Positions 1 through 64,000 of a stretch of DNA of 64,000 nucleotides are shown here, one piece after another; positions within the stretch are counted from its first letter, which is position 1; every line of letters begins with the position of its first letter. A program made the position numbers and the translations under genes. The notes beneath the pieces are model-generated. The model did not search any database, was not told the origin of the DNA, and saw nothing but the letters and a program-made list of their open reading frames with translations. Origin of the DNA: Tuwongella immobilis (GTDB taxonomy: Bacteria; Planctomycetota; Planctomycetia; Gemmatales; Gemmataceae); NCBI RefSeq assembly GCF_901538355.1, contig NZ_LR593887.1:4006920-4070919 (forward strand), written 5' to 3'.

Positions 1-3000
1 TTCTCGTGATGGGGGCGGCGGGCACTCTTGGCTATCTCTCCATGGGCCGCGCCGAAGATCCCAGTTTCACCCTGAAAGTGGCGATTGTCACCGCCATTTG
101 GCCGGGCGCAACTGCCGACGAAGTCCAGCGACAAGTCGCGGACAAAATCGAGAAAAAACTCCAAGAGTTGCCGAATTTCGACAAGGTCGAAACCTATTGC
201 CGCCCAGGAATGGCCGCAATCATGCTGCAACTCAAGGATACCACCCCGCCCCGCGAAGTCCCGTATGCGTGGTATCTGGCTCGCAAAAAACTGACCGATA
301 TCCGCCACACGTTGCCCAGTGGCGTCATCGGGCCGATGGTCGATGATGAGTATGGCGATGTCTATTCGGCGGTGTTCGCCTTCACCGGCGATGGATTCAC
401 CCCCGCCGAACTGAAACGCTATGCCGAAGATGCGCGGCAACGGCTGCTCCGGGTTGCCGATGTCAACAAGGTCGCGATGATTGGCGATCTGCCCGAGAAA
501 GTCTTTGTCGAATTCTCGCATCGCAAATTGTCGACACTCGGCATCACGCCGCAGCAAATTTTCGACAGCCTCGCCAAGCAAAACGAAGTCAGCCCCGCCG
601 GCAGCTTCGAGACCACCAGCGAACGCATTTTCCTCCGCGTGGAAGGAGCGTTCGACACCGTCGATCGCGTGCAGCAAGTCCCCATCGAATCGGGTGGGCG
701 ACTCCTGCGACTCGGCGACATTGCCGAAGTCAAACGCGGTTACGAAGATCCGCGATCGTTCGAGATGCGGCACAACGGCCAAATTGCCGTCGCGTTGGGC
801 GTCAACATGACCAAAGGCGGGAACGTATTGCAATTGGGCGAACGCCTGCATGAGACGATCGCTACCATTCGCAGCGAACTTCCCGCCGGGATCGAATTGT
901 CGGAAGTCTCGTTCCAGCCGACGGTTGTGGAAGAATCGGTGAGCGAATTCGTCAAGTCGTTTCTGGAAGCCTTGGCCATCGTGCTGGTGGTGAGCTTCCT
1001 GAGTTTGGGCTTCCGCACGGGGATTGTGGTCGCGCTGTCCGTGCCGTTGGTGCTGGCAATTTGTTTCGTGGTGATGCACGGCACTGGAATGGCGTTGGAC
1101 CGCATCACCTTGGGGGCGTTGATTATCGCACTGGGATTGCTCGTCGATGATGCGATCATCGCAGTCGAAATGATGGTCGTCAAAATGGAACAAGGCTACG
1201 ACCGCATCACCGCTGCGACATTCGCGTGGACATCCACGGCATTCCCGATGCTCACCGGCACCCTCGTGACCGCGGTCGGCTTCCTGCCCGTCGGCTTCGC
1301 CGCGTCCTCCGCTGGGGAATACGCCGGTGGCATCTTCTGGGTGGTGGGCCTGGCGTTGATTGCATCGTGGATCGTCGCGGTGATTTTCACCCCATATTTG
1401 GGCATGAAACTGCTGCCAGAACACAAGAAACACCATGCCGATGCAGCGCATGATCCCTACCAAACGCGAAGTTATCAGGCACTGCGATCGGTGATTCGAT
1501 TCTGTGCCGGTCGCCCGCGATTGATCGTCGGCATGACTGCGGCATTGTTCGTGACCGCCGTGATTGGCTTTGGCGCAGTCGAACAGCAATTTTTCCCGCA
1601 ATCGTCGCGTCCGGAGTTACTCGTCGAGATCCGCCAACCAGAAGGCGCATCCTTCGAGGCGACCTCCCGCGAGGCGGCGAAATTGGAACAACTGCTCGCC
1701 AATGATCCGGATATCCACCATTTCACCACCTATGTGGGGGCCGGTTCCCCACGTTTCTACCTAGCGTTAAACCCCGACTTGCCCAATCCGAACTTTGCGA
1801 AGATCGTGATTCTCACGAATGGTCCCGAACAACGGGAACGACTCCGCGAGAAGCTGCTGCAAGTGGTCGCCGATGGCAAGACCTTCGCCGGTTCACGCAT
1901 CCGCATCAATCGCTTGGACTTCGGGCCGCCGGTCGGCTTCCCCGTGCAGTTTCGCGTCATCGGCCCCGATCCGATGATCGTTCGGCAATTTGCCGATGAA
2001 ATCCGCGATGTCGTCCGCGACAATCCGCTCACGCAAGATACGCAATTGAATTGGGGCGAGCAGGTAAAATCGATTCGCCTGCAATTGGATCAAGACCGCG
2101 CCCGTGCGTTGGGCCTGTCGCCATCGGAAGTGTCGCAGACGCTGCAAACGCTGCTCAGCGGGGTGCCCGTGTCCCAATATCGCGAGGGCATCGAGCTGAT
2201 TGACGTGGTGGCGCGGGCGATTCCCGAAGAACGGCTCAAACTCGATGCCTTACCGGATATGAACTTGCTCAACCGATTCGGCAAAGCCGTCCCGTTGAGC
2301 CAGGTCGCGCATGTTCGCTACGAATTTGAGGAGCCGATTCTCTGGCGTCGCAACCGCGAGACGACCATCACTGTGCGGGCGGACATTGTCGAAGGGGTGC
2401 AGCCGCCAGATGTCACCGCGATGATTGTGCCCACACTCAAAGCGATTGAAGATCGACTTCCCGAAGGCTATCGCATCGAAATCGGCGGTGCGGTGGAAGA
2501 GAGCGCAAAGGGCAATGCCTCGCTGTTCGCAGTCTTCCCCACCATGTTGATCATCATGCTTACATTGCTGATGTTCCAGGTGCAGAGTTTCAAGCGGCTG
2601 ATTCTGGTGTTCATGACCGCGCCGCTGGGGTTGATCGGTGTGACCGCAGCGCTGCTCGCCTTCCAAGCCCCCTTCGGCTTCGTCGCGCTGTTGGGCGTGA
2701 TTGCCCTGTCGGGGATGATTATGCGAAATACGGTGATTCTGGTCGATCAAATCGATCAGGACATTGCCGATGGGCGGACTCCGTGGGAGGCGGTGATCGA
2801 AGCCACGGTTCGGCGCTCGCGGCCGGTGGTGCTGACCGCGATGGCGTCGATTCTGGCGATGATTCCATTGTCGCGGAGCGTCTTTTGGGGCCCCATGGCC
2901 ATCGCCATCATGGGTGGCCTGACGATTGCCACGATTCTGACGCTGCTGGTGGTGCCGGCGATGGTGGCGCTCGCGTTCGGCATTCGTCGTCCCGCGAAGC

Positions 3001-3167
3001 AGCCGAAGTCGTTGCCCAGTCCGCAGAATGGAACGGCTCCCACGACCGGAGCGGATCCTGGCAACGCAACGCATCGCCGATCGCAAGAAAATCATGATGA
3101 TGATTCGGATGTGGTTTTGAATTCGGGACGGGCCGCGCTCAGTCAGCCCGCCGCTTCGGGGATCTGA
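1..3167 (+). CDS. RND-family efflux transporter permease, 5' end outside window
   Basis: The reading frame is open from the left edge, so the true start lies upstream. It encodes an inner-membrane RND (AcrB/heavy-metal or multidrug type) proton-driven exporter subunit. The visible protein begins just after the first transmembrane helix with the family pattern G-R-A-E-D-P-S-F. Hydrophobic blocks follow around residues 320-480 and 850-1000, and the proton-relay pair V-D-D lies near residue 380 in TM4. The usual porter domains fall in between. About 1,050 visible residues match the family's normal length. The tail is Ser/Asn/His-rich and disordered. Substrate cannot be told; the partner membrane-fusion protein would be upstream. 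Confidence 0.93.
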   Translation, partial: LVMGAAGTLGYLSMGRAEDPSFTLKVAIVTAIWPGATADEVQRQVADKIEKKLQELPNFDKVETYCRPGMAAIMLQLKDTTPPREVPYAWYLARKKLTDIRHTLPSGVIGPMVDDEYGDVYSAVFAFTGDGFTPAELKRYAEDARQRLLRVADVNKVAMIGDLPEKVFVEFSHRKLSTLGITPQQIFDSLAKQNEVSPAGSFETTSERIFLRVEGAFDTVDRVQQVPIESGGRLLRLGDIAEVKRGYEDPRSFEMRHNGQIAVALGVNMTKGGNVLQLGERLHETIATIRSELPAGIELSEVSFQPTVVEESVSEFVKSFLEALAIVLVVSFLSLGFRTGIVVALSVPLVLAICFVVMHGTGMALDRITLGALIIALGLLVDDAIIAVEMMVVKMEQGYDRITAATFAWTSTAFPMLTGTLVTAVGFLPVGFAASSAGEYAGGIFWVVGLALIASWIVAVIFTPYLGMKLLPEHKKHHADAAHDPYQTRSYQALRSVIRFCAGRPRLIVGMTAALFVTAVIGFGAVEQQFFPQSSRPELLVEIRQPEGASFEATSREAAKLEQLLANDPDIHHFTTYVGAGSPRFYLALNPDLPNPNFAKIVILTNGPEQRERLREKLLQVVADGKTFAGSRIRINRLDFGPPVGFPVQFRVIGPDPMIVRQFADEIRDVVRDNPLTQDTQLNWGEQVKSIRLQLDQDRARALGLSPSEVSQTLQTLLSGVPVSQYREGIELIDVVARAIPEERLKLDALPDMNLLNRFGKAVPLSQVAHVRYEFEEPILWRRNRETTITVRADIVEGVQPPDVTAMIVPTLKAIEDRLPEGYRIEIGGAVEESAKGNASLFAVFPTMLIIMLTLLMFQVQSFKRLILVFMTAPLGLIGVTAALLAFQAPFGFVALLGVIALSGMIMRNTVILVDQIDQDIADGRTPWEAVIEATVRRSRPVVLTAMASILAMIPLSRSVFWGPMAIAIMGGLTIATILTLLVVPAMVALAFGIRRPAKQPKSLPSPQNGTAPTTGADPGNATHRRSQENHDDDSDVVLNSGRAALSQPAASGI

Positions 3168-3184
3168 TCGATCGGAAAACGAAG

Positions 3185-3219
3185 TCACCCTCGACTGCGA
3201 GATTCGCAATCGAGGGTGA
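3185..3219 (+). terminator. Rho-independent terminator after the RND gene
   Basis: A perfect 10-bp inverted repeat (TCACCCTCGA / TCGAGGGTGA) encloses a 15-nt loop that can itself pair, and it is followed by TTGAGTTTT. It starts 17 nt after the RND stop codon and precedes a tRNA on the opposite strand. Confidence 0.75.
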
Positions 3220-3255
3220 TTGAGTTTTGGGGAGTGGAATAAACTCCAACTCCAT

Positions 3256-3339
3256 TGCCGGGGACAGGACTTGAACCTGCACGCTATTGCTAGCACCAGC
3301 CCCTCAAGCTGGCGTGTCTGCCAATTCCACCACCCCGGC
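3256..3339 (-). tRNA. tRNA-Leu(GAG)
   Basis: The minus strand folds as a class II tRNA. The 7-bp acceptor stem is GCCGGGG/CCCCGGC with discriminator A. The anticodon stem CCAGC/GCTGG carries loop TTGAGGG, giving anticodon GAG. There is a variable arm and a T-loop with TTCAAGT. CCA is not encoded. Confidence 0.93.
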
Positions 3340-3413
3340 GGTGTCTTGTGAATGTGATTATGGCAGGCGAATCGCGGAGTTCAAGCCCCCTTTTGCCGGA
3401 GTTTCGCCACAAT

Positions 3414-5351
3414 TTACGAATTCACCACCGTGACCGCCTGAACCGGGGGATGCTCGTCGAGCGCGTCCCAGAATTGCCGTAAAATGTCCAGTGCCGATTT
3501 CCGCGCCACCACCCGCGAAGCGTAAGCCTGTCGCTGATAAACGGTTGCGAATCGGGAGCATGCCTGTCGGAACGATTCGGAGAAATCCGCCGCTTCTCCA
3601 AAGGCGATCAGCCGTTGCAGATACTCGCCGGCTGTCTCGGAGGGATTCCGGGGACAGCCACTCTCGCGGCCCCACGCTTCCAAGGCTTGGAATGAATACG
3701 CCAACAATCGCCCGATGCTCTCTGAATCGGCCGCTCCGGTTGCAAAGGGATTGACGAACGACCGGAATGGCACTTCCACCGCGATCCGCTGGGGGGCATC
3801 GTCCATCGATTCGCCGACGACTTCGCCCCCGCGTCCGAACAGCGACGCCCACCATGCCAGAATGCGCTCGTACAATCGTCGCAACCCCGGAATAAATTGC
3901 GATAGCCAGCCCAATCCTCGAAACAAGAAAAATCCAATCACCGCAAGAACAATCAAGGCGTAGAGAATCCACTTCAGCCAGGAACTCATATTCGCCAGGA
4001 TATTACTCAGTGGCGAACTCGGCGGCGTGGTGCTTCCCGATTGGCCGGACTGATTCGATTCCGCGTTCTCCTGATCGTCCGAATCGCTGGGATTGCCGCC
4101 CGACTTGCTCTCCGATTGCTCCTTGGATTGATCCCCTTTCCGATTCTTCGATTGATCCGCAGTCGCTTTTCCCTTCGCCCCATTCGATTTTTCGGACTTC
4201 GAACTTTGCGGCTGCTTCGAACCTTTCGAGGAATCGGATTGCTGATCGGACTTCGAATCATTCGATTGCTGATCGGACTTTCCCTCGTACTCGGCTGGCC
4301 CCTTTTTCCCCTGCACGGAATTTTTCGCGCTGGGATCCATCTGCTGCTTGCCGACCTTCCCCTCACCTTTGCCCGTATCTCCCGACATCATCGCATTTTG
4401 CGACGCTTCTCGATCTTTGGACGACAGATACGACAATTGGACCAGCGGTGTCTCGGATTGTGGGCGTGGCAGAAATGCCGACACGAGCAGGCAGACCGCA
4501 ACAATGCTCGCCCCGACGCCGATCCACATGCCGGTCATCGCCGTGGGCATCTCGAGATTGCGCTTTCGCAGATAGTGCCGCAGCCCCAGGAAGCTGGTGG
4601 TGAGCAACAGCCCCAATCCGCTTGCCAGGTAGACCGTCATCAACTGGAATGCCCAGGAGCGCCGTTCTGGGCTGGATGCAGGAATGAGCGATTGACCAAG
4701 ACCGAACAGCGGAAACGCAGCGAGCGAAAAGTAAATCACCCAAACGCCGGGAGTGTGGGGCTTCTTCGCTTGGCGGGCGCGGTGGCGTTGATAGCGTCGA
4801 ATCCACGACGTTGGCCCTGTCTCATTCGGACGATCATCGTCCACTTCCGCCTCGACCGGGGCATCCGAATCCCCGCGTGCCTGGCGTCGTAACTCCTTAC
4901 CGCTACTGCCCGATTCGAATCCGGCGGCGGCGACCAATCCCTGGTCAGAGGCTTCACGCTTTTCGTCGATATGCGTGCAATCCCAGGTCAATTGATTGGC
5001 CGACCACCAGACCAATGCCATCAATCCAAGATTAATCAGCCATGAGAATTTGGCGAACGGTCCGCCGGGTGCAAATTCGATGAATCGGTTCAACGCGATC
5101 AAGACAATCACGGCGAGGATGAGGCCGTAGAGTCGGGCTCGGGTGGCGTCGATTTCGATGGCGATTCGCGCAATCAGCACCGCCGCGCCGATGAAGAAAA
5201 ACATCGTCCAAAGCAGTCGGCCCGCGTATTGCCCAACGTAAAGCACGTCAATCAAAAAGAATACCAGACTGACGATCATGGAGATAATCAGCACAGGGCT
5301 GAGCAGCACCACCAGATAATCGGCGATGCCCGGAGGAACGCGGACGGCCAT
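3414..5351 (-). CDS. DUF4129-type multi-pass membrane protein
   Basis: This is a 645-aa membrane protein. Several hydrophobic segments fill the first 120 residues and residues 205-295. Next comes a long hydrophilic stretch (about 320-435) rich in Ser, Lys, Gln, Gly and Asp, then one more membrane helix near 455-475. The C-terminal 100 residues resemble DUF4129, a cytoplasmic domain often found beside transglutaminase-like and MoxR/DUF58 proteins. No such partners are adjacent here; the downstream gene on the strand side is the tRNA. The low-complexity linker is probably extracytoplasmic. Biochemical function is unknown. Confidence 0.7.
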   Translation of the reverse strand: MAVRVPPGIADYLVVLLSPVLIISMIVSLVFFLIDVLYVGQYAGRLLWTMFFFIGAAVLIARIAIEIDATRARLYGLILAVIVLIALNRFIEFAPGGPFAKFSWLINLGLMALVWWSANQLTWDCTHIDEKREASDQGLVAAAGFESGSSGKELRRQARGDSDAPVEAEVDDDRPNETGPTSWIRRYQRHRARQAKKPHTPGVWVIYFSLAAFPLFGLGQSLIPASSPERRSWAFQLMTVYLASGLGLLLTTSFLGLRHYLRKRNLEMPTAMTGMWIGVGASIVAVCLLVSAFLPRPQSETPLVQLSYLSSKDREASQNAMMSGDTGKGEGKVGKQQMDPSAKNSVQGKKGPAEYEGKSDQQSNDSKSDQQSDSSKGSKQPQSSKSEKSNGAKGKATADQSKNRKGDQSKEQSESKSGGNPSDSDDQENAESNQSGQSGSTTPPSSPLSNILANMSSWLKWILYALIVLAVIGFFLFRGLGWLSQFIPGLRRLYERILAWWASLFGRGGEVVGESMDDAPQRIAVEVPFRSFVNPFATGAADSESIGRLLAYSFQALEAWGRESGCPRNPSETAGEYLQRLIAFGEAADFSESFRQACSRFATVYQRQAYASRVVARKSALDILRQFWDALDEHPPVQAVTVVNS

Positions 5352-5377
5352 GATCGTCGCCTCTCAAACGGGAAAGG

Positions 5378-6277
5378 TTATTTGTTCCAATCGAAGTGCG
5401 CGAGATAATCCTTGGCGGCGTCATCGAGCAAGTCGCGGTGCATCCGCTCATCGTCATTGAAAAAGGCGACAGCGACCTTGCGATCGACGCGATGGGTGGC
5501 GAGCAATCGCAGCGCTTTCGGTTCTTCCCAGAGTGATTCCGCGTAGATGATTCGCCGCCCTTCTCCCGGTTCGTTCAGGAGTTTGGCGAAATATTGGGTG
5601 GCGAGATTCCCCTTGCGTGGCATCTGCGCCCCGACGATGACGACGGTGAGTTTCTTCCACTCTTCCGGGGGCATGGCCTTTTGCCATTTGCGGACAATCG
5701 AGTGCATTCCGTCGATTTGCAGTGCGGTCGATTCAGCAGCGTTGGACATGACCAGCGGTGCCATATCGCGGGCGAACTGTTGAATTTCCGCGGCGGGCGG
5801 TGCCCCTTTTTGCAACGCGCGATCGATGAAGGCGATGGATGCGGCGAAGATTTTTTCTTGCCGAGCGAGCAAATCGCCGGTCCAGCCGAGTTTCGGCAAA
5901 TAGCGTTGGGCGGCTTCCGCGCGGGCCCGAATTTCGGTCAAATCGGTTCGGTCGGCGTCGGTCAACCCCATCGGTCCCACTTCGTTCAACAGCACGACCA
6001 ATCCTAACGGGAGATGGGAGATCGCTTTGCGATCGTGATACCCCTTGGGAATGGCGCGTTCGACTTTGCGTTCGCCATGGTGCAGCAACACCAGATCGTC
6101 GCCTTCCAGGAGAATCACAGGCGAATCCGGCTTGAGCGTTAGCGACCCCGCGCGGGCATAAATGGCACGGAAGCGTGCGTTCATTTCGGTGAGTGGAGTC
6201 GTCTCATCGGCGCGGCTGGAGGGGGTGATCAGCCCCATCATTCCGAGAAGCATCCCGATAGGCAGCATCATCCGCAT
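5378..6277 (-). CDS. Secreted protein of unknown function
   Basis: I chose the ATG at 6277 because GGAG lies 9 nt upstream and the first 24 residues then form a signal peptide (M-R-M-M-L-P-I-G, hydrophobic core, cleavage near S-R-A-D). A longer in-frame start at 6421 would put this leader internally. The mature protein of about 275 aa is mostly helical with no cysteine motif or recognised catalytic signature. It ends 26 nt before the DUF4129 gene on the same strand, so the two may be co-transcribed. Confidence 0.7.
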   Translation of the reverse strand: MRMMLPIGMLLGMMGLITPSSRADETTPLTEMNARFRAIYARAGSLTLKPDSPVILLEGDDLVLLHHGERKVERAIPKGYHDRKAISHLPLGLVVLLNEVGPMGLTDADRTDLTEIRARAEAAQRYLPKLGWTGDLLARQEKIFAASIAFIDRALQKGAPPAAEIQQFARDMAPLVMSNAAESTALQIDGMHSIVRKWQKAMPPEEWKKLTVVIVGAQMPRKGNLATQYFAKLLNEPGEGRRIIYAESLWEEPKALRLLATHRVDRKVAVAFFNDDERMHRDLLDDAAKDYLAHFDWNK

Positions 6278-6465
6278 GGCAGGTATCTCCGAACAGATCC
6301 GAGCATTCTGTGCTACTCTATCCCGACGAATCGAAAAACTCAATTGATCGCGGAACAATCGGCTCAGTTCTGTCCAGGAAACTCGGTTGACGATTGCCAA
6401 GCTCAATTCGCCCTGCGACAATCCCGATCAGGGACTCTCGAAACTCCCGTCATGGGGCATATGCT

Positions 6466-7404
6466 ATGCCGAAGTCTGACCTGAATCGGCGTGAATGGTA
6501 CCACGCTACCTTAGCCGCTGGAGCTGCCGCGATGTCGATGCTCTCTCCCGAAGCAATTGCCGCCATCCCCAAAGCCGTCAAGAATGGCCGGATTCATCAA
6601 TCGGTCGTGTTCTGGTGCTTCAACACAGCCGGGGAAAAATGGGATCTGGACCGCACCTGCGCGATCGCCAAACAGCTCGGCATCGAATCGGTGGAACTGG
6701 TTGGTCCGGATGCCTATCCGACGCTGAAAAAACATGGCCTGACCTGTGCGATTGCCGGAAATGGAATGCCGGGTGCGCCGTTCATGCGTGGCTTCAACAA
6801 TCTGAAGTATCATGATGAAGTGATCCACCATACCACGCAGGCGATTGATGCCGCGGCGGACGCGCATGTGCCGGCGGTGATTGGCTTTACGGGCTATGAA
6901 TTCCTGGATGCGGATAATCCGAAATCGCCGCGCATTTCGCGGGAAGATGGGGCCGCGAATTGCATCGCCGGGCTGAAGAAGATCGCCAGCCACGCCGAGA
7001 AAAAAGGCGTGACCATTTGTGTCGAACACCTCAATACCCGTGATGACAGCCACCCTATGAAGGGGCACCCCGGCTATCAGGGGGACGATCTGGATTATCT
7101 GGCCGACATCATTCGCAAGGTGGGGTCGGATCGCGTCAAAATCTTGTTTGATTTTTACCATGTGCAAATCATGCACGGCGATTTGATTCGTCGCCTGGAG
7201 CAAACCAAAGACATCATCGGCCACATTCACACGGCCGGGAATCCAGGACGCTGCGAATTGGATCAAAATCAAGAAATCAACTTCCCGCCGCTGATGAAGA
7301 AGCTGCTGGAAATTGGCTACAAAGGCTATGTGGGTCATGAGTTTATTCCCACGCGCAATCCGTTGGATGGCCTGCGGGAAGCGGTCATCCTCAGCGATGT
7401 GTGA
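6466..7404 (+). CDS. Hydroxypyruvate isomerase-like TIM-barrel protein
   Basis: A 312-aa xylose-isomerase-like TIM barrel (AP endonuclease 2 superfamily) of the hydroxypyruvate isomerase type. The start at 6466 gives an N-terminus L-N-R-R-E-W followed by an Ala-rich hydrophobic stretch, a plausible twin-arginine leader seen on many planctomycete homologues. Metal-ligand positions typical of the fold are visible: C-V-E-H-L-N near the middle, a following D-F-Y-H-V-Q, an H-I-H-T-A strand and G-H-E-F-I-P-T near the end. It probably acts on a small keto- or aldose sugar outside the cytoplasm. The substrate is not determinable from sequence. Confidence 0.85.
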   Translation: MPKSDLNRREWYHATLAAGAAAMSMLSPEAIAAIPKAVKNGRIHQSVVFWCFNTAGEKWDLDRTCAIAKQLGIESVELVGPDAYPTLKKHGLTCAIAGNGMPGAPFMRGFNNLKYHDEVIHHTTQAIDAAADAHVPAVIGFTGYEFLDADNPKSPRISREDGAANCIAGLKKIASHAEKKGVTICVEHLNTRDDSHPMKGHPGYQGDDLDYLADIIRKVGSDRVKILFDFYHVQIMHGDLIRRLEQTKDIIGHIHTAGNPGRCELDQNQEINFPPLMKKLLEIGYKGYVGHEFIPTRNPLDGLREAVILSDV

Positions 7405-7440
7405 TCGTCCGATTCACCGCTTCGGCTGCTGAAAAACTCG

Positions 7441-7484
7441 CATCGCCCGCCGTTCTCGGATGATTCCGAATGCGGCGGGCGATG
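7441..7484. terminator. Bidirectional hairpin between convergent genes
   Basis: A perfect 12-bp inverted repeat, CATCGCCCGCCG / CGGCGGGCGATG, with a nested inner stem (TCGGA/TCCGA), lies between the ends of two converging genes. It likely terminates both transcripts. Confidence 0.7.
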
Positions 7485-7511
7485 TGCGGTTTCTGCGAAG
7501 TGGAACGGCGA

Positions 7512-8057
7512 TTATGCCGCAGGATGGAATCGCTTCACAAATGCCAGGAATGCCTCGGCTTGGGCGCTGAATCGCTTTTGCAAATCTTCCGCAACGGGGA
7601 TTCCGCTCGCGGCCAATTGGGCTCCGCAATTGCGCACAAATACGCGATCCGGGAACTGATACGCCCCCCGATAGCTGAGCAACCCTTGAAGTTGTTCCAC
7701 GGGGCGTAACGCTCCCCACTCGCCGGCGGCGACGCCGACCAAGCAGACGGGCCGCTTCTGGAACGCGGCCGGATGGGGCAGCATGTCGATGAAGTATTTC
7801 AACACGCCGGGGAATCCGCCGTTGTATTCCGGAGTGACAATGACCACGCCTTGCGCGTGCATGATGGCATCCGTGAACGGCTTCAGCGATTCCGGCTTCT
7901 TCTCGTACACGCTGGGCAGAAACGCTTCTGCGGGAAGCTCTTGCAGATCCACAATCGTCGGCGTGACATCCAGCGACTGATACACCGTCGCCAGATAGTC
8001 CACCAGTTTGCGGGTCGTGCTTCCGGGGCGATTCGTTCCAGACAAAATCGTAATCAT
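7512..8057 (-). CDS. NADPH-dependent FMN reductase family protein
   Basis: A 181-aa flavodoxin-like protein. The start at 8057 places the FMN phosphate-binding loop (S-G-T-N-R-P-G-S) at residues 5-12, as usual for the family; a longer start at 8096 adds 13 unconserved residues. The second family motif, V-I-V-T-P-E-Y-N-G-G-F-P, is present near the middle and is followed by the K-Y-F-I-D helix. It probably reduces flavin or quinones with NADPH in the cytoplasm. It is 57 nt downstream of trpA on the same strand and might be read through from that operon. Confidence 0.88.
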   Translation of the reverse strand: MITILSGTNRPGSTTRKLVDYLATVYQSLDVTPTIVDLQELPAEAFLPSVYEKKPESLKPFTDAIMHAQGVVIVTPEYNGGFPGVLKYFIDMLPHPAAFQKRPVCLVGVAAGEWGALRPVEQLQGLLSYRGAYQFPDRVFVRNCGAQLAASGIPVAEDLQKRFSAQAEAFLAFVKRFHPAA

Positions 8058-8113
8058 TCCAAGATCGCTTTCAGTTCCAAGATCGGGAAAGGCCATTCGA
8101 GCATACCCGATTA

Positions 8114-8929
8114 TTAGCCCCCGTGAACCGCGTGGGCTAATCCCTGGACTAAATTGCGGATTTCCGACAATGCGGCGTCCGGATCATTCAGATGCTGTTC
8201 GATCTTTCGCACGAGCGCACTGCCGACGATGACGCCATCGGCGACTTCCCGCAGCGCATGCACTTGGTCGGGCTTGCTGATGCCAAAGCCAACGCACAAC
8301 GGCAGTTGCGTGATTTCTCGCAGGCCGGCCAATTGCTTGCGAAGCGCAGCGGGAATCCCCTCGCGCTCCCCGGTGATCCCCACGACGCTGACGCAGTACA
8401 GAAAGCCAGTTGTGCAGGCGATGATTTTGCGGGCCCGCGCATCGCTGGTCGTCGGGGTGACCAGCAGAATCAGCTTCAGCCCATGGGCAGCCATCATCGG
8501 CTCAATTTCGCCTGCTTCTTCCACTGGCATATCCGGCACAATCAACCCACTCAGCCCAGCATCTTGTGCTTGCTTCAGGAATTGCTCAATACCGCGCTTG
8601 AATATCAGCGTGTACGAGACCATTGCCACCAGCGGCGTCTTCCAACCGGGCGACTGCGTGATTTCGCGGATCGTCTGGAAGATCCCATCGATTTTCACCC
8701 CACGATTCAGCGCTCGCGTGTACGAGGCTTGGATCACCGGGCCATCGGCGATGGGATCGCTAAACGGAAAGCCAATTTCGATCAAATCCGCCCCAGCAGC
8801 GGCGACATCTCGAATCATGCGGCCGGTGAAGGCCAGATCCGGGTCGCCTGCCGTCAGAAACGGCATAAACGCTTTGCTGGAACGGGCTTTGAGATCCGCG
8901 AACACGTCGTCAATGCGATTCGAACTCAT
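8114..8929 (-). CDS. trpA: Tryptophan synthase alpha subunit
   Basis: TrpA cleaves indole-3-glycerol phosphate to indole and glyceraldehyde 3-phosphate in the last step of tryptophan synthesis. The 271-aa protein is normal in length. It shows the catalytic Glu in [16 protein letters not shown], which also holds the second catalytic Asp, and the phosphate-binding G-F-G-I-S block near residue 215. Its start overlaps the trpB stop by ATGA, so translation is coupled to give the alpha-beta complex. Confidence 0.97.
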
Positions 8930-10143
8930 GCGTAGCCGCCCCCTTGGCGAGCGACTTCCGCGCAGTCCTTATCGCCACGTCCCGAGAAGCACAACACCAC
9001 AATATCATCCTTGGATCGTTTTGCCGCAATCCGCATCGTCTCGACGATGGCGTGCGACGTTTCGAGTGCCGGAATGATCCCTTCCAACTGGCAACAGGTG
9101 CGGAACCCTTCCAGCGCTTCGGCGTCTTGCACGTTGGTATACGTCACGCGGCCCATATCATGCCAGTACGAATGTTCCGGCCCGACGCCGGGATAGTCCA
9201 ACCCCGCCGAGATGGAATGCACATCGGCCGTTTGTCCATCGGTGTCTTGCAGCACATAACTGAAGCTGCCATGGAGCACACCCGGCTTGCCATAGGTGAG
9301 CGTCGCCGCGTGCTGACCGAAGGCATGCGTTCGACCACCGGCTTCCACGCCGATCAACTCCACCTCGGAATCCAACAGGAACGGGTGGAACATGCCCGCA
9401 GCGTTGCTTCCGCCACCGACACAGGCGACGACCACATGAGGCAGTCGGCCAAAGAGTTCCAACGATTGTTGGCGTGTCTCGGCACCAATGACCGATTGAA
9501 AGTCGCGCACAATCATCGGGAACGGGTGCGGGCCAACAACGCTACCGATGATGTAGTGCGTATCGGTAACGGTGGCCATCCATTCGCGCATCGCTTCGTT
9601 GGTGGCATCGCGGAGGGTGCGGCTGCCCGATTCCACCGAATAGACTTCCGCACCCATCGCCCGCATCTTGAAGACGTTCAGCTCTTGTCGGCGAATATCT
9701 TCCGATCCCATGTACACCCGGCAGGGCACGCCGAAGAGCGCAGCGGCTGTGGCGGTGGCGACGCCGTGCTGTCCCGCGCCGGTTTCGGCGATGATGCGCT
9801 TTTTGCCCATCCGTCGGGTCAGAAGTGCTTGCCCCAACGCATTATTGATCTTGTGAGCGCCGGTATGATTCAGGTCTTCACGCTTCAAATAGATGCGTGC
9901 CCCACCGGCGGCTTCGGTGAGTCGCTTGGCGAAATACAACCGCGAGGGTCGCCCGACATAATCGTTGAGCAACGCTTGAAATTCGGCATGGAACGCGGGA
10001 TCTGCTTGAGCAGAGCGATATGCCGCTTCCAATTCCTCGAGCGCATACATGAGCGTCTCGGGGACAAACTGGCCCCCATAGGGACCGAATCGCCCGCGTT
10101 CATTGGGGTTGGTCGCGAGCGTGGGTGTATCTACCGTGGACAT
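8926..10143 (-). CDS. trpB: Tryptophan synthase beta subunit
   Basis: TrpB joins indole and serine into tryptophan using PLP. The 405-aa protein carries the PLP lysine in H-T-G-A-H-K-I-N-N, the phosphate-binding G-G-G-S-N-A loop and the C-terminal C-F-S-G-R-G-D-K-D signature. It is first in a two-gene operon with trpA. The other trp genes are not in the window. The promoter must lie in the 142-nt divergent gap shared with mutM. Confidence 0.98.
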
Positions 10144-10285
10144 GGGAGCCTCGATCTGCGAACACAGGTTACCTGAAGTCTATTGGATCGACTTCGGGGG
10201 GTTTCTTCAAGGTGTCAGATTGGACTGGTTTGCATCATCGGGTGGGATGGTATAATCCGCACCATCGGAAGATTGAGGTGCGAGC

Positions 10286-11155
10286 ATGCCAGAACTTCCC
10301 GAAGTGGAAACGGTCGTCCGGGATTTGCGGCCAGCAGTGAGTCAGCAGCGGGTGACCGGCATCTGGGTCGGCCCCCATTCGTTGCGGCGCATTTGGCAGC
10401 CCGAATGGAGCGAGCAGGTCGCCGGGGATACGATCCTGGGGCTGACTCGTCGCGGAAAATGGATGCGCATGCCCATGCAGCGCGGCGGCGAGCTGCTTTG
10501 GCATCTGGGAATGACCGGACAAATGACCGTGCATGCGATATCCGATCCCCTGGCAGACCACCTGCACTTGCGGATGCAGTGGGAGAGTGGCCACGAACTG
10601 CGCTTCCGAGATATCCGACGCTTCGGATCGGTCGATTGGTTCGCCTCTTCTGCGCAGTTGGATGCGTTCCTAGCCGAACGTCTGGGACCGGAACCGTTCG
10701 ATCTGACCGATTCGCAACTGGCGGCCGCCCTGCAGCGCACGACTCGCCCCATCAAAGCGGCGCTCTTGGATCAACTGATCGTCGCGGGGGTGGGAAATAT
10801 CTACGCGGATGAGGCGTTGTTTCGAGCGCACCTTCCGCCTCAGAAGCCGGCGAATCAGTTGACTGCCGACGAAATCACGCAACTTCGGCTAGCAATTGTC
10901 CACGTGATTGAACATGCGATTGACGGGCGTGGCTCGACGATTCGCAATTATGTCGGTGGTTCGGGTCTGGAAGGTAGTTACCAGGACGAGCATCAAGTCT
11001 ACGGACGAACGGATCAGCCGTGTCGCAACTGTGCCACCGCGATTCATTGCGTTCGCATTGCTGGCCGATCGTCGCATTATTGTCCACAATGTCAGCCGGA
11101 ATCGCTTGCAGTGCAAGCGGCGACAGCCCCGGCCAAACGGAAGCGTCGGGGATAA
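10286..11155 (+). CDS. mutM: Formamidopyrimidine-DNA glycosylase (Fpg/MutM)
   Basis: A base-excision repair glycosylase/AP lyase that removes 8-oxoguanine and formamidopyrimidines. The 289-aa protein begins M-P-E-L-P-E-V-E, giving the catalytic Pro2 and Glu3. The conserved Lys of L-T-R-R-G-K is present, as are the helix-two-turn-helix block with V-G-N-I-Y-A-D-E and the C-terminal zinc finger C-x2-C-x16-C-x2-C. The tail after the finger is about 20 residues longer than in many homologues and basic. Confidence 0.96.
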   Translation: MPELPEVETVVRDLRPAVSQQRVTGIWVGPHSLRRIWQPEWSEQVAGDTILGLTRRGKWMRMPMQRGGELLWHLGMTGQMTVHAISDPLADHLHLRMQWESGHELRFRDIRRFGSVDWFASSAQLDAFLAERLGPEPFDLTDSQLAAALQRTTRPIKAALLDQLIVAGVGNIYADEALFRAHLPPQKPANQLTADEITQLRLAIVHVIEHAIDGRGSTIRNYVGGSGLEGSYQDEHQVYGRTDQPCRNCATAIHCVRIAGRSSHYCPQCQPESLAVQAATAPAKRKRRG

Positions 11156-11159
11156 TCGC

Positions 11160-12959
11160 ATGTCGTACCGTGCGTTCAAACGACTCCTAGGGGAAACCTC
11201 CCTGGAGCGCAAGTGCCGATTCCTGCTGGGCGTGGGGACACTCGTGCTCGTCTCGGCGAGCTTCTATTTGTACGCTCGGCAGACCGATTGGATTGCCTAC
11301 GAACAGACCGCCGCAACCGGCCGACTGCTCGTCACGCCGATCATGTCGAAGATCCACCTCGTCGGGGATGAGCGCAAATCGGCCATCCAAGAATTCCAGG
11401 ATCAATCCGAGAAACATTGGCCCGATGCGCAGAGCGATTACAAATATCGGCTCATCAAACCGAAAGCGGTCAAGCCCGAGCATCAGCCCAACGGTGAAGA
11501 GATTGTCATTCTGAAGCGATTTCTCAACGAGCGGGAGAAATACGAAGACCGTCGCTCGTTGGAATCGCAGCGCGAATTTTATTACTATGGCGCGATTCGT
11601 GCCACGAAAACCTGCCTGACCTGCCACGGGAAAACCGCCGAAGAACAGGCGATGTACGGGAATCTGGCCGAAGGCGATCTGATGGCGATGGTCAGCATTC
11701 AGCTCAGCACCAAATCAATCGAAAACGGCGTGCATATCAATCGGGCCATGCTCGTGACCTCGGCGATGATCACCGCCCTGCTCATCATGGCCGGAAGTTA
11801 TCTGATTATTCGGTATATCATCGTCAAACCCGTGAAGCACTTGAAGGAGGTTTCCGACGCGATTTCGTCCGGGAAACTCAACGTCCGCAGTGAAATTCAG
11901 ACTGGGGATGAATTTGAGGATCTCAGCCACGCGTTCAACCGAATGCTTCGCAACCTGGTGAGCATGCAAGACCGCTATCGGCGACTCAACAGCGACCTCG
12001 ACCGCAAAGTCGATGAGTTGGCGCGTGTCAACATGGCGTTGTTTGAATCCAACCGCCTCAAGGGGGACTTCCTGGCCACCATGAGCCACGAATTGCGCAC
12101 GCCGTTGAACTTCATTCTCGGGTTCAGCGATCTGCTGATGCAATCCGGCGGGACGCTGACCGAAAAACAAGCCCGCTGGGTTCAGAACATTCGCTCCAGC
12201 GGCCAACAGTTGCTTAATCAAATCAATGACGTACTGGCGTTGGCGAAAATCGAAGCCGGGAAGATGGAAGTCCACCCCGAGGAACTGTCGATCCCCGAAT
12301 TCTGCGACAACATCCAGACGATGTTCCGACAAATGGCCGACAAGAAGAATATCGACCTGCGAGCCACCGCCGCGCCCGGCATCGGCATGGTGCGCCAAGA
12401 CCCCGTGAAACTCCGGCAGATCGTCTCAAACTTGCTCAGCAATGCGATCAAATTCACCCCGGAAGCCGGCCGCGTGCAAGTGAAGTTTGAGCAGGATCAA
12501 TCGATGCTGGTCATTTCGGTCATCGATTCGGGCGTTGGCATCGCTCCGGAAGATCAAGAAGTCGTTTTCGAGAAGTTTCGCCAAGCGGCGAACCCCATGA
12601 CCCGCGAACACGAAGGGACCGGCCTCGGTTTGTCGATCGTGCGAGAGTTAGCCAAATTACTCGGCGGCGATGTCAGCCTGAAAAGCGAACTGGGACGCGG
12701 CAGTACCTTCACCGTGCGCATCTCCATGCGGCTGCAAGATGCGCCCGATGCCGCCAGTGTGTTCGACGCCCAAGCGAATGAGCATCCCAATCGATCCGGA
12801 TTCCTCCCCGTGCTCCCCCGTCCGACGGATTCCGGTCGAGTCGAGGCAGCCAATCGGGAACCGACCCCACTCGAAGCCATCGGCGAAGCGCTGCCCGAAC
12901 CGCCACCGCCCACGGCCCCCGCATCTCCGCCTCCTGATGCGCCCCGAGGCACCCTGTAA
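11160..12959 (+). CDS. Sensor histidine kinase with heme-type DUF3365 sensor domain
   Basis: The start at 11160 lies 4 nt after mutM; an in-frame start further up (10908) would run inside mutM. The 599-aa protein has a first TM near residues 19-40 and a periplasmic DUF3365/Tll0287-like domain containing C-L-T-C-H near residue 150, a candidate c-type heme site. TM2 is near 190-215, followed by HAMP and a short coiled coil. The HisKA box M-S-H-E-L-R-T-P-L has its phospho-His near 309, and the HATPase shows N, G1 (D-S-G-V-G-I-A) and G2 (G-T-G-L-G-L-S) motifs. The tail is Pro-rich. No response regulator is adjacent. It probably senses redox state, oxygen or NO. Confidence 0.92.
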   Translation: MSYRAFKRLLGETSLERKCRFLLGVGTLVLVSASFYLYARQTDWIAYEQTAATGRLLVTPIMSKIHLVGDERKSAIQEFQDQSEKHWPDAQSDYKYRLIKPKAVKPEHQPNGEEIVILKRFLNEREKYEDRRSLESQREFYYYGAIRATKTCLTCHGKTAEEQAMYGNLAEGDLMAMVSIQLSTKSIENGVHINRAMLVTSAMITALLIMAGSYLIIRYIIVKPVKHLKEVSDAISSGKLNVRSEIQTGDEFEDLSHAFNRMLRNLVSMQDRYRRLNSDLDRKVDELARVNMALFESNRLKGDFLATMSHELRTPLNFILGFSDLLMQSGGTLTEKQARWVQNIRSSGQQLLNQINDVLALAKIEAGKMEVHPEELSIPEFCDNIQTMFRQMADKKNIDLRATAAPGIGMVRQDPVKLRQIVSNLLSNAIKFTPEAGRVQVKFEQDQSMLVISVIDSGVGIAPEDQEVVFEKFRQAANPMTREHEGTGLGLSIVRELAKLLGGDVSLKSELGRGSTFTVRISMRLQDAPDAASVFDAQANEHPNRSGFLPVLPRPTDSGRVEAANREPTPLEAIGEALPEPPPPTAPASPPPDAPRGTL

Positions 12960-13046
12960 TCGCACCATCGCAACCCGGTTGCGGTCACCGCGATCGCCCC
13001 GATACCCGGCAACCGCGCAGAATCGCCATCCATCGGAGAACGGTTT

Positions 13047-13637
13047 ATGGAAGTCAGTCCACGGTTGAATGCAACGACCCGAGACGATTGGCGAGCTTGG
13101 TTGACGGCCAATCATGCTTCGCAATCCGAGATTTGGCTGATTGTCGATTCGCGATCCGATCAGCCGACGCTTTCCTACTTGGATTCGGTGGAAGAGGCGA
13201 TTTGCTTCGGGTGGATTGATGGGTTGGCGAAGCGCATTTCGGAGCACGAAACCGCCCAACGATTCACGCCCCGTCGCCCACAGAGCCACTGGACGGAACT
13301 CAACAAAGCCCGCGCCCGTCGTCTCATCGAGCTGGGCCAAATGACCGAGGCTGGCCAACGTCGCCTCCCCGATCTTGCCACCCCCTTCACCATCGCACCG
13401 GATATTCTCGAAGCGATCGAGGCACTCCCGGCGGCAAAGGCGGCTTTCGCAACCTTTCCCGATCTCTACATCCGCATCCGAATTGGCTACATCGAAGAAA
13501 TGCGCAAACAACCCATGGAATTCGCTCGACGGCTACAACATTTTCTGCGAAAAACCGCCGATGGGAAGCAGTTCGGCAACTGGAACGACTCCGGGCGTCT
13601 TACCGGATCGGCCGATCTCAATCACTCCACAACGTGA
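13047..13637 (+). CDS. YdeI/OmpD-associated family protein
   Basis: A 196-aa soluble protein with the family's signature: a W-L-x-x-N-H start region, V-E-E-A-I-C-F-G-W-I-D-G near residue 50, R-F-T-P-R-R-P-x-S-x-W near 75, and a helical C-terminal region ending in a R-R-L-Q-H-F-L-R basic helix. Members are linked loosely to bacteriocin or peptide resistance, but the biochemical role is unknown. Confidence 0.8.
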   Translation: MEVSPRLNATTRDDWRAWLTANHASQSEIWLIVDSRSDQPTLSYLDSVEEAICFGWIDGLAKRISEHETAQRFTPRRPQSHWTELNKARARRLIELGQMTEAGQRRLPDLATPFTIAPDILEAIEALPAAKAAFATFPDLYIRIRIGYIEEMRKQPMEFARRLQHFLRKTADGKQFGNWNDSGRLTGSADLNHSTT

Positions 13638-13723
13638 TGCACCGCGAATTCTCGAAACTTATCGATTCCGAATCCGTTCTCATTCTCGAAGTACCTGACT
13701 CGTTATTTCAAGGATGCGGTTCC

Positions 13724-14578
13724 ATGCCACACAACTTTCGGGATCTCGACTCGCGGCTTCTCAAGACGCTCTGTATTTTCTTCGCGGCGGGATTCGGCAC
13801 AAAGCTCGGCGTGCAACTGTTCCGCCGTGAGGAATCGCTTTCCGATACCGTGGGCAACTTCTTCAGCGATTTCGTCATGCCCTACTGCTATGGGGCATTC
13901 GGGTCGGATTTCGCATTGATTTGGCTCGCGGCCACATTGTTTGCAATTCTGTTTGCGCTGGCGCTTCGCAATCGGGGACAGCACGCCGCCGAGACAGCGA
14001 AACGCTCCCTGTGGATCATCTATCTGCTGTCGCTGTTCACGTTGTGGTTAGAGCCGTTTATCTCGGTCTCTGCTGCGGTGGGTGGTGCACTGATGGCGTT
14101 GGCCAAAATTCCGATGAAATTTGTCGATCTCGGGCTATCTGTCTTCTGGTTCATCATTCTGATGCGGGCCAACGCCGAAATCGATCAGAAAATCGCGGGC
14201 ACCAGCAGCACCGCCACATCCCGCACGAGTGAATCGGATCGAACGGAACGCCCCGCGTCAACCACCGCCGGGAGTCGATCCAGTAGCCGAGAGCCGATCG
14301 AAGATGCGATGATCGTTCTCAATCGACCATGGTCAATGAATCAAGCCTTGTATGCGGTCAATGTGTTCGTCGATCAAATTTCAGTGGGGAAACTCAAAAA
14401 CGGAAAATCGTTGCATATTCCCGTCACCCCCGGCTCGCATCAGATCACGCTGAAATATTTCCTGTTCACGGTAACCATCGACGTGGAGATTCGCTCGAAT
14501 GAGACGATCACCTTCAAGCAAACATTCGGAACGTGGATTGCCTCTCCCCGACTTGAACGGGTGAAGCAAGCAAAGTGA
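13724..14578 (+). CDS. Membrane protein with C-terminal PEGA-like domain, unknown function
   Basis: I prefer the ATG at 13724 because AAGGA lies about 10 nt upstream. An alternative start at 13634 overlaps the previous stop codon and adds 30 residues. The 284-aa product has about four hydrophobic helices in residues 10-155, a Ser/Thr/Arg-rich linker (about 165-200), and a C-terminal beta-rich region of about 85 residues. The pattern I-P-V-T-P-G-S-H-Q-I-T there is reminiscent of PEGA-type surface domains. No close family is recognised. Confidence 0.6.
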   Translation: MPHNFRDLDSRLLKTLCIFFAAGFGTKLGVQLFRREESLSDTVGNFFSDFVMPYCYGAFGSDFALIWLAATLFAILFALALRNRGQHAAETAKRSLWIIYLLSLFTLWLEPFISVSAAVGGALMALAKIPMKFVDLGLSVFWFIILMRANAEIDQKIAGTSSTATSRTSESDRTERPASTTAGSRSSSREPIEDAMIVLNRPWSMNQALYAVNVFVDQISVGKLKNGKSLHIPVTPGSHQITLKYFLFTVTIDVEIRSNETITFKQTFGTWIASPRLERVKQAK

Positions 14579-14620
14579 CCGCATCGGTATTCGGAAAAGA
14601 TCAGCCAACGGACAACTCAG

Positions 14621-14694
14621 AATCGGCATTTCACCAAGATGCCCCAGCGTCACGCCGATTCTGGATTCGATTCGTCCGCTCTCGATTCACTCCG
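14621..14694. repeat. 74-bp repeat, copy 1 (DUF1559 gene 3'-end repeat)
   Basis: It matches 15333-15406 with one mismatch. Its first 40 bp form an inverted repeat (AATCGGC.. / ACGCCGATT) that could act as a transcription terminator for minus-strand genes. The second copy overlaps the stop codon of the DUF1559 gene. Confidence 0.8.
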
Positions 14695-14745
14695 TGTGCA
14701 TGACTTCTTCCGCCGCAGGATCCCCCGTGCCTAGTCCGAAGTGAT
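14687..14745 (-). pseudogene. Remnant of a DUF1559 gene 3' end
   Basis: Right next to repeat copy 1, the minus strand reads a short Ala/Glu-rich C-terminus (D-P-A-A-E-E-V-M-H-T-E then stop). It aligns with the last residues of the DUF1559 protein at 15399 ([11 protein letters not shown] then stop). The nucleotide match continues through CCCGTGCC and then fades. This looks like the leftover end of a deleted paralogue. Confidence 0.5.
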
Positions 14746-14780
14746 TCCGAATGAGCACGGGACATCTCACACGTGATGTG

Positions 14781-15251
14781 TCAATCGGCAATGAAGGTTT
14801 TCGTGGTAACGGGAGTTCGCTCGATTTGCGGTGCCTTCTTGCCGTTCTTGAACTGCATGGACCCGCTCGCCTGATACTTCTTCCCACTCACGAATTTGAA
14901 TGTGATATTGACCGTCACCGTTTGCCCCGGAGCTGGTGCCGCGTACGCCGGATTGAAATGCTGCACAACCTCAGGCCCCTGTTGACCATCCTCCCGATCC
15001 GTTTCAATCCTCACGGCGTAACCGTCGTAGGAAGACGCATGAGTTCCAAGAGTGAGTTTCATGGGCAACGTGATCATTGGATCACCAGGGACTTGAATCG
15101 GTTCGCCGAACTCGACTGAGGACTTCACCAGAGTTGCGGGTGGTATCTTCCGAGTCGAATTGGGACTATTCACATCGGATGCCGAGCATCGAGCCAACAG
15201 CGGATCCCCAATCATCAGCCCAACGAAGACAAACAAGAACCATTGTCGCAT
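14781..15251 (-). CDS. Small secreted protein of unknown function
   Basis: A 156-aa product. The start at 15251 is set by GAGGAGA 6 nt upstream and gives a clear signal peptide (M-R-Q-W-F-L-F-V-F-V-G core, then A-R-C-S-A). A Cys near the cleavage site could be a lipid-attachment residue, though the lipobox is poor. The mature part is beta-rich (V-T-V-N-I-T-F-K-F-V). It lies between the DUF1559 gene and its remnant and may have arrived by the same recombination. Confidence 0.65.
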   Translation of the reverse strand: MRQWFLFVFVGLMIGDPLLARCSASDVNSPNSTRKIPPATLVKSSVEFGEPIQVPGDPMITLPMKLTLGTHASSYDGYAVRIETDREDGQQGPEVVQHFNPAYAAPAPGQTVTVNITFKFVSGKKYQASGSMQFKNGKKAPQIERTPVTTKTFIAD

Positions 15252-15332
15252 CGTCACTCTCCTCAATTCATTCACTCTGTTTTCTCAAGAGAAACCAGAC
15301 ATCGTTGCCCGAAGTTGTTCCGCCCGAAACAC

Positions 15333-15406
15333 AATCGGCGTTTCACCAAGATGCCCCAGCGTCACGCCGATTCTGGATTCGATTCGTCCGCTCTCGATTC
15401 ACTCCG
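15333..15406. repeat. 74-bp repeat, copy 2 with inverted-repeat core
   Basis: The inverted repeat AATCGGCGT / ACGCCGATT is perfect here (15333-15372). The copy spans the stop codon and 3' flank of the DUF1559 gene, consistent with a terminator carried along with the gene's 3' end. Confidence 0.8.
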
Positions 15407-16295
15407 CGGCAACGACTTCACCGGCTGCCGGCGTCACCCGTGCCCAGAATGCCACATTCGAGATACTCGGTGACAGCATCTGCACGCTGCCATCCGCCAT
15501 GGCAACCAATAATCCTCCCGACTGATTCGCCTGCATCAGCCGAGGATCGCATTCCGAATCCGATGGACGGACCTGAAACGTCTCCTTCGGAAGCGGATTC
15601 AACAACGGCGGCGGCGCCTCCTGATCCGGCGGTTCCCGCAACACGGGAATCACATCCTCCAGTGGCGGATCGCTGAACGAGGCTCGACGCATCTGAGTCA
15701 CCACAATCCCACCTTCATCAATAGGAGTTAGTGGAAATCCGCTCGTCACATATTGCGTCCAGGTAATCCATCGTCCTTGACACCCGACAGCCACCCGTTC
15801 ACCAAAGGCAATCGTGTTACTGGCTCCATCGGGAATTTGACCAATCCGCAACATCCCTGAGAACAACAATGCATTGAACGGATAGCTGGTTGATCCAGTT
15901 AGCCGAGATTGATTCGCGCGATAATCCAACGGACTGGAGAGCACCGGCACTCGCAGATCGCTGGAAGTCATCCCGTTCGGCGAAACTGCCAGAAATTCTC
16001 GGAACAGGTTCGCTTGATCCAGATGCGGAAACAAATTGATATGCACCGCACGCTTGTAGCCGGAGGCATCAATCGCACCATCACGGTTCGGAATCCGACC
16101 CTGGTTGGCATCGCACCAACCATGCATCGCCAAGACGATTTGACGGAGATTGTTCCGGCTCTGCATGGACAGTGCCGATTCCCGAACCTTTTGCACCGCT
16201 GGCAGAAGCAACGCGATCAGAATGCCCACGATGGCAATGACTACCAACAATTCCACCAACGTAAATCCACGACGACTTGCTTTCGAGCGCATCAT
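15399..16295 (-). CDS. DUF1559 prepilin-like protein (H-X9-DG family)
   Basis: A 298-aa planctomycete-type secreted protein with a type IV prepilin leader: [14 protein letters not shown] followed by a long hydrophobic helix, cleaved before F. A GGAG site precedes two adjacent ATGs (16295, 16292); the second has the better spacing. The C-terminal H-X9-DG region is recognisable ([13 protein letters not shown]), but the usual His is Gln here. DUF1559 proteins are massively paralogous in planctomycetes and presumed to be surface or pseudopilus-like; the role is not established. Confidence 0.93.
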
Positions 16296-16658
16296 GCACT
16301 CCTTTGGATTGGGTCATCCGCCACTGGGTTGTTCAGTTCACATTGAAGGTTTTCGGAACCGCTGTCACAAGCAAAACAGAACATGCCAACTCGCGGAATC
16401 CCCGGAGACAGAGCACTCCATCACGCATCGGTACATCCTACCCAACCGGAAAAATCCCTGTCAAGATCCGACTCTTAAATAATCGCACCCACACGCATGC
16501 ATGAATTCAAAATCATGGATCAACTCATCCGCCCCGGATCGCCCGCGACACGGAACCGTGACCCCGATCTGCATGGATGAACCCGGCCGATATCAATGTA
16601 ATCCTAAATCGGCAACGCATTCGAATCACTATGCTACAATACAGATACGCATCAGGAG
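16296..16658. other. Intergenic region, AT-richer, no gene seen
   Basis: It contains the DUF1559 promoter side and then a stretch with no supported ORF on either strand. It marks the change from backbone to accessory DNA. Confidence 0.5.
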
Positions 16659-16928
16659 TTGACAGCGTTTCGCCTGGATGGCTCGTCGAAACGTCGGTTC
16701 CAAAATCATGAATCGGAGCACATTGTGAAGCGGTCTGGAACTCTGAAACAATTCTCAGCAAGAAATCCAGGTGTTGAGATTAGAATTAGGACGGTAGATC
16801 AGGATGGTATCGGAGAGACGTCAGACACTCGTGGAAGCCCTGGCACCCCGATCAATGGCCAATTTAAGACAGGCATGGTGATCATCAAGAATGGGCAAAT
16901 CCTCGAGAATCGCCCTGGAACCAGTTGA
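16659..16928 (+). CDS. Toxin-tip-like stub preceding immunity-like gene A
   Basis: An 89-aa ORF with only a TTG start. Its last 30 residues (T-P-I-N-G-Q-F-K-T-G, then M-V-I-I-K-N-G-Q-I-L-E-N-R-P-G-T-S) reappear before the second copy of the downstream gene at about 18362-18448. Its stop overlaps the TTG of the next ORF. The arrangement resembles the 3' end of a polymorphic toxin kept in front of its immunity gene. No toxin family is recognised. Confidence 0.4.
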   Translation: MTAFRLDGSSKRRFQNHESEHIVKRSGTLKQFSARNPGVEIRIRTVDQDGIGETSDTRGSPGTPINGQFKTGMVIIKNGQILENRPGTS

Positions 16929-16936
16929 GTGAAACC

Positions 16937-18253
16937 ATGAACATTCCAGAACAGTTTGATCGCTTACCAGCTCGAATTCGAGCTGGAGCGATCCTCACGT
17001 TTGCCCAAGTTGCAGCGAAGACAATCGTGCCGCCACCGCTTGAAAGAATTCACTTAGAGGAAACTCTCGAGTTAGCTTGGTCGTGGGTTGAAGGAGGGAT
17101 TGTCGCCGCGGATGATTTGGACCGGATGGTTCAATTTCAACCAAATTGCTCCATCTTTATATGTCGATTTCTCGCTCCAGCATGGCGGCGTCCAGCTTGG
17201 AATATAATCCTAGTTGGGTTGTTTTATGTGACCAGTACGATTTTTCAATTGGAAGGTACAGACATCGATCAGTTGGCCGAAGTCCATCAAACAGATTATG
17301 AAATTACTCACATTCAGTTATCAGAAAAGATGGAAAATATTGCGGTTCAGCCTGAAATTGTCGTCAATCAGATTTTCTCCAACGCGTTACGGATTGCGCA
17401 AATCCATCATCAAGCAGCATCCTTGACAAGGGCTGATTTTTGTGATGGGGTGATTGAAGCTTTTGCATTCCCGATCGATCAATTACCTCCACTGAGGAGG
17501 CCAGTTGTTCGAAGCTTTATTGACTATGATCCTTGTTCTGGGATGGCACCTCGTGAACCGAATCCATTTCCCAGTATCGACTCAATCTTGCGTGAATTGG
17601 AGGAATCGATCGAAGGAAATTCCAGAACCTTCTCGGCGTTAGCGACTCGCCTTTGCTTTATCCTTGATCATTGGTTGCCAGGCACTTCGCATATTCGACG
17701 ATGCGTCATTGCTTATCAAGTGGCTTCGTCAACGACACGTCTCTTGAAGGGATCTGAAACAACACTCCCAAGTATCTTGAGAGGGATTCCAAATCAGATT
17801 TTGCGGGTTTGTCAAAAATTAATTCGGGATGTTTATGTCTCTCCGGAAGAAATCACTTGGCAAGTGGAGCGTCATATTGAAGCATCTTTCGCCTACTACA
17901 ACCAAATCGGAGTCAAAGCCCTCGTCCCTTTCGCCTGTCAATCTGTTTATGAATTGATTCAAGGTCGTATCGATATGTATCGGCGAAGATATCTGTGCAA
18001 CCGAATTTGGATGTCTGATTATCAGCGATCGGCGAGTCATTCTGCACAGCCATGGAACTGTTGGGAGGCTTCGACTTGGGGCATCCTCATCGCGAGTGGG
18101 CATCTTCCGGATTTAGAGATCGCTGATGAGAGTCGAAAACAAGCGTACTGGAAAGCGTGGCTCGAACTGGTACGAGAAACGTGCAATCCGAAGTTGACCC
18201 ATTTTCAGATTGTCCAGCTAATCCATAAGCCTTGGCCATTCTTCGATCAATGA
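16937..18253 (+). CDS. Helical protein, possible Imm6-like immunity protein (copy A)
   Basis: A 438-aa soluble, mostly helical protein. I used the ATG at 16937; a TTG at 16925 adds four residues. The N-terminal 150 residues have repeating helices with conserved Trp (L-A-W-S-W-V-E-G) and a Y-V-T-S-T-I-F-Q-L-E block. This resembles Imm6-type immunity domains by pattern only. The remaining 290 residues are unrecognised. It is nearly identical to the next gene, with differences concentrated at residues 45-90. Confidence 0.5.
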   Translation: MNIPEQFDRLPARIRAGAILTFAQVAAKTIVPPPLERIHLEETLELAWSWVEGGIVAADDLDRMVQFQPNCSIFICRFLAPAWRRPAWNIILVGLFYVTSTIFQLEGTDIDQLAEVHQTDYEITHIQLSEKMENIAVQPEIVVNQIFSNALRIAQIHHQAASLTRADFCDGVIEAFAFPIDQLPPLRRPVVRSFIDYDPCSGMAPREPNPFPSIDSILRELEESIEGNSRTFSALATRLCFILDHWLPGTSHIRRCVIAYQVASSTTRLLKGSETTLPSILRGIPNQILRVCQKLIRDVYVSPEEITWQVERHIEASFAYYNQIGVKALVPFACQSVYELIQGRIDMYRRRYLCNRIWMSDYQRSASHSAQPWNCWEASTWGILIASGHLPDLEIADESRKQAYWKAWLELVRETCNPKLTHFQIVQLIHKPWPFFDQ

Positions 18254-18272
18254 GGCCCACGCCCATCGACAA

Positions 18273-18360
18273 GACCGACAACGTCGAGTTGCGGGGTATA
18301 GCGAAGTAATTTTCAGGCTACAGCAGAAGAGTAGCCCTGCAAATCGATCTAGTTGATCCA
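18273..18360. repeat. 88-bp dispersed repeat, copy 1
   Basis: It matches 26419-26506 at equal length with about ten differences, starting GACCGACAACGTCGA and ending TAGTTGATCCA, with AGCGAAGTAATTTTCAGGCT conserved in the middle. It lies between the two immunity-like copies. Confidence 0.8.
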
Positions 18361-18361
18361 C

Positions 18362-18448
18362 TAGCACCCCGATCCAAGGCCAACTTAAGGCAGGCATGGT
18401 GATCATCAAGAATGGGCAAATCCTCGAGAATCGCCCTGGAACCAGTTG
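18362..18448 (+). pseudogene. Second toxin-tip-like stub
   Basis: An in-frame duplicate of the end of the stub at 16659 (T-P-I-Q-G-Q-L-K-A-G-M-V-I-I-K and on to P-G-T-S then stop). It has no start codon of its own and directly precedes copy B of the immunity-like gene. Gene and stub end were evidently duplicated as one unit. Confidence 0.5.
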
Positions 18449-18457
18449 AGTGAAACC

Positions 18458-19774
18458 ATGAACATTCCAGAACAGTTTGATCGCTTACCAGCTCGAATTC
18501 GAGCTGGAGCGATCCTCACGTTTGCCCAAGTTGCAGCGAAGACAATCGTGCCGCCACCGCTTGAAAGAATTCACTTAGAGGAAACTCTCGAGTTAGCTTG
18601 GGCCTGGATTGAAGGAGGGATTGTCGCCGCGGATGATTTGGATCGGATGGTTCGATTTCAACCGAATCGTTCAATCACGGCGTGTTGTTTTCTCGCTCCC
18701 ACTTGGCGACGTGCAGCCTGGGGTATCATCTTAACTGGGTTGTTTTATGTGACCAGTACGATTTTTCAATTGGAAGGTACAGACATCGATCAGTTGGCCG
18801 ACGTCCATCAAACAGATTATGAAATTACTCACATCCAGTTATCAGAAATGTTGGAAAATATTGCGGTTCAGCCTGAAATTGTCGTCAATCAGATTTTCTC
18901 CAACGCGTTACGGATTGCGCAAATCCATCATCAAGCAGCATCCTTGACAAGGGCTGATTTTTGTGATGGGGTGATTGAAGCTTTTCCATTCCCGATCGAT
19001 CAATTACCTCCACTGAGGAGGCCAGTTGTTCGAAGCTTTATTGATTATGATCCTTGTTATGGGATGGCACCTCGTGAACCGAATCCATTTCCCAGTATCG
19101 ACTCAATCTTGTGTGAATTGGAGGAATCGATCGAAGGAGATTCCAGAACCTTCTCGGCGTTGGCGACTCGCCTTTGCTTTATCCTTGATCATTGGTTGCC
19201 AGGCACTTCGCATATTCGACGATGCGTCATTGCGTATCAAGTGGCTTCGTCAACTACACGTCTCTTGAAGGGATCTGAAACAACACTCCCAAGTATCTTG
19301 AGAGGGATTCCAAATCAGATTTTGCGGGTTTGTCAAAAATTAATTCGGGATGTTTATGTCTCTCCGGAAGAAATCACTTGGCAAGTGGAGCGTCATATTG
19401 AAGCATCTTTCGCCTACTACAACCAAATCGGAGTCAAAGCCCTCGTCCCTTTCGCCTGTCAATCTGTTTATGAATTGATTCAAGGTCATATCGATATGTA
19501 TCGGCGAAGATATCTGTGCAACCGAATTTGGATGTCTGATTATCAGCGATCGGCGAGTCATTCTGCACAGCCATGGAACTGTTGGGAGGCTTCGACTTGG
19601 GGCATCCTCATCGCGAGTGGGCATCTGCCGGGTTTAGAGATCGCTGATGAGAGTCGAAAAAAAGCGTACTGGCACGCGTGGCTCGAACTGGTACGAGAAA
19701 CGTGCAATCCGAAGTTGACCCATTTTCAGATTGTCCAGCTAATCCATAAGCCTTGGCAATTCTTCGATCAATGA
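18458..19774 (+). CDS. Helical protein, possible Imm6-like immunity protein (copy B)
   Basis: A 438-aa tandem paralogue of the gene at 16937 with the same length and about 95% identity. Substitutions cluster in the block following L-A-W-A-W-I-E-G-G, where copy A reads W-S-W-V. Retaining two full-length copies with one variable patch suggests diversification of a binding surface, for example against different toxin variants. The Imm6 assignment is tentative. Confidence 0.5.
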   Translation: MNIPEQFDRLPARIRAGAILTFAQVAAKTIVPPPLERIHLEETLELAWAWIEGGIVAADDLDRMVRFQPNRSITACCFLAPTWRRAAWGIILTGLFYVTSTIFQLEGTDIDQLADVHQTDYEITHIQLSEMLENIAVQPEIVVNQIFSNALRIAQIHHQAASLTRADFCDGVIEAFPFPIDQLPPLRRPVVRSFIDYDPCYGMAPREPNPFPSIDSILCELEESIEGDSRTFSALATRLCFILDHWLPGTSHIRRCVIAYQVASSTTRLLKGSETTLPSILRGIPNQILRVCQKLIRDVYVSPEEITWQVERHIEASFAYYNQIGVKALVPFACQSVYELIQGHIDMYRRRYLCNRIWMSDYQRSASHSAQPWNCWEASTWGILIASGHLPGLEIADESRKKAYWHAWLELVRETCNPKLTHFQIVQLIHKPWQFFDQ

Positions 19775-20105
19775 GGCCCACGCCCATCGACCGTCCATCA
19801 TACAAAATGACTGGTGCGGGGATGGCTTGGTCGTGGCTGGGGGCCAGCCGTACCAACTCAACCGAATGCGAGTGCGAACATGTCTGGTTGAGGAGTGTGC
19901 CGTCCAGAGAGACTCTCATCCTCCTCGGGAATCACTCCAACGATGAGCAAGGCTCGTTGGCTGTCACCGGCGGCGCGGAGGTTGATTGTGAATCGGACAG
20001 AATATTCGGAGTAAACTTCTGGGTAAAAGGGGAATTTCTCTGAATTCCTCCACAATCGATGATATGCTCCCGCTTAACGGGAGGAAGTGTAAGTAGTTTT
20101 CAGCC
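19775..20105. other. Intergenic region with possible broken minus-strand ORF
   Basis: Minus-strand frames contain protein-like strings broken by a frame change near 19920 (one frame with F-Y-P-E-V-Y-S-E-Y-S-V, the other with S-H-S-H-S-V-E-L-V-R-L-A-P). It may be a decayed gene, not identified. A small hairpin CTCCCG/CGGGAG lies near 20069. Confidence 0.3.
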
Positions 20106-20164
20106 AAGGACTTGCAAGAGAGCGGGCGATGGGATTCGAACCCACGACGTCCAGCTTGGGAAGC
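20106..20164 (-). other. Left attachment-site repeat (tRNA-Gly 3' half)
   Basis: From 20121 to 20164 the minus strand reads the anticodon loop (TTCCCAA, anticodon CCC), the T arm (GTGGG TTCGAAT CCCAT) and the 3' acceptor strand CGCCCGCT of tRNA-Gly. No D arm or 5' acceptor strand follows, so it is not a full tRNA. The same 59 bp recur in the same orientation at 42905-42963 with mismatches only at 20114-20118. This is the expected footprint of an integrase using the 3' end of a tRNA gene. Confidence 0.8.
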
Positions 20165-20431
20165 TTCGGACGCCCACTCGTTCTTTTCACTTCAACTCTC
20201 TGCGATTCATCACTTTACGGAAACGATCAAAAAAGTTCACTCTGGTCTAAGTTGGTATGAGTATCGGTTCAGTGGGTATTCGATGGCAAGAAAAAACCAA
20301 AAAAACTGGACTTCCCGACGGAACATGTGCTGGGATTCCTTGCATTCTGTTGCATCGAATTCCGTTGGGCTTCGGTAGCTGAATCCTACCGCGGTATCTG
20401 CTACCTTCGTCTGGATCAAGACTCCTGGCGG

Positions 20432-20865
20432 GGGTGATTCATGTCAGGTTCGCCTCCGGTGAAACAGGTGCATGGATGGGCGGCGGAGGCCGATGCGGTC
20501 AGCCAACGCATCGGTTGTCACTCCGTCCGCAGTGAGCCTCGGCGACGGGCCATTGGTTACCTGCAAGTTTTGCTTAACGACACCGAGCAGAAGAATCGTT
20601 GGCAGATAGCCGTGTCGCTGGGAGAGGCGCCCCCCCTGATGGCGTACAACACCTGCTCGCTTAGGCCAACTGGGCCCCAATGCGGTCCGCGATGACCGTG
20701 AGCGGTTTAAGCATGCTCGAGGTGCAAAAGTTGCTGCTGAAAGTGGTGTCGTCGTTCCTGCCAGCAGCCGAGCACGTCCTGGCCTGGTCGATGTGGCGAC
20801 GCCGACATCAGCACCGCTCGCGGCAATGCCACTACCAGAAACGAAGAGCCAAACCACCCGACTGA
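20432..20865 (+). pseudogene. IS701-type transposase, internally deleted remnant
   Basis: One frame gives a transposase-like N-terminus (R-S-E-P-R-R-R-A-I-G-Y-L and Q-K-N-R-W-Q-I-A). Another gives a C-terminal-like segment (L-A-W-S-M-W-R-R-R-H-Q then R-C-H-Y). These match the start and end of IS701-family DDE transposases as I know them, with the middle missing. Non-functional. Confidence 0.6.
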
Positions 20866-21122
20866 ACGACTACGGCTGTCGGACTTGTGATCCGCTCGAA
20901 AGCGACGCCGCCTCTGTCGCGTTCCACTGCGGGGGATGACTCGCGCCCCCGCGACGACACACTCTGACGGCGACGATGAACCACAAGCACAGCAGACGAA
21001 GAAATCCCATCGCCATGTCGGACCCGAAGGGAACAGAGCACACGATGCCGATTCAGTGGGCCGGTCCCACTTGACGATTAGTCCCACCATGTGGTATTAT
21101 TTCATGGATATAGGAGGGCGAT

Positions 21123-21401
21123 ATGCAGACCGAAACCAGAACCACCGACGCCAAGGCCCGCCTGGTGCTCCCCAAGTCGTTCGCCAACGCCACCGTCATC
21201 GTCGAGCAGATCAGCGAGACCGAAGTTCGTGTCCGCCGCGCGAAGGTAGTGGCTGAGGACGACCTGCCGTTCACAGAAGAGGCCGTCACTCCGCTGTCCG
21301 ACCGCGACCGCGACCATTTCCTGAACCTGCTCGCTGCCCCGCAGCCCCCGCCCCCCGCCCTCAAGGCCGCCGCCGCCCGGCACAAGGCCCGCCGTGGCTG
21401 A
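21123..21401 (+). CDS. AbrB-like antitoxin candidate
   Basis: A 92-aa protein with a strong AGGAGG site. Residues 1-45 look like a swapped-hairpin SpoVT/AbrB DNA-binding fold (A-R-L-V-L-P-K-S-F-A then V-I-V-E-Q-I). The C-terminal half is Pro/Ala/Lys-rich and probably wraps the toxin. It overlaps the downstream GNAT gene by 8 nt, the usual toxin-antitoxin layout. GC is much higher than in neighbouring accessory genes. Confidence 0.65.
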   Translation: MQTETRTTDAKARLVLPKSFANATVIVEQISETEVRVRRAKVVAEDDLPFTEEAVTPLSDRDRDHFLNLLAAPQPPPPALKAAAARHKARRG

Positions 21402-21897
21402 CTGGACCATCGAGCCGTTCGACAAAGAGCATGACCGCGCCGCCTTCGCCTGCGGTCGGTCGACGCTGGACGACTTCATCCGAGTCAGGGTCAGCCAGTA
21501 CGAGAAACGCCGGCTGGGCAAGACGTTCGTGGCCGTCCCCCCGGGCGAGAAGCGAGTGATTGGGTACTACACGTTGGCGGCCGGGGCGGTGGCATTCGAG
21601 CGGATGCCGGTCGACGCCACCCGCAAGCTGCCCAAGCATCCGGTGCCGGTCGTGCTCCTCGCTCGGCTCGCCGTCGATCAGACGGCCCAGGGGCAGCGGC
21701 TGGGTGAGGGGCTACTTCTCGACGCCCTCCAACGAACGCTCGACCTGTCCGCCGATCTCGGCGTTCATGCGGTCGAGGTGGACGCGATCGATGACACAGC
21801 GGCCGCGTTCTACCGCAAGTATGGATTCGTCCCCCTTCTGGATGAACCGCTCCATCTTTACCTACCACTCACCACGGTCGAACAGGTGCTCGCCTAA
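21394..21897 (+). CDS. GNAT-family acetyltransferase toxin candidate
   Basis: A 167-aa GNAT protein of the TacT/AtaT-like type, starting at GTG 21394. The acetyl-CoA loop is present as Q-T-A-Q-G-Q-R-L-G-E-G-L, and the C-terminal A-A-F-Y-R-K-Y-G-F-V-P-L contains the typical Tyr. Relatives acetylate aminoacyl-tRNA and stop translation. Its partner is the overlapping AbrB-like gene rather than the more common RHH/DUF1778 antitoxin. Confidence 0.75.
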   Translation: MADWTIEPFDKEHDRAAFACGRSTLDDFIRVRVSQYEKRRLGKTFVAVPPGEKRVIGYYTLAAGAVAFERMPVDATRKLPKHPVPVVLLARLAVDQTAQGQRLGEGLLLDALQRTLDLSADLGVHAVEVDAIDDTAAAFYRKYGFVPLLDEPLHLYLPLTTVEQVLA

Positions 21898-21926
21898 AGA
21901 CGTTGCCTCACCAAGACGGAGTGAAG

Positions 21927-22612
21927 TGGACCCCAATTGTCAGACCATAATGTGCGAAACTTAAGCGATACCGATCAGTGACAGCTTATCTAACCTCCAT
22001 GATACACTGATGCTGGTGTGGCGTATCCCAAGCCTTGGTGGATCCGCCGGTGGTTGTAGAACTCGAAGGATCTCCTTAGCCTTCCGGCTATCTCTGGCAC
22101 CCTCGTGTCGCAGTGCGGGTAGATATCCTCGTGCTTCACACTCCTCCAGAGCCGTTCGATGAACACGTTGTTTCGACTCAGTGTTGAACATCTCTGTCTT
22201 GCATTGTCGGCGGACGCTCCATTTCTTGTGGTTCGGCTCGATCAACCCCCGGAGCATCTCAGGCGAGCCGCTCAGCTTTTTTTTTGATCCACTCCAGTTC
22301 CATTTTCAATCGGCCGATCTGTTCGAACAACTCCCCAGTTCCGGGGCCTTTGAGCTGCTCAGGCTTCGGAGTCCCCCTGGCGAATAACTCGCTCGCTCCA
22401 TCAAGAAGTTGCTTTTTCCAAGCGTGGATCATAGTTGGGTGGACACCAAATTGTCCGGCCAACTCGTTGACCGTCTTGTCCCCTCTCAGCGCCGCCAAGG
22501 CCACCTTCGCCTTGAACTCGGCCGAGTGCCGCTGCCGCTTTTTCGCCATCGATTCCCCCTCATGAACCGCCGGATTTTGTAGCTTAACCGGTGGTCCGAT
22601 TTCCGGGGTCCA
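21927..22612 (-). mobile_element. IS3-family element, internally deleted
   Basis: It is bounded by related inverted ends (TGGACCCCAATTGTCAGACCA-type at 21927, matching TGGACCCCGG...GGACCA at 22612). orfA is intact at 22259-22549 (96 aa, helix-turn-helix K-A-K-V-A-L-A-A-L-R, then a leucine-zipper helix). orfB (about 21961-22257) keeps only its first 20 and last 70 residues, so the DDE core is lost. It has the same family and ends as the elements at 24.65, 41.35 and 58.4-59.4 kb. Confidence 0.8.
22259..22549 (-). CDS. IS3-family OrfA (helix-turn-helix transposase subunit)
   Basis: The 96-aa protein begins M-A-K-K-R-Q-R-H-S-A-E-F-K and shows the HTH block G-V-H-P-T-M-I-H-A-W-K-K, followed by a heptad helix ending K-K-K-A-E-R-L-A. 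An A-rich run at its 3' end is where the OrfAB frameshift would occur, but the downstream orfB is deleted. Confidence 0.85.
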   Translation of the reverse strand: MAKKRQRHSAEFKAKVALAALRGDKTVNELAGQFGVHPTMIHAWKKQLLDGASELFARGTPKPEQLKGPGTGELFEQIGRLKMELEWIKKKAERLA

Positions 22613-23029
22613 TTATAAGTTTCGCGTTGCGACGGCAGGGCGATGCTCGGCGACGACCTGGGCAACGGTTGCGAGCTCCAGCCAACAAAGCGAGCGGATG
22701 AACAAACGCTGCGCGTCGCAATAACATTGCTCGTTCGGTCACGGCCCGCCCCGAGCTGGGGAGACTCCCTGAGGTAGCTCCGGGCAAAGCGAGCGAACGG
22801 GTAAAAGTCATGGTGAGCGAGGCGGCGAGTTGATCGTTCGCAGCATGCGGATCAAGCCGCTGCTGAGGGTAGTTTGAGACGAACAATGCGAACAACTACT
22901 GGCTCGGAGCACTAACCATAACATTCATTCGAAAAATGGTCGCCGCTTCTACTTTGCTGTTCGAGCAGCGGAAAGTAATCTGCAATTGAATACACACAAG
23001 ACCTGCAACTTGGCCAGCCAGCGCTTACA
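22613..23029. repeat. Non-coding spacer with two hairpin junction elements
   Basis: No ORF is supported. Two copies of the dispersed element AGCGAGCGAACGAACAAAGG-type are present. One is at 22684-22740, with its inverse TTGCTCGTTCGG arm. The second is at 22785-22840, where CAAAGCGAGCGAAC is exact. Such copies recur at cassette borders up to 57.4 kb. Confidence 0.65.
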
Positions 23030-23557
23030 TTACTTGACTTGAAGCCGTTTTGCACGTTCACGGGCCGTTGCTCTAAATCTCTCCCAATAAGGGGATTCTG
23101 GGGCGGCGCGAACCTGAGCTTCAAATGACTGTAACTCTTCTTCCAAAAACTCGAAGAAAGTGCTTGGCAACTCGGTGAACTTACCGTCTTCTTCAAAATA
23201 CGAAAAGAGCTTGCATCCCTCAGTCGTCGTATCGAAGAAGAAAAACTGCTCCCTTCGGTCGAGACACACAAATGCGGTATCAGGCATAAGCAGATTGGAG
23301 CCTTCATAACCACGCAACATGGCCCGAGATTGGTCAGTAAGGGATTTGAGTTCGGGGTACAGCCAGTCGCAGTCAAGCAGCAATGCTCCAGCACACTTTC
23401 CTGCCGTAAGCAGAAAGCTTTTATAATGCGGAGGAAGCCGCAGCTTGACAGAGTCTTCAAGAAGAGCAACTTCATCGCCGGTGCAAGGGATGATGGTTTG
23501 CTCTTCTGCGATGTTGGAGTCAACGAGCCGCCGAACAAAATCAGGTGGACTAAACAT
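23030..23557 (-). CDS. SUKH (SMI1/KNR4) immunity protein for the deaminase cassette
   Basis: The 175-aa form starts at ATG 23557, 30 nt after the toxin stop, with GAGG about 10 nt upstream; a start at 23605 would overlap the toxin. The SUKH pattern is visible: an N-terminal helix, L-R-L-P-P-H-Y-K-S-F-L-L near residue 40, hydrophobic strands with F-V-C-L-D-R-R-E-Q-F-F-F-F-D, and a C-terminal F-F-E-F-L-E-E-E-L helix. SUKH proteins are among the commonest immunity folds and often pair with nucleic-acid-directed toxins. Confidence 0.82.
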   Translation of the reverse strand: MFSPPDFVRRLVDSNIAEEQTIIPCTGDEVALLEDSVKLRLPPHYKSFLLTAGKCAGALLLDCDWLYPELKSLTDQSRAMLRGYEGSNLLMPDTAFVCLDRREQFFFFDTTTEGCKLFSYFEEDGKFTELPSTFFEFLEEELQSFEAQVRAAPESPYWERFRATARERAKRLQVK

Positions 23558-23586
23558 ATTCAGGTTGCCTCGGGAGGAAGTTGCTC

Positions 23587-24530
23587 CTATCCATCGATGT
23601 CCCATTGACCGGGCGTGTCAGGCAGAACCGCACTGGAACCGCCCCGCCACATAGTTTGAACAATGATGCATGGCCTGCGTGACTCGAACGTCATAATAAC
23701 TCCTACACAGGACCGACATACGTCTTTCGGCCCGTCGATAAAGATCCGAATGCAGCCAGAAGACTGCTCGGTGGTCATGTTGTAGACCAGTTCAAGAATC
23801 TTCACCTCAGGGTCAGCGTCTCGCAGATTACCCTCTACCCTGATTGCTGGCAACTGCCTGCCAGCATTCGGGACATACTCAACGAATCCAGTAGCGTTGG
23901 ATCGGCCACTGTAGCCTTTGAGGAGTCGTCGAGGCTGCCCATTGAGAACAACACTCGCCGTAGCAACTGTCGTCCTCCCTCCGAGAATGCCCTGAGTTCG
24001 TTTCTCAGGGCTTAACCCAGGCAACGTGAGCAATTCTTCGCGCGCCGCCCTCGCTCCCGATCTCAACGATCCCCAATCATGGGCGGGGCTACACGAGTCT
24101 GCCGCTGGAGTTGCGGGGGTAGCCGCTGGCGCACTCATGTTATGCACCAGCAGCCCCTGCTCGCCGACGCGGTAGCAGTGGTCGGCATCGACCTCGATAT
24201 TGTACACAGGCTCTTGCCCACGCGGCAGCAGGCTCGCCACCTCCACCACGACCCCAGTGCCCTCACCGACGCCGCGATCGGCTGTCTGCCCAATGCCGCT
24301 GAGCCGTTCGCCGAGCTCCAGCTCGGCTGCGCTTACCCAGACTCCGCGTGTCGCCGACCAGAGCGGATGCTGCGCCGTCACGCCGATGATGCCATCGCTG
24401 CCGACCAGGCGCAGGTCGTAGACTTCCCCCTGGCTGTGGCGGAATCGACTCACCACCAGACGACCGCGACCCGTGGCGATTTCGGTGTACGGCTCGATCG
24501 CCGTCACGCTCGCATTGCCCTCGGCTCAGC
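23587..24530 (-). CDS. Silent HINT-toxin cassette: nucleic-acid deaminase tip
   Basis: The longest ORF starts at GTG 24507, and homology continues to 24530 before a TGA. The HINT fragment covers residues 1-123, ending L-L-V-H-N, the self-cleavage Asn. The tip (124-306) has the deaminase signature: D-A-D-P-E-V-K with the catalytic Glu near 234, then C-R-S-C at 264-267, a conserved G-x-I-R-I-F strand between them, and F-E-S-R-R-P-C-I-I-V after. This best fits the BURPS668_1122-like toxin deaminases. With no promoter-proximal N-terminus it is probably not secreted as is. A SUKH immunity gene follows. Confidence 0.72.
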
Positions 24531-24533
24531 GGG

Positions 24534-24690
24534 CAAAGTGAGCGAACGAAGCCTCGTTATCTATTGTCTATTTTCCCGAGGGAAGTCCAAACCCAGCGTT
24601 GGCACATCAAGCATGTCAAATCAGTGAATCACAATCGGTATCGCTTAAGTATCTCTCAGTTTGGTCTGGCAATTGGGGCCACTCCACACA
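24534..24690. repeat. Hairpin junction motif plus solo IS3 end
   Basis: CAAAGTGAGCGAACGAA (24534-24550) abuts the truncated HINT. It is followed by a 45-bp block shared with 41256-41300 (CCTCGTTATC.ATTGTCTATT core), then by TTTGGTCTGGCAATTGGGG, one terminal end of the IS3 family found intact at 59.33-59.37 kb. Only the end remains, so an element was lost here. Confidence 0.65.
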
Positions 24691-24714
24691 CTACTTCTTG
24701 ATCGAAACTTAATG

Positions 24715-25425
24715 TTACAGTGGAAGAGGATGTGAGATATAAATCTCCATCTGCGAAAGATACTGTTGACAAGACCCGAGCGATTTGTCTTCGGCGTGTT
24801 CAAGGAGTAGGCGAGTCTCGGCAGTGAGCAATTCGATTTTCGCCTGTCCATCAGTGACACGTTTCTGATAAAGTTTTATTGCAAGATCAAGAAGTGGCGA
24901 AGGCATCTGATAATTGCTCCCCCACTCGGCCACAGCTTCATCAGTGAAGCCCTTGACTTCCGTTGTGACAAGACTTGCCCCATCACAAAAAAGTTGCTCC
25001 CAAGAAGTATTCGCAACAAGCCGACCTTCCTTTGTACTCCAGAATGCGGAAGTCACTAACGGCACCATTTTTCCTTCATCCTCATCAGACATGTAGTCAC
25101 GAATGGCGTCGTTGACAACATCACGCTGGTGAGTCGGCATTCCATCGAGGATGGCATTCAGGTTGTAAACGGAAGATCGAAACGGGCTACTCTCGCATTT
25201 TGGATTAAAGAACGCGCTAGCCACCCACCCTGGAGTAGCTTTCCAACCACTCTCAAAGAAGACAGTACCTTCTCGCCCATCAAGACCATCGCAAATGTAG
25301 GCGTTATCTTGCCACAGCCGAAAACGGCCAAATGTTTCATCCTTCGCACTCATGATGGCACTGGCGATACCGCCAAGCACAGCACCTTCCCACAGCCGCA
25401 GTTTGTCGATTCCGGTGTCTAACAT
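24715..25425 (-). CDS. Immunity protein candidate for the HNH-like toxin
   Basis: A 236-aa soluble protein. The start at 25425 makes an ATGA overlap with the toxin stop; a start at 25467 would lie inside the toxin. It is acidic overall, with Trp-rich strands in the first 70 residues and a helical C-terminus. I do not recognise the family. The coupling to the toxin gene is the main reason for the immunity call. Confidence 0.6.
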   Translation of the reverse strand: MLDTGIDKLRLWEGAVLGGIASAIMSAKDETFGRFRLWQDNAYICDGLDGREGTVFFESGWKATPGWVASAFFNPKCESSPFRSSVYNLNAILDGMPTHQRDVVNDAIRDYMSDEDEGKMVPLVTSAFWSTKEGRLVANTSWEQLFCDGASLVTTEVKGFTDEAVAEWGSNYQMPSPLLDLAIKLYQKRVTDGQAKIELLTAETRLLLEHAEDKSLGSCQQYLSQMEIYISHPLPL

Positions 25426-26318
25426 CAAATATCCTCGATTGGATTCTGGCCCTTCTTGCTGTTCCACGTCTTTGAGATGACCCGTGCGTTACAATAGCTA
25501 TTAGACCCGCCTTTATTCCCCGAGAGAATGTGATCAACCACTGCCACTTGCCGCCCACGACGCTGATCTCCCGTCCTGGGGCCGGGAAGCCTCACTAAGT
25601 CCACTCGTATTCCGTCTGCGACCCAGACGAGGAATCGCATTCTATCATCCTCCCACCTCACAAGACCCATATCAAATTCTTCACGGTACAAGTCCAATGG
25701 GCCAGACCGGAGAATTTGGAATGGGTCGTTCGGGTCATCGGAGTGAACACGCCCATCGGCATGGCGACTTCGATTAAGTGCAATAATCTTTACGACCTGA
25801 ACATCTTTATTAAACTCTGTGTTTATCATCACGGGAACGGAGTCCGTCCCATAAAGTGCGGCATACAACTCGCCAACAGGATTGGGATTGGGAAGTCCCG
25901 GATCAGGTTTGCCGTCCTTCTGGCACTTTGTCTCGCACCCCACGGACGCATTATGCACCAGCAGCCCCTGCTCGCCGACGCGGTAGCAGTGGTCGGCATC
26001 GACCTCGATATTGTACACAGGCTCTTGCCCACGCGGCAGCAGGCTCGCCACCTCCACCACGACCCCAGTGCCCTCACCGACGCCGCGATCGGCTGTCTGC
26101 CCAATGCCGCTGAGCCGTTCGCCGAGCTCCAGCTCGGCTGCGCTTACCCAGACTCCGCGTGTCGCCGACCAGAGCGGATGCTGCGCCGTCACGCCGATGA
26201 TGCCATCGCTGCCGACCAGGCGCAGATCGTAGACTTCCCCATGGCTGTGGCGGAATCGACTCACCACCAGACGACCGCGACCTATGGCGATCTCGGGGCA
26301 CGGCTCGATCGCCGTCAC
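25425..26318 (-). CDS. Silent HINT-toxin cassette: HNH-like nuclease tip
   Basis: A 297-aa ORF with a GTG start only. The HINT fragment (residues 1-123, ending L-V-H-N) is almost identical to that at 23587. The tip of about 174 residues ends V-D-H-I-L-S-G-N-K-G-G-S-N then C-N-A-R-V-I-S-K-T-W-N-S-K-K-G. This His-Asn-Asn spacing is typical of HNH/beta-beta-alpha nucleases. It likely cuts DNA. The 5' border is the same junction as in the cassettes at 24.5 and 34.5 kb. Confidence 0.65.
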   Translation of the reverse strand: MTAIEPCPEIAIGRGRLVVSRFRHSHGEVYDLRLVGSDGIIGVTAQHPLWSATRGVWVSAAELELGERLSGIGQTADRGVGEGTGVVVEVASLLPRGQEPVYNIEVDADHCYRVGEQGLLVHNASVGCETKCQKDGKPDPGLPNPNPVGELYAALYGTDSVPVMINTEFNKDVQVVKIIALNRSRHADGRVHSDDPNDPFQILRSGPLDLYREEFDMGLVRWEDDRMRFLVWVADGIRVDLVRLPGPRTGDQRRGRQVAVVDHILSGNKGGSNSYCNARVISKTWNSKKGQNPIEDI

Positions 26319-26343
26319 GATCGCATTGCCCTCGGCCCAGCGG

Positions 26344-26400
26344 GCAAAGCGGGCGAATGAACACAGGCATAGGCTGGTGAACTTCGTTCGCTCGCTGAGG
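26344..26400. repeat. Hairpin junction element
   Basis: GCAAAGCGGGCGAATGAACA on one side and TTCGTTCGCTCGCTGAGG on the other form an imperfect hairpin directly at the 5' end of the HINT fragment of the HNH-like cassette. Confidence 0.6.
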
Positions 26401-26418
26401 TGAAGTGAGGCCGTAGTG

Positions 26419-26506
26419 GACCGACAACGTCGAAATGCGGGGGCCAGCGAAGTAATTTTCAGGCTACATCAGAAGAGTAGCCCTGCAAATCGACATAGTT
26501 GATCCA
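26419..26506. repeat. 88-bp dispersed repeat, copy 2
   Basis: It is the partner of 18273-18360, in the same orientation and of equal length. A short hairpin junction motif (CAAAGCGAGCGAACGC) follows at 26565-26580, just before the next immunity gene's stop. Confidence 0.8.
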
Positions 26507-26581
26507 GGAGGAACTTCGGCGTTGGGTTCCATCGACGCACCGCTCCGTCTCTGGTCAACAAAGACAAAGCGAGCGAACGCC

Positions 26582-27118
26582 TTAAGGCTCAGCAGTAAAT
26601 GTGTGCGGCCCCTTCATGTTCCCGATGCGAATGACGCCTGTTTTATGAAGCTGACCAGACTCCTCTAACATGCTTATAACAAAATCAAGAAGGCTCACGT
26701 CTTTCAATTCGTGGAATCCCGATTCAGGATCGTGAAAGACGATCGGCCATTCTTCCGGTGAACCAACTGTATTCCAGGCAATTGTGTCTTTGTCTGCATA
26801 TGAACCAAAGCCTAATAATCCTGGGGTTTCGGGATAGATGCCAAACTCAATCGCCTCGACATCCTGAAAATATGCGCTAAACCCTTTTGCTCGCTCGCTT
26901 GGTTTAGCAGGGCCAAGATAGCTCGCTATTATCAAACCTGAACAAAATGCTTCACCAACGAATACACCCTGACCAAATGTTTCTATTAGCCTCTTGTAAT
27001 CAAGGGGCAGAGACAAGCCCAATTCTCGTTCTACTTCGTCCCACATCCCCTTATTGTAACACGGCTGTATAGGTGGAGCGACTAACCCACACAGCCGTTG
27101 TATTAGACTATCCCTCAT
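26582..27118 (-). CDS. SUKH-like immunity protein (second)
   Basis: A 178-aa protein. The ATGA overlap with the preceding toxin tail (stop at 27115) fixes the start at 27118. The SUKH pattern is visible: W-D-E-V-E-R-E-L-G-L-S-L-P-L-D-Y-K-R-L, then F-G-Q-G-V-F, then G-L-L-G-F-G-S-Y-A-D-K-D and W-P-I-V-F-H-D. It should protect against the tip encoded just upstream, whose HINT link is now broken. Confidence 0.8.
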   Translation of the reverse strand: MRDSLIQRLCGLVAPPIQPCYNKGMWDEVERELGLSLPLDYKRLIETFGQGVFVGEAFCSGLIIASYLGPAKPSERAKGFSAYFQDVEAIEFGIYPETPGLLGFGSYADKDTIAWNTVGSPEEWPIVFHDPESGFHELKDVSLLDFVISMLEESGQLHKTGVIRIGNMKGPHTFTAEP

Positions 27119-27856
27119 CGCAATATCGCTCCATTGCAGGTAGTGATGTCAGTCGTTGCTGTGATTCCACCAAGCCCGCCAGGACGAAGTTCGTCGCATT
27201 CCGTAGAACCAGTTTTAGATGAGTCCTGACAGTTCAAACGCTTCGCATAGGCCTTAATAGCCTTTGGATAGGGGCTTGTACCACTATATTCAACTAGCAC
27301 CTCGAAATCGACTGATGCCATCGCTGCCGACCAGGCGCAGTTCGTAGACTTCCCCCTGACTGTGGCGGAATCGACTCACCACCAGACGACCGCAGCCTGG
27401 GGCGATTTCGGGACACGCCTCGATCGCCGTCACGATCGCATTGCCCTCGGCTCCCATCTCGGGTAGGTCCAGACGTATCGTTTGGCCCACCGGCGGCACC
27501 GAATGGGCGATCATCCAATCCGCACTGCGAAGTAGCTCGGCCTCCACCGAACCACCGCCATCGGGGTAGTCCCAGCGCAAGTGAACCACCCGCCAACTCG
27601 CCGGATCGATTCCCGTGTCCGCAGCTGCGTGCTCACCAGACGATTCCCCGGCCAGCCAAGTCAGAACCCGTTGGCCCAACCGGACTTGCTCGATGCGTTG
27701 CTGCGAGCGACCATCCGTATCGCACGAGCCCAGCCAGACCATCGTGCCAGCGGCGAAGCAGTTGCCCGCAGCAGTGCAGGCGCCCACCTTCTTGCCTTTG
27801 CCCCCTTTCTTCAACTCCACCTTGCAGCCCCACGTCGTCGCCGACCGCCGGGACAA
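27115..27856 (-). pseudogene. Broken HINT-toxin cassette with HINT N-terminus retained
   Basis: The HINT frame (27290-27856, open further up to about 28030) is the only one here that keeps the N-terminal catalytic block, N-C-F-A-A-G-T-M-V-W-L, with Cys1. It continues to R-L-V-G-S-D-G-I and is then cut: the second half of HINT, including the V-H-N end, is missing. The toxin tail (27115-27321; V-D-F-E-V-L-V-E-Y-S-G, then Cys-containing) continues in a different frame. A deletion fused mid-HINT to mid-toxin out of frame. The toxin family is unknown. Confidence 0.7.
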
Positions 27857-28098
27857 CCGGATGATTCTGGCCGTGCTGCTCGCAGGCTTCCCACCATGCT
27901 CCCAATCCGAATTACTGGCCGCACGAAAGTGTGGGCTGAAACAGCATTTACGGCTTTCGTCGAAGGGAATACAAGTGAGTGGCCATGCTGGTCGCGGCTG
28001 GCAATGCGAAAGAACAAATTATTGGCGTATCGATAGTTTGTTCGTGAAGTTTAAAATTACCCGTTGTTGCTGGCATTACGACAACGTCTCAAGTCATG

Positions 28099-28905
28099 TC
28101 ATCGAGGGATCGCAATGGTGTCATGATGTCGTGTGTTATCAACGGTGACGACTTCCCATTTCCCGCTTAATCGGCTCAAAATCCGGCGAGCCGTTATTTG
28201 CCTCAAGGTCAACTCCCTGAAGTAATTTGAGACTTTTGTTTTTGTTATAGCTCGGTCTCGATCACCATCGCCTTGTTCCAATTCAGTGATGGAGTTCAAT
28301 GTACTATCGATTTTTATCGTCCAAGTTGCAACCTTGACGAGTGGCAGAAGTTTCCATTTTGTCACCTGATATTGAAATACCGTGTTGCAGTCAATCGCTT
28401 TGATGCCAGAGTTCTTGTCCGCCCCCAGATAGTCTGGAAGTAGCGTAAGGAGTTCTTGGTATATGTCGTTACCTGCATAAACAACATGCACCACCGCCTC
28501 ATCCGTCGATCGATTAAGAATGCCATCGGTATGCCAGTATCGACTCCAGTCTGGTTGAAACTGCGACTCCCAATGCGCATGTCCCGCCAGTGTCGCAATC
28601 GCATGAGTTCGCTGCAAAAATTGCGGATTTGCAAAGTCACAGTGTTCAAGACTTAGCGATGCGTCTTGATTAAACTTAGGCTCCTCAAGCCATGTGTTGG
28701 AGTAGACCTTGATCAGGCCGCGACTAACACAGCTTTCCAGAACCTTGATCCTTGTTTCCACTGGTGCAAGCGTGATGGGCTGCTCAGGAAATGACCAAAA
28801 TCCAAAATGTTCCTTCGCCACGTCATGAATGATAGCACGAAGGCCGCATTCCATGATTATGGTTCGATTTAGCATCCATAACTCAATCCAGTCAACATCT
28901 TGCAT
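28099..28905 (-). CDS. Immunity candidate for the Cys-rich toxin (29 kb)
   Basis: A 268-aa soluble protein whose start has GGGGAGC 5 nt upstream. A winged-helix-like N-terminal part is followed by R-I-K-V-L-E-S-C-V-S-R-G-L-I-K-V, then W-E-S-Q-F-Q-P-D-W-S-R-Y. A similar arrangement (E-V-x-I-I-H-V-V-G-S-L-L-E-R-G-L-I-Q, then N-P-N-W-S-V) occurs in the protein at 39305. That gene also follows a Cys-rich tip, so the two are probably distant homologues. Confidence 0.55.
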   Translation of the reverse strand: MQDVDWIELWMLNRTIIMECGLRAIIHDVAKEHFGFWSFPEQPITLAPVETRIKVLESCVSRGLIKVYSNTWLEEPKFNQDASLSLEHCDFANPQFLQRTHAIATLAGHAHWESQFQPDWSRYWHTDGILNRSTDEAVVHVVYAGNDIYQELLTLLPDYLGADKNSGIKAIDCNTVFQYQVTKWKLLPLVKVATWTIKIDSTLNSITELEQGDGDRDRAITKTKVSNYFRELTLRQITARRILSRLSGKWEVVTVDNTRHHDTIAIPR

Positions 28906-29031
28906 GGTACGCTCCCCAAATGTGGGAGTGAGAATAAAAAGTCAATGGCATGTGGAACAACCGCATCTACTGGTATTCACGGGGCAAAGCTCACCCACAA
29001 TCGCAACTTAATGCCAAAATGCGCGGAACAT

Positions 29032-29925
29032 CTACTTTCGCTGGCAGACGCACCTCTGAACGATCCATACATGAGTCATGTTCTTCCCATCGACTTTCAC
29101 GACTCGCTCCTGACAGCACTGGCCGCATACGACTGACGCAGTCTTTCCCGACCTCCACGAGCTTCTCTTGCCATACGGATAGCAATTCCAGTGGTCTGCC
29201 GGATACCGGAAATAGTCGCGTTCCGCATCCTGTCTATCTTTTGCTTGGCAGCTTGGGCAGTCATCTTCGTCGTTGCACTCTTTACAAGCTCCCGTAGGGT
29301 CGTTGCTCCGGGTTGGGTTGTAAGGACACTGCGGCACTCCCGTGAGCGTCATTACCTCATTGCAGTCCTTGAAATCGCATGTAACGTCTCTGTCCGACGC
29401 ATTATGCACCAGCAGCCCGCTTGTGCCGACGCGGTAGCAGTGGTCGCCGTCCACTTCGATATTGTACACCGGCTCCTGCCCACGCGGCAGCACACTCGCC
29501 ACCTCCACCACGACCCCAGCGCCCTCGCCGATACCGCGATCGGCTGTCTGCGTGATGCCGCTGAGCCGTTCGCCGGGCTCCAGCTCGGCTGCGCTTACCC
29601 AGGCTCCGCGGGTCGCTGACCAGAGCGGATGATGCGCCGTCACGCCGATGATGCCATCGCTGCCGACCAGGCGCAGATCGTAGACTTCCCCATGGCTGTG
29701 GCGGAATCGACTCATCACCAGCCGACCGCAGCCTGGGGCAATCTCGGGGCAAGCCTCGATCGCCGTCACGATCGCTTCGCCTTCGGCTCCCATCTCGGGT
29801 AGGTCCAGACGCATCGTTTGGCCCACCGGCGGCACCGCATGTGCGTTGAACCAATCCACACTGCGAAGCAGCTCGGCCTCCACCGAACCGCCGCCATCGG
29901 GGTAGTCCCAGCGCAAGTGAACCAC
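29032..29925 (-). CDS. Silent HINT-toxin cassette: Cys-rich tip
   Basis: A 297-aa ORF (GTG start; homology runs up to about 30015). HINT covers residues 1-175, starting at the W-D-Y-P-D-G-G-G-S-V-E-A-E region and ending T-S-G-L-L-V-H-N. The tip of about 122 residues has some 14 cysteines, including C-K-E-C-N, C-P-S-C-Q and C-G-Q-C-C pairs, which suggests zinc or disulphide stabilisation. The C-terminus W-I-V-Q-R-C-V-C is strand-like. No known toxin family is recognised. The region upstream of 29940 is shared with the cassette at 38-39 kb. Confidence 0.6.
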   Translation of the reverse strand: MVHLRWDYPDGGGSVEAELLRSVDWFNAHAVPPVGQTMRLDLPEMGAEGEAIVTAIEACPEIAPGCGRLVMSRFRHSHGEVYDLRLVGSDGIIGVTAHHPLWSATRGAWVSAAELEPGERLSGITQTADRGIGEGAGVVVEVASVLPRGQEPVYNIEVDGDHCYRVGTSGLLVHNASDRDVTCDFKDCNEVMTLTGVPQCPYNPTRSNDPTGACKECNDEDDCPSCQAKDRQDAERDYFRYPADHWNCYPYGKRSSWRSGKTASVVCGQCCQERVVKVDGKNMTHVWIVQRCVCQRK

Positions 29926-30135
29926 CCGCCATCTCGCCGGATCGAACCCTCGCCACGCGCCCAGCCACCGCCAGATAATGCCCTGAATCAGTTTCGCTCA
30001 ACGACGGCATGGCAAGGCTGGCACTGACCTTAGGCATTGATTCTGTTTGGCAAAACTGACTAGCGATCATACAATCGTCTAGTATTGACCAATCGCTCGA
30101 AACCTACCTCGTTGTGACTGTAATCGCCACGGTGC

Positions 30136-30732
30136 TCAGCTCTTCCCCATTACCCAATCAATGACCCAGCAGCCGCGCACATGCGTCTCTGCATTTCGGC
30201 AGTGGGTCAAAATCTCGGCATCAGTACATCCAGTTGTTTCAAGTGCATCTGCGAGGGCAGCCAATCGAGGAGCATACAAAGTTCCTGTCGGGAAGGTGCG
30301 TTCTTGATATGCAATCTGAGCAATCTGAGCAATCTCAGGCGTAATGAGAATGGGGTAAATCGCCACAGGACGAAATGGGTTCCCGACAATGTCTCGCAAA
30401 AGCTGACATTGGGCAGCACGTTCAATTTCGTAGGATTTGCCCCCATCGACCGTCGTGTTGCTCGGATTGAACGCCATACTCCATGCAAACTGATCAGTTA
30501 CGTCGCTAGCATCCCTGAAGAGATCGTGCGCTTCCCCCTCAATGATTATGCCATTTTCAGCAGATTGTTCTGTCGCATAGAGGGCAGTTGCTGCTTGTTC
30601 ATCAAGCAGTGAAAGTACCCGACGCCAACATGCACACACGAAAAGTCGCAATTTTCGGAGGCCAATCCGATTGCGGACAAAAGCCAGCATGGGTTCTGGA
30701 TCAGTCTCAGCAAACCACTGCTGTTCATCCAT
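30136..30732 (-). CDS. CAC-RR family immunity protein candidate (nuclease cassette)
   Basis: A 198-aa protein from ATG 30732. The N-terminal pattern D-E-Q-Q-W-F, D-P-E-P-M-L, R-K-L-R-L-F-V-C-A-C-W-R-R matches the protein at 36066 and a small-protein family I associate with planctomycete genomes. The C-terminal half has L-R-D-I-V-G-N-P-F-R-P, also typical. It follows a DNA/RNA nuclease tip after 80 nt, so an immunity role is inferred from position. Confidence 0.6.
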   Translation of the reverse strand: MDEQQWFAETDPEPMLAFVRNRIGLRKLRLFVCACWRRVLSLLDEQAATALYATEQSAENGIIIEGEAHDLFRDASDVTDQFAWSMAFNPSNTTVDGGKSYEIERAAQCQLLRDIVGNPFRPVAIYPILITPEIAQIAQIAYQERTFPTGTLYAPRLAALADALETTGCTDAEILTHCRNAETHVRGCWVIDWVMGKS

Positions 30733-30812
30733 AATACACCATTCCAATAATAATAAATACAAAGTTAAATGCAAACATAAAACTCAAATTCAATCCAGAA
30801 CCATAGCTACTC

Positions 30813-31733
30813 TTACGTATTTGTAATTGGCGACTGTGACGTAGTCTGCCAAGGATCTGTAGGCGTCTTTTGATACAAGAAATCCCAAACCATTACTTTG
30901 GGACGAGCGGGATTCATGGGATCGCCGTAGGTAAACATGATGCGTGCGCAGACTATGTTGTTGTTGGCTACCAGATTCTTACACACGTTTTCACCTCGAA
31001 TTTTCCATCCACTATTATTGACGCTCCCATTGAGTGGAAAAATATTGTTTCCTAATACGCCAATATAGTCAGTGCCACCGAATGAGTTGGCAATTACATG
31101 GCCGGCATGATCTCCCGGTTTTCCGAATCGTTTCGTGAAACTACGAGAGGATTGACTTGTTCCTGTTCCAGGAAATCCTGTCACATTAAACGAATGGCCT
31201 TCCGCGCGGAACTTGACAAGCGAAATGACCCCGACATTCTCAGAACCAGGATCTACGGGAAACAGTGGGCTCGGGTGTAACGGCACCGTTACGGTGATAT
31301 TCATCAGAGAAAAATTCTGTTGTCCGGTAGTCGGTAGGCCCCACGCTGGGTCGTCTTTGCATTGATCGCACGGTACTGAGCTGTTATGCACCAGCAGACC
31401 TTGCTCCCCGACCCGGTAGCAGTGGTCGCCCTCGACTTCGATATTGTACACCGGCTCCTGCCCGCGTGGCAGCAGGCTCGCCACCGCCACCACGACCCCA
31501 GCGCCCTCGCCGATGCCGCGGAGATGCTCGCCGGGCTCCAGCTCGGCTGCGCTTACCCAGGCTCCGCGGGTCGCCGACCAGAGCGGATGATGCGCTGTCA
31601 CGCCGATGATGCCATCGCTGCCGACCAGGCAACGACCTGGATTGTTCCGGTGAGGCTGAGGCGAGAAGGGCGTGCTGGTCGCGGCGGAAGAAATCTTCCG
31701 CAACGATTCCTTCCAAGCACATGAGCGAATCAA
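30813..31733 (-). CDS. Silent HINT-toxin cassette: AGHVIANS DNA/RNA nuclease tip
   Basis: A 306-aa ORF starting at TTG. The first 34 residues are unrelated sequence; HINT begins abruptly at C-L-V-G-S-D-G-I-I-G and ends L-L-V-H-N near residue 117. The tip carries G-D-H-A-G-H-V-I-A-N-S-F-G-G, then N-N-I-F-P and a downstream W..E helix. This is the active-site layout of the EndoNS_2/EssD-type non-specific nucleases. It is homologous to the tip split by IS5 at 32.6-34.1 kb, but with a different immunity gene. Confidence 0.72.
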   Translation of the reverse strand: MIRSCAWKESLRKISSAATSTPFSPQPHRNNPGRCLVGSDGIIGVTAHHPLWSATRGAWVSAAELEPGEHLRGIGEGAGVVVAVASLLPRGQEPVYNIEVEGDHCYRVGEQGLLVHNSSVPCDQCKDDPAWGLPTTGQQNFSLMNITVTVPLHPSPLFPVDPGSENVGVISLVKFRAEGHSFNVTGFPGTGTSQSSRSFTKRFGKPGDHAGHVIANSFGGTDYIGVLGNNIFPLNGSVNNSGWKIRGENVCKNLVANNNIVCARIMFTYGDPMNPARPKVMVWDFLYQKTPTDPWQTTSQSPITNT

Positions 31734-31811
31734 ACGGAATTACTGGATTGCAAAGCAGTTGGCATAATACTCATCGTGGGTAACGTGCGTGGTTCGTTTA
31801 CTCCATTTCGA

Positions 31812-32555
31812 TCATGGCTCGTCAAAGAGGTGAAGCGTGCCGACACGCTTGGCGCGGGCAAGGGCCGTTAATCCATTTCGATCAGGACGCTTCGGATCTG
31901 CCCCATGCTGGAGCAAGAGTCGCACGATAGATTTTTTGGTGTTCGAAGAGCCAACTGCAACGAGTAGGGGTGGCTCGCCAGACAGTCCAAAAGAGTTCAC
32001 GTCAATATCCGGGGAATCCAAGAGCAACTCGACAAGGTCGGGACAGTTTGCGTAAATGGCATCAGGCAAGAGATCGTTCTTGTGAAGAGTATTGGGAATG
32101 GCGTCTGGATGCGCGGCAAGTATCGCTTTCGCTTGGTCAAATCTGCCGAGCGCAACGGCACTATGCAGATCGAGTGAGGCTCCTGCAAGGAGCAATCGAT
32201 CTGCAATATCGGGTTCGCCCGATCTTGCCGCAAGAAGCAAAGGCGAAATACCCGTTTCATTGAGAAGAGTTGGATTGGCCGAAGCATGGAGCAGCGAATC
32301 GACTATGTCAATTTGGCGGGTGCGAACTGCGTAATGCAAAGGGCTTTCACCGCTGTTGCCTTGCGAATCAACATCTGCACCTAGTCGTAACAGCAATCTA
32401 ATCGCTTCTCGATTCTGAGCGCGAATTGCGCAGTGCAGAGGTTGTTCATCCCCAATTCGTGCCGAAACAAGATCTGGATGGTTGCGTAAAGTCTCAGCGA
32501 CGACATCCGCGTCCTGTGCGTCGATTGCGTCGATCAAATCCGCGATGGTTTTCAT
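31812..32555 (-). CDS. Ankyrin-repeat protein, probable immunity to the split nuclease
   Basis: A 247-aa protein from ATG 32555 made of about six ankyrin repeats (for example Q-P-L-H-C-A-I-R-A-Q-N, S-P-L-H-Y-A-V-R-T-R-Q, S-P-L-L-L-A-A-R-S-G, then G-L-T-A-L-A-R-A-K). It has no signal peptide or enzyme domain. It lies 47 nt after the nuclease tip. Ankyrin proteins are known immunity scaffolds in polymorphic toxin loci. Confidence 0.75.
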   Translation of the reverse strand: MKTIADLIDAIDAQDADVVAETLRNHPDLVSARIGDEQPLHCAIRAQNREAIRLLLRLGADVDSQGNSGESPLHYAVRTRQIDIVDSLLHASANPTLLNETGISPLLLAARSGEPDIADRLLLAGASLDLHSAVALGRFDQAKAILAAHPDAIPNTLHKNDLLPDAIYANCPDLVELLLDSPDIDVNSFGLSGEPPLLVAVGSSNTKKSIVRLLLQHGADPKRPDRNGLTALARAKRVGTLHLFDEP

Positions 32556-32601
32556 CCTGCAACACCTCACATGGTTTACTCATGGAGCAGTACGTCTTCG
32601 A

Positions 32602-33060
32602 TCAGTATGGCAGCTTTCTACAGAAGTTCTTTCTACCTGTCACTGAGACTGGGGAGTAGGCATCCGCCGCAAAATCGTTTGTGTATTCGAGCTTGCTTTC
32701 TACGCCGTCAATGTAGACCGCGTAATGAATGCTAGTCGGGCGAGCGGGAAACACAGTATCGCTGTCACTGTAGTCGAGCCTGATCACAACACACACGTCT
32801 TTCGTGCCTATTGCATCTTTAACCATCTTTTCAAATGTAGCTTGGCGTCCGGTGTTTGCATTGGCAAACACTGGGAACAGATTCATGTCCTTGACCTTTC
32901 CTGAGCCTCCCCAACTGTTGGCGATAACATGACCGGCTTGGTCGGTGCGTACTCCAACAACGCACTGGGTCCACCGAGTTTCAGCAGTGCCTGTAAGAGA
33001 TCCCCCTGAAGTGGATCTTAACCTCGCAAATACGCTGGTCACTGCTTCGACCGGGATCAT
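32602..33060 (-). pseudogene. 3' half of a nuclease toxin tip cut off by IS5
   Basis: The 152-aa frame contains D-Q-A-G-H-V-I-A-N-S-W-G-G and N-L-F-P-V-F-A-N-A-N-T-G, the catalytic core of an EndoNS_2-like nuclease. Its reading frame is open up to the IS5 end, where it should continue into the HINT part at 33985. Without that part it has no natural start. Confidence 0.7.
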
Positions 33061-33076
33061 TTGCCCCGATGTACGA

Positions 33077-33976
33077 GGCCCTGTTGACGAGCCATCACTC
33101 TTTTTGGTATCATATTAGGCCAATACTGATCATCAAAAGGGGTGATTCGAGGCGGACGATCCTAACCGACGATCACTGGACGATCCTCGAACCGCTCGTT
33201 GCCAAGGCCAAACGTTTTGTTGGCGGAGTGCCTCCCCGACTCCCTGATCGGATGTTCTTCGAGGCGATTCTCTACTGGGCACGGACCGGAATCCCCTGGC
33301 GCGATCTGCCCAGCGAATTTGGCCGATGGGATGCCGTCTATAACCGCTTCGGTCGATGGGTCCGATCCGGCAGTTTACAGAAGCTGTTTGAGCTCCTGAG
33401 CGCCAATCCGGACCTGGGCGAACTGCGGCGCATTCTCATCGACTCGACCGTCATTCGCGCCCATCAGCATGCGGCTGGAGCACGTCGCAAGAAAAAAAAA
33501 TCGGTGCCGCACGAAGTGCTCGCCGTGAAGGTCTTGGCCGCAGCCGGGGTGGCCTCTCGACCAAAGTGATTCTCACGGCAGCCGATGAGGATACGGCGAT
33601 CGTGATCGAGGTCCGTCCAGGCCAGGATCACGATGCCCCACGCCTGAAACCGTTGCTGGAGGCCACACTGAATCGGGTGCCTGAGGTCGACGAAATCGTT
33701 GGCGATAAGGGCTTCGACGGTGATTCCCAACGAGAAGCGTGCGTGAACCGTGATATCAACCCGAATATCCCGAGCTGGAGCAATCGCGTGGAAGCGGCTC
33801 CATTCGACGCAGAAGGCTACCGGGATCGGAACAAAGTGGAGCGGCTGTTTGCCAAAGCCAAGCAGTTCCGTCGCTTCGCAACCCGCTACGAAAAACACAA
33901 GTCGATGTTCCTCGGCGTCGTGTATCTGGTCTTTGGCTTTCTCCGATTACGACGACTATCGATCGTCAACAGGCCC
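33077..33976 (+). mobile_element. IS5-family insertion sequence inside a toxin gene
   Basis: About 900 bp with terminal repeats GGCCCTGTTGACGA and GGGCCTGTTGACGA (one mismatch). The transposase lies in two frames: the first ends at 33569 (L-T-D-D-H-W-T-I-L-E-P-L and W-R-D-L-P), and the second is open to 33979 (G-D-K-G-F-D, E-R-L-F-A-K-A-K-Q-F-R-R). A run of nine A's near 33492 is the likely programmed frameshift site. No clear target duplication is visible. Confidence 0.8.
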
Positions 33977-33984
33977 TAGATTCT

Positions 33985-34574
33985 TTACCCGAGCGTTCAT
34001 CGAGCACCACCTTCGTTTTTCTGGTGTAATTGCGTTCGTCTTTCAAGGTGCCGTCAGCGTTCACGCCGATTTTTAATGTGTCGCACGGCGAGCAACTCAC
34101 CGACGCATTATGCACCAGCACTCCGCACTCCCCGACGCGGTAGCAGTGGTCGCCGTCGACTTCGATATTGTACACCGGCTCTTGCCCACGCGGCAGCAGG
34201 CTCGCCACCTCCACCACGACCCCAGCGCCCTCACCGATGCCGCGATCGGCTGTCTGCGGGATGCCGCTGAGCCGTTCGCCGGGCTCCAACTCGGCTGCGC
34301 TTACCCAGGCTCCGCGAGTCGCCGACCAGATCGGATGATGCACCGTCACGCCGAAGATGCCATCGCTGCCGACCAGGCGCAGGTCGTAGACTTCCCCCTG
34401 GCTGTGGCGGAAGCGACTCACCACCAGACGACCGCGACCCGTGGCGATTTCGGGGCACGGCTCGATCGCCGTCACGATCGCATTGCCCTTAGCACAGCGG
34501 GCAAAATGAGCGAACGGACAAAGGCCCACCTTGGGGTATCGGCTTAGGTGCGGACTTGCGGCCACCGCGATCAA
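33985..34574 (-). pseudogene. 5' half of the IS5-split HINT-nuclease cassette
   Basis: HINT runs from A-K-G-N-A-I-V-T-A-I-E to C-G-V-L-V-H-N, then about 44 residues of toxin (K-T-K-V-V-L-D-E-R-S-G-K-E) up to the IS5 border. The leader before HINT (F-A-H-F-A-R-C) is the translated hairpin junction motif, as in the cassettes at 24.5 and 26.3 kb. Confidence 0.65.
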
Positions 34575-34630
34575 TCGAGCGAACGAACAAAGGGGCTAGC
34601 AGATCGGCTTTGCTCGTTCGCTTGTCGAGG
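34501..34630. repeat. Two hairpin junction elements
   Basis: Copy 1 (34501-34523) overlaps the HINT border: GCAAAATGAGCGAACGGACA then AAGG. Copy 2 (34571-34630) has both arms: CGAGCGAACGAACAAAGG and CTTTGCTCGTTCGCTTG. The rest of 34575-34780 shows no gene except a short minus-strand ORF end (stop about 34704) cut by the IS3 element. Confidence 0.65.
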
Positions 34631-34845
34631 TGAGAACAGGTTGGAGAAACTGGGGCGTCGAGTTCCATCGACGCCCGTGGCGAAACGAGGATGAACTAGC
34701 ATCATTTGCCTTCGGTGCATGAGCTCACATCCCGAATTGCTTTCATGTTAGTGGTTTTCGATGCGGACATAGAATTGGAATGCTCCCCGAAAAGTGGTCC
34801 ATGTGATATGAGAGTCTTTGCCCCTGATGGGGAGGAGACGAACCG

Positions 34846-35121
34846 ATGCAGAAGCGACATACGCCGGAGCAGATCATCCAGAAGCTCAGGCTGGCCGAGA
34901 AGCTCCAGAGCGAGGGGCAGACGATCGCTCAGGTGTGCCAACGCCTGGGGGTGAGCGAGCAGACCTTCCACCGCTGGCGCAACCAGTACGGCGGTATGAA
35001 GGCCGACGAGGCCAGGAGGCTCAAGGAACTCGAGGCTGAGAACGTCCGCCTGAAACGCTTGGTGGCGGACCTGGCTTTGGACAAGCAAATGCTCCAGGAG
35101 GTGGTCCGAAAAAAATCCTGA
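34846..35121 (+). CDS. IS3-family OrfA
   Basis: 91 aa: helix-turn-helix R-L-G-V-S-E-Q-T-F-H-R-W-R-N-Q-Y-G-G, then a leucine-zipper helix ending in V-V-R-K-K-S. The CCGAAAAAAATCC run at the end is the expected -1 frameshift signal into OrfB. Confidence 0.88.
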   Translation: MQKRHTPEQIIQKLRLAEKLQSEGQTIAQVCQRLGVSEQTFHRWRNQYGGMKADEARRLKELEAENVRLKRLVADLALDKQMLQEVVRKKS

Positions 35122-35144
35122 CCGCCGCCGCCGGGCGTGCCATC

Positions 35145-35993
35145 GTGGCGGAACTGGCCGCGACCTTCGACGTGTCGCAGCGGCGTGTCTGTGAGGTGGT
35201 CGGGCTGCACCGCTCAACCATGCGCCAGAGACCAGCCCCGAGGGAGGATGAGGCTAGGCTGGTGGAGGCGATGTTGGAGTTGGTCGGGCGGCATCCACGA
35301 TACGGCTACCGCCGGATTTGGGTGCTTTTGGTGCGGGCCGGCTGGCGGGTCAACCGCAAGCGTGTGTCCCGACTCTGGAAGGCTCAGGGCCTTCGTGTCC
35401 CCAGGAAAATAAGGAAAAAGACGCGGCTGGGACAGTTGGCCAACGGGTGCTCGCGGTACCGTGCGGAGGGTAAGGATCACGTCTGGTGCTGGGATTTTAT
35501 CCACGACCGGACGACCTCGGGTTCGACGCTGAAGGTGCTGAGCGTGTTGGACGAGTACACTCGGGAGTGCCTGGCTCTTGAGGTAGGCCGGTCGATGGGC
35601 AGCCGGGAGGTGATCGGAGTGCTGGCCGAGTTGGTCGAGGTTCGGGGAGCCCCAGGGCACATCCGCAGCGACAACGGGCCAGAGTTCATCGCCGGTGCAA
35701 TCCGGGATTGGCTGGCCGGAGCGGGTGTCGGGACATTGTACGTGGAGCCAGGTTCGCCCTGGGAAAACGGCTACGCGGAGTCGTTCCACAGCCGAGTGAG
35801 GGACGAGTTTCTGGGTGTGGAGGAGTTCGCAAGCGTGACGGAAGCGAAGGTGCTTGCAGGTCAGTGGCGTCGAGAGTACAACCACGAGCGCCCGCACAGC
35901 TCGCTGGGTTACAAGACGCCTGCGGAGTACGGGGAATTGTGTCCTCGCCACGACTCCGCTGCGCGATGCCGTGTCGAGGACACAATTGGATGA
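35145..35993 (+). CDS. IS3-family OrfB (DDE transposase)
   Basis: 282 aa with an N-terminal HTH_21-like region (R-Y-G-Y-R-R-I-W-V-L-L) and an rve integrase core: W-C-W-D-F-I-H-D for the first Asp, I-R-S-D-N-G-P-E-F for the second, and E-N-G-Y-A-E-S-F-H for the Glu. It appears complete, so the element may still be active. Confidence 0.88.
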   Translation: MAELAATFDVSQRRVCEVVGLHRSTMRQRPAPREDEARLVEAMLELVGRHPRYGYRRIWVLLVRAGWRVNRKRVSRLWKAQGLRVPRKIRKKTRLGQLANGCSRYRAEGKDHVWCWDFIHDRTTSGSTLKVLSVLDEYTRECLALEVGRSMGSREVIGVLAELVEVRGAPGHIRSDNGPEFIAGAIRDWLAGAGVGTLYVEPGSPWENGYAESFHSRVRDEFLGVEEFASVTEAKVLAGQWRREYNHERPHSSLGYKTPAEYGELCPRHDSAARCRVEDTIG

Positions 35994-36065
35994 GTGGATC
36001 CGACTCTCACAGCGACTGGACCACTTTTTGGGGGCATGTCAGAATTCTTGTGCAAGGTGTCGAAT

Positions 36066-36503
36066 TCAGGCTTTCCCCTCAATTCTCTGAAACGGATTTT
36101 CAATGAGTTTTCGGAGTAGATCCGCCTGTGCTGCTTTCTCTTGATCTTGTAAATCCAAAGACGCAAGAACACGGTTTATTGCAGCAGGTAGCATGGATTT
36201 TCCTTGAACGGCACAGTAATAAGCAGCAGCAGAGGCATGGTCGTCTTTTGTTTGGCTTCGCTCGATGTATGCGATCCTCGCAGCTTCTCGTGCATCCGCT
36301 AGTTCTTGATCGCCAATCATGCCATCTGCAAATTTCTCAGCTGCCTCAATTGCATTCCGGCCACGTGTATCGACAATCATATGAATAATTCGACGGCAGC
36401 AGGCACAGGCGAATTGACGCAACTGCCGCTCCGAAATAGTGTTGAATATAGCCCCCAGCATCGACTCCGAATCGGCACAAATGGTCCACTCCGCTTCATT
36501 CAC
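36066..36503 (-). CDS. CAC-RR family immunity protein candidate
   Basis: 145 aa. I chose GTG 36503: GAGGAG lies 6 nt upstream, and the start then matches that of the homologue at 30136 (N-E-A-E-W versus D-E-Q-Q-W). The pattern D-S-E-S-M-L, R-Q-L-R-Q-F-A-C-A-C-C-R-R and A-I-E-A-A-E-K-F-A-D-G is strongly family-like, and it ends L-I-E-N-P-F-Q-R. It lies 19 nt after an unidentified toxin tip. Confidence 0.65.
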   Translation of the reverse strand: MNEAEWTICADSESMLGAIFNTISERQLRQFACACCRRIIHMIVDTRGRNAIEAAEKFADGMIGDQELADAREAARIAYIERSQTKDDHASAAAYYCAVQGKSMLPAAINRVLASLDLQDQEKAAQADLLRKLIENPFQRIEGKA

Positions 36504-36522
36504 AGTCATCTCCTCTTTTTGA

Positions 36523-37437
36523 CTACGACAATGGCGCATGAGGAATTTCAGGAACCTCGACAATTGAGTCTGGAATAATTGCAACAGCGTTGGTGTATTC
36601 CTGCGGCCCTGTGTGATAGTCAGGTTGAAACATCGAGGGTATTACCGGGTTGAGTTTAACTGCAAAATATTTTGCATCAACGCAGTAAGCAGGTGCACAA
36701 ACGCCCACAACATCTCGCTTAAACAGCGGAATAGTCAAATGTTTGACGTCGCCAAATCTGACCCAGTAAGTTTCAGTGATACCAGCAGCGAGTGATGAAG
36801 GTGGCTCCGGTGTCAGATGGATCATCGCACTATCAGGAACGCCAGGGAGCCATTCTGCCAGAGTTTTGCATGCTGCGGCCGAAGCATCATTCTGTCCGCT
36901 TGGATTGGATTGTAGCGAACTATTATGCACCAGCAGCCCCTGCTCCCCGACGCGGTAGCAGTGGTCGCCCTCCACCTCGATGTTATACACCGGCTCTTGC
37001 CCGCGCGGCAGCAGGCTCGCCACCGCCACCACGACCCCAGCGCCCTCACCGATGCCGCTATCGGCTGTCTGCGTGATACCGCGGAGATGCTCGCCGGGCT
37101 CCAGCTCGGCTGCGCTTACCCAGGCTCCGCGGGTCGCCGACCAGAGCGGATGATGCGCCGTCACGCCGATGATGCCATCGCTGCCGACCAGTCGCAGATC
37201 GTAGACTTCCCCCTGGCTGTGGCGGAATCGACTCACCACCAGACGACCGCGACCTGGGGCGATTTCGGGGCACGCCTCGATCGACGTCACGATCGCATCG
37301 CCCTCGGCTCCCATCTCAGGCAGGTCCAGTCGCATGCTCTGGCCCACCGGCGGCACCGCATGTGCGTTGAACCAATCCACACTGCGAAGCAGCTCGGCCT
37401 CCACCGAACCGCCGCCATCGGGGTAGTCCCAGCACAA
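36523..37437 (-). CDS. Silent HINT-toxin cassette: unidentified tip
   Basis: A 304-aa ORF with a TTG start. The frame and HINT homology reach back to about 37521 (T-W-L-A-G-E-S-S-G-E-H) before a stop. HINT ends L-L-V-H-N near residue 172. The tip of about 130 residues has T-Y-W-V-R-F-G-D-V-K-H-L-T-I-P-L-F and Y-T-N-A-V-A-I-I-P-D near the end; I do not recognise the family. A CAC-RR family gene follows at once. Confidence 0.55.
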   Translation of the reverse strand: MCWDYPDGGGSVEAELLRSVDWFNAHAVPPVGQSMRLDLPEMGAEGDAIVTSIEACPEIAPGRGRLVVSRFRHSQGEVYDLRLVGSDGIIGVTAHHPLWSATRGAWVSAAELEPGEHLRGITQTADSGIGEGAGVVVAVASLLPRGQEPVYNIEVEGDHCYRVGEQGLLVHNSSLQSNPSGQNDASAAACKTLAEWLPGVPDSAMIHLTPEPPSSLAAGITETYWVRFGDVKHLTIPLFKRDVVGVCAPAYCVDAKYFAVKLNPVIPSMFQPDYHTGPQEYTNAVAIIPDSIVEVPEIPHAPLS

Positions 37438-37589
37438 GTGAACTACCCGCCAACTCGCCGGATCGATTCCCGTGTCCGCAGATGCGTGCTCACCAGACGA
37501 TTCCCCGGCCAGCCAAGTCCTCGCATCAATTTAAACCATCAACAAGATATTGGACGCAGAGATTCGGCCATTCACCCCGTTCGGCCCAC

Positions 37590-37618
37590 CGGGTAAAACT
37601 AGCGAATGAACAAAAGCG
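37590..37618. repeat. Degenerate hairpin junction motif
   Basis: GGGTAAAACTAGCGAATGAA then CAAAAG resembles the junction element arm. It lies in the gap between the next cassette's immunity gene and the HINT start of the unidentified-tip cassette. Confidence 0.45.
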
Positions 37619-37634
37619 ATGGTATGGCATGAGC

Positions 37635-37931
37635 TCACGCGACCGGAACATCCCATTCATTTCGGTGTTTTTTAATTTCTGGTCCCACAAGCTCTTCAAG
37701 GAGTGCCTCGTCACTGATCTGTCGGCCCTCAGATCGTGATAATTCTGCAATTGGTTTTGACTCATTCAGGCTTAGACAGAATGAGTGACGAAAGTATGCC
37801 AAGATTTCAACGATATGAGCATCATTTCCACCAAGGCGTCTTTGCACTTCTTTGAACATCTGTGCTACAGAATCACCCTGACGAGCACGATTTCGCAATG
37901 CCTGAACGATGAACTCATCCAAATGTCCCAT
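37635..37931 (-). CDS. Small helical immunity candidate
   Basis: A 98-aa all-helical acidic protein (M-G-H-L-D-E-F-I-V-Q-A-L-R-N-R-A start) lying 60 nt after a toxin tip. No family is recognised. The role is inferred from its place in the toxin-immunity array. Confidence 0.5.
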   Translation of the reverse strand: MGHLDEFIVQALRNRARQGDSVAQMFKEVQRRLGGNDAHIVEILAYFRHSFCLSLNESKPIAELSRSEGRQISDEALLEELVGPEIKKHRNEWDVPVA

Positions 37932-37991
37932 ACCACTGCCTCCGTTTTCAACCAGCCCTTGCCTTGGCAGAGTTCTGCCCCAGCAGCGACT

Positions 37992-38840
37992 TCAATAGGT
38001 AAACCTGACTTCAACGCTCGTAAACGGCGGACCTCCAGAAGGTTGTCTACTTGCGACACTAACATTCTTGAATCCTTTCTCGATGGCTCGTTTCCCTGTC
38101 CATGTACCCCAAGCCGCTTCCATCTCGGTCTTTCCCTGCGAAAGAAGTTGATTGAATTCCTTCAAATTGTCACTGTCTGAACCAGTCCATTTACCGACCA
38201 GAATCTTCACAGATACACCGAAGTGTTTCCACATCTCTTCAAACATCCACTTTCCAAAGCAACCATCTTGAGGGGTATTTTTCGGTTTATTCTCAATGAT
38301 AAACGACAACTCTCCCCCATTGAGTTCCCCGAGGATGAAATTGCTCTGTTTCGCCGTGTTCACAAGCTCGAATTCGGTCGTAGTCGCTGTCACGACTTCC
38401 GGGCAGCAGTTCGACGCACTTGATGGAGCAGAGATCGGCCCGACCGACGCATTATGCACCAGCAGCCCCTGCTCTCCGACGCGGTAGCAGTGGTCGCCGT
38501 CGACTTCGATATTGTACACCGGCTCCTGCCCACGCGGTAGCAAGCTCTCCACCTCCACCACGACCCCAGCGCCCTCGCCGATGCCGCGGAGATGCTCGCC
38601 GGGCTCCAGTTCGGCTGCGCTGACCCAGGCTCCGCGGGTCGCCGACCAGAGCGGATGATGCGCTGTCACGCCGATGATGACATCGCTGCCGACCAGGCGC
38701 AGGTCGTAGACTTCCCCCTGGCTGTGGCGGAATCGGCTCACCACCAGCCGACCGCGACCTGGGGCAATCTCGGGACAGGCCTCGATTGCCGTCACGATCG
38801 CATCGCCCTTGGCTCCCATCTCGGGTAGGTCCAGTCGCAT
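37992..38840 (-). CDS. Silent HINT-toxin cassette: unidentified tip with TWTGK motif
   Basis: A 282-aa ORF from ATG 38840. Upstream HINT sequence continues to about 38975 in another frame because two bases are missing near 38845. The HINT part ends L-L-V-H-N near residue 130. The tip of about 152 residues includes K-W-T-G-S-D-S-D-N-L-K-E-F-N and A-A-W-G-T-W-T-G-K-R-A, a pattern I have seen in other polymorphic toxin tips without a firm name. It is followed by a 98-aa helical immunity candidate. Confidence 0.55.
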   Translation of the reverse strand: MRLDLPEMGAKGDAIVTAIEACPEIAPGRGRLVVSRFRHSQGEVYDLRLVGSDVIIGVTAHHPLWSATRGAWVSAAELEPGEHLRGIGEGAGVVVEVESLLPRGQEPVYNIEVDGDHCYRVGEQGLLVHNASVGPISAPSSASNCCPEVVTATTTEFELVNTAKQSNFILGELNGGELSFIIENKPKNTPQDGCFGKWMFEEMWKHFGVSVKILVGKWTGSDSDNLKEFNQLLSQGKTEMEAAWGTWTGKRAIEKGFKNVSVASRQPSGGPPFTSVEVRFTY

Positions 38841-38849
38841 GCTCTGCCA

Positions 38850-39142
38850 CCGGCGGCACCGAATGGGCGATCATCCAATCCGCACTGCGAAGTAGCTCGG
38901 CCTCCACCGAACCACCGCCATCGGGGTAGTCCCAGCGCAAGTGAACCACCCGCCAAATCGCCGGATCGAACCACTACCTCGCGCCCAGCCACCGCCAGTC
39001 AATGCCCTGAATCAGTTTCGCCCAACGACGGCATGGCAGGGCTGGCACTGACCCGAGGCGCTGCCCCTGTTCGGGAAAGCGGATAAAGCGAGCGAACGAA
39101 CAAAGACTCGCAGCGACGATGACGTTGCTCGTTTGGTCGAGG
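38850..39142. repeat. Frameshifted HINT 5' part, shared leader and hairpin element
   Basis: 38850-38975 is HINT sequence out of frame. 38976-39050 is a leader shared with about 29940-30030 (minus-strand frame R-W-A-K-L-I-Q-G-I-D-W-R-W-L-G-A). 39083-39142 is a full hairpin element, AGCGAGCGAACGAACAAAG with inverse arm TTGCTCGTTTGG. Confidence 0.6.
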
Positions 39143-39304
39143 CAATCTCCTCGCCGGTCCCATCCGAGCATCACGGTAAGGTACGTGGCTGTGAGTTTTC
39201 TTCTTTCAAGCCGCTTCGGCGGCATAACTGGGTGATTACGCAGATAGATCGCTGAATAACTGTAATGGTGGAGTGACATTGGACAAACAAATGCGTGGTA
39301 CCAA

Positions 39305-40540
39305 TCAAAGAATGGAGCGAACCCGGAATCTGAAACCTTGTGGATAGATGTCCCACCAGTAAGGACACCATGTCTCAATCATCTCAATCTCGGACACGTA
39401 GGATTTCACAGCGGCCTTCTCATATGCTCTAGCTGCATGCACGGCACCTGAATGGGTCAGGTAGTATTCAAGACGGGATTCCTCAACCAATCGTTCGCCG
39501 AGAACATAATCATTCCACCCATCGTTCCTCCAATAAGTCTGCCGAATTGCACGCAGAGCAGAAATTCCATTTGAACTGAGGATGAGAGATTCGTTGTCGA
39601 TTGAATTAGATACCAAGTTAATCTCACTCGACGCATTGACAGGCAGTCGACGAGGAGACTTATCGCCGTCGTTTGCTGCAACGACTATCATCCCTCTGCT
39701 GATAAGCTGATCAACCACACCACGCACTTGCACAGGACTGCGAGCGGTAGCATTCCTGAAAACTTGGTGAAGACCTCGCTCGACAGAGTCCTTAGTCGCA
39801 TTCCCGAAACCAAACAACCCAGAAACAAGTGCAAGACACACTCCCTCTTCTGCCGAAAATTGAAGATTCTCATGATCCGCTTCAGGTGATCCGAACAGCA
39901 ATTTTCCTGCGAGAATTTTTGCGAAGTCAAAAAACAGCCAGTCGCCAATCCTTAAAAAATCGCATGATCTAGAGAGTGTCGACTGGGGGGCTGGTAGTAA
40001 ATTGGAATTAATCTCTACGAAGTCCATGACATACCCATGTAGATAGTCCTCCCAAGTGACAAGCCTCCACCGCCCGATTGGCGTCCGGCCACAGACAGAT
40101 ATTTGATCAGAATGGTCTGTTACCGACGCTAGACGCCTCGTTGCTTCAAGCGTCATGCAGTAGTACTTAACATGCCGTTCCGTAGAAACCGACCAATTCG
40201 GATTGGGTGTTGCGTTGGAACTTTCAGCCATCCGCCATTGTTCGGCTCCACTCAGAGTAAAGTCCAGGCATCCAGTTTGAGGAAAACCAAAGATTGGTCC
40301 ATGACAATTCTGCTGGAGGAGAAGAGATTGGATTTCAGTAATCGCCCTCTGGTCTATGATCTGAATCAACCCACGCTCTAAAAGCGACCCCACTACATGA
40401 ATAATTTCCACTTCAGATATTTCTTTATACCCGGTGAAAACTGTGCGATACTCTAACGCATGGTCAACGACCGACCAATGTGTTGGCGAAAGCAACTCAA
40501 CTGTTCTCAACACAAGTCGTTCTGCTTGGGAGAAAGACAT
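39305..40540 (-). CDS. Immunity candidate for the Cys-rich toxin (40.6 kb)
   Basis: A 411-aa soluble protein starting 17 nt after the toxin stop. Two similar halves, each opening with a short helical wing (R-T-V-E-L-L-S-P and then E-G-V-C-L-A-L-V-S-G-L-F-G), suggest an internal duplication. The first half resembles the shorter protein at 28099, which also follows a Cys-rich tip. No enzyme motif is seen. Confidence 0.5.
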   Translation of the reverse strand: MSFSQAERLVLRTVELLSPTHWSVVDHALEYRTVFTGYKEISEVEIIHVVGSLLERGLIQIIDQRAITEIQSLLLQQNCHGPIFGFPQTGCLDFTLSGAEQWRMAESSNATPNPNWSVSTERHVKYYCMTLEATRRLASVTDHSDQISVCGRTPIGRWRLVTWEDYLHGYVMDFVEINSNLLPAPQSTLSRSCDFLRIGDWLFFDFAKILAGKLLFGSPEADHENLQFSAEEGVCLALVSGLFGFGNATKDSVERGLHQVFRNATARSPVQVRGVVDQLISRGMIVVAANDGDKSPRRLPVNASSEINLVSNSIDNESLILSSNGISALRAIRQTYWRNDGWNDYVLGERLVEESRLEYYLTHSGAVHAARAYEKAAVKSYVSEIEMIETWCPYWWDIYPQGFRFRVRSIL

Positions 40541-40557
40541 GACGCTCTCTGCTCCGT

Positions 40558-41233
40558 TTAGATCCTAGATCTTGCTATCTTCCACCGCTCTTGCACCTGT
40601 CCATTCTCATCGCAGCACCAGCAGGAAATGGCACTCGGCTTATCTCCAGGGAAACATCTCGCATGCCTCGACCCTCTGCTGCTGTTACAGTCATTGGGTG
40701 TCTCATTCATTGCAACAATGTTGCCCGGTCGCCCACCGACTACTGAACACGCCTCTCTTGCAGAAATGTAAGGATACCGTCGTCGGAAGTCGGGATCCCG
40801 GCAAAACTCACCGATGTCATTGAATTCTGAGCAGCTTCTCTCAGCTTCATCAGGGCAAAACACCGACGCATTATGCACCAGCACTCCGCATTCTCCGACG
40901 CGGTAGCAGTGGTCGCCCTCCACCTCGATATTGAACACCGGCTCTTGCCCACGCGGCAGCAGACTCGCCACCTCCACCATGCCCTCAAGCCCTCACCGAT
41001 GCCGCTGAGCCGTTCGCCGGGCTCCACCTCGGCTGCGCTGCCCCAGGCTCCGCGGGTCGCCGACCAGAGCGGATGATGCGCTGTCACGCCGATGATGCCA
41101 TCGCTGCCGACCAGGCGCAGGTCGTAGACTTCCCCCTGGCTGTGGCGGAAGCGACTCACCACCAGACGACCGCGACCCGTGGCGATTTCGGGGCACGCCT
41201 CGATCGCCGTTACGATCGCATCGCCCTCGGCTC
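40558..41233 (-). pseudogene. Frameshifted HINT-toxin cassette: Cys-rich tip
   Basis: HINT is readable from about 41233 to 41000 in one frame and from 40980 in another. Short deletions near 40980-41000, relative to sister cassettes, break the frame. It ends C-G-V-L-V-H-N and then a tip of about 100 residues with ten cysteines (C-P-D-E-A-E-R-S-C, C-F-P-G-D-K-P, C-W-C-C-D-E-N). The tip and its immunity gene remain open, so only the HINT link is damaged. Confidence 0.65.
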
Positions 41234-41249
41234 ATTGGAATTGGAGGCA

Positions 41250-41391
41250 GCCCAATCCTCGTTATCGATTGTCTATTTTCCCCAGGTAAGTCCAAAACCA
41301 GCATCGGAGGTTCATGAATCTCAGATCAATCAGACATGATTGATCTCGATTCAGTTTCGCACATTTTGGTCTGGCAATTGGGGGCCACTTC
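41250..41391. repeat. 45-bp repeat plus solo IS3 end (second)
   Basis: It has the same two blocks as 24546-24690: CCTCGTTATC.ATTGTCTATT, then AGTTTCGCACATTTTGGTCT continuing to GGGGGCCACT. Both sites therefore share an old insertion history. Confidence 0.65.
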
Positions 41392-41613
41392 TCTTCCTTG
41401 CTGCTGCCCTTCCAGGGAAGGCATTTTCACCATGGAGGGAATCTCTCACTGCGGTTCCCACGGGCTCTGCCGGTCTATTCCTGACTCGGGCAACCCAACC
41501 AGTGCTTCGTCCGTGATTCCGCAGGCTCACCGAAAGCTACGAGCGGTCCTGACGCGTTCCGCCGTCAGGACGCTGAGATACTACCCGATGCCCAACCCCA
41601 AACTCAGGGGAAT
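41392..41613. other. Non-coding spacer before the integrase 3' end
   Basis: No ORF with family resemblance on either strand. A CCGTCAGGACGC / GCGGTCCTGACG-like pairing near 41550-41575 could be a terminator for the integrase gene. Confidence 0.35.
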
Positions 41614-42807
41614 TTAGCCGATCAGCTTTGCCAACTCGATCGCGGCATCGATTGGCGATTTGGCATAGATCTCGGTAGTTGCTGTCGTTGTGTGTCCAAG
41701 GGCCTGTCGTACGGCTTCGATGCCTGCAATCTTTCGTCCTTCAGTTGCAAACGTGTGTCGTAGTCGATTTGCACTCCACACTGGGATTCCGGCCTTTTTG
41801 CAAGCTCTTGCGATTGCCTGAGAGTAGTTCTGTCTTGAGTAGGGTTTCGATACTGGCTGACGCGTTGAATTGTATTCTTTGCTCTTGGAATACAAGTATT
41901 TCGTCTTCGCTTGTTCGCGTCGTTTGTTGCGGTGCTGCTTCAGCGATTCGGCGACTTGGAAAATGAATCCGCTTTCTGATCGAGACAACAATGGCCCTAA
42001 AATTGCTTGTGCTTTCGGACCGATCAACACAATTCGTTCGCTGCCTCGATGGCTTGTTTTGTGTTTGCTTGGTCTGTATTGCCAGATTTCTTGGGAGCGT
42101 TCGATTTCTTCGACCCTGAGATTGACTAATTCTCCAGGACGCATTCCGGTTAATCGTTGTACAAGAACCATCGAGCGAAGCGTGGGGGTAAGATGTGGCA
42201 GGATCGCTTCAATTTGTTCATCCTGCACTCCACAGATGCCCATCGTTTCCTTCGCGGACGATCGATTGGCTTTCAGGTTTTGCAGCACAGCAAGCCGGGC
42301 GGGTATTTCCGCATCGATCAGCCCTTCGGAAGCTGCCCATCGAAAAACGGTGCGAATCCTCCGAATGTTGGCGTTGATGGTCGTGCGGGCCAGCCGACGC
42401 TCGATCAGATCCGCTCGCAGGTTCCGCAGATCTTCGATGGTGAATTCCGACACTCCCCGATGCCCGTGTTTTTCGTGCAAGTCTCGAAGTCCGTATCGGA
42501 AATTCTCAAGTTCTCCAGTTGGGGTTTGATCCGCGTGTCGATAGTAGCTTTCCCCATGTTTGAAGAATGCCACAATGATTTCGTTGATCGTTCGGCCAGT
42601 TCCCCTTGCATTTGATAGAGGACGTCTTCCGAGGCTGATCCATTCGGCGATGAGGCTATCGGCCTTTTCAACGATCGAAAGCGGCGGACGGGCCATTTCA
42701 GGCGGCCAGTAGCCGAGGTAGTGGAGTTCGCCTGATAGGTTGATGTAGCCGAGTTGATTGTCTTTGTGACGTAGAATTGCAGGCAATGAATTTTTTACTC
42801 GTGGCAC
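41614..42807 (-). CDS. Tyrosine recombinase (site-specific integrase)
   Basis: I chose GTG 42807: TGGAG lies 8 nt upstream, and the protein then begins P-R-V-K-N-S-L, as planctomycete integrases often do; the ORF extends to 42870. The 397-aa protein has an N-terminal arm-binding part (G-E-L-H-Y-L-G-Y-W), a SAM-like core-binding domain, and a catalytic domain with R in T-G-M-R-P-G-E-L, R-L-R-H-T-F-A, L-G-H-T-T and Tyr in T-E-I-Y-A-K. All catalytic residues are present. Its 5' end is 98 nt from the right tRNA-Gly repeat, so it is probably the island's own integrase. Confidence 0.92.
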   Translation of the reverse strand: MPRVKNSLPAILRHKDNQLGYINLSGELHYLGYWPPEMARPPLSIVEKADSLIAEWISLGRRPLSNARGTGRTINEIIVAFFKHGESYYRHADQTPTGELENFRYGLRDLHEKHGHRGVSEFTIEDLRNLRADLIERRLARTTINANIRRIRTVFRWAASEGLIDAEIPARLAVLQNLKANRSSAKETMGICGVQDEQIEAILPHLTPTLRSMVLVQRLTGMRPGELVNLRVEEIERSQEIWQYRPSKHKTSHRGSERIVLIGPKAQAILGPLLSRSESGFIFQVAESLKQHRNKRREQAKTKYLYSKSKEYNSTRQPVSKPYSRQNYSQAIARACKKAGIPVWSANRLRHTFATEGRKIAGIEAVRQALGHTTTATTEIYAKSPIDAAIELAKLIG

Positions 42808-42904
42808 GCTCAGATCTCCATCTAAATCTGTACGGTACAGACTTAGCCAGGGGAACCGATGCGATTTCACGTCATATGAAATTCATCGCAAGTTGTTGCA
42901 AGCA

Positions 42905-42963
42905 AAGGACTTAGAACAGAGCGGGCGATGGGATTCGAACCCACGACGTCCAGCTTGGGAAGC
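42905..42963 (-). other. Right attachment-site repeat (tRNA-Gly 3' half)
   Basis: It repeats 20106-20164 exactly 22,799 bp away in direct orientation. The minus strand again carries tRNA-Gly from the anticodon loop to the 3' end. The sequence to the right (minus-strand AATGGTTCTCAGAATGGG) has only a hint of a D arm and cannot pair as a full tRNA. Hence neither copy is the intact gene. Confidence 0.8.
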
Positions 42964-43225
42964 CCATTCTGAGAACCATTGCCGCTGCACCGATGTCTCG
43001 AGCTATACTAGGTTTACGATATTTCCGCCGATTCTGCAAGTCCAAGCCTACCCCAATATCGACCAACATTTCGAGGTATTCTTCGGGGGTAACAGAGCAT
43101 TCAGGACGGGTATCGTTTCCTCCGGGATTGGAGGTTGTGATGTGGTTGAACCGATCACGAGGGTCCTCTCTCCGACAATTTTTCAGGCCCAAGAGGCCCA
43201 ATCCATTATTTTCCAGCTCATTCAC
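42911..43225 (-). CDS. Hypothetical small protein running into the tRNA repeat
   Basis: A 104-aa frame with a GTG start and weak ribosome site. Residues 35-75 look protein-like (C-S-V-T-P-E-E-Y-L-E-M-L-V-D-I-G), but the end is translated tRNA sequence. It may be a fragment of another element's gene. The rest of 42964-43461 shows no better candidate. Confidence 0.25.
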   Translation of the reverse strand: MNELENNGLGLLGLKNCRREDPRDRFNHITTSNPGGNDTRPECSVTPEEYLEMLVDIGVGLDLQNRRKYRKPSIARDIGAAAMVLRMGFPSWTSWVRIPSPALF

Positions 43226-43461
43226 GCGGATTGGGGTGGGCCTGTTCCGGAAATAGGCACGATTTCAGGCCCAAGGGCGGACCCACTCAATGCCCGAAGT
43301 CATCTGGAACAGTCCCTTCGGAACGCGAGAACCCTCCCCTTCAATCAATCAGTTCTCGACAATTGATGCGTGAATACGATCGGATTCCCAAAACATCTCA
43401 TCGAATGCAACTCGGCAAATCGCCATAATGACCATCGCAAGACTTTGATAAAGCACGATCT

Positions 43462-46179
43462 TTATTTCACCCCCTCGACATAACTTTCTGCCAGTCCGAT
43501 TAGAGACATGTTCTCTGCAATCACATCATGGGGGATCAGGAGATACTTCCACTCTTTTCCGTTGTGCTGTTTCGCATATTTGGATGCGTTTTCGCACCAT
43601 TGAACGGCCGCATCCCGTTTTGCCAGCACAATTGAATCATTGAGTTCCGAAGCCCTCTTCGTTTCAATCATGAAGATAGTATCCGTGGTCTCGGCGACAA
43701 AATCTGGTTGGTATTCCTGCTGCTCGTGCCCCTGCTTGAAGAAGATCTGGAATTGCCCTTTCGCGGGGCGGAACCACCGCATCGCGTCTCGCTCCAAGAG
43801 AATCGCCAACTTCCGCTCGGGGTCCGACTGGAACTTGGTGAGTCGATAGAGGCTCCGATGGAAGCCATTGAACAGGTACTGAGTGATCTTCGATTTGTCG
43901 GCTGGAGGTTGTCGGTAGTCGAGGACCGAGTCATTTGCGCTCGCAGTGTACGCGCTGGTCCGGAGTTGGGTGAACCCCTTCCGTACCTCCACATCATAAC
44001 CAGTTGACTCTTCCCAAAAATGCTCCAACATTTGCGCGTGGATAAAGTCGGAGATTGGTTTCTGGTGGACTCGCAACACTTTTCGCACCTCGAACTCATC
44101 CTTCAGATAACTCTTCAGATGGTTCACCGTTTGGTTCGCGAGGTCGTATAGCAGCTCGGCGTGGTCGTCATAGGACACATCGTCGAAATCGACTAAACCA
44201 CCGACCACGTAGTCCTCCAGTCGTTGTTCTTCGATCCCACCTCGTCCAACGCTGATACTTTCCTGTTCGCCTGTTCGGAGCTTTTGGGCCACCAGTTCAT
44301 CGGAGGGCACTGGAAACCGCAAGGAGGTCAGGTTGAGTTGGAACGGTTTGAACCCGCACCGCACCTCATCCTTCGGGATCACAACGATCCGCGGAATATC
44401 GATCGTTCCCATCACGACGTGTTCCGTCGTCTTCGCCACTACTTCTGCAATTTGTTCAGACTCGGTGAACATTTCCAACTGCTGCGATCCGAGCCGGCGC
44501 TTGACTTCCGCCACGACCTTGGACTGAACCTCGCTATTCTGCAACGACGCCAACGTCGGCGCGACATCGGTCTGGCTCTCATAGGAGCGGATCACCTCAT
44601 AAGCGACCTGCGCCACCTTCTGTTCTTGTGGAGTAAAAATGGAACCGCTACGACGCGGAGGCACAGAGGCAGAACCCGAGTTGGTTGTCTCCGCATCTTG
44701 GAGTCTCTGCGGTTGATCTTCCAGCATTTCTTGGATTGTCGACTTGGAGATGACCGTCACCATCGTCTGGCCGAGTTGCGAGGGGTCGAGCACGAGTTGT
44801 TGCAGGCGAATCGGCGATTCAGGCCGCTTGGCCTCGTCGATAATCTCCTGGAACTTGTCATGAGCGATAATGTTCAGTCGGTCCACGGGGTTGACGCCAG
44901 TCCGTTTCCCATAGGGAAGTCGCAGGCCGCGCCCGATACTCTGTTCGATGAGGATCCGAGCATTCGCAGCTCGAAGCGGCACAATCGTGTACAAATTCGT
45001 CACGTCCCAGCCTTCTTTGAGCATGTTGACGTGAATTACGATCTCCGTCGGCGATGTCGTCGCTTCCACCGCCAGAAGATCCTGGATCATCTTGTCTTCT
45101 TCTGCTCCGGTCTTGCTCGAATCGACCTGGATCGCGCGCTCCTTGTAGCGGCCGTCGAAGAAGGTTTCGCTTCGGATCAGATCCAATAGTTGGCTCGCAT
45201 GCGTCGTATCCCGAGCAATCACCAGCACGAACGGCTTCACGATCTTTTGGCCTGTTTGCCGGGCGTAGGTTTCCAGCTCCACCTTGACCTGCTCGTGCAG
45301 CCGCACGCCATCTTCCAATTTCATCCGCTCCAGATCATCGTTCGACATACCCGCCGGGTTGAAATCCTTCCGGGTGACGACTGCCGGTTCTTTCACAAAC
45401 CCGTCGGCCATCGCTCGCGCCAGCGGGTAATCCACCACCACATTCTTGAATGGTATCGCCCCTTTCGGCGTCTCCACAAACGGAGTTGCCGTCAGCTCAA
45501 GTCCGAGAATTGGCTTTAACTCGTTGATTGCCCGAACGCCGGCGCTCGCTCGGTATCGGTGACTTTCGTCCATGAGCAGCACCAAGTCGGGCAACTTGCT
45601 CAGGTACTCGAAATAACTCTCGCCGATGTACTCACTCAGCCGTTTGATTCGGGGCGATTTGCCGCCACGCACTTCGCTGTTGATCTTCGAAATGTTGAAG
45701 ATGTTCACCTTGCAGTCGTCCGGCTGGTCGAACAGCGTGATCGCCTGCGATTCGTAGTTGTCGCCGGTGATGATCGTCGGCGGGTTGATGGCGAAGTCCT
45801 GAATCCCCTGGAACACGTACTTCGGGTGAGTGCGTTCTTTGAAGTCGGTGATGAGCTTGTTGTAAATCGTCAGGTTGGGGGCCAGGACGAAGAAGTTGCG
45901 GATGCCATGGGCGAGGTACAAATAGCTGATGAACGCCCCCATCAGACGCGTCTTGCCGACGCCGGTGGCCAACGCGAAACAGAGCGATGGGAACTCCCGC
46001 TCGAAGTCCGTCACTTGCGGGAACGCTTCCTTCAGCTTCTTCTCTGCGTCCTCCGCGTCTTGGCGGTTCAACTTCTTCAATGGAAGTATCTCGCACACGC
46101 GAGCCAAAACTTCGAGCGATTGCCGCTGCGGGCTCCGCAGACTGAGCCGCCCCGTGATGTTGTTGACGTGTCTGTTCAT
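43462..46179 (-). CDS. res: Type III-like restriction enzyme Res subunit (helicase-nuclease)
   Basis: 905 aa. Superfamily 2 helicase: Walker A as A-T-G-V-G-K-T-R, DEAD-like box as L-L-M-D-E-S-H-R-Y-R, motif III as L-T-A-T-P, and motif VI as Q-S-I-G-R-G-L-R-L-P. The C-terminal PD-(D/E)xK nuclease is Q-P-D-F-V then M-I-E-T-K-R. This suits ATP-dependent cleavage with the Mod protein encoded upstream. Residues near 37-48 (L-N-R-Q-D-A-E-D-A-E-K-K) are a translated copy of the dispersed CGCCAAGACGC-type repeat that also lies at 46.6-47.0 kb. Confidence 0.88.
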   Translation of the reverse strand: MNRHVNNITGRLSLRSPQRQSLEVLARVCEILPLKKLNRQDAEDAEKKLKEAFPQVTDFEREFPSLCFALATGVGKTRLMGAFISYLYLAHGIRNFFVLAPNLTIYNKLITDFKERTHPKYVFQGIQDFAINPPTIITGDNYESQAITLFDQPDDCKVNIFNISKINSEVRGGKSPRIKRLSEYIGESYFEYLSKLPDLVLLMDESHRYRASAGVRAINELKPILGLELTATPFVETPKGAIPFKNVVVDYPLARAMADGFVKEPAVVTRKDFNPAGMSNDDLERMKLEDGVRLHEQVKVELETYARQTGQKIVKPFVLVIARDTTHASQLLDLIRSETFFDGRYKERAIQVDSSKTGAEEDKMIQDLLAVEATTSPTEIVIHVNMLKEGWDVTNLYTIVPLRAANARILIEQSIGRGLRLPYGKRTGVNPVDRLNIIAHDKFQEIIDEAKRPESPIRLQQLVLDPSQLGQTMVTVISKSTIQEMLEDQPQRLQDAETTNSGSASVPPRRSGSIFTPQEQKVAQVAYEVIRSYESQTDVAPTLASLQNSEVQSKVVAEVKRRLGSQQLEMFTESEQIAEVVAKTTEHVVMGTIDIPRIVVIPKDEVRCGFKPFQLNLTSLRFPVPSDELVAQKLRTGEQESISVGRGGIEEQRLEDYVVGGLVDFDDVSYDDHAELLYDLANQTVNHLKSYLKDEFEVRKVLRVHQKPISDFIHAQMLEHFWEESTGYDVEVRKGFTQLRTSAYTASANDSVLDYRQPPADKSKITQYLFNGFHRSLYRLTKFQSDPERKLAILLERDAMRWFRPAKGQFQIFFKQGHEQQEYQPDFVAETTDTIFMIETKRASELNDSIVLAKRDAAVQWCENASKYAKQHNGKEWKYLLIPHDVIAENMSLIGLAESYVEGVK

Positions 46180-46218
46180 GATGTTGAACCGCCAAGGCGA
46201 AATGTCGCCAAAAAGACA

Positions 46219-46614
46219 TTATTCATGGGAATACACCACCCGCTTGATACCGTCCTTGAGAACGGGAACATGGAAGTTGATGAGCAGGCCAAGGATGTGG
46301 CCCGTTGCCTTCAGGTAGGAGATGACTTGTGCCTTGTGAATCTCGGCCAAGGCATCTACAGTCTTTAACTCCACGATCAGTTCACCACCCACCAGGAAAT
46401 CGAGCCGCCCTTCGCCGATGGCGTGCCCTTTGTAAGTCAACGCAATCGAGTGCTGACGTGAGCACGAAATCCCACGCAAGCCGAACTCGATCGCCAAGGC
46501 TTCCTCGTAAACCTTCTCCAGATACCCCGGCCCGAGTACCCGATGCACTTCAATCGCCGCACCAATCACGGAACTCGCCAATCGGTCCACTGCTTCCGAT
46601 GGCTCTTGCTTCAT
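46219..46614 (-). CDS. GxxExxY family protein
   Basis: 131 aa from ATG 46614 with AAGGA 7 nt upstream. The signature G-P-G-Y-L-E-K-V-Y-E-E-A-L lies near residue 35. A PD-(D/E)xK-like core is visible (R-L-D-F-L-V then I-V-E-L-K). The function is unknown; such genes are frequent in planctomycetes and often sit beside the NRQDAE-type repeat, as here. It separates mod and res. Confidence 0.88.
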   Translation of the reverse strand: MKQEPSEAVDRLASSVIGAAIEVHRVLGPGYLEKVYEEALAIEFGLRGISCSRQHSIALTYKGHAIGEGRLDFLVGGELIVELKTVDALAEIHKAQVISYLKATGHILGLLINFHVPVLKDGIKRVVYSHE

Positions 46615-47029
46615 GAGGAAATCCTTCTTGAACCGCCAAGTCGCCAAGTCACCAAAAATTAATAATATAATTTGTTCTTCTTGGCGTCTCTGCGTCTTGG
46701 CGGTTAATCTTCTTCAAATAAACTCACCCGCTTCTTCTTCGCCGACCGTATGAGGAAATCCTTCTTGAACTGCCAAGACGCCATGTCGCCAAGAATTAAA
46801 AATAGAATTTGTTCTTCTTGGCGTCTCTGCGTCTTGGCGGTTCTTCTTCTTCTTCAAATAAACTCACCCGCTTCTTCTTCGCCGCCCGTATGAGGAAATC
46901 CTTCTTGAACCGCCAAGTCGCAAAGTCGCCAAGAATCAAAAATAGAATTTGTTCTTCTTGGCGTCTCTGCGTCTTGGCGGTTAATCTTCTTCTTCAAATA
47001 AACTCACCCGCTTCTTCTTCGCCGCCCGT
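46613..47029. repeat. Three tandem ~140-bp units at the mod 3' end
   Basis: Units at 46613-46749, 46750-46889 and 46890-47029. Each contains, on the minus strand, the last codons of mod (K-K-K-R-V-S-L-F-E-E), the element ACCGCCAAGACGCAGAGACG and its near-inverse, and the GAAGGATTTCCTCAT ribosome-site region of the GxxExxY gene. The junction between the two genes was thus triplicated. Confidence 0.85.
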
Positions 47030-48600
47030 GGCAGGTTCTCCACCTTCAGCGAGTAGTCATCGTGGCCCCATTCGCACTTGTGCAGCACCGCCTTGGGGAT
47101 CTTCTTCACCGTCAGATTCGGCCAGCGGTCGGCTTTGCCCCGGAAGGCGCAGCACAGCACCAGCAGCGTTCGCCCATCGCCGACCTCGTCGTTCAACTGC
47201 TGCAACTGTTCGACGCTCAGCGTTTGCGTGGTGCAGTAGAGGTAATCTGTCTCGGTGCTGCGTCCCTGCATCCAGAAAATGCTATCGCTCGGTTCGTAGC
47301 GGAAGCCTTCGAGCTTGCACAGCGCCTCGGCCAGCATCGCCGGGTTGTACTCCTTGCTAATCACCCACTGCCCCCACCGGTCTTGCATCAGCAGACTGGG
47401 GGCGAGCTTGAAGTAGCGGAAGCCACCGCCCCCCTTCCAGCCGGTCGCCTCGGTGATGCCGCCGGGGTCTTGCCCGTCGATCACCTTTTTCAGCCGCGGG
47501 ATGATGTGCGTGTGGCAGTGCTCGCCGAGTTCGACCATGATCCAGCGCCGGCCCATCTTGTGCGCGACCGCCCCGGTCGTACCGGAACCGGCGAATGAGT
47601 CGAGAACGAGGTCGCCGGGGTTGGTGGCAAGTTGAAGAACCCGTTGTATCAATCGCTCAGGTTTTGGCGTGACGAATACATCTCCTTCAAATGCAAGCGC
47701 GTTAATCTCGTTCTTTGCTTCCGCGTTGTGACCTACCTCATCGTGAAACCAGATGGTCGATGGGGTGACTCCTTGTTTTACCTCTGAGAGAAACGTCTTT
47801 CTGTTAGGCGTTCCTGAATTGTCTCGTCCCCACCATATTCGTTGGTCTCGATCCAACTCCGTGAACGAATCTTTGGACATAACCCAGTATCTGCCAGGTG
47901 GCGGCTTGAATTCCTGCCCCGTAGGAGACACAACAGTGTAACTTCCTTGGCTGTAATAGTTCCTTGCATGTAGTGGAGTTGCCTTCCAAGGGCCGCGAGA
48001 ATCGTTATCAGGATTCCGATAAGCATCGTTCTGCTTTTCTTGCCTGGGAAGCTCGTTCAGTGACCAGATCTCTTTGCTTTTGGCAATTACGACGAGGTAA
48101 TCGTGCATGGCTGAGAAATGGCGGGCGGTATTCTTGCTCGTGTAGACCTTTTGCCAAATTACTGTTGCGACGAAGTTTTCGCGTCCAAAAACCTCGTCTA
48201 GCATAATCTTCATGTAGTAAAGTTCATTGTCATCAATGCTGATCCAAATGCTCCCATCCTCCCGCAACAACCTCCGCAGTAGCTCCAGCCGGTCGCGCAT
48301 TAGCGACAGCCACAGGGAATGCTCGATGCCGTCGTCGTAGTGCTCGAAGGCGGAGCCGGTGTTGTACGGCGGGTCGATATAGATGCACTTCACCTGGCCG
48401 GTGAACTCGGCTTCGAGGGCCTTGAGGGCGAGCAGGTTGTCGCCGAAGATGAGGCGATTGTCGAACAGATCGTTGGCCGACACTTGCTCCGCGGCGACGT
48501 GACTCCGGGCCGGGTCTTCGAGAAGAATCCTCGGCTCCAGCTTCGGCCGATGTTCCTTGCCGATCCACGTCAGTTCGAGCTTCTGTTTCCGCGGGGTCAT
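46981..48600 (-). CDS. mod: Type III-like DNA methyltransferase (Mod)
   Basis: A 539-aa beta-class amino methyltransferase. Motif IV D-P-P-Y-N-T-G lies near residue 75 and the AdoMet motif I D-S-F-A-G-S-G-T-T-G near 350, in that order, as expected for adenine-N6 type III Mod proteins. The target-recognition region lies between them. Its ATG overlaps the darG stop (ATGA). The last codons are duplicated in the downstream repeats. Confidence 0.9.
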   Translation of the reverse strand: MTPRKQKLELTWIGKEHRPKLEPRILLEDPARSHVAAEQVSANDLFDNRLIFGDNLLALKALEAEFTGQVKCIYIDPPYNTGSAFEHYDDGIEHSLWLSLMRDRLELLRRLLREDGSIWISIDDNELYYMKIMLDEVFGRENFVATVIWQKVYTSKNTARHFSAMHDYLVVIAKSKEIWSLNELPRQEKQNDAYRNPDNDSRGPWKATPLHARNYYSQGSYTVVSPTGQEFKPPPGRYWVMSKDSFTELDRDQRIWWGRDNSGTPNRKTFLSEVKQGVTPSTIWFHDEVGHNAEAKNEINALAFEGDVFVTPKPERLIQRVLQLATNPGDLVLDSFAGSGTTGAVAHKMGRRWIMVELGEHCHTHIIPRLKKVIDGQDPGGITEATGWKGGGGFRYFKLAPSLLMQDRWGQWVISKEYNPAMLAEALCKLEGFRYEPSDSIFWMQGRSTETDYLYCTTQTLSVEQLQQLNDEVGDGRTLLVLCCAFRGKADRWPNLTVKKIPKAVLHKCEWGHDDYSLKVENLPRAAKKKRVSLFEEED

Positions 48601-49655
48601 GGGGCGGTTCCCTCCGTGAGTTCAACCCATCCTTGCAATTTCAACCGCTCTTCGGCGATGGCAATTTGGCGGGCCGTGAATTGTTTTTTGCGATCATTCC
48701 AGGCATTGATTTGTCGGATCACACGTTCGTGTGTCGTTGCTCCTTCACGGCTCATCACCCAATGGACAGTCGCCAATAATTCCAGTCCGAAGGGCGACTC
48801 GAAGCCTTCGACCAGGCGAGTCACTCGCTCAAAACGGCCTCGGCTGGCTTCATGTTGATCGAGAAATATCTTGGCGTCTTGCTCGGCTCCGGGCACAAGG
48901 GCAACGGGTTTGTCCGGAGCATCGCCACCATCGGCATAACCAGAGATCAAGTGCCCTTCGATCGCATTCAGGACGTGACGCAGATTTTCCGCATACGGTC
49001 CATAGTGTGCCTTGACGTACTTCAGGCGCAACGGCTCTCCCGCTTCTTGCATGAAATACATCAGCTTGTGAATTTCCAGCAGGGTGACGAAGGGATCAAG
49101 CAAACCGCCCAGATAGCGATGAATCAGTTCGACTAGGGCCGCTCGTCCGGGAGTCATTTTGGGGACATCACGAACGTGGGCCATTGTCGAATTGTCGGGT
49201 GCGCCGTTGGGTTCGTAGACAAGAACCTCCACGCCATCAAGCACCGACATGGCTTCTTCAATGAGCGGGCGTACGTCGTTCCAGTTTAATCCACCGAGTC
49301 CAGCGCCTAAGGGGGGGATCGCGATGGAACGAATCCCGTGATCACGGATGACCGTCACTAAATCGACCAACCCCGCCTCGATGTCCTCGATACGGCTCTT
49401 CCCACGCCAGTGGCGTTTGGTAGGAAAGTTGATGATGAATCGTGGTGGGGTAAGTAGACCGGTTTCAAATACGAACATCCGCCCGGGTTGCACGCGTTCA
49501 CGCATACAGGCGTCTTCGTAGGCAGTGAAATTTTCGGGATATGCTTTCTTGAATTGCAAGGCAATTCCACGCCCCATCACACCGACACAATTAACGGTAT
49601 TGACAAGCGCATCCGCGTCGCTCTTGAGGATGTCTCCGGAGGTAAATTTAATCAC
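48597..49655 (-). CDS. darG: DarG: macro-domain DNA ADP-ribosyl glycohydrolase antitoxin
   Basis: 352 aa. The macro domain (1-155) starts F-T-S-G-D-I-L-K-S-D-A-D-A-L-V-N-T-V-N and holds G-R-G-I-A-L-Q-F-K and P-P-L-G-A-G-L-G-G-L-N-W. The C-terminal domain (165-352) is the DarT-binding region seen in full-length DarG. It removes ADP-ribose from thymidine in DNA and neutralises DarT. The start is 19 nt after darT. Confidence 0.93.
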   Translation of the reverse strand: MIKFTSGDILKSDADALVNTVNCVGVMGRGIALQFKKAYPENFTAYEDACMRERVQPGRMFVFETGLLTPPRFIINFPTKRHWRGKSRIEDIEAGLVDLVTVIRDHGIRSIAIPPLGAGLGGLNWNDVRPLIEEAMSVLDGVEVLVYEPNGAPDNSTMAHVRDVPKMTPGRAALVELIHRYLGGLLDPFVTLLEIHKLMYFMQEAGEPLRLKYVKAHYGPYAENLRHVLNAIEGHLISGYADGGDAPDKPVALVPGAEQDAKIFLDQHEASRGRFERVTRLVEGFESPFGLELLATVHWVMSREGATTHERVIRQINAWNDRKKQFTARQIAIAEERLKLQGWVELTEGTAP

Positions 49656-49674
49656 GGGAGTTCCCTACTCCATT

Positions 49675-50310
49675 TCAGTAATACCAATCCGGCCGGTACT
49701 CGACCGTTGGCCGGTGCCTACAGTGTCGAAGAATATCGTTTGCTTGTTGGGACACACGAGGAGATTGAACACCGATCCGTTCAATCAGCTCCCAAGGGCA
49801 GCAACGCTCCAGCAGAAATTCTGCCTGTTTGCCTTCCTTATGTGTCCGCCAATCCCGTGCCTGCACGGCGGTCCAGTCGATCTCGCTGAGACGCGCGAGA
49901 TCTTTACGATCCTCAAAGTAGTATGCACCAGCATTGGAGAGCGTGAACGCCCAACGTGTGGTTTGCGCATTGGCCCAAGCAACGGTCGCCCGCAAATCGG
50001 CTTCGAGGTGCAGAATCGGCCCTTGGCCACCGCGATAGGCCAGTTCCGGATGATTGGCCTGATGAATTAAGTAGAGCATGATCGAGCGCGGGCAAAAGTA
50101 AAACGGTACGCAATCCCCGACGCACAGGTCGGGGTAGCTACTCAACGGAAGCGACAGTCTCCGTTGTTTGATGCTGCTCATACCGATGGTCGTGCCGGGT
50201 GGTGTTCGCTGGATGATTTCCGCATCGGACCACAAATAACCGTCATCGATGATGGAAACAAGCCGATCAACGTGAACGATATGGTAAATTTTTAGGGGGT
50301 CGGGAATCAT
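49675..50310 (-). CDS. darT: DarT: DNA thymidine ADP-ribosyltransferase toxin
   Basis: 211 aa from ATG 50310, which overlaps the helicase stop codon (ATGA). DUF4433/DarT features: Y-H-I-V-H-V-D-R-L near the start, P-L-S-S-Y-P-D-L and V-P-F-Y-F-C-P-R-S-I-M-L in the NAD-binding part, and the catalytic Glu in G-K-Q-A-E-F-L-L. It modifies single-stranded DNA with ADP-ribose and blocks phage or host replication. Confidence 0.93.
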   Translation of the reverse strand: MIPDPLKIYHIVHVDRLVSIIDDGYLWSDAEIIQRTPPGTTIGMSSIKQRRLSLPLSSYPDLCVGDCVPFYFCPRSIMLYLIHQANHPELAYRGGQGPILHLEADLRATVAWANAQTTRWAFTLSNAGAYYFEDRKDLARLSEIDWTAVQARDWRTHKEGKQAEFLLERCCPWELIERIGVQSPRVSQQANDILRHCRHRPTVEYRPDWYY

Positions 50311-53171
50311 GTCACCCTCCAACGGAGCGACAAAATCTGGATGACGGTCACCTTCTGTTCGAGTTTGGACTCGACACTCTTGATGAGCGTGTCGCGGCGT
50401 TGTTCAATCTCATCTTGGGCGGTGAACAGTTTGCGCCGTTTGTCATTCCGCTCGCTCTCCAATTTTTTGACTTGGCGTTGGCCAGCCAGTTTTTCTTCAA
50501 GCGTTAAGGCGAGCGAAGCAGCACGTCGTGCTTCTTTGAGTTGCCGATCAAGGTCTTTGATATCACGCTCGAGACCGACTTTCAGATCCTCGGCCCAACT
50601 ATCGAGCTTACTCGTCTCTTCTTCGAACAAGCGACCATTCCGCTCAGCAATCCGCTTTTGCTCGTCGGTTTGTTGTCGTTCGATCTCCGCGACAAGCCGA
50701 GGATCGGGCTGGAACGCATTGATCGTCCGCACGTCCAATGCACTCAGCGAAAAGAACTTCGATGCTACGTCGACGGGGAGCATTCGTCCCTCTGAGGTCA
50801 ACGCTGCAAACAAAAGATGGTCTTCGGCTTGATCCATCGATTCAACGCTTAGCTTACTGACGAGCAGCTCTCCCGTGGAGCCGCGGTAGGGTTCGAGAGC
50901 GCCGACCTTCGGGAGTGTGCCTCCCCAATCGAAGACAATTTCTGCGGGCGGCAGGCTTCGCTCCGTGGCCTTTTGCACCAGCCGCAGGGCGAGCGGGTGG
51001 CCGAGCCGGTACAGATGCCCGTCACCGCTGCGACGCGGCAGTTCGTAACGGCCGGTCGGAATCTCCAGGTCGGTGAACAGGTTGGTCGTCAGGTCGAACG
51101 AATCCTCCGACTCCGCGAACGCGGCGTGGCCGGCCAGTTCATGCTGCGTCAACCGCATCAACATCTTCTCATAGCGATTTTGAAAGCCTTCACTCGTCGA
51201 TTTCGAGACTTTCAGTTTTGCGTGGACTTCCTCGTCGAAGTGCTCCAGTAATTGACGACGAGTCGTCGTGATCGCCTCATTGATCTGAACGGTCAATTCG
51301 TTCTGAAGGCGGGCGAACGATTCACGGATCTCGCCGGGCGTGCGGCAGTCCTGGTAGATGCGGGCGATGCGCTTCTCAAAATCGACGCCCGATTCAATCG
51401 CCCCAAGCACCTCGTCGGACGCGCCAAAGACGCCCTCGAACAGCTTGAACTTCTGATCGAGCAACTCGAAGACACGCCGATCGGCCTCGTTGTTTCGATT
51501 CAGGAAATTTACCACCACCACATCATGTTTTTGGCCATAGCGATGGCAGCGACCAATTCGCTGTTCAATCCGTTGCGGATTCCATGGCAAATCATAATTC
51601 ACAACGAGTGAACAAAACTGGAGGTTGATCCCTTCCGCACCAGCTTCGGTGGCAATCATGATCGAGCCTTCATCGCGGAAGTAATCCACGAGCGCAGATC
51701 GCATGTCGGCCGTTCGAGAACCAGTCACTCGATCGGTATCTGCATAGCGACGAAACCATTCGGAGTAAATCACCTTCGAGCGTTCATCGTTGTTGGAACC
51801 ATTGAACAGAACAATCTCTTCGGAGTATGGACTGTCATCGAGCAGTCGAAGGAGATATTCTTGAGTCTTTCGGGATTCCGTGAAGATGATCGCTTTCTTG
51901 GCCGCGCCGAGCCGGTTGGCCTCGCTGAATGCCTTCTCCAGAGCCGTCAACAAAGCCTTTCCTTTGGCGTTATGCGAAATCGACAATGCGAGGTTTCGAA
52001 ACGCCTCCAGGTCGAGGATTTCTTGCTCCAATGCGATCCGATCGTTTTCCGATACCGGTGATTCGTCGGCTGAATCGTCTCCCCACTCCTCCGCCGTCGC
52101 ATCAAGTGCTTCATATTCTGCATCCAGGTCGTCTTCGATCGAGCCTGACTCAGGTTTTTGACCAACCTTTTGTTTGAGCCGAGTGATGAGAGTATCCAAT
52201 GCCCCAGCAATTGCAAACGTGCTCGATGCCAGCAACTTCCGCAATACAAGCGTCATCAAACTTCGTTGACTCGAGGGCAGAGCCTGCAGATTCTCCCGTT
52301 GAAGATAGGCCGATACTTCAGCGTAGAGTCGATCTTCATCTTCAGCCGGTGTAAACTCCTCAACGATTGCGTGCCGTTTCGTATAAGGCACATATTCCAA
52401 CACTTGACGGCGTAGGGTGCGATGACAAATCGGCGAAAGCCGTGCCTTGAGTGCTTGGAACACGTCTTCTTCACGAAGATTCGCAAATTGTTCACGAAAA
52501 CTATTTAAATCACCAAAAGCATGTTCATCAATAAAGCTCACGAGTCCAAAAAGCTCGAGGAGTGAGTTTTGGAGCGGAGTTGCCGTGAGCAGCAGCTTGG
52601 GACTGCGAATCAACGAAGTTTTGAGAACATTGGCGATCACATTCGAGGATTTGTATACATTTCGAAGTCGATGCGCTTCGTCAATGACAACCAGATCCCA
52701 CAAAATGCTCGAAATCTGAGATGCCTTTGAGCGAGCAAATTGATAAGAGCAAATGACCACGGTTTCCGGAGATGTCTGAAAAGGTTGGCTCACACCTTTC
52801 CGGATCGCTTCGTTAAACGATTTTGCCTCGAGGATCTTGCAAGGCAAAAAGAACTTTTCGGTCAGTTCTTGGTGCCATTGTTTTCGGAGATTTGCTGGTG
52901 CGATCACAAGTAGTCTTCGCTTTCGCTCGGCCCACTTCTGAGAAAGCACCAACCCAGCTTCAATCGTCTTGCCGAGCCCAACTTCATCCGCGAGCATTGC
53001 CCCACGAGAGAGCGGCGAACGGAACGCAAATAGCGCTGCCTCGACTTGGTGAGGGTTGAGGTCGACTTGTGCATCGACCAGCGCGCCTGCCAGTTTCTCC
53101 ATACTATCAGAAGCACATCGTTTCGTGAGCTCATGAGCGAAGTAGACGCTATGATAGTCCGTGAGTATCAT
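50307..53171 (-). CDS. SNF2-family helicase, first gene of the defence operon
   Basis: 954 aa from ATG 53171 (M-I-L-T-D-Y-H-S-V-Y-F); the ORF extends 31 residues further without support. Motifs: L-A-D-E-V-G-L-G-K-T-I-E-A-G (Walker A), V-I-D-E-A-H-R-L-R-N (DEAH), L-T-A-T-P-L-Q-N, and Q-R-I-G-R-C-H-R-Y-G-Q (motif VI). The C-terminal 150 residues form a long charged coiled coil. It resembles RapA-like helicases found in several anti-phage systems. Overlap with darT implies one transcript. Confidence 0.9.
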   Translation of the reverse strand: MILTDYHSVYFAHELTKRCASDSMEKLAGALVDAQVDLNPHQVEAALFAFRSPLSRGAMLADEVGLGKTIEAGLVLSQKWAERKRRLLVIAPANLRKQWHQELTEKFFLPCKILEAKSFNEAIRKGVSQPFQTSPETVVICSYQFARSKASQISSILWDLVVIDEAHRLRNVYKSSNVIANVLKTSLIRSPKLLLTATPLQNSLLELFGLVSFIDEHAFGDLNSFREQFANLREEDVFQALKARLSPICHRTLRRQVLEYVPYTKRHAIVEEFTPAEDEDRLYAEVSAYLQRENLQALPSSQRSLMTLVLRKLLASSTFAIAGALDTLITRLKQKVGQKPESGSIEDDLDAEYEALDATAEEWGDDSADESPVSENDRIALEQEILDLEAFRNLALSISHNAKGKALLTALEKAFSEANRLGAAKKAIIFTESRKTQEYLLRLLDDSPYSEEIVLFNGSNNDERSKVIYSEWFRRYADTDRVTGSRTADMRSALVDYFRDEGSIMIATEAGAEGINLQFCSLVVNYDLPWNPQRIEQRIGRCHRYGQKHDVVVVNFLNRNNEADRRVFELLDQKFKLFEGVFGASDEVLGAIESGVDFEKRIARIYQDCRTPGEIRESFARLQNELTVQINEAITTTRRQLLEHFDEEVHAKLKVSKSTSEGFQNRYEKMLMRLTQHELAGHAAFAESEDSFDLTTNLFTDLEIPTGRYELPRRSGDGHLYRLGHPLALRLVQKATERSLPPAEIVFDWGGTLPKVGALEPYRGSTGELLVSKLSVESMDQAEDHLLFAALTSEGRMLPVDVASKFFSLSALDVRTINAFQPDPRLVAEIERQQTDEQKRIAERNGRLFEEETSKLDSWAEDLKVGLERDIKDLDRQLKEARRAASLALTLEEKLAGQRQVKKLESERNDKRRKLFTAQDEIEQRRDTLIKSVESKLEQKVTVIQILSLRWRVT

Positions 53172-53424
53172 CGATCTTCGGTCCGTGGGTTGAGAATACC
53201 TTGTTTTCTTCGATCTACTTCCGGCTCGCGAGTCGTTTTCTGGGAATGGCCAACTCTCGACCATTCATCGCCCCCAATTCGGGTGACTCAGATGTCAGCA
53301 GAACTGATTCTCTCAGCAAATTTGCGAAAAACAATGCAGCCACTAAAATTTTGGTATCCGCCGCCCGCACGCGAAATTGGTCTGCTCCCCACATCAAGCG
53401 ATCATGAATAACAAGCGAGGAAAC
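53172..53424. other. Promoter region of the defence operon
   Basis: No gene is seen between the helicase start and the IS3 remnant. The minus-strand promoter for the operon should be here. I could not pick convincing -10/-35 boxes. Confidence 0.35.
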
Positions 53425-54160
53425 ATGGCGAACTGTAGCCTTTGAGCGACATCGGGAAAAACTCAGCCAGGTCCGCCAGCAACTCGGCGTCAGTGAACAG
53501 AGCTTTTACCGCTGGCGCAACCAGTATGGCGGCATGAACGCCGATGAGGCCAGGCGACTCCGCGAACTCGAGGCGGAAAATGAGAAGCTCAAACAGATCG
53601 TCGCGGAGTGATCACTCGACAAACGGATGCTCCAGGAGGTGGTCCGAAAAAAGTCGTGACCGCCTCGGCAAAACGTGCCATTGTGGCCGAGTTGATGGCG
53701 AGTTTTGAGGTGTCCCAGCGGCGTGTCTGTGCGCTCCTTGGGGTTCATCGATCGAGTCTGCGAACGAGGCCGGCTCCGAGAAATGATGAGGCCAAACTGG
53801 TGGAGGCGATGTTGGAGTTGGTCAGGCAACATCCGCGGTTCGGGTATCGCCGAATTCGGGTGCTTTTGCTGCGAGCCGGTTGGCGAGTGAGCCGCAAGCG
53901 GGTGTATCGGCTCTGGAGGGCTCAGGGGCTTGGAGTTCCCAGGACAAGGCGGAAATAACGGCGTTTGGGCCAGTCAGCGAACGGGTGCGTGCGGTATCGT
54001 GCCGAGGGGAAGGATCACCTCTGGTGCTGGGATTTGATCCACGACCGGACGGCGTCGGGGACATCGTTGAAGGTGCTGAGTGTGGTGGATGAGTACACGC
54101 GGGATTGCCTGGCTTTGGAGGTGAAGCGGTCAATCGGCAGCCGGGAGGTGATCGGCGTGC
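53425..54160 (+). pseudogene. IS3-family transposase remnant, truncated
   Basis: It is closely related to the element at 34781. orfA is readable (L-G-V-S-E-Q-S-F-Y-R-W-R-N-Q-Y-G-G) but has an in-frame TGA before S-L-D-K-R-M-L-Q-E. orfB has a TAA at 53956 after T-R-R-K and stops being homologous near 54160 (R-S-I-G-S-R-E-V-I-G-V), so the DDE core is incomplete. Confidence 0.8.
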
Positions 54161-54589
54161 CGGATCGCAGACGTGCTAAGGATGACGAAGTACTGATCGC
54201 ATTCCTGCGGCTCCTGAAGGCCGAGGCCGGCGACGACGCGGTGAAGCTGCTGACGGTGAAGATGGACGACGACCTGTCCCAGCGGGACGTGATCCGGTAC
54301 CCCGAGTTCCGGGACATGGGCGAGTGGCGCATCCGCCGGCTGATGGGAAGGATCAGGGACGCGGCCAGGGCGTTCGCCGAGTTTCAAGATGACGACGCGA
54401 TCCTGGCCGCTATTAACCGCCTGACGCGGACGGACGAGTGGGCCGGCGGGCGGGGCAAGGCGTACTTTCGTGCAGGTGCGTTGCACTTCTACCACTCGCC
54501 GTCGCCCCGCCCCCGCTTCACGCCCTGCCTCGCTGCTGCTCGTCCTGGCCGAGCATCTCGTCTGCACCTGCCCTGCGGTCGCTGCGGGC
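54161..54589 (+). other. Orphan high-GC coding fragment fused to the IS3 remnant
   Basis: The frame continues from the IS remnant with a protein-like but unrecognised sequence (D-D-E-V-L-I-A-F-L-R-L-L-K-A-E, then W-R-I-R-R-L-M-G-R-I-R). GC is clearly higher than in neighbours. It may be the internal part of a replication or primase-like gene from another replicon, but I cannot name it. Confidence 0.35.
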
Positions 54590-54592
54590 TAA

Positions 54593-55478
54593 GAAACTCT
54601 AACAAAACCTACTCCTGGGCGGTGAGGCGGTAGAAGCAGACCTTGATGCAGGCGAGGGTGAGGAACGCCAAATGGATGTCGGAGCGTTTCTCGTAGCGGA
54701 CCTTCAGCCGCCGGTTCTGGTGCAGGTTGGCCAGGGTGCGCTCCACCACGTACCGCTCCTTGCCCAGGCCGCTGCCGTGCTCGCGCCCCCTCTGGGCGAA
54801 CGCCGGCTCGATGCCCAGCCACCTGACGATCTCCTCGTGCCGCCAGGAGTCGTACGCTTGGTCGCCCAGCAGCCGCTCGGGCAGCCGCGGCGCCTCGCCG
54901 TAGCCGTCCAGCGGGCAGGCCACCACCGTCGCCAGCAGCGCCGTCACGTCGTGCCGGTTGGCCGCCGTCACCGTGCAGCCCAGCGGCACGCCTTGGCCGT
55001 CGACCATCACGTGGTGCTTGCTGCCGGCTTTGCCGCGATCCGTGGGGTTGGGGCCGGTATCGCTCCCCCAAAAACGGCGCGGACGCTGGACGAGTCGATG
55101 GCGGCCCTCTCCCAGTCGATCTTGCCAGCGTCGTCCAGGCGGGCCAGTAGAGCGGCGTGGATTCGCCGCCAGGTGCCGTCGAGCTGCCAGTCGCGCAGCC
55201 GCCTCCAGCAGGTCATGCCGCAACCGCAGCCCATCTCGTGCGGCAGGTCCTCCCAGGCGATTCCGGTCTTCAGCACGAACAGGATGCCGGTCAGTGCCTT
55301 GCGGTCGGCGGTGCGCGGCCGGCCCCCCTTGGGGCTGGGTGTGTACCCGGGTAGGATTGGTTCGATGATCGCCCACAGCTCGTCGGGCAGTAGCGGCTTC
55401 GCCATGACTCGTCCTCCGGTTCGTCACCGGAAATTGTCAGGACCGAAAGGCCTCCCGGCTAGGTTTTGTTAGAGTTTC
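54593..55478 (-). mobile_element. Complete IS5-family element, 886 bp
   Basis: Perfect inverted repeats GAAACTCTAACAAAACCTA lie at both ends, with a 3-bp target duplication TAA at 54590-54592 and 55479-55481. The transposase is in two frames: 55007-55405 (M-A-K-P-L-L-P-D-E-L-W, W-E-D-L-P-H-E-M-G), then the frame ending at 54609 (K-H-H-V-M-V-D-G-Q-G, L-G-D-Q-A-Y-D-S, R-Y-V-V-E-R-T-L-A-N-L). They join by a shift at TTTTTGGGGGA near 55070. It looks recently inserted. Confidence 0.9.
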
Positions 55479-55481
55479 TAA

Positions 55482-55744
55482 GCGAGCGAACGAACAAAGG
55501 CGTCGGCTGTTGGAATGGCGGGCATTGCTCGATTGCTCGCTGGGCGTAGTTTCCTGCTCAAGATCCGCGATGGTTTTTGGCGAGCATTGCGAGCGAACAA
55601 ACAAAGGGGCGACCGGGGCAGTATGTTCGTTCGGCCCTCACTCCTCTTGCCGCACGGATCGGATTGGGCGGGAAGGAGATGCCGCCGGGGATGACAAGGA
55701 TACAGATGGTTCGGTTACGCTCAGGAGACGGCAGCTTGAGCCAT
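55482..55744. repeat. Spacer with two hairpin junction elements
   Basis: One copy at 55481-55541 (AGCGAGCGAACGAACAAAGG with inverse GCTCGATTGCTCGCT) directly abuts the IS5 target site. A second lies at 55588-55634 (GCGAGCGAACAAACAAAGG, inverse TGTTCGTTCGG). No gene is seen. Confidence 0.65.
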
Positions 55745-56368
55745 TCAAAGGACGGCCTCGATATGTTTCTCTTCGATGGCCTTCAGGACAAGCGGCGTGG
55801 CCGGGTAGCCGAACCCCCGAAGAACGTGTTTCTTCTTGGCTCGTTTCTTCGCCCAGGAGAAAACCTGCTTCACCCAGGACTGAAACCAATCCGGCTTTGC
55901 ATGCAGCACGCTTTCCTTGCAGACATCGAGATAGGCGGCAAGGTTTGACTGACCAAGCTGATTACAGCTCCTGAAGCGGGGTCGAGAATAACCGATCAAG
56001 CACGACTGCATGGAAGTGACGTAGAAGAACTGCTCTCTGCCCTTCTCTTGACTCTCGATGGTGACATCGGCATCGTGCGTTCCCAAACCAAGGTCAACTT
56101 GGTCAGGGTTGTGTTCAGCCAAGTAAGACCGTACAGGACAAGGTGATGCCTCTTCGAGTGTCTTGACCCAGTGAGCAGGATAAGCGACAACGGCCCCCGT
56201 GCTGTCAAGGAAGTCAAGGAGTGCCACCTCTTCTTCTGGCATCTGCCAGAAAGTAAACACCGAAGTCCTCATAAGTCTGCTCCTCATGGATTCATCAAGT
56301 TCGGCCTCGACCATGCCTGCATCGTCATCCGCGAACTGAAACTCGTCATTCGGTCGGGGCTGGGACAT
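55745..56368 (-). CDS. Immunity candidate for the class-II HINT toxin at 56-57 kb
   Basis: A 207-aa soluble protein starting inside the toxin gene (23-nt overlap). The N-terminus is acidic (D-D-D-A-G-M-V-E-A-E-L-D-E), the middle has beta strands (F-F-Y-V-T-S-M-Q-S-C-L-I-G-Y), and the C-terminus is very basic (K-K-R-A-K-K-K-H). No family is recognised. Confidence 0.5.
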   Translation of the reverse strand: MSQPRPNDEFQFADDDAGMVEAELDESMRSRLMRTSVFTFWQMPEEEVALLDFLDSTGAVVAYPAHWVKTLEEASPCPVRSYLAEHNPDQVDLGLGTHDADVTIESQEKGREQFFYVTSMQSCLIGYSRPRFRSCNQLGQSNLAAYLDVCKESVLHAKPDWFQSWVKQVFSWAKKRAKKKHVLRGFGYPATPLVLKAIEEKHIEAVL

Positions 56369-57503
56369 GTGTCTGTCCTCCGCGATAGTGACCGCTAGGA
56401 GGCGGCTGTGTCCCTGGGCGGTAAATCAGAGGTGGACTGGTCGTATTGTGTGGATCGGTCACGACAATCGTGGCCGACGGGTCACCGGCTCTCATGTCGC
56501 GGATTTGCGCACGCCCGTCTGAGACAGGGATGTTCCCAGAGAACGGCTCGACTTCCACGATCACTCGTCCGTTCGGGCCTGGGTCGATCTCAACGCCACG
56601 TATCACCACTTTCTGGCCGGGTTTGCCGACGCCATCTGCAACGCGACCTCCGACAGTCAGTGGTCGAAGCTCTCCAGACGGTTGAGTGTTGTTCCGGGTT
56701 ACATCGTCGATGTGTGGCTGGTTCCCGTTTCGCCCATTGGGACTCGGAACCTTGATCGACACGCCCTCATCAAGCAGTCCCTTGGTAGAACCAGCATACG
56801 CTCGGATCGCAGACTTGTCGTCCTGCGTCAACGTCCCCTTGTATTTGCCGCCCCGCAGACCAGCAATCTCATCCCAACCACCTTGAGGCAAAGAAACCTC
56901 AACGGGGCCGGTAGCTCCCGCACGCCGCGCTGCGGCGGCTTGTGCGTTGACACGCCGAGCGTACTCCGCACCCAGAGCTTCCAGTTCCCCAAGTTGCAAG
57001 GTGCAGGCATTATGCGCCCAGACACTGAACCCCCACTCCTGGCAGCCGACGAAGTAGGTGTGGTAGTCGCTGACCTGCAGATTATAGACCGTTTGCCGCC
57101 GATCAGTCTCGTGAACGCCCTCGATGGATACCGATTCTCCGGCGATCGTCCTCAGACAATCCCCGATCGACAATTCCCAGACCGGCGTCCAGCCACGGCC
57201 AACGACCCAGAACGGATGCTCGGCGGTGGTCTCGATCAGCTGACCTGCCACTCGAAGTTCGAAGATGATGGCTGATCGCTCGAATACCGCTTCCACAATC
57301 TGGACGTTGATCGGGCCGTTGATGTCGGTTTCGTCTCGGCTGAGAATCGCATCTCCTGGAACGAACTGCTCGATCGCTCGTCGGCATTGGCCCAGGCCCA
57401 TCAGTTGCGACGGCTTCGGCGGCGAAGCGAGCGAACAAAGGTGCGGGGTTCGTGCGTTCGCTCGATGCCAATCACGTGAGTCGCGCCAGTACTCCCGTGT
57501 CAC
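56346..57503 (-). CDS. Class-II HINT-toxin cassette: unidentified tip
   Basis: A 385-aa ORF. Residues 1-35 are translated hairpin-element sequence, not protein homology. HINT of the second type follows (I-E-Q-F-V-P-G-D-A-I-L-S, T-A-E-H-P-F-W-V, Y-N-L-Q-V-S-D-Y-H-T-Y-F-V-G) and ends F-S-V-W-A-H-N near residue 167. The Cys1 block is missing. The tip of about 218 residues is Gly/Pro-rich with no catalytic motif that I recognise. The immunity candidate overlaps its end. Confidence 0.6.
   Translation of the reverse strand: MTREYWRDSRDWHRANARTPHLCSLASPPKPSQLMGLGQCRRAIEQFVPGDAILSRDETDINGPINVQIVEAVFERSAIIFELRVAGQLIETTAEHPFWVVGRGWTPVWELSIGDCLRTIAGESVSIEGVHETDRRQTVYNLQVSDYHTYFVGCQEWGFSVWAHNACTLQLGELEALGAEYARRVNAQAAAARRAGATGPVEVSLPQGGWDEIAGLRGGKYKGTLTQDDKSAIRAYAGSTKGLLDEGVSIKVPSPNGRNGNQPHIDDVTRNNTQPSGELRPLTVGGRVADGVGKPGQKVVIRGVEIDPGPNGRVIVEVEPFSGNIPVSDGRAQIRDMRAGDPSATIVVTDPHNTTSPPLIYRPGTQPPPSGHYRGGQTHVPAPTE
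57423..57465. repeat. Hairpin junction element at the class-II HINT border
   Basis: GAAGCGAGCGAACAAAGG and GTGCGTTCGCTCGATG form a hairpin exactly where the HINT homology of the 56.3-57.5 kb cassette begins. Confidence 0.65.
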
Positions 57504-57584
57504 TTTGCAGCAAATAGGCTGTTTGTATAAGATAACAAGCTGAAATATACAGATTCGTCATCTGCTTCAATTAAACGAGTTAGG

Positions 57585-58001
57585 TTATAGATCGATCCGA
57601 GAAGCGAGGAACGACAGGTATTTCTCATCCTCGCCGTCAAAAATGGTACGCCCATCTAAAGCATACGACCTCGTCAACGAGTCCGCAGCCGAGTCAAGTT
57701 CGCCGATCTCGAAATATGATTGCCCCATCCGGAGATGCGTAAGCGGGTTCTCGATTCCCCCCGAAGTTTTCATGGCTTGCTTAAAAGCGACCAAAGCCTG
57801 ATCGTAGTACCCTGAAAAAAAGTACCCTTCGCCCAACGCCATATAAACCTGAAGACTGATTGCATGAGCATTCCGTGGCTCGGGAAGAAGAGCAGCGGCC
57901 TGTTCGTAGCACTTCACAGCTAAAGCAAACCGATCTTCATCGAGAAACGCATCGCCTTCGTCGATCTTGGCTTGGATCTCGCTTGCCAGTTTGTCGTTCA
58001 C
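57585..58001 (-). CDS. Tetratricopeptide-repeat immunity candidate
   Basis: The 138-aa form starts at GTG 58001 (V-N-D-K-L-A-S-E), preceded by an AAGGTGAG site; the ORF runs up to 58073. About three TPR units are visible (A-L-A-V-K-C-Y-E-Q-A-A-A-L, A-L-V-A-F-K-Q-A-M-K, L-R-M-G-Q-S-Y-F-E-I-G). It lies after a truncated toxin tip, so it is probably an orphan immunity gene. Confidence 0.6.
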   Translation of the reverse strand: MNDKLASEIQAKIDEGDAFLDEDRFALAVKCYEQAAALLPEPRNAHAISLQVYMALGEGYFFSGYYDQALVAFKQAMKTSGGIENPLTHLRMGQSYFEIGELDSAADSLTRSYALDGRTIFDGEDEKYLSFLASRIDL

Positions 58002-58113
58002 AAGTCTCACCTTTTCGTGAAGAATACCGTGCCCACATGGATGCGTGGCCGCGCTGCAAATTGAACTTTTCAATGCGGGCTATGAGGCCAGCAACCTCAA
58101 CGATCAGCGGCAT

Positions 58114-58260
58114 CTACTTCGGAGGTCCACCTGGACGCGGATCGGGGAGGTCATAGGTTGTACCGCCATTGCCGAGAGTAGCCCCGCCGGACCTGTTCGG
58201 ACCTCTGACATCTATCGTGTACTTGCTCTGATCTGTCATCCACTTCCGCACCTCGGGGTG
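58114..58260 (-). pseudogene. Toxin-tip remnant cut by IS3
   Basis: The minus frame reads K-Y-T-I-D-V-R-G-P-N-R-S-G-G and D-P-R-P-G-G-P-P-K before the stop at 58114, typical of a toxin C-terminus. Its upstream part is lost at the IS3 border near 58264. Confidence 0.45.
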
Positions 58261-58379
58261 TCTTGCTCCCCAGTATTTTCATGTTGTATTCCAGTAAGCA
58301 ACAGCGTCTTCGAGGTGGACGAGATCGAGTTCGGCGCTATCGAGAGGCAGCCACCTTCCATCAGAGGAGTTAAAAAGCC

Positions 58380-59372
58380 CGAGGAACCCGAAGGCCCTGA
58401 CCCGGCGGAGTTGTTCGAGCAGATTGGCCGGCTGAAGGTGGAACTGGAGTGGGTCAAAAAAAAAGCTGAGCGGCTCGCCTGAGTTGCTCCGGGGGTTAGT
58501 CGAGCCGAACCACCAGAAATTAAGCGTCCGCCGGCATTGCGAGTTGCTCGGGCTGAACCGCTTGGGATACTACCATGAGCCGGCCGGGGAGAGTGCCGAG
58601 AACCTGGAGTTGATGGGGGTAATTGACCGGATCTACACCGACTTACCGTTCTACGGGTCGCGCAAGATGGCTGTGGAATTGAGTCAGCTTTTGGGGCGAG
58701 AAATCAACCGAAAGCGGGTCCAGCGTCTGATGAGCCAAATGGGCATCGAAGCGGTCTACCCGAAGCCGAACCCCAGCAAGCCATGCCGGGAACACCAGGT
58801 CTACCCGTACTTGCTCCGAGGCGTCGCCGTCGGGCGGGTGGATCAGGTGTGGAGTGCGGACATCACGTATGTGCCGATGCCCCAAGGGTTTATGTACTTG
58901 GCGGCCGTGATCGACTGGCACAGCCGGTTCGTGATCGGCTGGAAATTGTCGAACACGCTCGACGGGTCGTTCTGCCTGGAGATGCTCATGGAGGCATTGG
59001 CAGGCGGCCGCCCCGAGGTGTTCAACACCGACCAAGGGGTGCAGTTCACGGCCCAGGCGTTCACAACCGCCTTGGAGCAAGCGGGCGTTGCGGTGAGCAT
59101 GGACGGCAAAGGACGTTGTCTGGACAACGTGTTCATCGAACGGCTCTGGAGAAGTGTGAAGCACGAGGATATCTACCCTCGCTGCTACGCGAGCGTTCCA
59201 GAGCTGGCCGATGGGCTCGGAAGATACTTCGAGTTCTACAACCACCGGCGGATCCACCAAGGCTTGGGATATGCCACGCCAGCATCGGTGTATCATGGAT
59301 ATCAGATAAATGATCGCTGATCGGCTTAGCTTAAGTTTCGCACATTTTGGTCTGGCAATTGGGAGCCACTTC
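58380..59372 (+). mobile_element. IS3-family element, left end and orfA truncated
   Basis: Only the last 34 residues of orfA remain (E-L-F-E-Q-I-G-R-L-K-V-E-L-E-W), ending at 58482. orfB is complete. The right end (59330-59371) contains CACATTTTGGTCTGGCAATT and is the same end found alone at 24.65 and 41.35 kb. Confidence 0.8.
58484..59320 (+). CDS. IS3-family OrfB transposase
   Basis: 278 aa. The HTH_21 region (F-Y-G-S-R-K-M-A-V-E-L) is followed by an rve core with D in V-W-S-A-D-I-T-Y, D in F-N-T-D-Q-G-V-Q-F, and E in F-I-E-R-L-W-R-S-V-K. It is complete, but the element lacks a left end. Confidence 0.9.
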   Translation: MLRGLVEPNHQKLSVRRHCELLGLNRLGYYHEPAGESAENLELMGVIDRIYTDLPFYGSRKMAVELSQLLGREINRKRVQRLMSQMGIEAVYPKPNPSKPCREHQVYPYLLRGVAVGRVDQVWSADITYVPMPQGFMYLAAVIDWHSRFVIGWKLSNTLDGSFCLEMLMEALAGGRPEVFNTDQGVQFTAQAFTTALEQAGVAVSMDGKGRCLDNVFIERLWRSVKHEDIYPRCYASVPELADGLGRYFEFYNHRRIHQGLGYATPASVYHGYQINDR

Positions 59373-59613
59373 AGGTTGTGATGTAGGAGCTTCATTCGAA
59401 GTCAGTTTTTTTCCTCCGGGCGTTGCCCCTCGACGACGATGCGCCAAAGGTCAGTCAATCATCTTGTGACGTTTGTGGATCTTTGGTTACCCAAAGAAAT
59501 CTTCTCCCGCTTTGCTGGGATCGCGTTTGCCTCCGAACGCAGATCTTCTACGATACTTGATATTACGATCGTTCGCTTGCATCGTATCGATTTTATTCGT
59601 GAGGTGATTCCGC
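59373..59613. other. Upstream region of the FkbM gene
   Basis: No ORF with family resemblance. GAGGTG lies 8 nt before the FkbM ATG. The promoter of the two-gene operon should be here. Confidence 0.4.
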
Positions 59614-60549
59614 ATGCGGTTGCAGCGACAGATGGTGCTTCCGGGGGGATTTCGGCGTGGGCGTATTTTGGTGCAGCTTCGGCAGAGCGAAGCCGATCTG
59701 CTTGAACTCCGGTCGGCGGCTCATCTCGGCGAGGCGACGCATCAATTGGTCGATGCGCTCGGGGTTCCGATGTTGACGCATGTCAATGAACGAGATGCGG
59801 TTATCTCGGCAGAATTGGCGGCGCAGGGGATGTGGGAGCCAGCGGAGACGTTGTTGATTCAAGGATTGGCTCGGCCTGGGATGCGTGTGCTCGACATTGG
59901 CGCAAACGTGGGCTATTTCTCGTGTTTGTTTGCGCGTTTGCTCGGCCCGATGGGGCAGGTAATCGCGTTTGAGCCAGAGCCGGAAAATGCATTCCTGCTG
60001 CATGCGAACACCCTGCTTCTTGCCCAGCTTTGTCCGAAGGCCGCGCCGATTGAAACCCACCAACTTGCACTATCAGATCGCCGTGGCAAAGCTCGGCTCA
60101 ATGTCTTCGAACGCAATCTGGGGCTGCACAGTCTCGTGCATGCAGGTGGCAGTCGGGGCATTGAGGTGACGGTCGAGCAGTTGGATCATTTGGCGATGGG
60201 CGATACACCGCTGCCAGCATTTGCGAATCGAATCGACCTCATCAAAGCCGACACCCAGGGCAGCGAATTGGCGTTGCTCCGAGGTGGTGAACGACTGCTC
60301 GAACGGGACCGCCCTGTGTTGGTCCTGGAGATTGAGCCGCCGATGGATGGCGCAGCGAGAGCGATCGAGCTGGTTCGCTGGCTGGATCAGCATCATTACA
60401 CGCGATTTCGTGTGTTCCATGCCAACTTCGGCGATCCGTATGCGGTGGCTCAGGAATGGTTAGATGCCCTGGATGCCGATGCGGTCATTTCACGCATTCG
60501 CAGCCACGCGATTCGTGCCTATGGTACCCTAGTTGCCTATCCCGATTGA
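59614..60549 (+). CDS. FkbM-family SAM-dependent methyltransferase
   Basis: 311 aa. The AdoMet motif R-V-L-D-I-G-A-N-V-G-Y-F-S lies near residue 90, followed by V-I-A-F-E-P-E-P-E-N. The FkbM signature I-D-L-I-K-A-D-T-Q-G-S-E-L-A-L-L-R-G-G lies near 210. Relatives O-methylate sugars or polyketides. Next to a glycan-type gene, a role in surface glycan decoration is likely. Confidence 0.9.
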   Translation: MRLQRQMVLPGGFRRGRILVQLRQSEADLLELRSAAHLGEATHQLVDALGVPMLTHVNERDAVISAELAAQGMWEPAETLLIQGLARPGMRVLDIGANVGYFSCLFARLLGPMGQVIAFEPEPENAFLLHANTLLLAQLCPKAAPIETHQLALSDRRGKARLNVFERNLGLHSLVHAGGSRGIEVTVEQLDHLAMGDTPLPAFANRIDLIKADTQGSELALLRGGERLLERDRPVLVLEIEPPMDGAARAIELVRWLDQHHYTRFRVFHANFGDPYAVAQEWLDALDADAVISRIRSHAIRAYGTLVAYPD

Positions 60550-60582
60550 GCCGGTTGCCCTTCTTGATATGGAGTTCTGAAC

Positions 60583-62049
60583 ATGCAATCCCGCATGGTA
60601 TTGGTCGTGGGCACGGGGCGGTGCGGCTTCGGGTCGATGGTGCAATTGCTGTCGCGTCAGCCGAATGCCAAGATCAGCCAAGAAAATCCACCTCGGCTGC
60701 CCTGGGTGCCAACGGCTGGTCGGAACCTGGTCGCAACGCGCTTCGAGCGAATTCGGCGCGAGCGGGGGCCGGGTCTATTAGGCGATGCAGCCGCGTTCTA
60801 TGTCCCGTATCTGGAAGAAATCATTCGTGTCGAGCCTGAGATTCGCATCATCGCGATGACTCGACCGCGCGAAGAAATGATCGCGAGTTTCAATCGTTTG
60901 CTCCGTGAACAGAATCCGTTGCCGACCAATCACTGGTGCATCGAACCGCCACCAGGATGGTTTCATGATCCGGTTTGGAGTCGCTGCTTCCCACAGTATC
61001 CGATGACCGATTTGGACCGATGTCTGGGACGTTATTGGGATGATGTCGATGCTCGGCTGCGTGACCTGGCCGCACGGTTTCCAACGCACGTCCGGCTGTT
61101 TGAAATGGGGCCGACGCTCAACACACCCGAAGGCCAACGCGCAGTGCTGGACTTTGTCGCCATCCCTCGCGATCAGCAGACACTGGTTCCAGGAGTGCGA
61201 GTCGCTCGCCCACGTTCCGACCGCGTCGTCAATCGCCGCCCGGCGAGCCATCCGTTGGATCCTGCCCGTTGTGTTGTGCTCGTGCCTTATCTCGGTTACA
61301 TTCATCCGCCGTGCGAAACCAGCTTGCGCGAATTGGAGAAACGCGGTTACGCCGTTCGGCGTGTCGGTGGCTTCTCGGCAATCGATCAAGGTCGCAATCA
61401 AATGGCGACAGATGCCCTGCTGGACGGCTACGAAGAGACGATGTGGATTGATTCGGATGTTGAATTCCACCCTGACAGCGTCGACCATCTGCGAGCACAC
61501 GGCCAGCCGATGGTCTGTGGCATCTATCCGCAGAAAGGCCGAAAAGCCCTCGCCTGCCACGTGCTACCCGGATCGAGCAAATTGGTCTTTGGCAAGGGTG
61601 GTGGCCTGCAGGAATTGTTGTATACCGGAGCGGGGTTTCTCTTGGTACGTCGGGTGGTTTATCAAACCATTCAACAGCGCCTCCAGCTTGCGATGATGAA
61701 TGAGCGTTTTGGCAGTGCCATGGTCCCATGGTTCCAATCGATGCAATATGAGATCGACGAAGGCACTTGGTATTTAGCGGAAGATTACGCATTCTGCGAA
61801 CGAGCGCGTCAATGTGGCTTTCGTGTGCTGGCGGATACGACTGTGCGTTTATGGCATCACGGTAGCTACGGCTACGGCTGGGAAGATTCGGGGATCGATA
61901 AAGAACGAGTCGGCACATTCACGCTCTATTTCCCCGAGATGAAGATGGCAGAGCCAGGAGCGATAAAGTCCGTCACCGAAAGCGTGAGCGGAGCGGAAGA
62001 CAGCCCAGCGGCGGAGGGGAGCGGAATTGTGCAGGGGGAGGTACCGTAG
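60583..62049 (+). CDS. Fusion of sulfotransferase-like and glycosyltransferase-like domains
   Basis: 488 aa. The N-terminal part (1-210) resembles a P-loop sulfotransferase: V-V-G-T-G-R-C-G-F-G-S-M as the PAPS-binding loop and M-T-R-P-R-E-E-M-I-A-S-F-N-R-L as the 3'-phosphate motif. The C-terminal part (225-460) has a GT-A glycosyltransferase look: V-V-L-V-P-Y-L-G-Y-I-H-P, then M-W-I-D-S-D-V-E-F with the DxD, and a late W-Y-L-A-E-D-Y-A-F-C. It starts 33 nt after FkbM, so the pair likely modifies one glycan. Confidence 0.75.
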   Translation: MQSRMVLVVGTGRCGFGSMVQLLSRQPNAKISQENPPRLPWVPTAGRNLVATRFERIRRERGPGLLGDAAAFYVPYLEEIIRVEPEIRIIAMTRPREEMIASFNRLLREQNPLPTNHWCIEPPPGWFHDPVWSRCFPQYPMTDLDRCLGRYWDDVDARLRDLAARFPTHVRLFEMGPTLNTPEGQRAVLDFVAIPRDQQTLVPGVRVARPRSDRVVNRRPASHPLDPARCVVLVPYLGYIHPPCETSLRELEKRGYAVRRVGGFSAIDQGRNQMATDALLDGYEETMWIDSDVEFHPDSVDHLRAHGQPMVCGIYPQKGRKALACHVLPGSSKLVFGKGGGLQELLYTGAGFLLVRRVVYQTIQQRLQLAMMNERFGSAMVPWFQSMQYEIDEGTWYLAEDYAFCERARQCGFRVLADTTVRLWHHGSYGYGWEDSGIDKERVGTFTLYFPEMKMAEPGAIKSVTESVSGAEDSPAAEGSGIVQGEVP

Positions 62050-62374
62050 CTGAATTCGAGCGGTTCTCGAATCAGCCTAGCGAAATTCGGCTCTCGTGGA
62101 CATCATGATATGTTCGATTCAGGTGAGGTGGGTTGTATTTGAGGAGATGCCATGAGGCCTGCTCAACCGACCTTCGGGAAGGCGTTCTCAAGGATATCGA
62201 TGCGGGACTCAAGACTTCGATCGTCGCCACGAAGGGTTCGGTCAGTTCGGCTTGAGTTCGGCTGTTCAAGCAACGTCGAACTGCCACGGGAAAGATGGGC
62301 CCCAAACCGCATCGTCACGTGCAGATCTCCGCTTGGGGCGCACGGGCTGATGGGATGCTCGCCCCCCCCCACTC
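62050..62374. other. Region with no convincing gene
   Basis: A plus-strand ATG at 62152 has a GAGGAG site 6 nt upstream, but the ORF soon runs antisense through HINT DNA. One frame (D-L-R-E-G-V-L-K-D-I-D-A-G-L-K-T) is protein-like for about 30 codons before a stop. It may be the start of a truncated gene. Confidence 0.3.
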
Positions 62375-62770
62375 CTAGCAGCCGACTACGTCGGTGTGGA
62401 ATTCTGCGACGCGAAGATTATAGACCGTATCCCGCCGATCGGTTTCGTGAACGCCCTCGACGGATACCGATTCTCCGGTGATTGTCGTCAGCGCATCACC
62501 GATCGACAACTCCCAGACCGGCGTCCAGCCACGCCCAACGACCCAGAACGGATGCTCGGCGGTGGTCTCAATCAGTTGACCTGCCACTCGAAGTTCGAAG
62601 ATGATGGCCGATCGCTCGAATACCGCTTCCACAATCTGGACGTTGATCGGGCCGTTGATGTCGGTTTCGTCTCGGCTGAGAATCGCATCTCCTGGAACGA
62701 ACTGCTCGATCGCTTTCGACCCACCTGGAATGAGTAGCGGCGTTCCTGCAACAAAGCCCCCGTCAACCAC
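62375..62770 (-). pseudogene. Class-II HINT fragment ended by a nonsense codon
   Basis: 131 aa covering nearly the whole HINT, from G-F-V-A-G-T-P-L-L-I-P-G to F-H-T-D-V-V-G-C. The expected first Cys (C-F-V-A-G-T) is Gly (GGC), so splicing or cleavage would fail. After V-G-C the next codon is TAG where the sister at 56.3 kb has CAG (Q-E-W-G-F). Homology ends a few codons later in a run of nine G's. No toxin tip remains. Confidence 0.75.
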
Positions 62771-62954
62771 TCACCGCGTCCCGCCCCAGCTACGCGCTGG
62801 GCCTGGTTGGTTCACTGAAGCCCAGCGGCATTCGAGGCGACAGAATGTTCTTCATCTCCGTCCATTTACCATAGGGAAGTTTTCCCTCCACATCACCCGT
62901 CATTACGGATCAATCGAGTAGAGGATGGTGCTAGAAAGTCGCTCAAAGTGCAAT

Positions 62955-63389
62955 TCAATCGACAATCGCAAGATATTCTGTCATCAACTGCTCAGTGAAC
63001 TCCAACAATTGCTGTTTCGAGACATGGACTCCAGTTGGCCAGCCCAAGCTCACTGTGCGCGGACAGTTATCCCATGTCAGTTGGATCACGTACCCAACTC
63101 CATCGGCACGCACCTTCATCGTGAAGTCTTTTTCATCCATGGGTTGAAATGCCATTTCGCCGCCAGTATCCGCTATCTCTCGGATGCCTGCACAGAGGAG
63201 CGGCACCTCTGGCATGATTGAGCAATTCATAAACAACGGATTGTCTGAGGTCGCCACAAGGTGGGCTTCGTCCCCAGTTGCCCTGTTGATTATCTGAACA
63301 CTGTAGTTGTGCCACCCATCGTGGACCGGATCGTCGATGGGGTAGATGTTGAAGTCCAAATGATAGTTGCCTGAAGTAAGACCAGCCAT
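62955..63389 (-). CDS. Immunity candidate for the edge toxin
   Basis: A 144-aa beta-rich cytoplasmic protein (Y-H-L-D-F-N-I-Y-P-I, Y-V-I-Q-L-T-W-D-N-C, then a C-terminal helix). It starts 2 nt after the toxin stop, so translation is coupled. No family is recognised. 62771-62954 shows no further gene. Confidence 0.6.
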   Translation of the reverse strand: MAGLTSGNYHLDFNIYPIDDPVHDGWHNYSVQIINRATGDEAHLVATSDNPLFMNCSIMPEVPLLCAGIREIADTGGEMAFQPMDEKDFTMKVRADGVGYVIQLTWDNCPRTVSLGWPTGVHVSKQQLLEFTEQLMTEYLAIVD

Positions 63390-63391
63390 CG

Positions 63392-64000
63392 TTATTGCCT
63401 TGTGAGTATCGTGTTAAGCCGCCATTGCGTGTCGCCCGATTTACGGAACAAGGTGACTCCGACGTTGATCTGACCACCGCTCTCAAGTGCCATCGGGGCA
63501 ATTAACTCAAGCGTTTCTCCGGTGGGCAACTGTTTGAGAGTGCCACCAGTGCCACTCTCAGCGAGTTCGGTGATGTGTTTCAGCCACTTCTCTCGTGTGC
63601 CTCCTGGGTCGAGTGTTTTCAAGCTGAGCGGTCCATCACCTGACAAATGCTTGACTTCTGCGTGAGCAATCCCCGCATCCAAGGTAACATCACGAAGCTT
63701 GCTTGAAACGGGGTGGTTCGCGAGTTTGGTGAGACGCTGTGCTTCCTTGACCGCCTCGTCTTTTGAGTGCAGTTTTACGTTCTCACCGTCCTTGACCCAT
63801 TCCCCTGTCTCTTTGTTCTTGACGCCCCATTTGCCATTGCCACGGTGAGCGTGGACATACTCCGCATTGTGCGCCCAGACGCTGAACCCCCACTCGTCAC
63901 AGCCGACTACGTCGGTATGATCCTCCGCAACCCTCAGATTATAGACCGTTTGCCGCCGATCGGTTTCGTGAACGCCCTCGACGGATACCGATTCTCCGGT
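63392..64000 (-). CDS. Class-II HINT polymorphic toxin, 3' part (runs off window)
   Basis: The frame is open from the right edge to TAA at 63392. HINT reads G-V-H-E-T-D-R-R-Q-T-V-Y-N-L and ends F-S-V-W-A-H-N (around 63873). The tip of about 160 residues starts A-E-Y-V-H-A-H-R-G-N-G-K-W-G and ends F-R-K-S-G-D-T-Q-W-R-L-N-T-I-L-T. The compact strand-rich end suggests an RNase-type fold, but this is a guess. It may be the tail of a full-length secreted toxin. Confidence 0.65.
   Translation of the reverse strand, partial: TGESVSVEGVHETDRRQTVYNLRVAEDHTDVVGCDEWGFSVWAHNAEYVHAHRGNGKWGVKNKETGEWVKDGENVKLHSKDEAVKEAQRLTKLANHPVSSKLRDVTLDAGIAHAEVKHLSGDGPLSLKTLDPGGTREKWLKHITELAESGTGGTLKQLPTGETLELIAPMALESGGQINVGVTLFRKSGDTQWRLNTILTRQ

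What the first reader, a model, noticed from the sequence alone, without database searches (positions are those of the whole stretch)
46040..46090. The same dispersed repeat is translated inside the Res protein
Near residue 40 the Res frame contains L-N-R-Q-D-A-E-D-A-E-K-K, the translation of the intergenic element repeated at 46.6-47.0 kb. It falls just before the helicase core between otherwise conserved parts. The element apparently inserted in frame and was kept.
Basis: partly seen in the sequence, partly recalled or inferred. Interest (0 to 1): 0.5.

Follow-up and report, generated by a model that had tools for sequence, protein, structure and literature searches.

The report
Repeat arm built into restriction enzyme
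A 36-base piece of a hairpin-forming repeat, whose relatives often flank a small nuclease-like gene, has become 12 amino acids of a bacterial DNA-restriction enzyme, and the same spot of that enzyme holds an unrelated repeat in other bacteria of the phylum.

Summary
Res residues 37-48 (LNRQDAEDAEKK; window 46036-46071, minus strand) are one arm of the hairpin repeated three times at 46571-46987. The interpretation needs corrections. (1) The repeat is local, not dispersed, in this genome: all six BLAST matches of E 0.01 or better in 6.69 Mb lie in this locus. (2) Only the 5' arm is present. It overwrote part of a linker helix, including a Leu found in all 17 aligned homologues, with little change in length. 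(3) The arm belongs to a repeat family whose inverted arms flank GxxExxY genes: 29 of 33 tested, against 1 of 115 control pairs. One such gene sits here between mod and res. The nearest relative, L036, has neither. (4) The Res linker is a repeat trap: 10 of 29 other homologues, all of one other planctomycete family, carry an unrelated palindromic repeat there; their Mod genes carry it too. Most likely the arm was copied from the neighbouring array. In-frame palindromes in proteins are known (Rickettsia RPE). In the papers searched, no description of the GxxExxY arms was found. Whether Res still works is not shown.

The parts
46036..46071 (-). Repeat 5' arm read in frame as Res residues 37-48 (LNRQDAEDAEKK)
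   Evidence: Alignment to the array arms, the repeat finder family D3, genome BLAST E 2.2e-6, no hairpin of its own
43462..46179 (-). res: type III restriction subunit, 905 aa
   Evidence: PF04851 E 8.5e-22; PADLOC REase_III E 2.2e-201
46184..46214 (-). Single 3' arm between the GxxExxY stop and the Res start
   Evidence: the repeat finder family D4; pairs with the upstream arm at score 15 (L006); genome BLAST E 0.0039
46219..46608 (-). GxxExxY gene (PDDEXK_3), 129 aa from its ATG; the listed 142-aa ORF starts at a TTG inside the repeat
   Evidence: TIGR04256 E 1e-40, PF13366 E 1.1e-39; the only match in the genome
46571..46987 (-). Array of three units of about 140 bp, each the mod 3' end plus a hairpin plus the GxxExxY leader; hairpins about 46630-46705, 46768-46843, 46907-46982
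   Evidence: the repeat finder D1, D2, I1-I3, I5, I6; the hairpins fold at -34 to -44.5 kcal/mol, z -7.7 to -11.6
46981..48600 (-). mod: type III DNA methyltransferase, 539 aa; the hairpin abuts its stop codon
   Evidence: PF01555 E 6.9e-50; PADLOC MTase_III E 1.5e-227

Best explanation
Residues 37-48 of Res are the translated 5' arm of a GxxExxY-associated inverted-arm repeat. Such an element (hairpin, GxxExxY gene, single 3' arm) entered the mod-res junction of a restriction operon that in its nearest relative has none, and the hairpin unit was then triplicated in tandem. One 5' arm, most likely copied from the array about 0.6 kb away, replaced about 30 nt of Res with about 36 nt, in frame. 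It was probably kept because the place is a length-variable linker between the N-terminal helix and the helicase core, and the arm has no stop in this frame and encodes a helix-forming peptide. Shown: identity of the segment, its restriction to this locus, the junction without element in the relative, arms around GxxExxY genes, another repeat in the same linker elsewhere. Inferred: copying from the array by template switching or gene conversion, that Res is still active, and that GxxExxY moves the arms.
For: The segment matches the array arms on the same strand. A further 9-nt match (TTGAAGAAG) lies just upstream, three bases from the arm, in the mod 3' end that the array units carry, which suggests the array as donor. 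Genome matches of E 0.01 or better are all in the locus. In L036 the mod stop overlaps the res ATG, with no exact arm 10-mer and no GxxExxY match. None of the 18 non-own loci with a Mod match has a GxxExxY match. Inverted arms flank 29 of 33 GxxExxY genes against 1 of 115 displaced window pairs; the GxxExxY N-termini of L042 and L053 read the arm in the same frame as Res (MNRQSAK, LNRQDAK). AlphaFold puts the peptide at the start of helix Res 39-52, block pLDDT 82-85. Ten other Res proteins carry a different repeat in the same linker.
Against: The arm put Glu at Res 46, where all 17 other sequences of the alignment have Leu, so 'tolerated' is an assumption and Res may be impaired; in the f47 proteins the repeat stands before this helix and the Leu is kept. 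The 9-nt flank match could be coincidence, since Leu-Lys-Lys is common at this place. 11 of 2000 synonymous recodings match as well. Insertion of a whole element followed by deletion is not excluded. The Res model is weak overall (pLDDT 72.9, pTM 0.42). No intermediate state was found. Synonymous sites between window and L036 are saturated (dN 0.178, dS 2.42), so selection on Res after the capture is not shown.
Confidence: 0.65

Rival explanations
1. A complete hairpin element inserted directly into Res, as Rickettsia palindromic elements do in their hosts' genes, and later lost its 3' arm and some native codons.
For: In-frame palindromic elements in proteins are known (PMC2229807, passages). 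In family f47 whole palindromic units, +22 to +62 aa, stand in this linker.
Against: Only one arm is present and linker length is nearly unchanged; a 9-nt match to the mod-derived part of the array lies just upstream.
Confidence: 0.25
2. Chance or convergence: a charged linker helix drifted into resemblance with the repeat.
For: The linker varies and is predicted helical here; L036 has NR at nearly the same place.
Against: 86% identity, E 2.2e-6 in the whole genome; the arm breaks a Leu kept in 17 of 17 others; the peptide is absent from 29 other linkers.
Confidence: 0.03
3. The reverse direction: the arm sequence arose in Res and the intergenic repeats are copies of it.
For: In this genome the repeat occurs only at this locus.
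Against: The arm pattern is multicopy in other planctomycetes (52 hits in G009, 33 in G141), neither of which has a Res match at E 1e-50, and L036 Res lacks it.
Confidence: 0.02

Closest known systems
Rickettsia palindromic elements (RPE), passages of PMC2229807
   Same: Palindromic, hairpin-forming repeat whose sequence is read in frame inside conserved proteins.
   Different: RPE are 105-146 bp and were reported in 19 reading frames; here one arm of a repeat of about 76 nt, confined to one locus of its genome, next to a GxxExxY gene.
REP/RAYT and MITE systems (PMC3733652, abstract and passages)
   Same: Short palindromes with a gene (RAYT) flanked by such repeats or by other inverted repeats; REPs inside genes are also reported there.
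   Different: RAYTs are tyrosine transposases; here the flanked gene is a 129-aa PD-(D/E)XK protein with no demonstrated transposase activity.
GxxExxY protein family (TIGR04256, PF13366)
   Same: The gene next to the repeat is a clear member; 185 of 392 planctomycete genomes have a match.
   Different: In the papers searched the name occurs in two, as a neighbouring-gene label and a gene-table entry; no link with inverted arms was seen in those passages.
Type III restriction-modification (EcoP15I Res, 4zcf)
   Same: Mod/Res pair, ResIII helicase core; weak match to the EcoP15I Res chain (E 4.1e-05).
   Different: Stands next to DarT/DarG and a DrmD-like helicase; linkers of such operons hold repeat-derived peptides in several genomes.

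Membership tests
GxxExxY (TIGR04256) | Score over the curated cut-off | tested here: met
   138.7 bits against a cut-off of 35
GxxExxY (TIGR04256) | PD-(D/E)XK nuclease residues and fold | tested here: met
   D70, E80, K82, Q94, Y98 invariant in 31 sequences; one PDB match of E 0.001 or better, alkaline exonuclease 3syy, E 3.2e-04, TM 0.47 but rmsd 16.1. Activity not tested
Type III restriction subunit | ResIII helicase domain with a type III Mod next to it | tested here: met
Rickettsia palindromic element | Palindromic repeat read in frame in a conserved protein | tested here: inconclusive
   Repeat-derived and in frame, but only one arm of the palindrome is in the protein
Rickettsia palindromic element | Dispersed in many copies in the host genome | tested here: not met
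   Matches of E 0.01 or better all in this locus
MITE (non-autonomous transposon) | Inverted repeats in a gene-less multicopy form | tested here: met
   In other genomes: 42 of 67 arm copies in 40 fetched loci have a partner arm within 150 nt, control 0 of 64; tandem copies in L151 are counted several times
MITE (non-autonomous transposon) | Target-site duplication and a cognate transposase | not tested
   No insertion boundary was resolved to the base; GxxExxY as the mobilising enzyme is inference

The most novel reading that the evidence does not exclude
GxxExxY proteins are the nucleases of an unrecognised, widespread family of operon-invading elements bounded by inverted arms built of tandem 7-9-base units. 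Their gene-less hairpins are that family's MITEs, and restriction-modification genes are preferred places where such palindromes become protein.
Probability: 0.3. Interest if true: 0.8.

Novelty: new variant of a known kind. Interest (0 to 1): 0.55.

Why it matters
In-frame palindromic repeats in proteins are best known to me from Rickettsia (recalled, and PMC2229807 passages). Here two unrelated repeat families sit in the same linker of the same restriction enzyme in different lineages, a natural experiment on where proteins accept new peptides. The finding also ties a very common unexplained gene (GxxExxY, matched in 185 of 392 planctomycete genomes) to a repeat architecture that suggests a mobile or repeat-processing nuclease, which is directly testable.

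Tried and rejected
Rfam: 10 matches up to E 1 in 45900-47100, all far below gathering score, mostly miRNA families; read as chance hairpin matches. Short-loop hairpins next to GxxExxY genes: no clear excess, 1 of 33 upstream and 1 of 33 downstream with stem score 12 or more (both L090), against 2 of 331 control windows; the arms turned out to lie on either side of the gene. Outside planctomycetes the arm test is mixed: of the 6 plasmid loci tested (8 records matched), L138, L139 and L142 scored 18 or more, L140, L141 and L143 below 14. The 33 genes are not a random sample: 30 loci of the best family scores (26 of 30 positive) plus the window, L042 and L053, which I already knew to have the repeat; control windows are probably mostly coding while the flanks are not. 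Genome G009, with the most repeat hits (52), has no GxxExxY match, which weighs against GxxExxY being needed today. In G161 and G188 the reversed control pattern also gave 3 and 2 hits against 5 and 8, so these two are less sure. In one search the reversed control gave 3 hits in this genome; one search finds the reversed pattern three times in the window, on the same three repeats, which are nearly symmetric. One search was also too strict to see the Res copy, so the claim of restriction to this locus rests (18-mer, up to 2 mismatches) had 8 hits, 5 of them copies in the array and Res, the others 2-mismatch hits, one inside res and two elsewhere, with 2 control hits. A tRNA next to the operon was suspected and not found; the only one in the window is at 3256-3339. 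Searches of the paper library for two sequence strings and two family names gave nothing.

Full report
The finding. Res is window 43462-46179 (-), 905 aa, a type III restriction subunit. Residues 37-48, LNRQDAEDAEKK, are encoded by 46036-46071. On the coding strand this DNA is the 5' arm of the hairpin repeated at 46571-46987. The array has three units of about 140 bp; a unit holds the 3' end of mod, a hairpin of about 76 nt and the leader of the GxxExxY gene. The three hairpins fold with z-scores of -7.7 to -11.6; the Res copy does not (z -0.99), because only one arm is there.

More than chance. BLAST of the array (46620-46990) against the whole genome finds the Res copy at 86% identity, E 2.2e-6. 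An arm 18-mer, written to fit the Res copy at one two-way base, has 7 hits in the window at up to 3 mismatches, 0.16 expected. Of 2000 synonymous recodings of the segment 11 match the array as well as the real one.

Not dispersed here. All six BLAST matches of E 0.01 or better lie in this locus; two more at E 0.095 and 0.62 do not. In other planctomycetes the repeat is dispersed: a 25-mer at up to 3 mismatches has hits in 29 of 392 genomes, 52 in G009 and 33 in G141; the reversed control had hits in G013 (2), G161 (3) and G188 (2).

The neighbouring gene. Between mod and res lies the only GxxExxY match of the genome. In L036 (Planctomycetota MAG BP6.bin110, Res 75% identical) mod and res overlap, with no exact arm 10-mer and no GxxExxY match. 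None of the 18 non-own loci with a Mod match has a GxxExxY match, though most flanks are about 1.5 kb. I compared 200 nt upstream of the GxxExxY domain with the reverse complement of 200 nt downstream of the stop: 29 of 33 genes score 14 or more (median 20), against 1 of 115 displaced window pairs (median 8); misses are L075, L088, L091, L094; without the three genes known beforehand to have the repeat it is 26 of 30. Arms differ in sequence between genomes but mostly share a design of tandem units such as CGCCAAGA, CACAAAGA, CACGGAGA; L077 and L095 look different (my reading). GxxExxY N-termini often read like a translated arm; those of L042 and L053, MNRQSAK and LNRQDAK, are in the same frame as in Res. 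Genomes with the 25-mer more often have GxxExxY: 24 of 29, against 161 of 363 (my tally; Fisher p 6e-5); G009, G029, G073, G232 and G280 have the repeat and no match. In 40 fetched repeat loci from 11 genomes, 42 of 67 arm copies have a partner arm within 150 nt, control 0 of 64; 22 of 40 loci hold such a hairpin and 3 of 40 have GxxExxY within 300 nt; the others show neither within these distances. With another arm type (AACCACAAAG...), 6 of 9 genomes had hits; of 30 hits fetched, 7 pair with an arm across a GxxExxY gene, 8 with a near arm (score 13.5 or more) and 15 with neither, some hits being the two arms of one element (my count).

Replacement in a linker helix. I read the linker in 25 homologues besides the window (the 24 of 29 non-own loci that reach it, and L036) and in 4 of 27 plasmid records. 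Of the 25, 15 have no repeat; their linkers, by one motif definition, are 42-48 aa in 14 and 58 in L033. The window has 44. So about 12 arm codons stand where about 10 native ones were (my reading). Fully conserved columns lie on both sides. Inside, one column is Leu in all 17 other aligned sequences and Glu46, from the arm, in the window. The AlphaFold model (18 sequences, mean pLDDT 72.9, pTM 0.42) gives a helix at Res 39-52, block pLDDT 82-85.

A parallel case. Ten of the 25, all in one unnamed family, f47, carry a different palindromic repeat in the same linker (HTPNPLSRGE..SPLLGGD..GVG), in nine right after a KK; L028 is broken upstream. Linkers are 64-104 aa in the 8 measured; L020 and L028 did not fit the motif. 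Five of the ten (L017-L021) are open over nearly the whole length; L025 and L028 have an in-frame stop. L014-L016 of that family lack the repeat in Res. In the five aligned the repeat stands before the helix, which keeps its Leu. The repeat core occurs in 16 of 16 f47 genomes searched, control 0. In the seven f47 operons fetched the core (up to 1 mismatch) is also in frame in Mod, at up to three places; L101 has it in Mod though not in Res; L103 has it in a helicase ORF and L097 in an ORF without Pfam match whose sequence there is similar. In G122 and G217, 5 of 7 exact core copies in the operon lie within ORFs of at least 150 aa, against 2 of 25 outside it, while 51% of random positions in the outside loci do (Fisher p 0.0019). 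The two outside are in an Eco57I-type restriction methylase (L189) and before a possible start of a ResIII helicase (L203). This is two genomes, picked because they have the repeat in Res, and a comparison made after seeing the data. Insert-bearing Res genes look conserved: dN 0.108, dS 1.34 for L017/L018; dN 0.040, dS 0.29 for L018 against L015 (without).

Mechanism. A 9-nt match, TTGAAGAAG, three bases upstream of the arm, is shared by Res and the mod 3' end in the array. That points to copying from a nearby array unit by template switching or gene conversion rather than fresh insertion; it is suggestive only. GxxExxY is predicted with confidence (pLDDT 94.7). Its best fold matches are lambda-type exonucleases, then SSO0001 (4ic1, recalled as Cas4) and MGME1, with only one at E 0.001 or better; D70, E80, K82, Q94 and Y98 are invariant in 31 sequences. 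That it acts on the arms is inference.

Literature. PMC2229807 (passages) describes RPE in frame in 19 Rickettsia reading frames. PMC3733652 (abstract, passages) describes REPs, some inside genes, and RAYT genes flanked by REPs or inverted repeats. 'GxxExxY' occurs in 2 papers of the 5.39 million held, as a gene label in both (passages); 'PDDEXK_3' and 'TIGR04256' in none. That the arms are undescribed rests on these searches, in a library that lacks most subscription journals.

Verdict. A real case of a repeat arm recruited into a protein; a new variant of a known kind, with a promising lead on GxxExxY. On checking I lowered the main confidence from 0.7 to 0.65 because of the lost Leu, and moved direct insertion from 0.22 to 0.25.

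Noticed in passing
window 48597-50322 (-): A DarT-DarG toxin-antitoxin pair by PADLOC lies between mod and a DrmD-like SNF2 helicase at 50307-53264.
   Followed up: no
window 41614-42870 (-): An ORF that reads like a tyrosine recombinase (from motifs, recalled, no family search) lies just beyond res, suggesting a mobile defence island.
   Followed up: no
L143 592-1020: A GxxExxY gene sits between fabD and fabG on a Sphingomonas plasmid, as if it had invaded a lipid-synthesis operon; the arm test was negative there.
   Followed up: partly
G009: 52 hits of the repeat pattern and no GxxExxY match in a 94% complete genome.
   Followed up: partly
L099 1975-4031, L100 5650-7626, L102 4700-6625: Mod genes of family f47 hold three separate in-frame clusters of a palindromic repeat; in L099 Mod is split over two ORFs.
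   Followed up: partly
L099 3992-4591: A 200-aa ORF between mod and res ends in a run of the same translated palindromic repeat.
   Followed up: no
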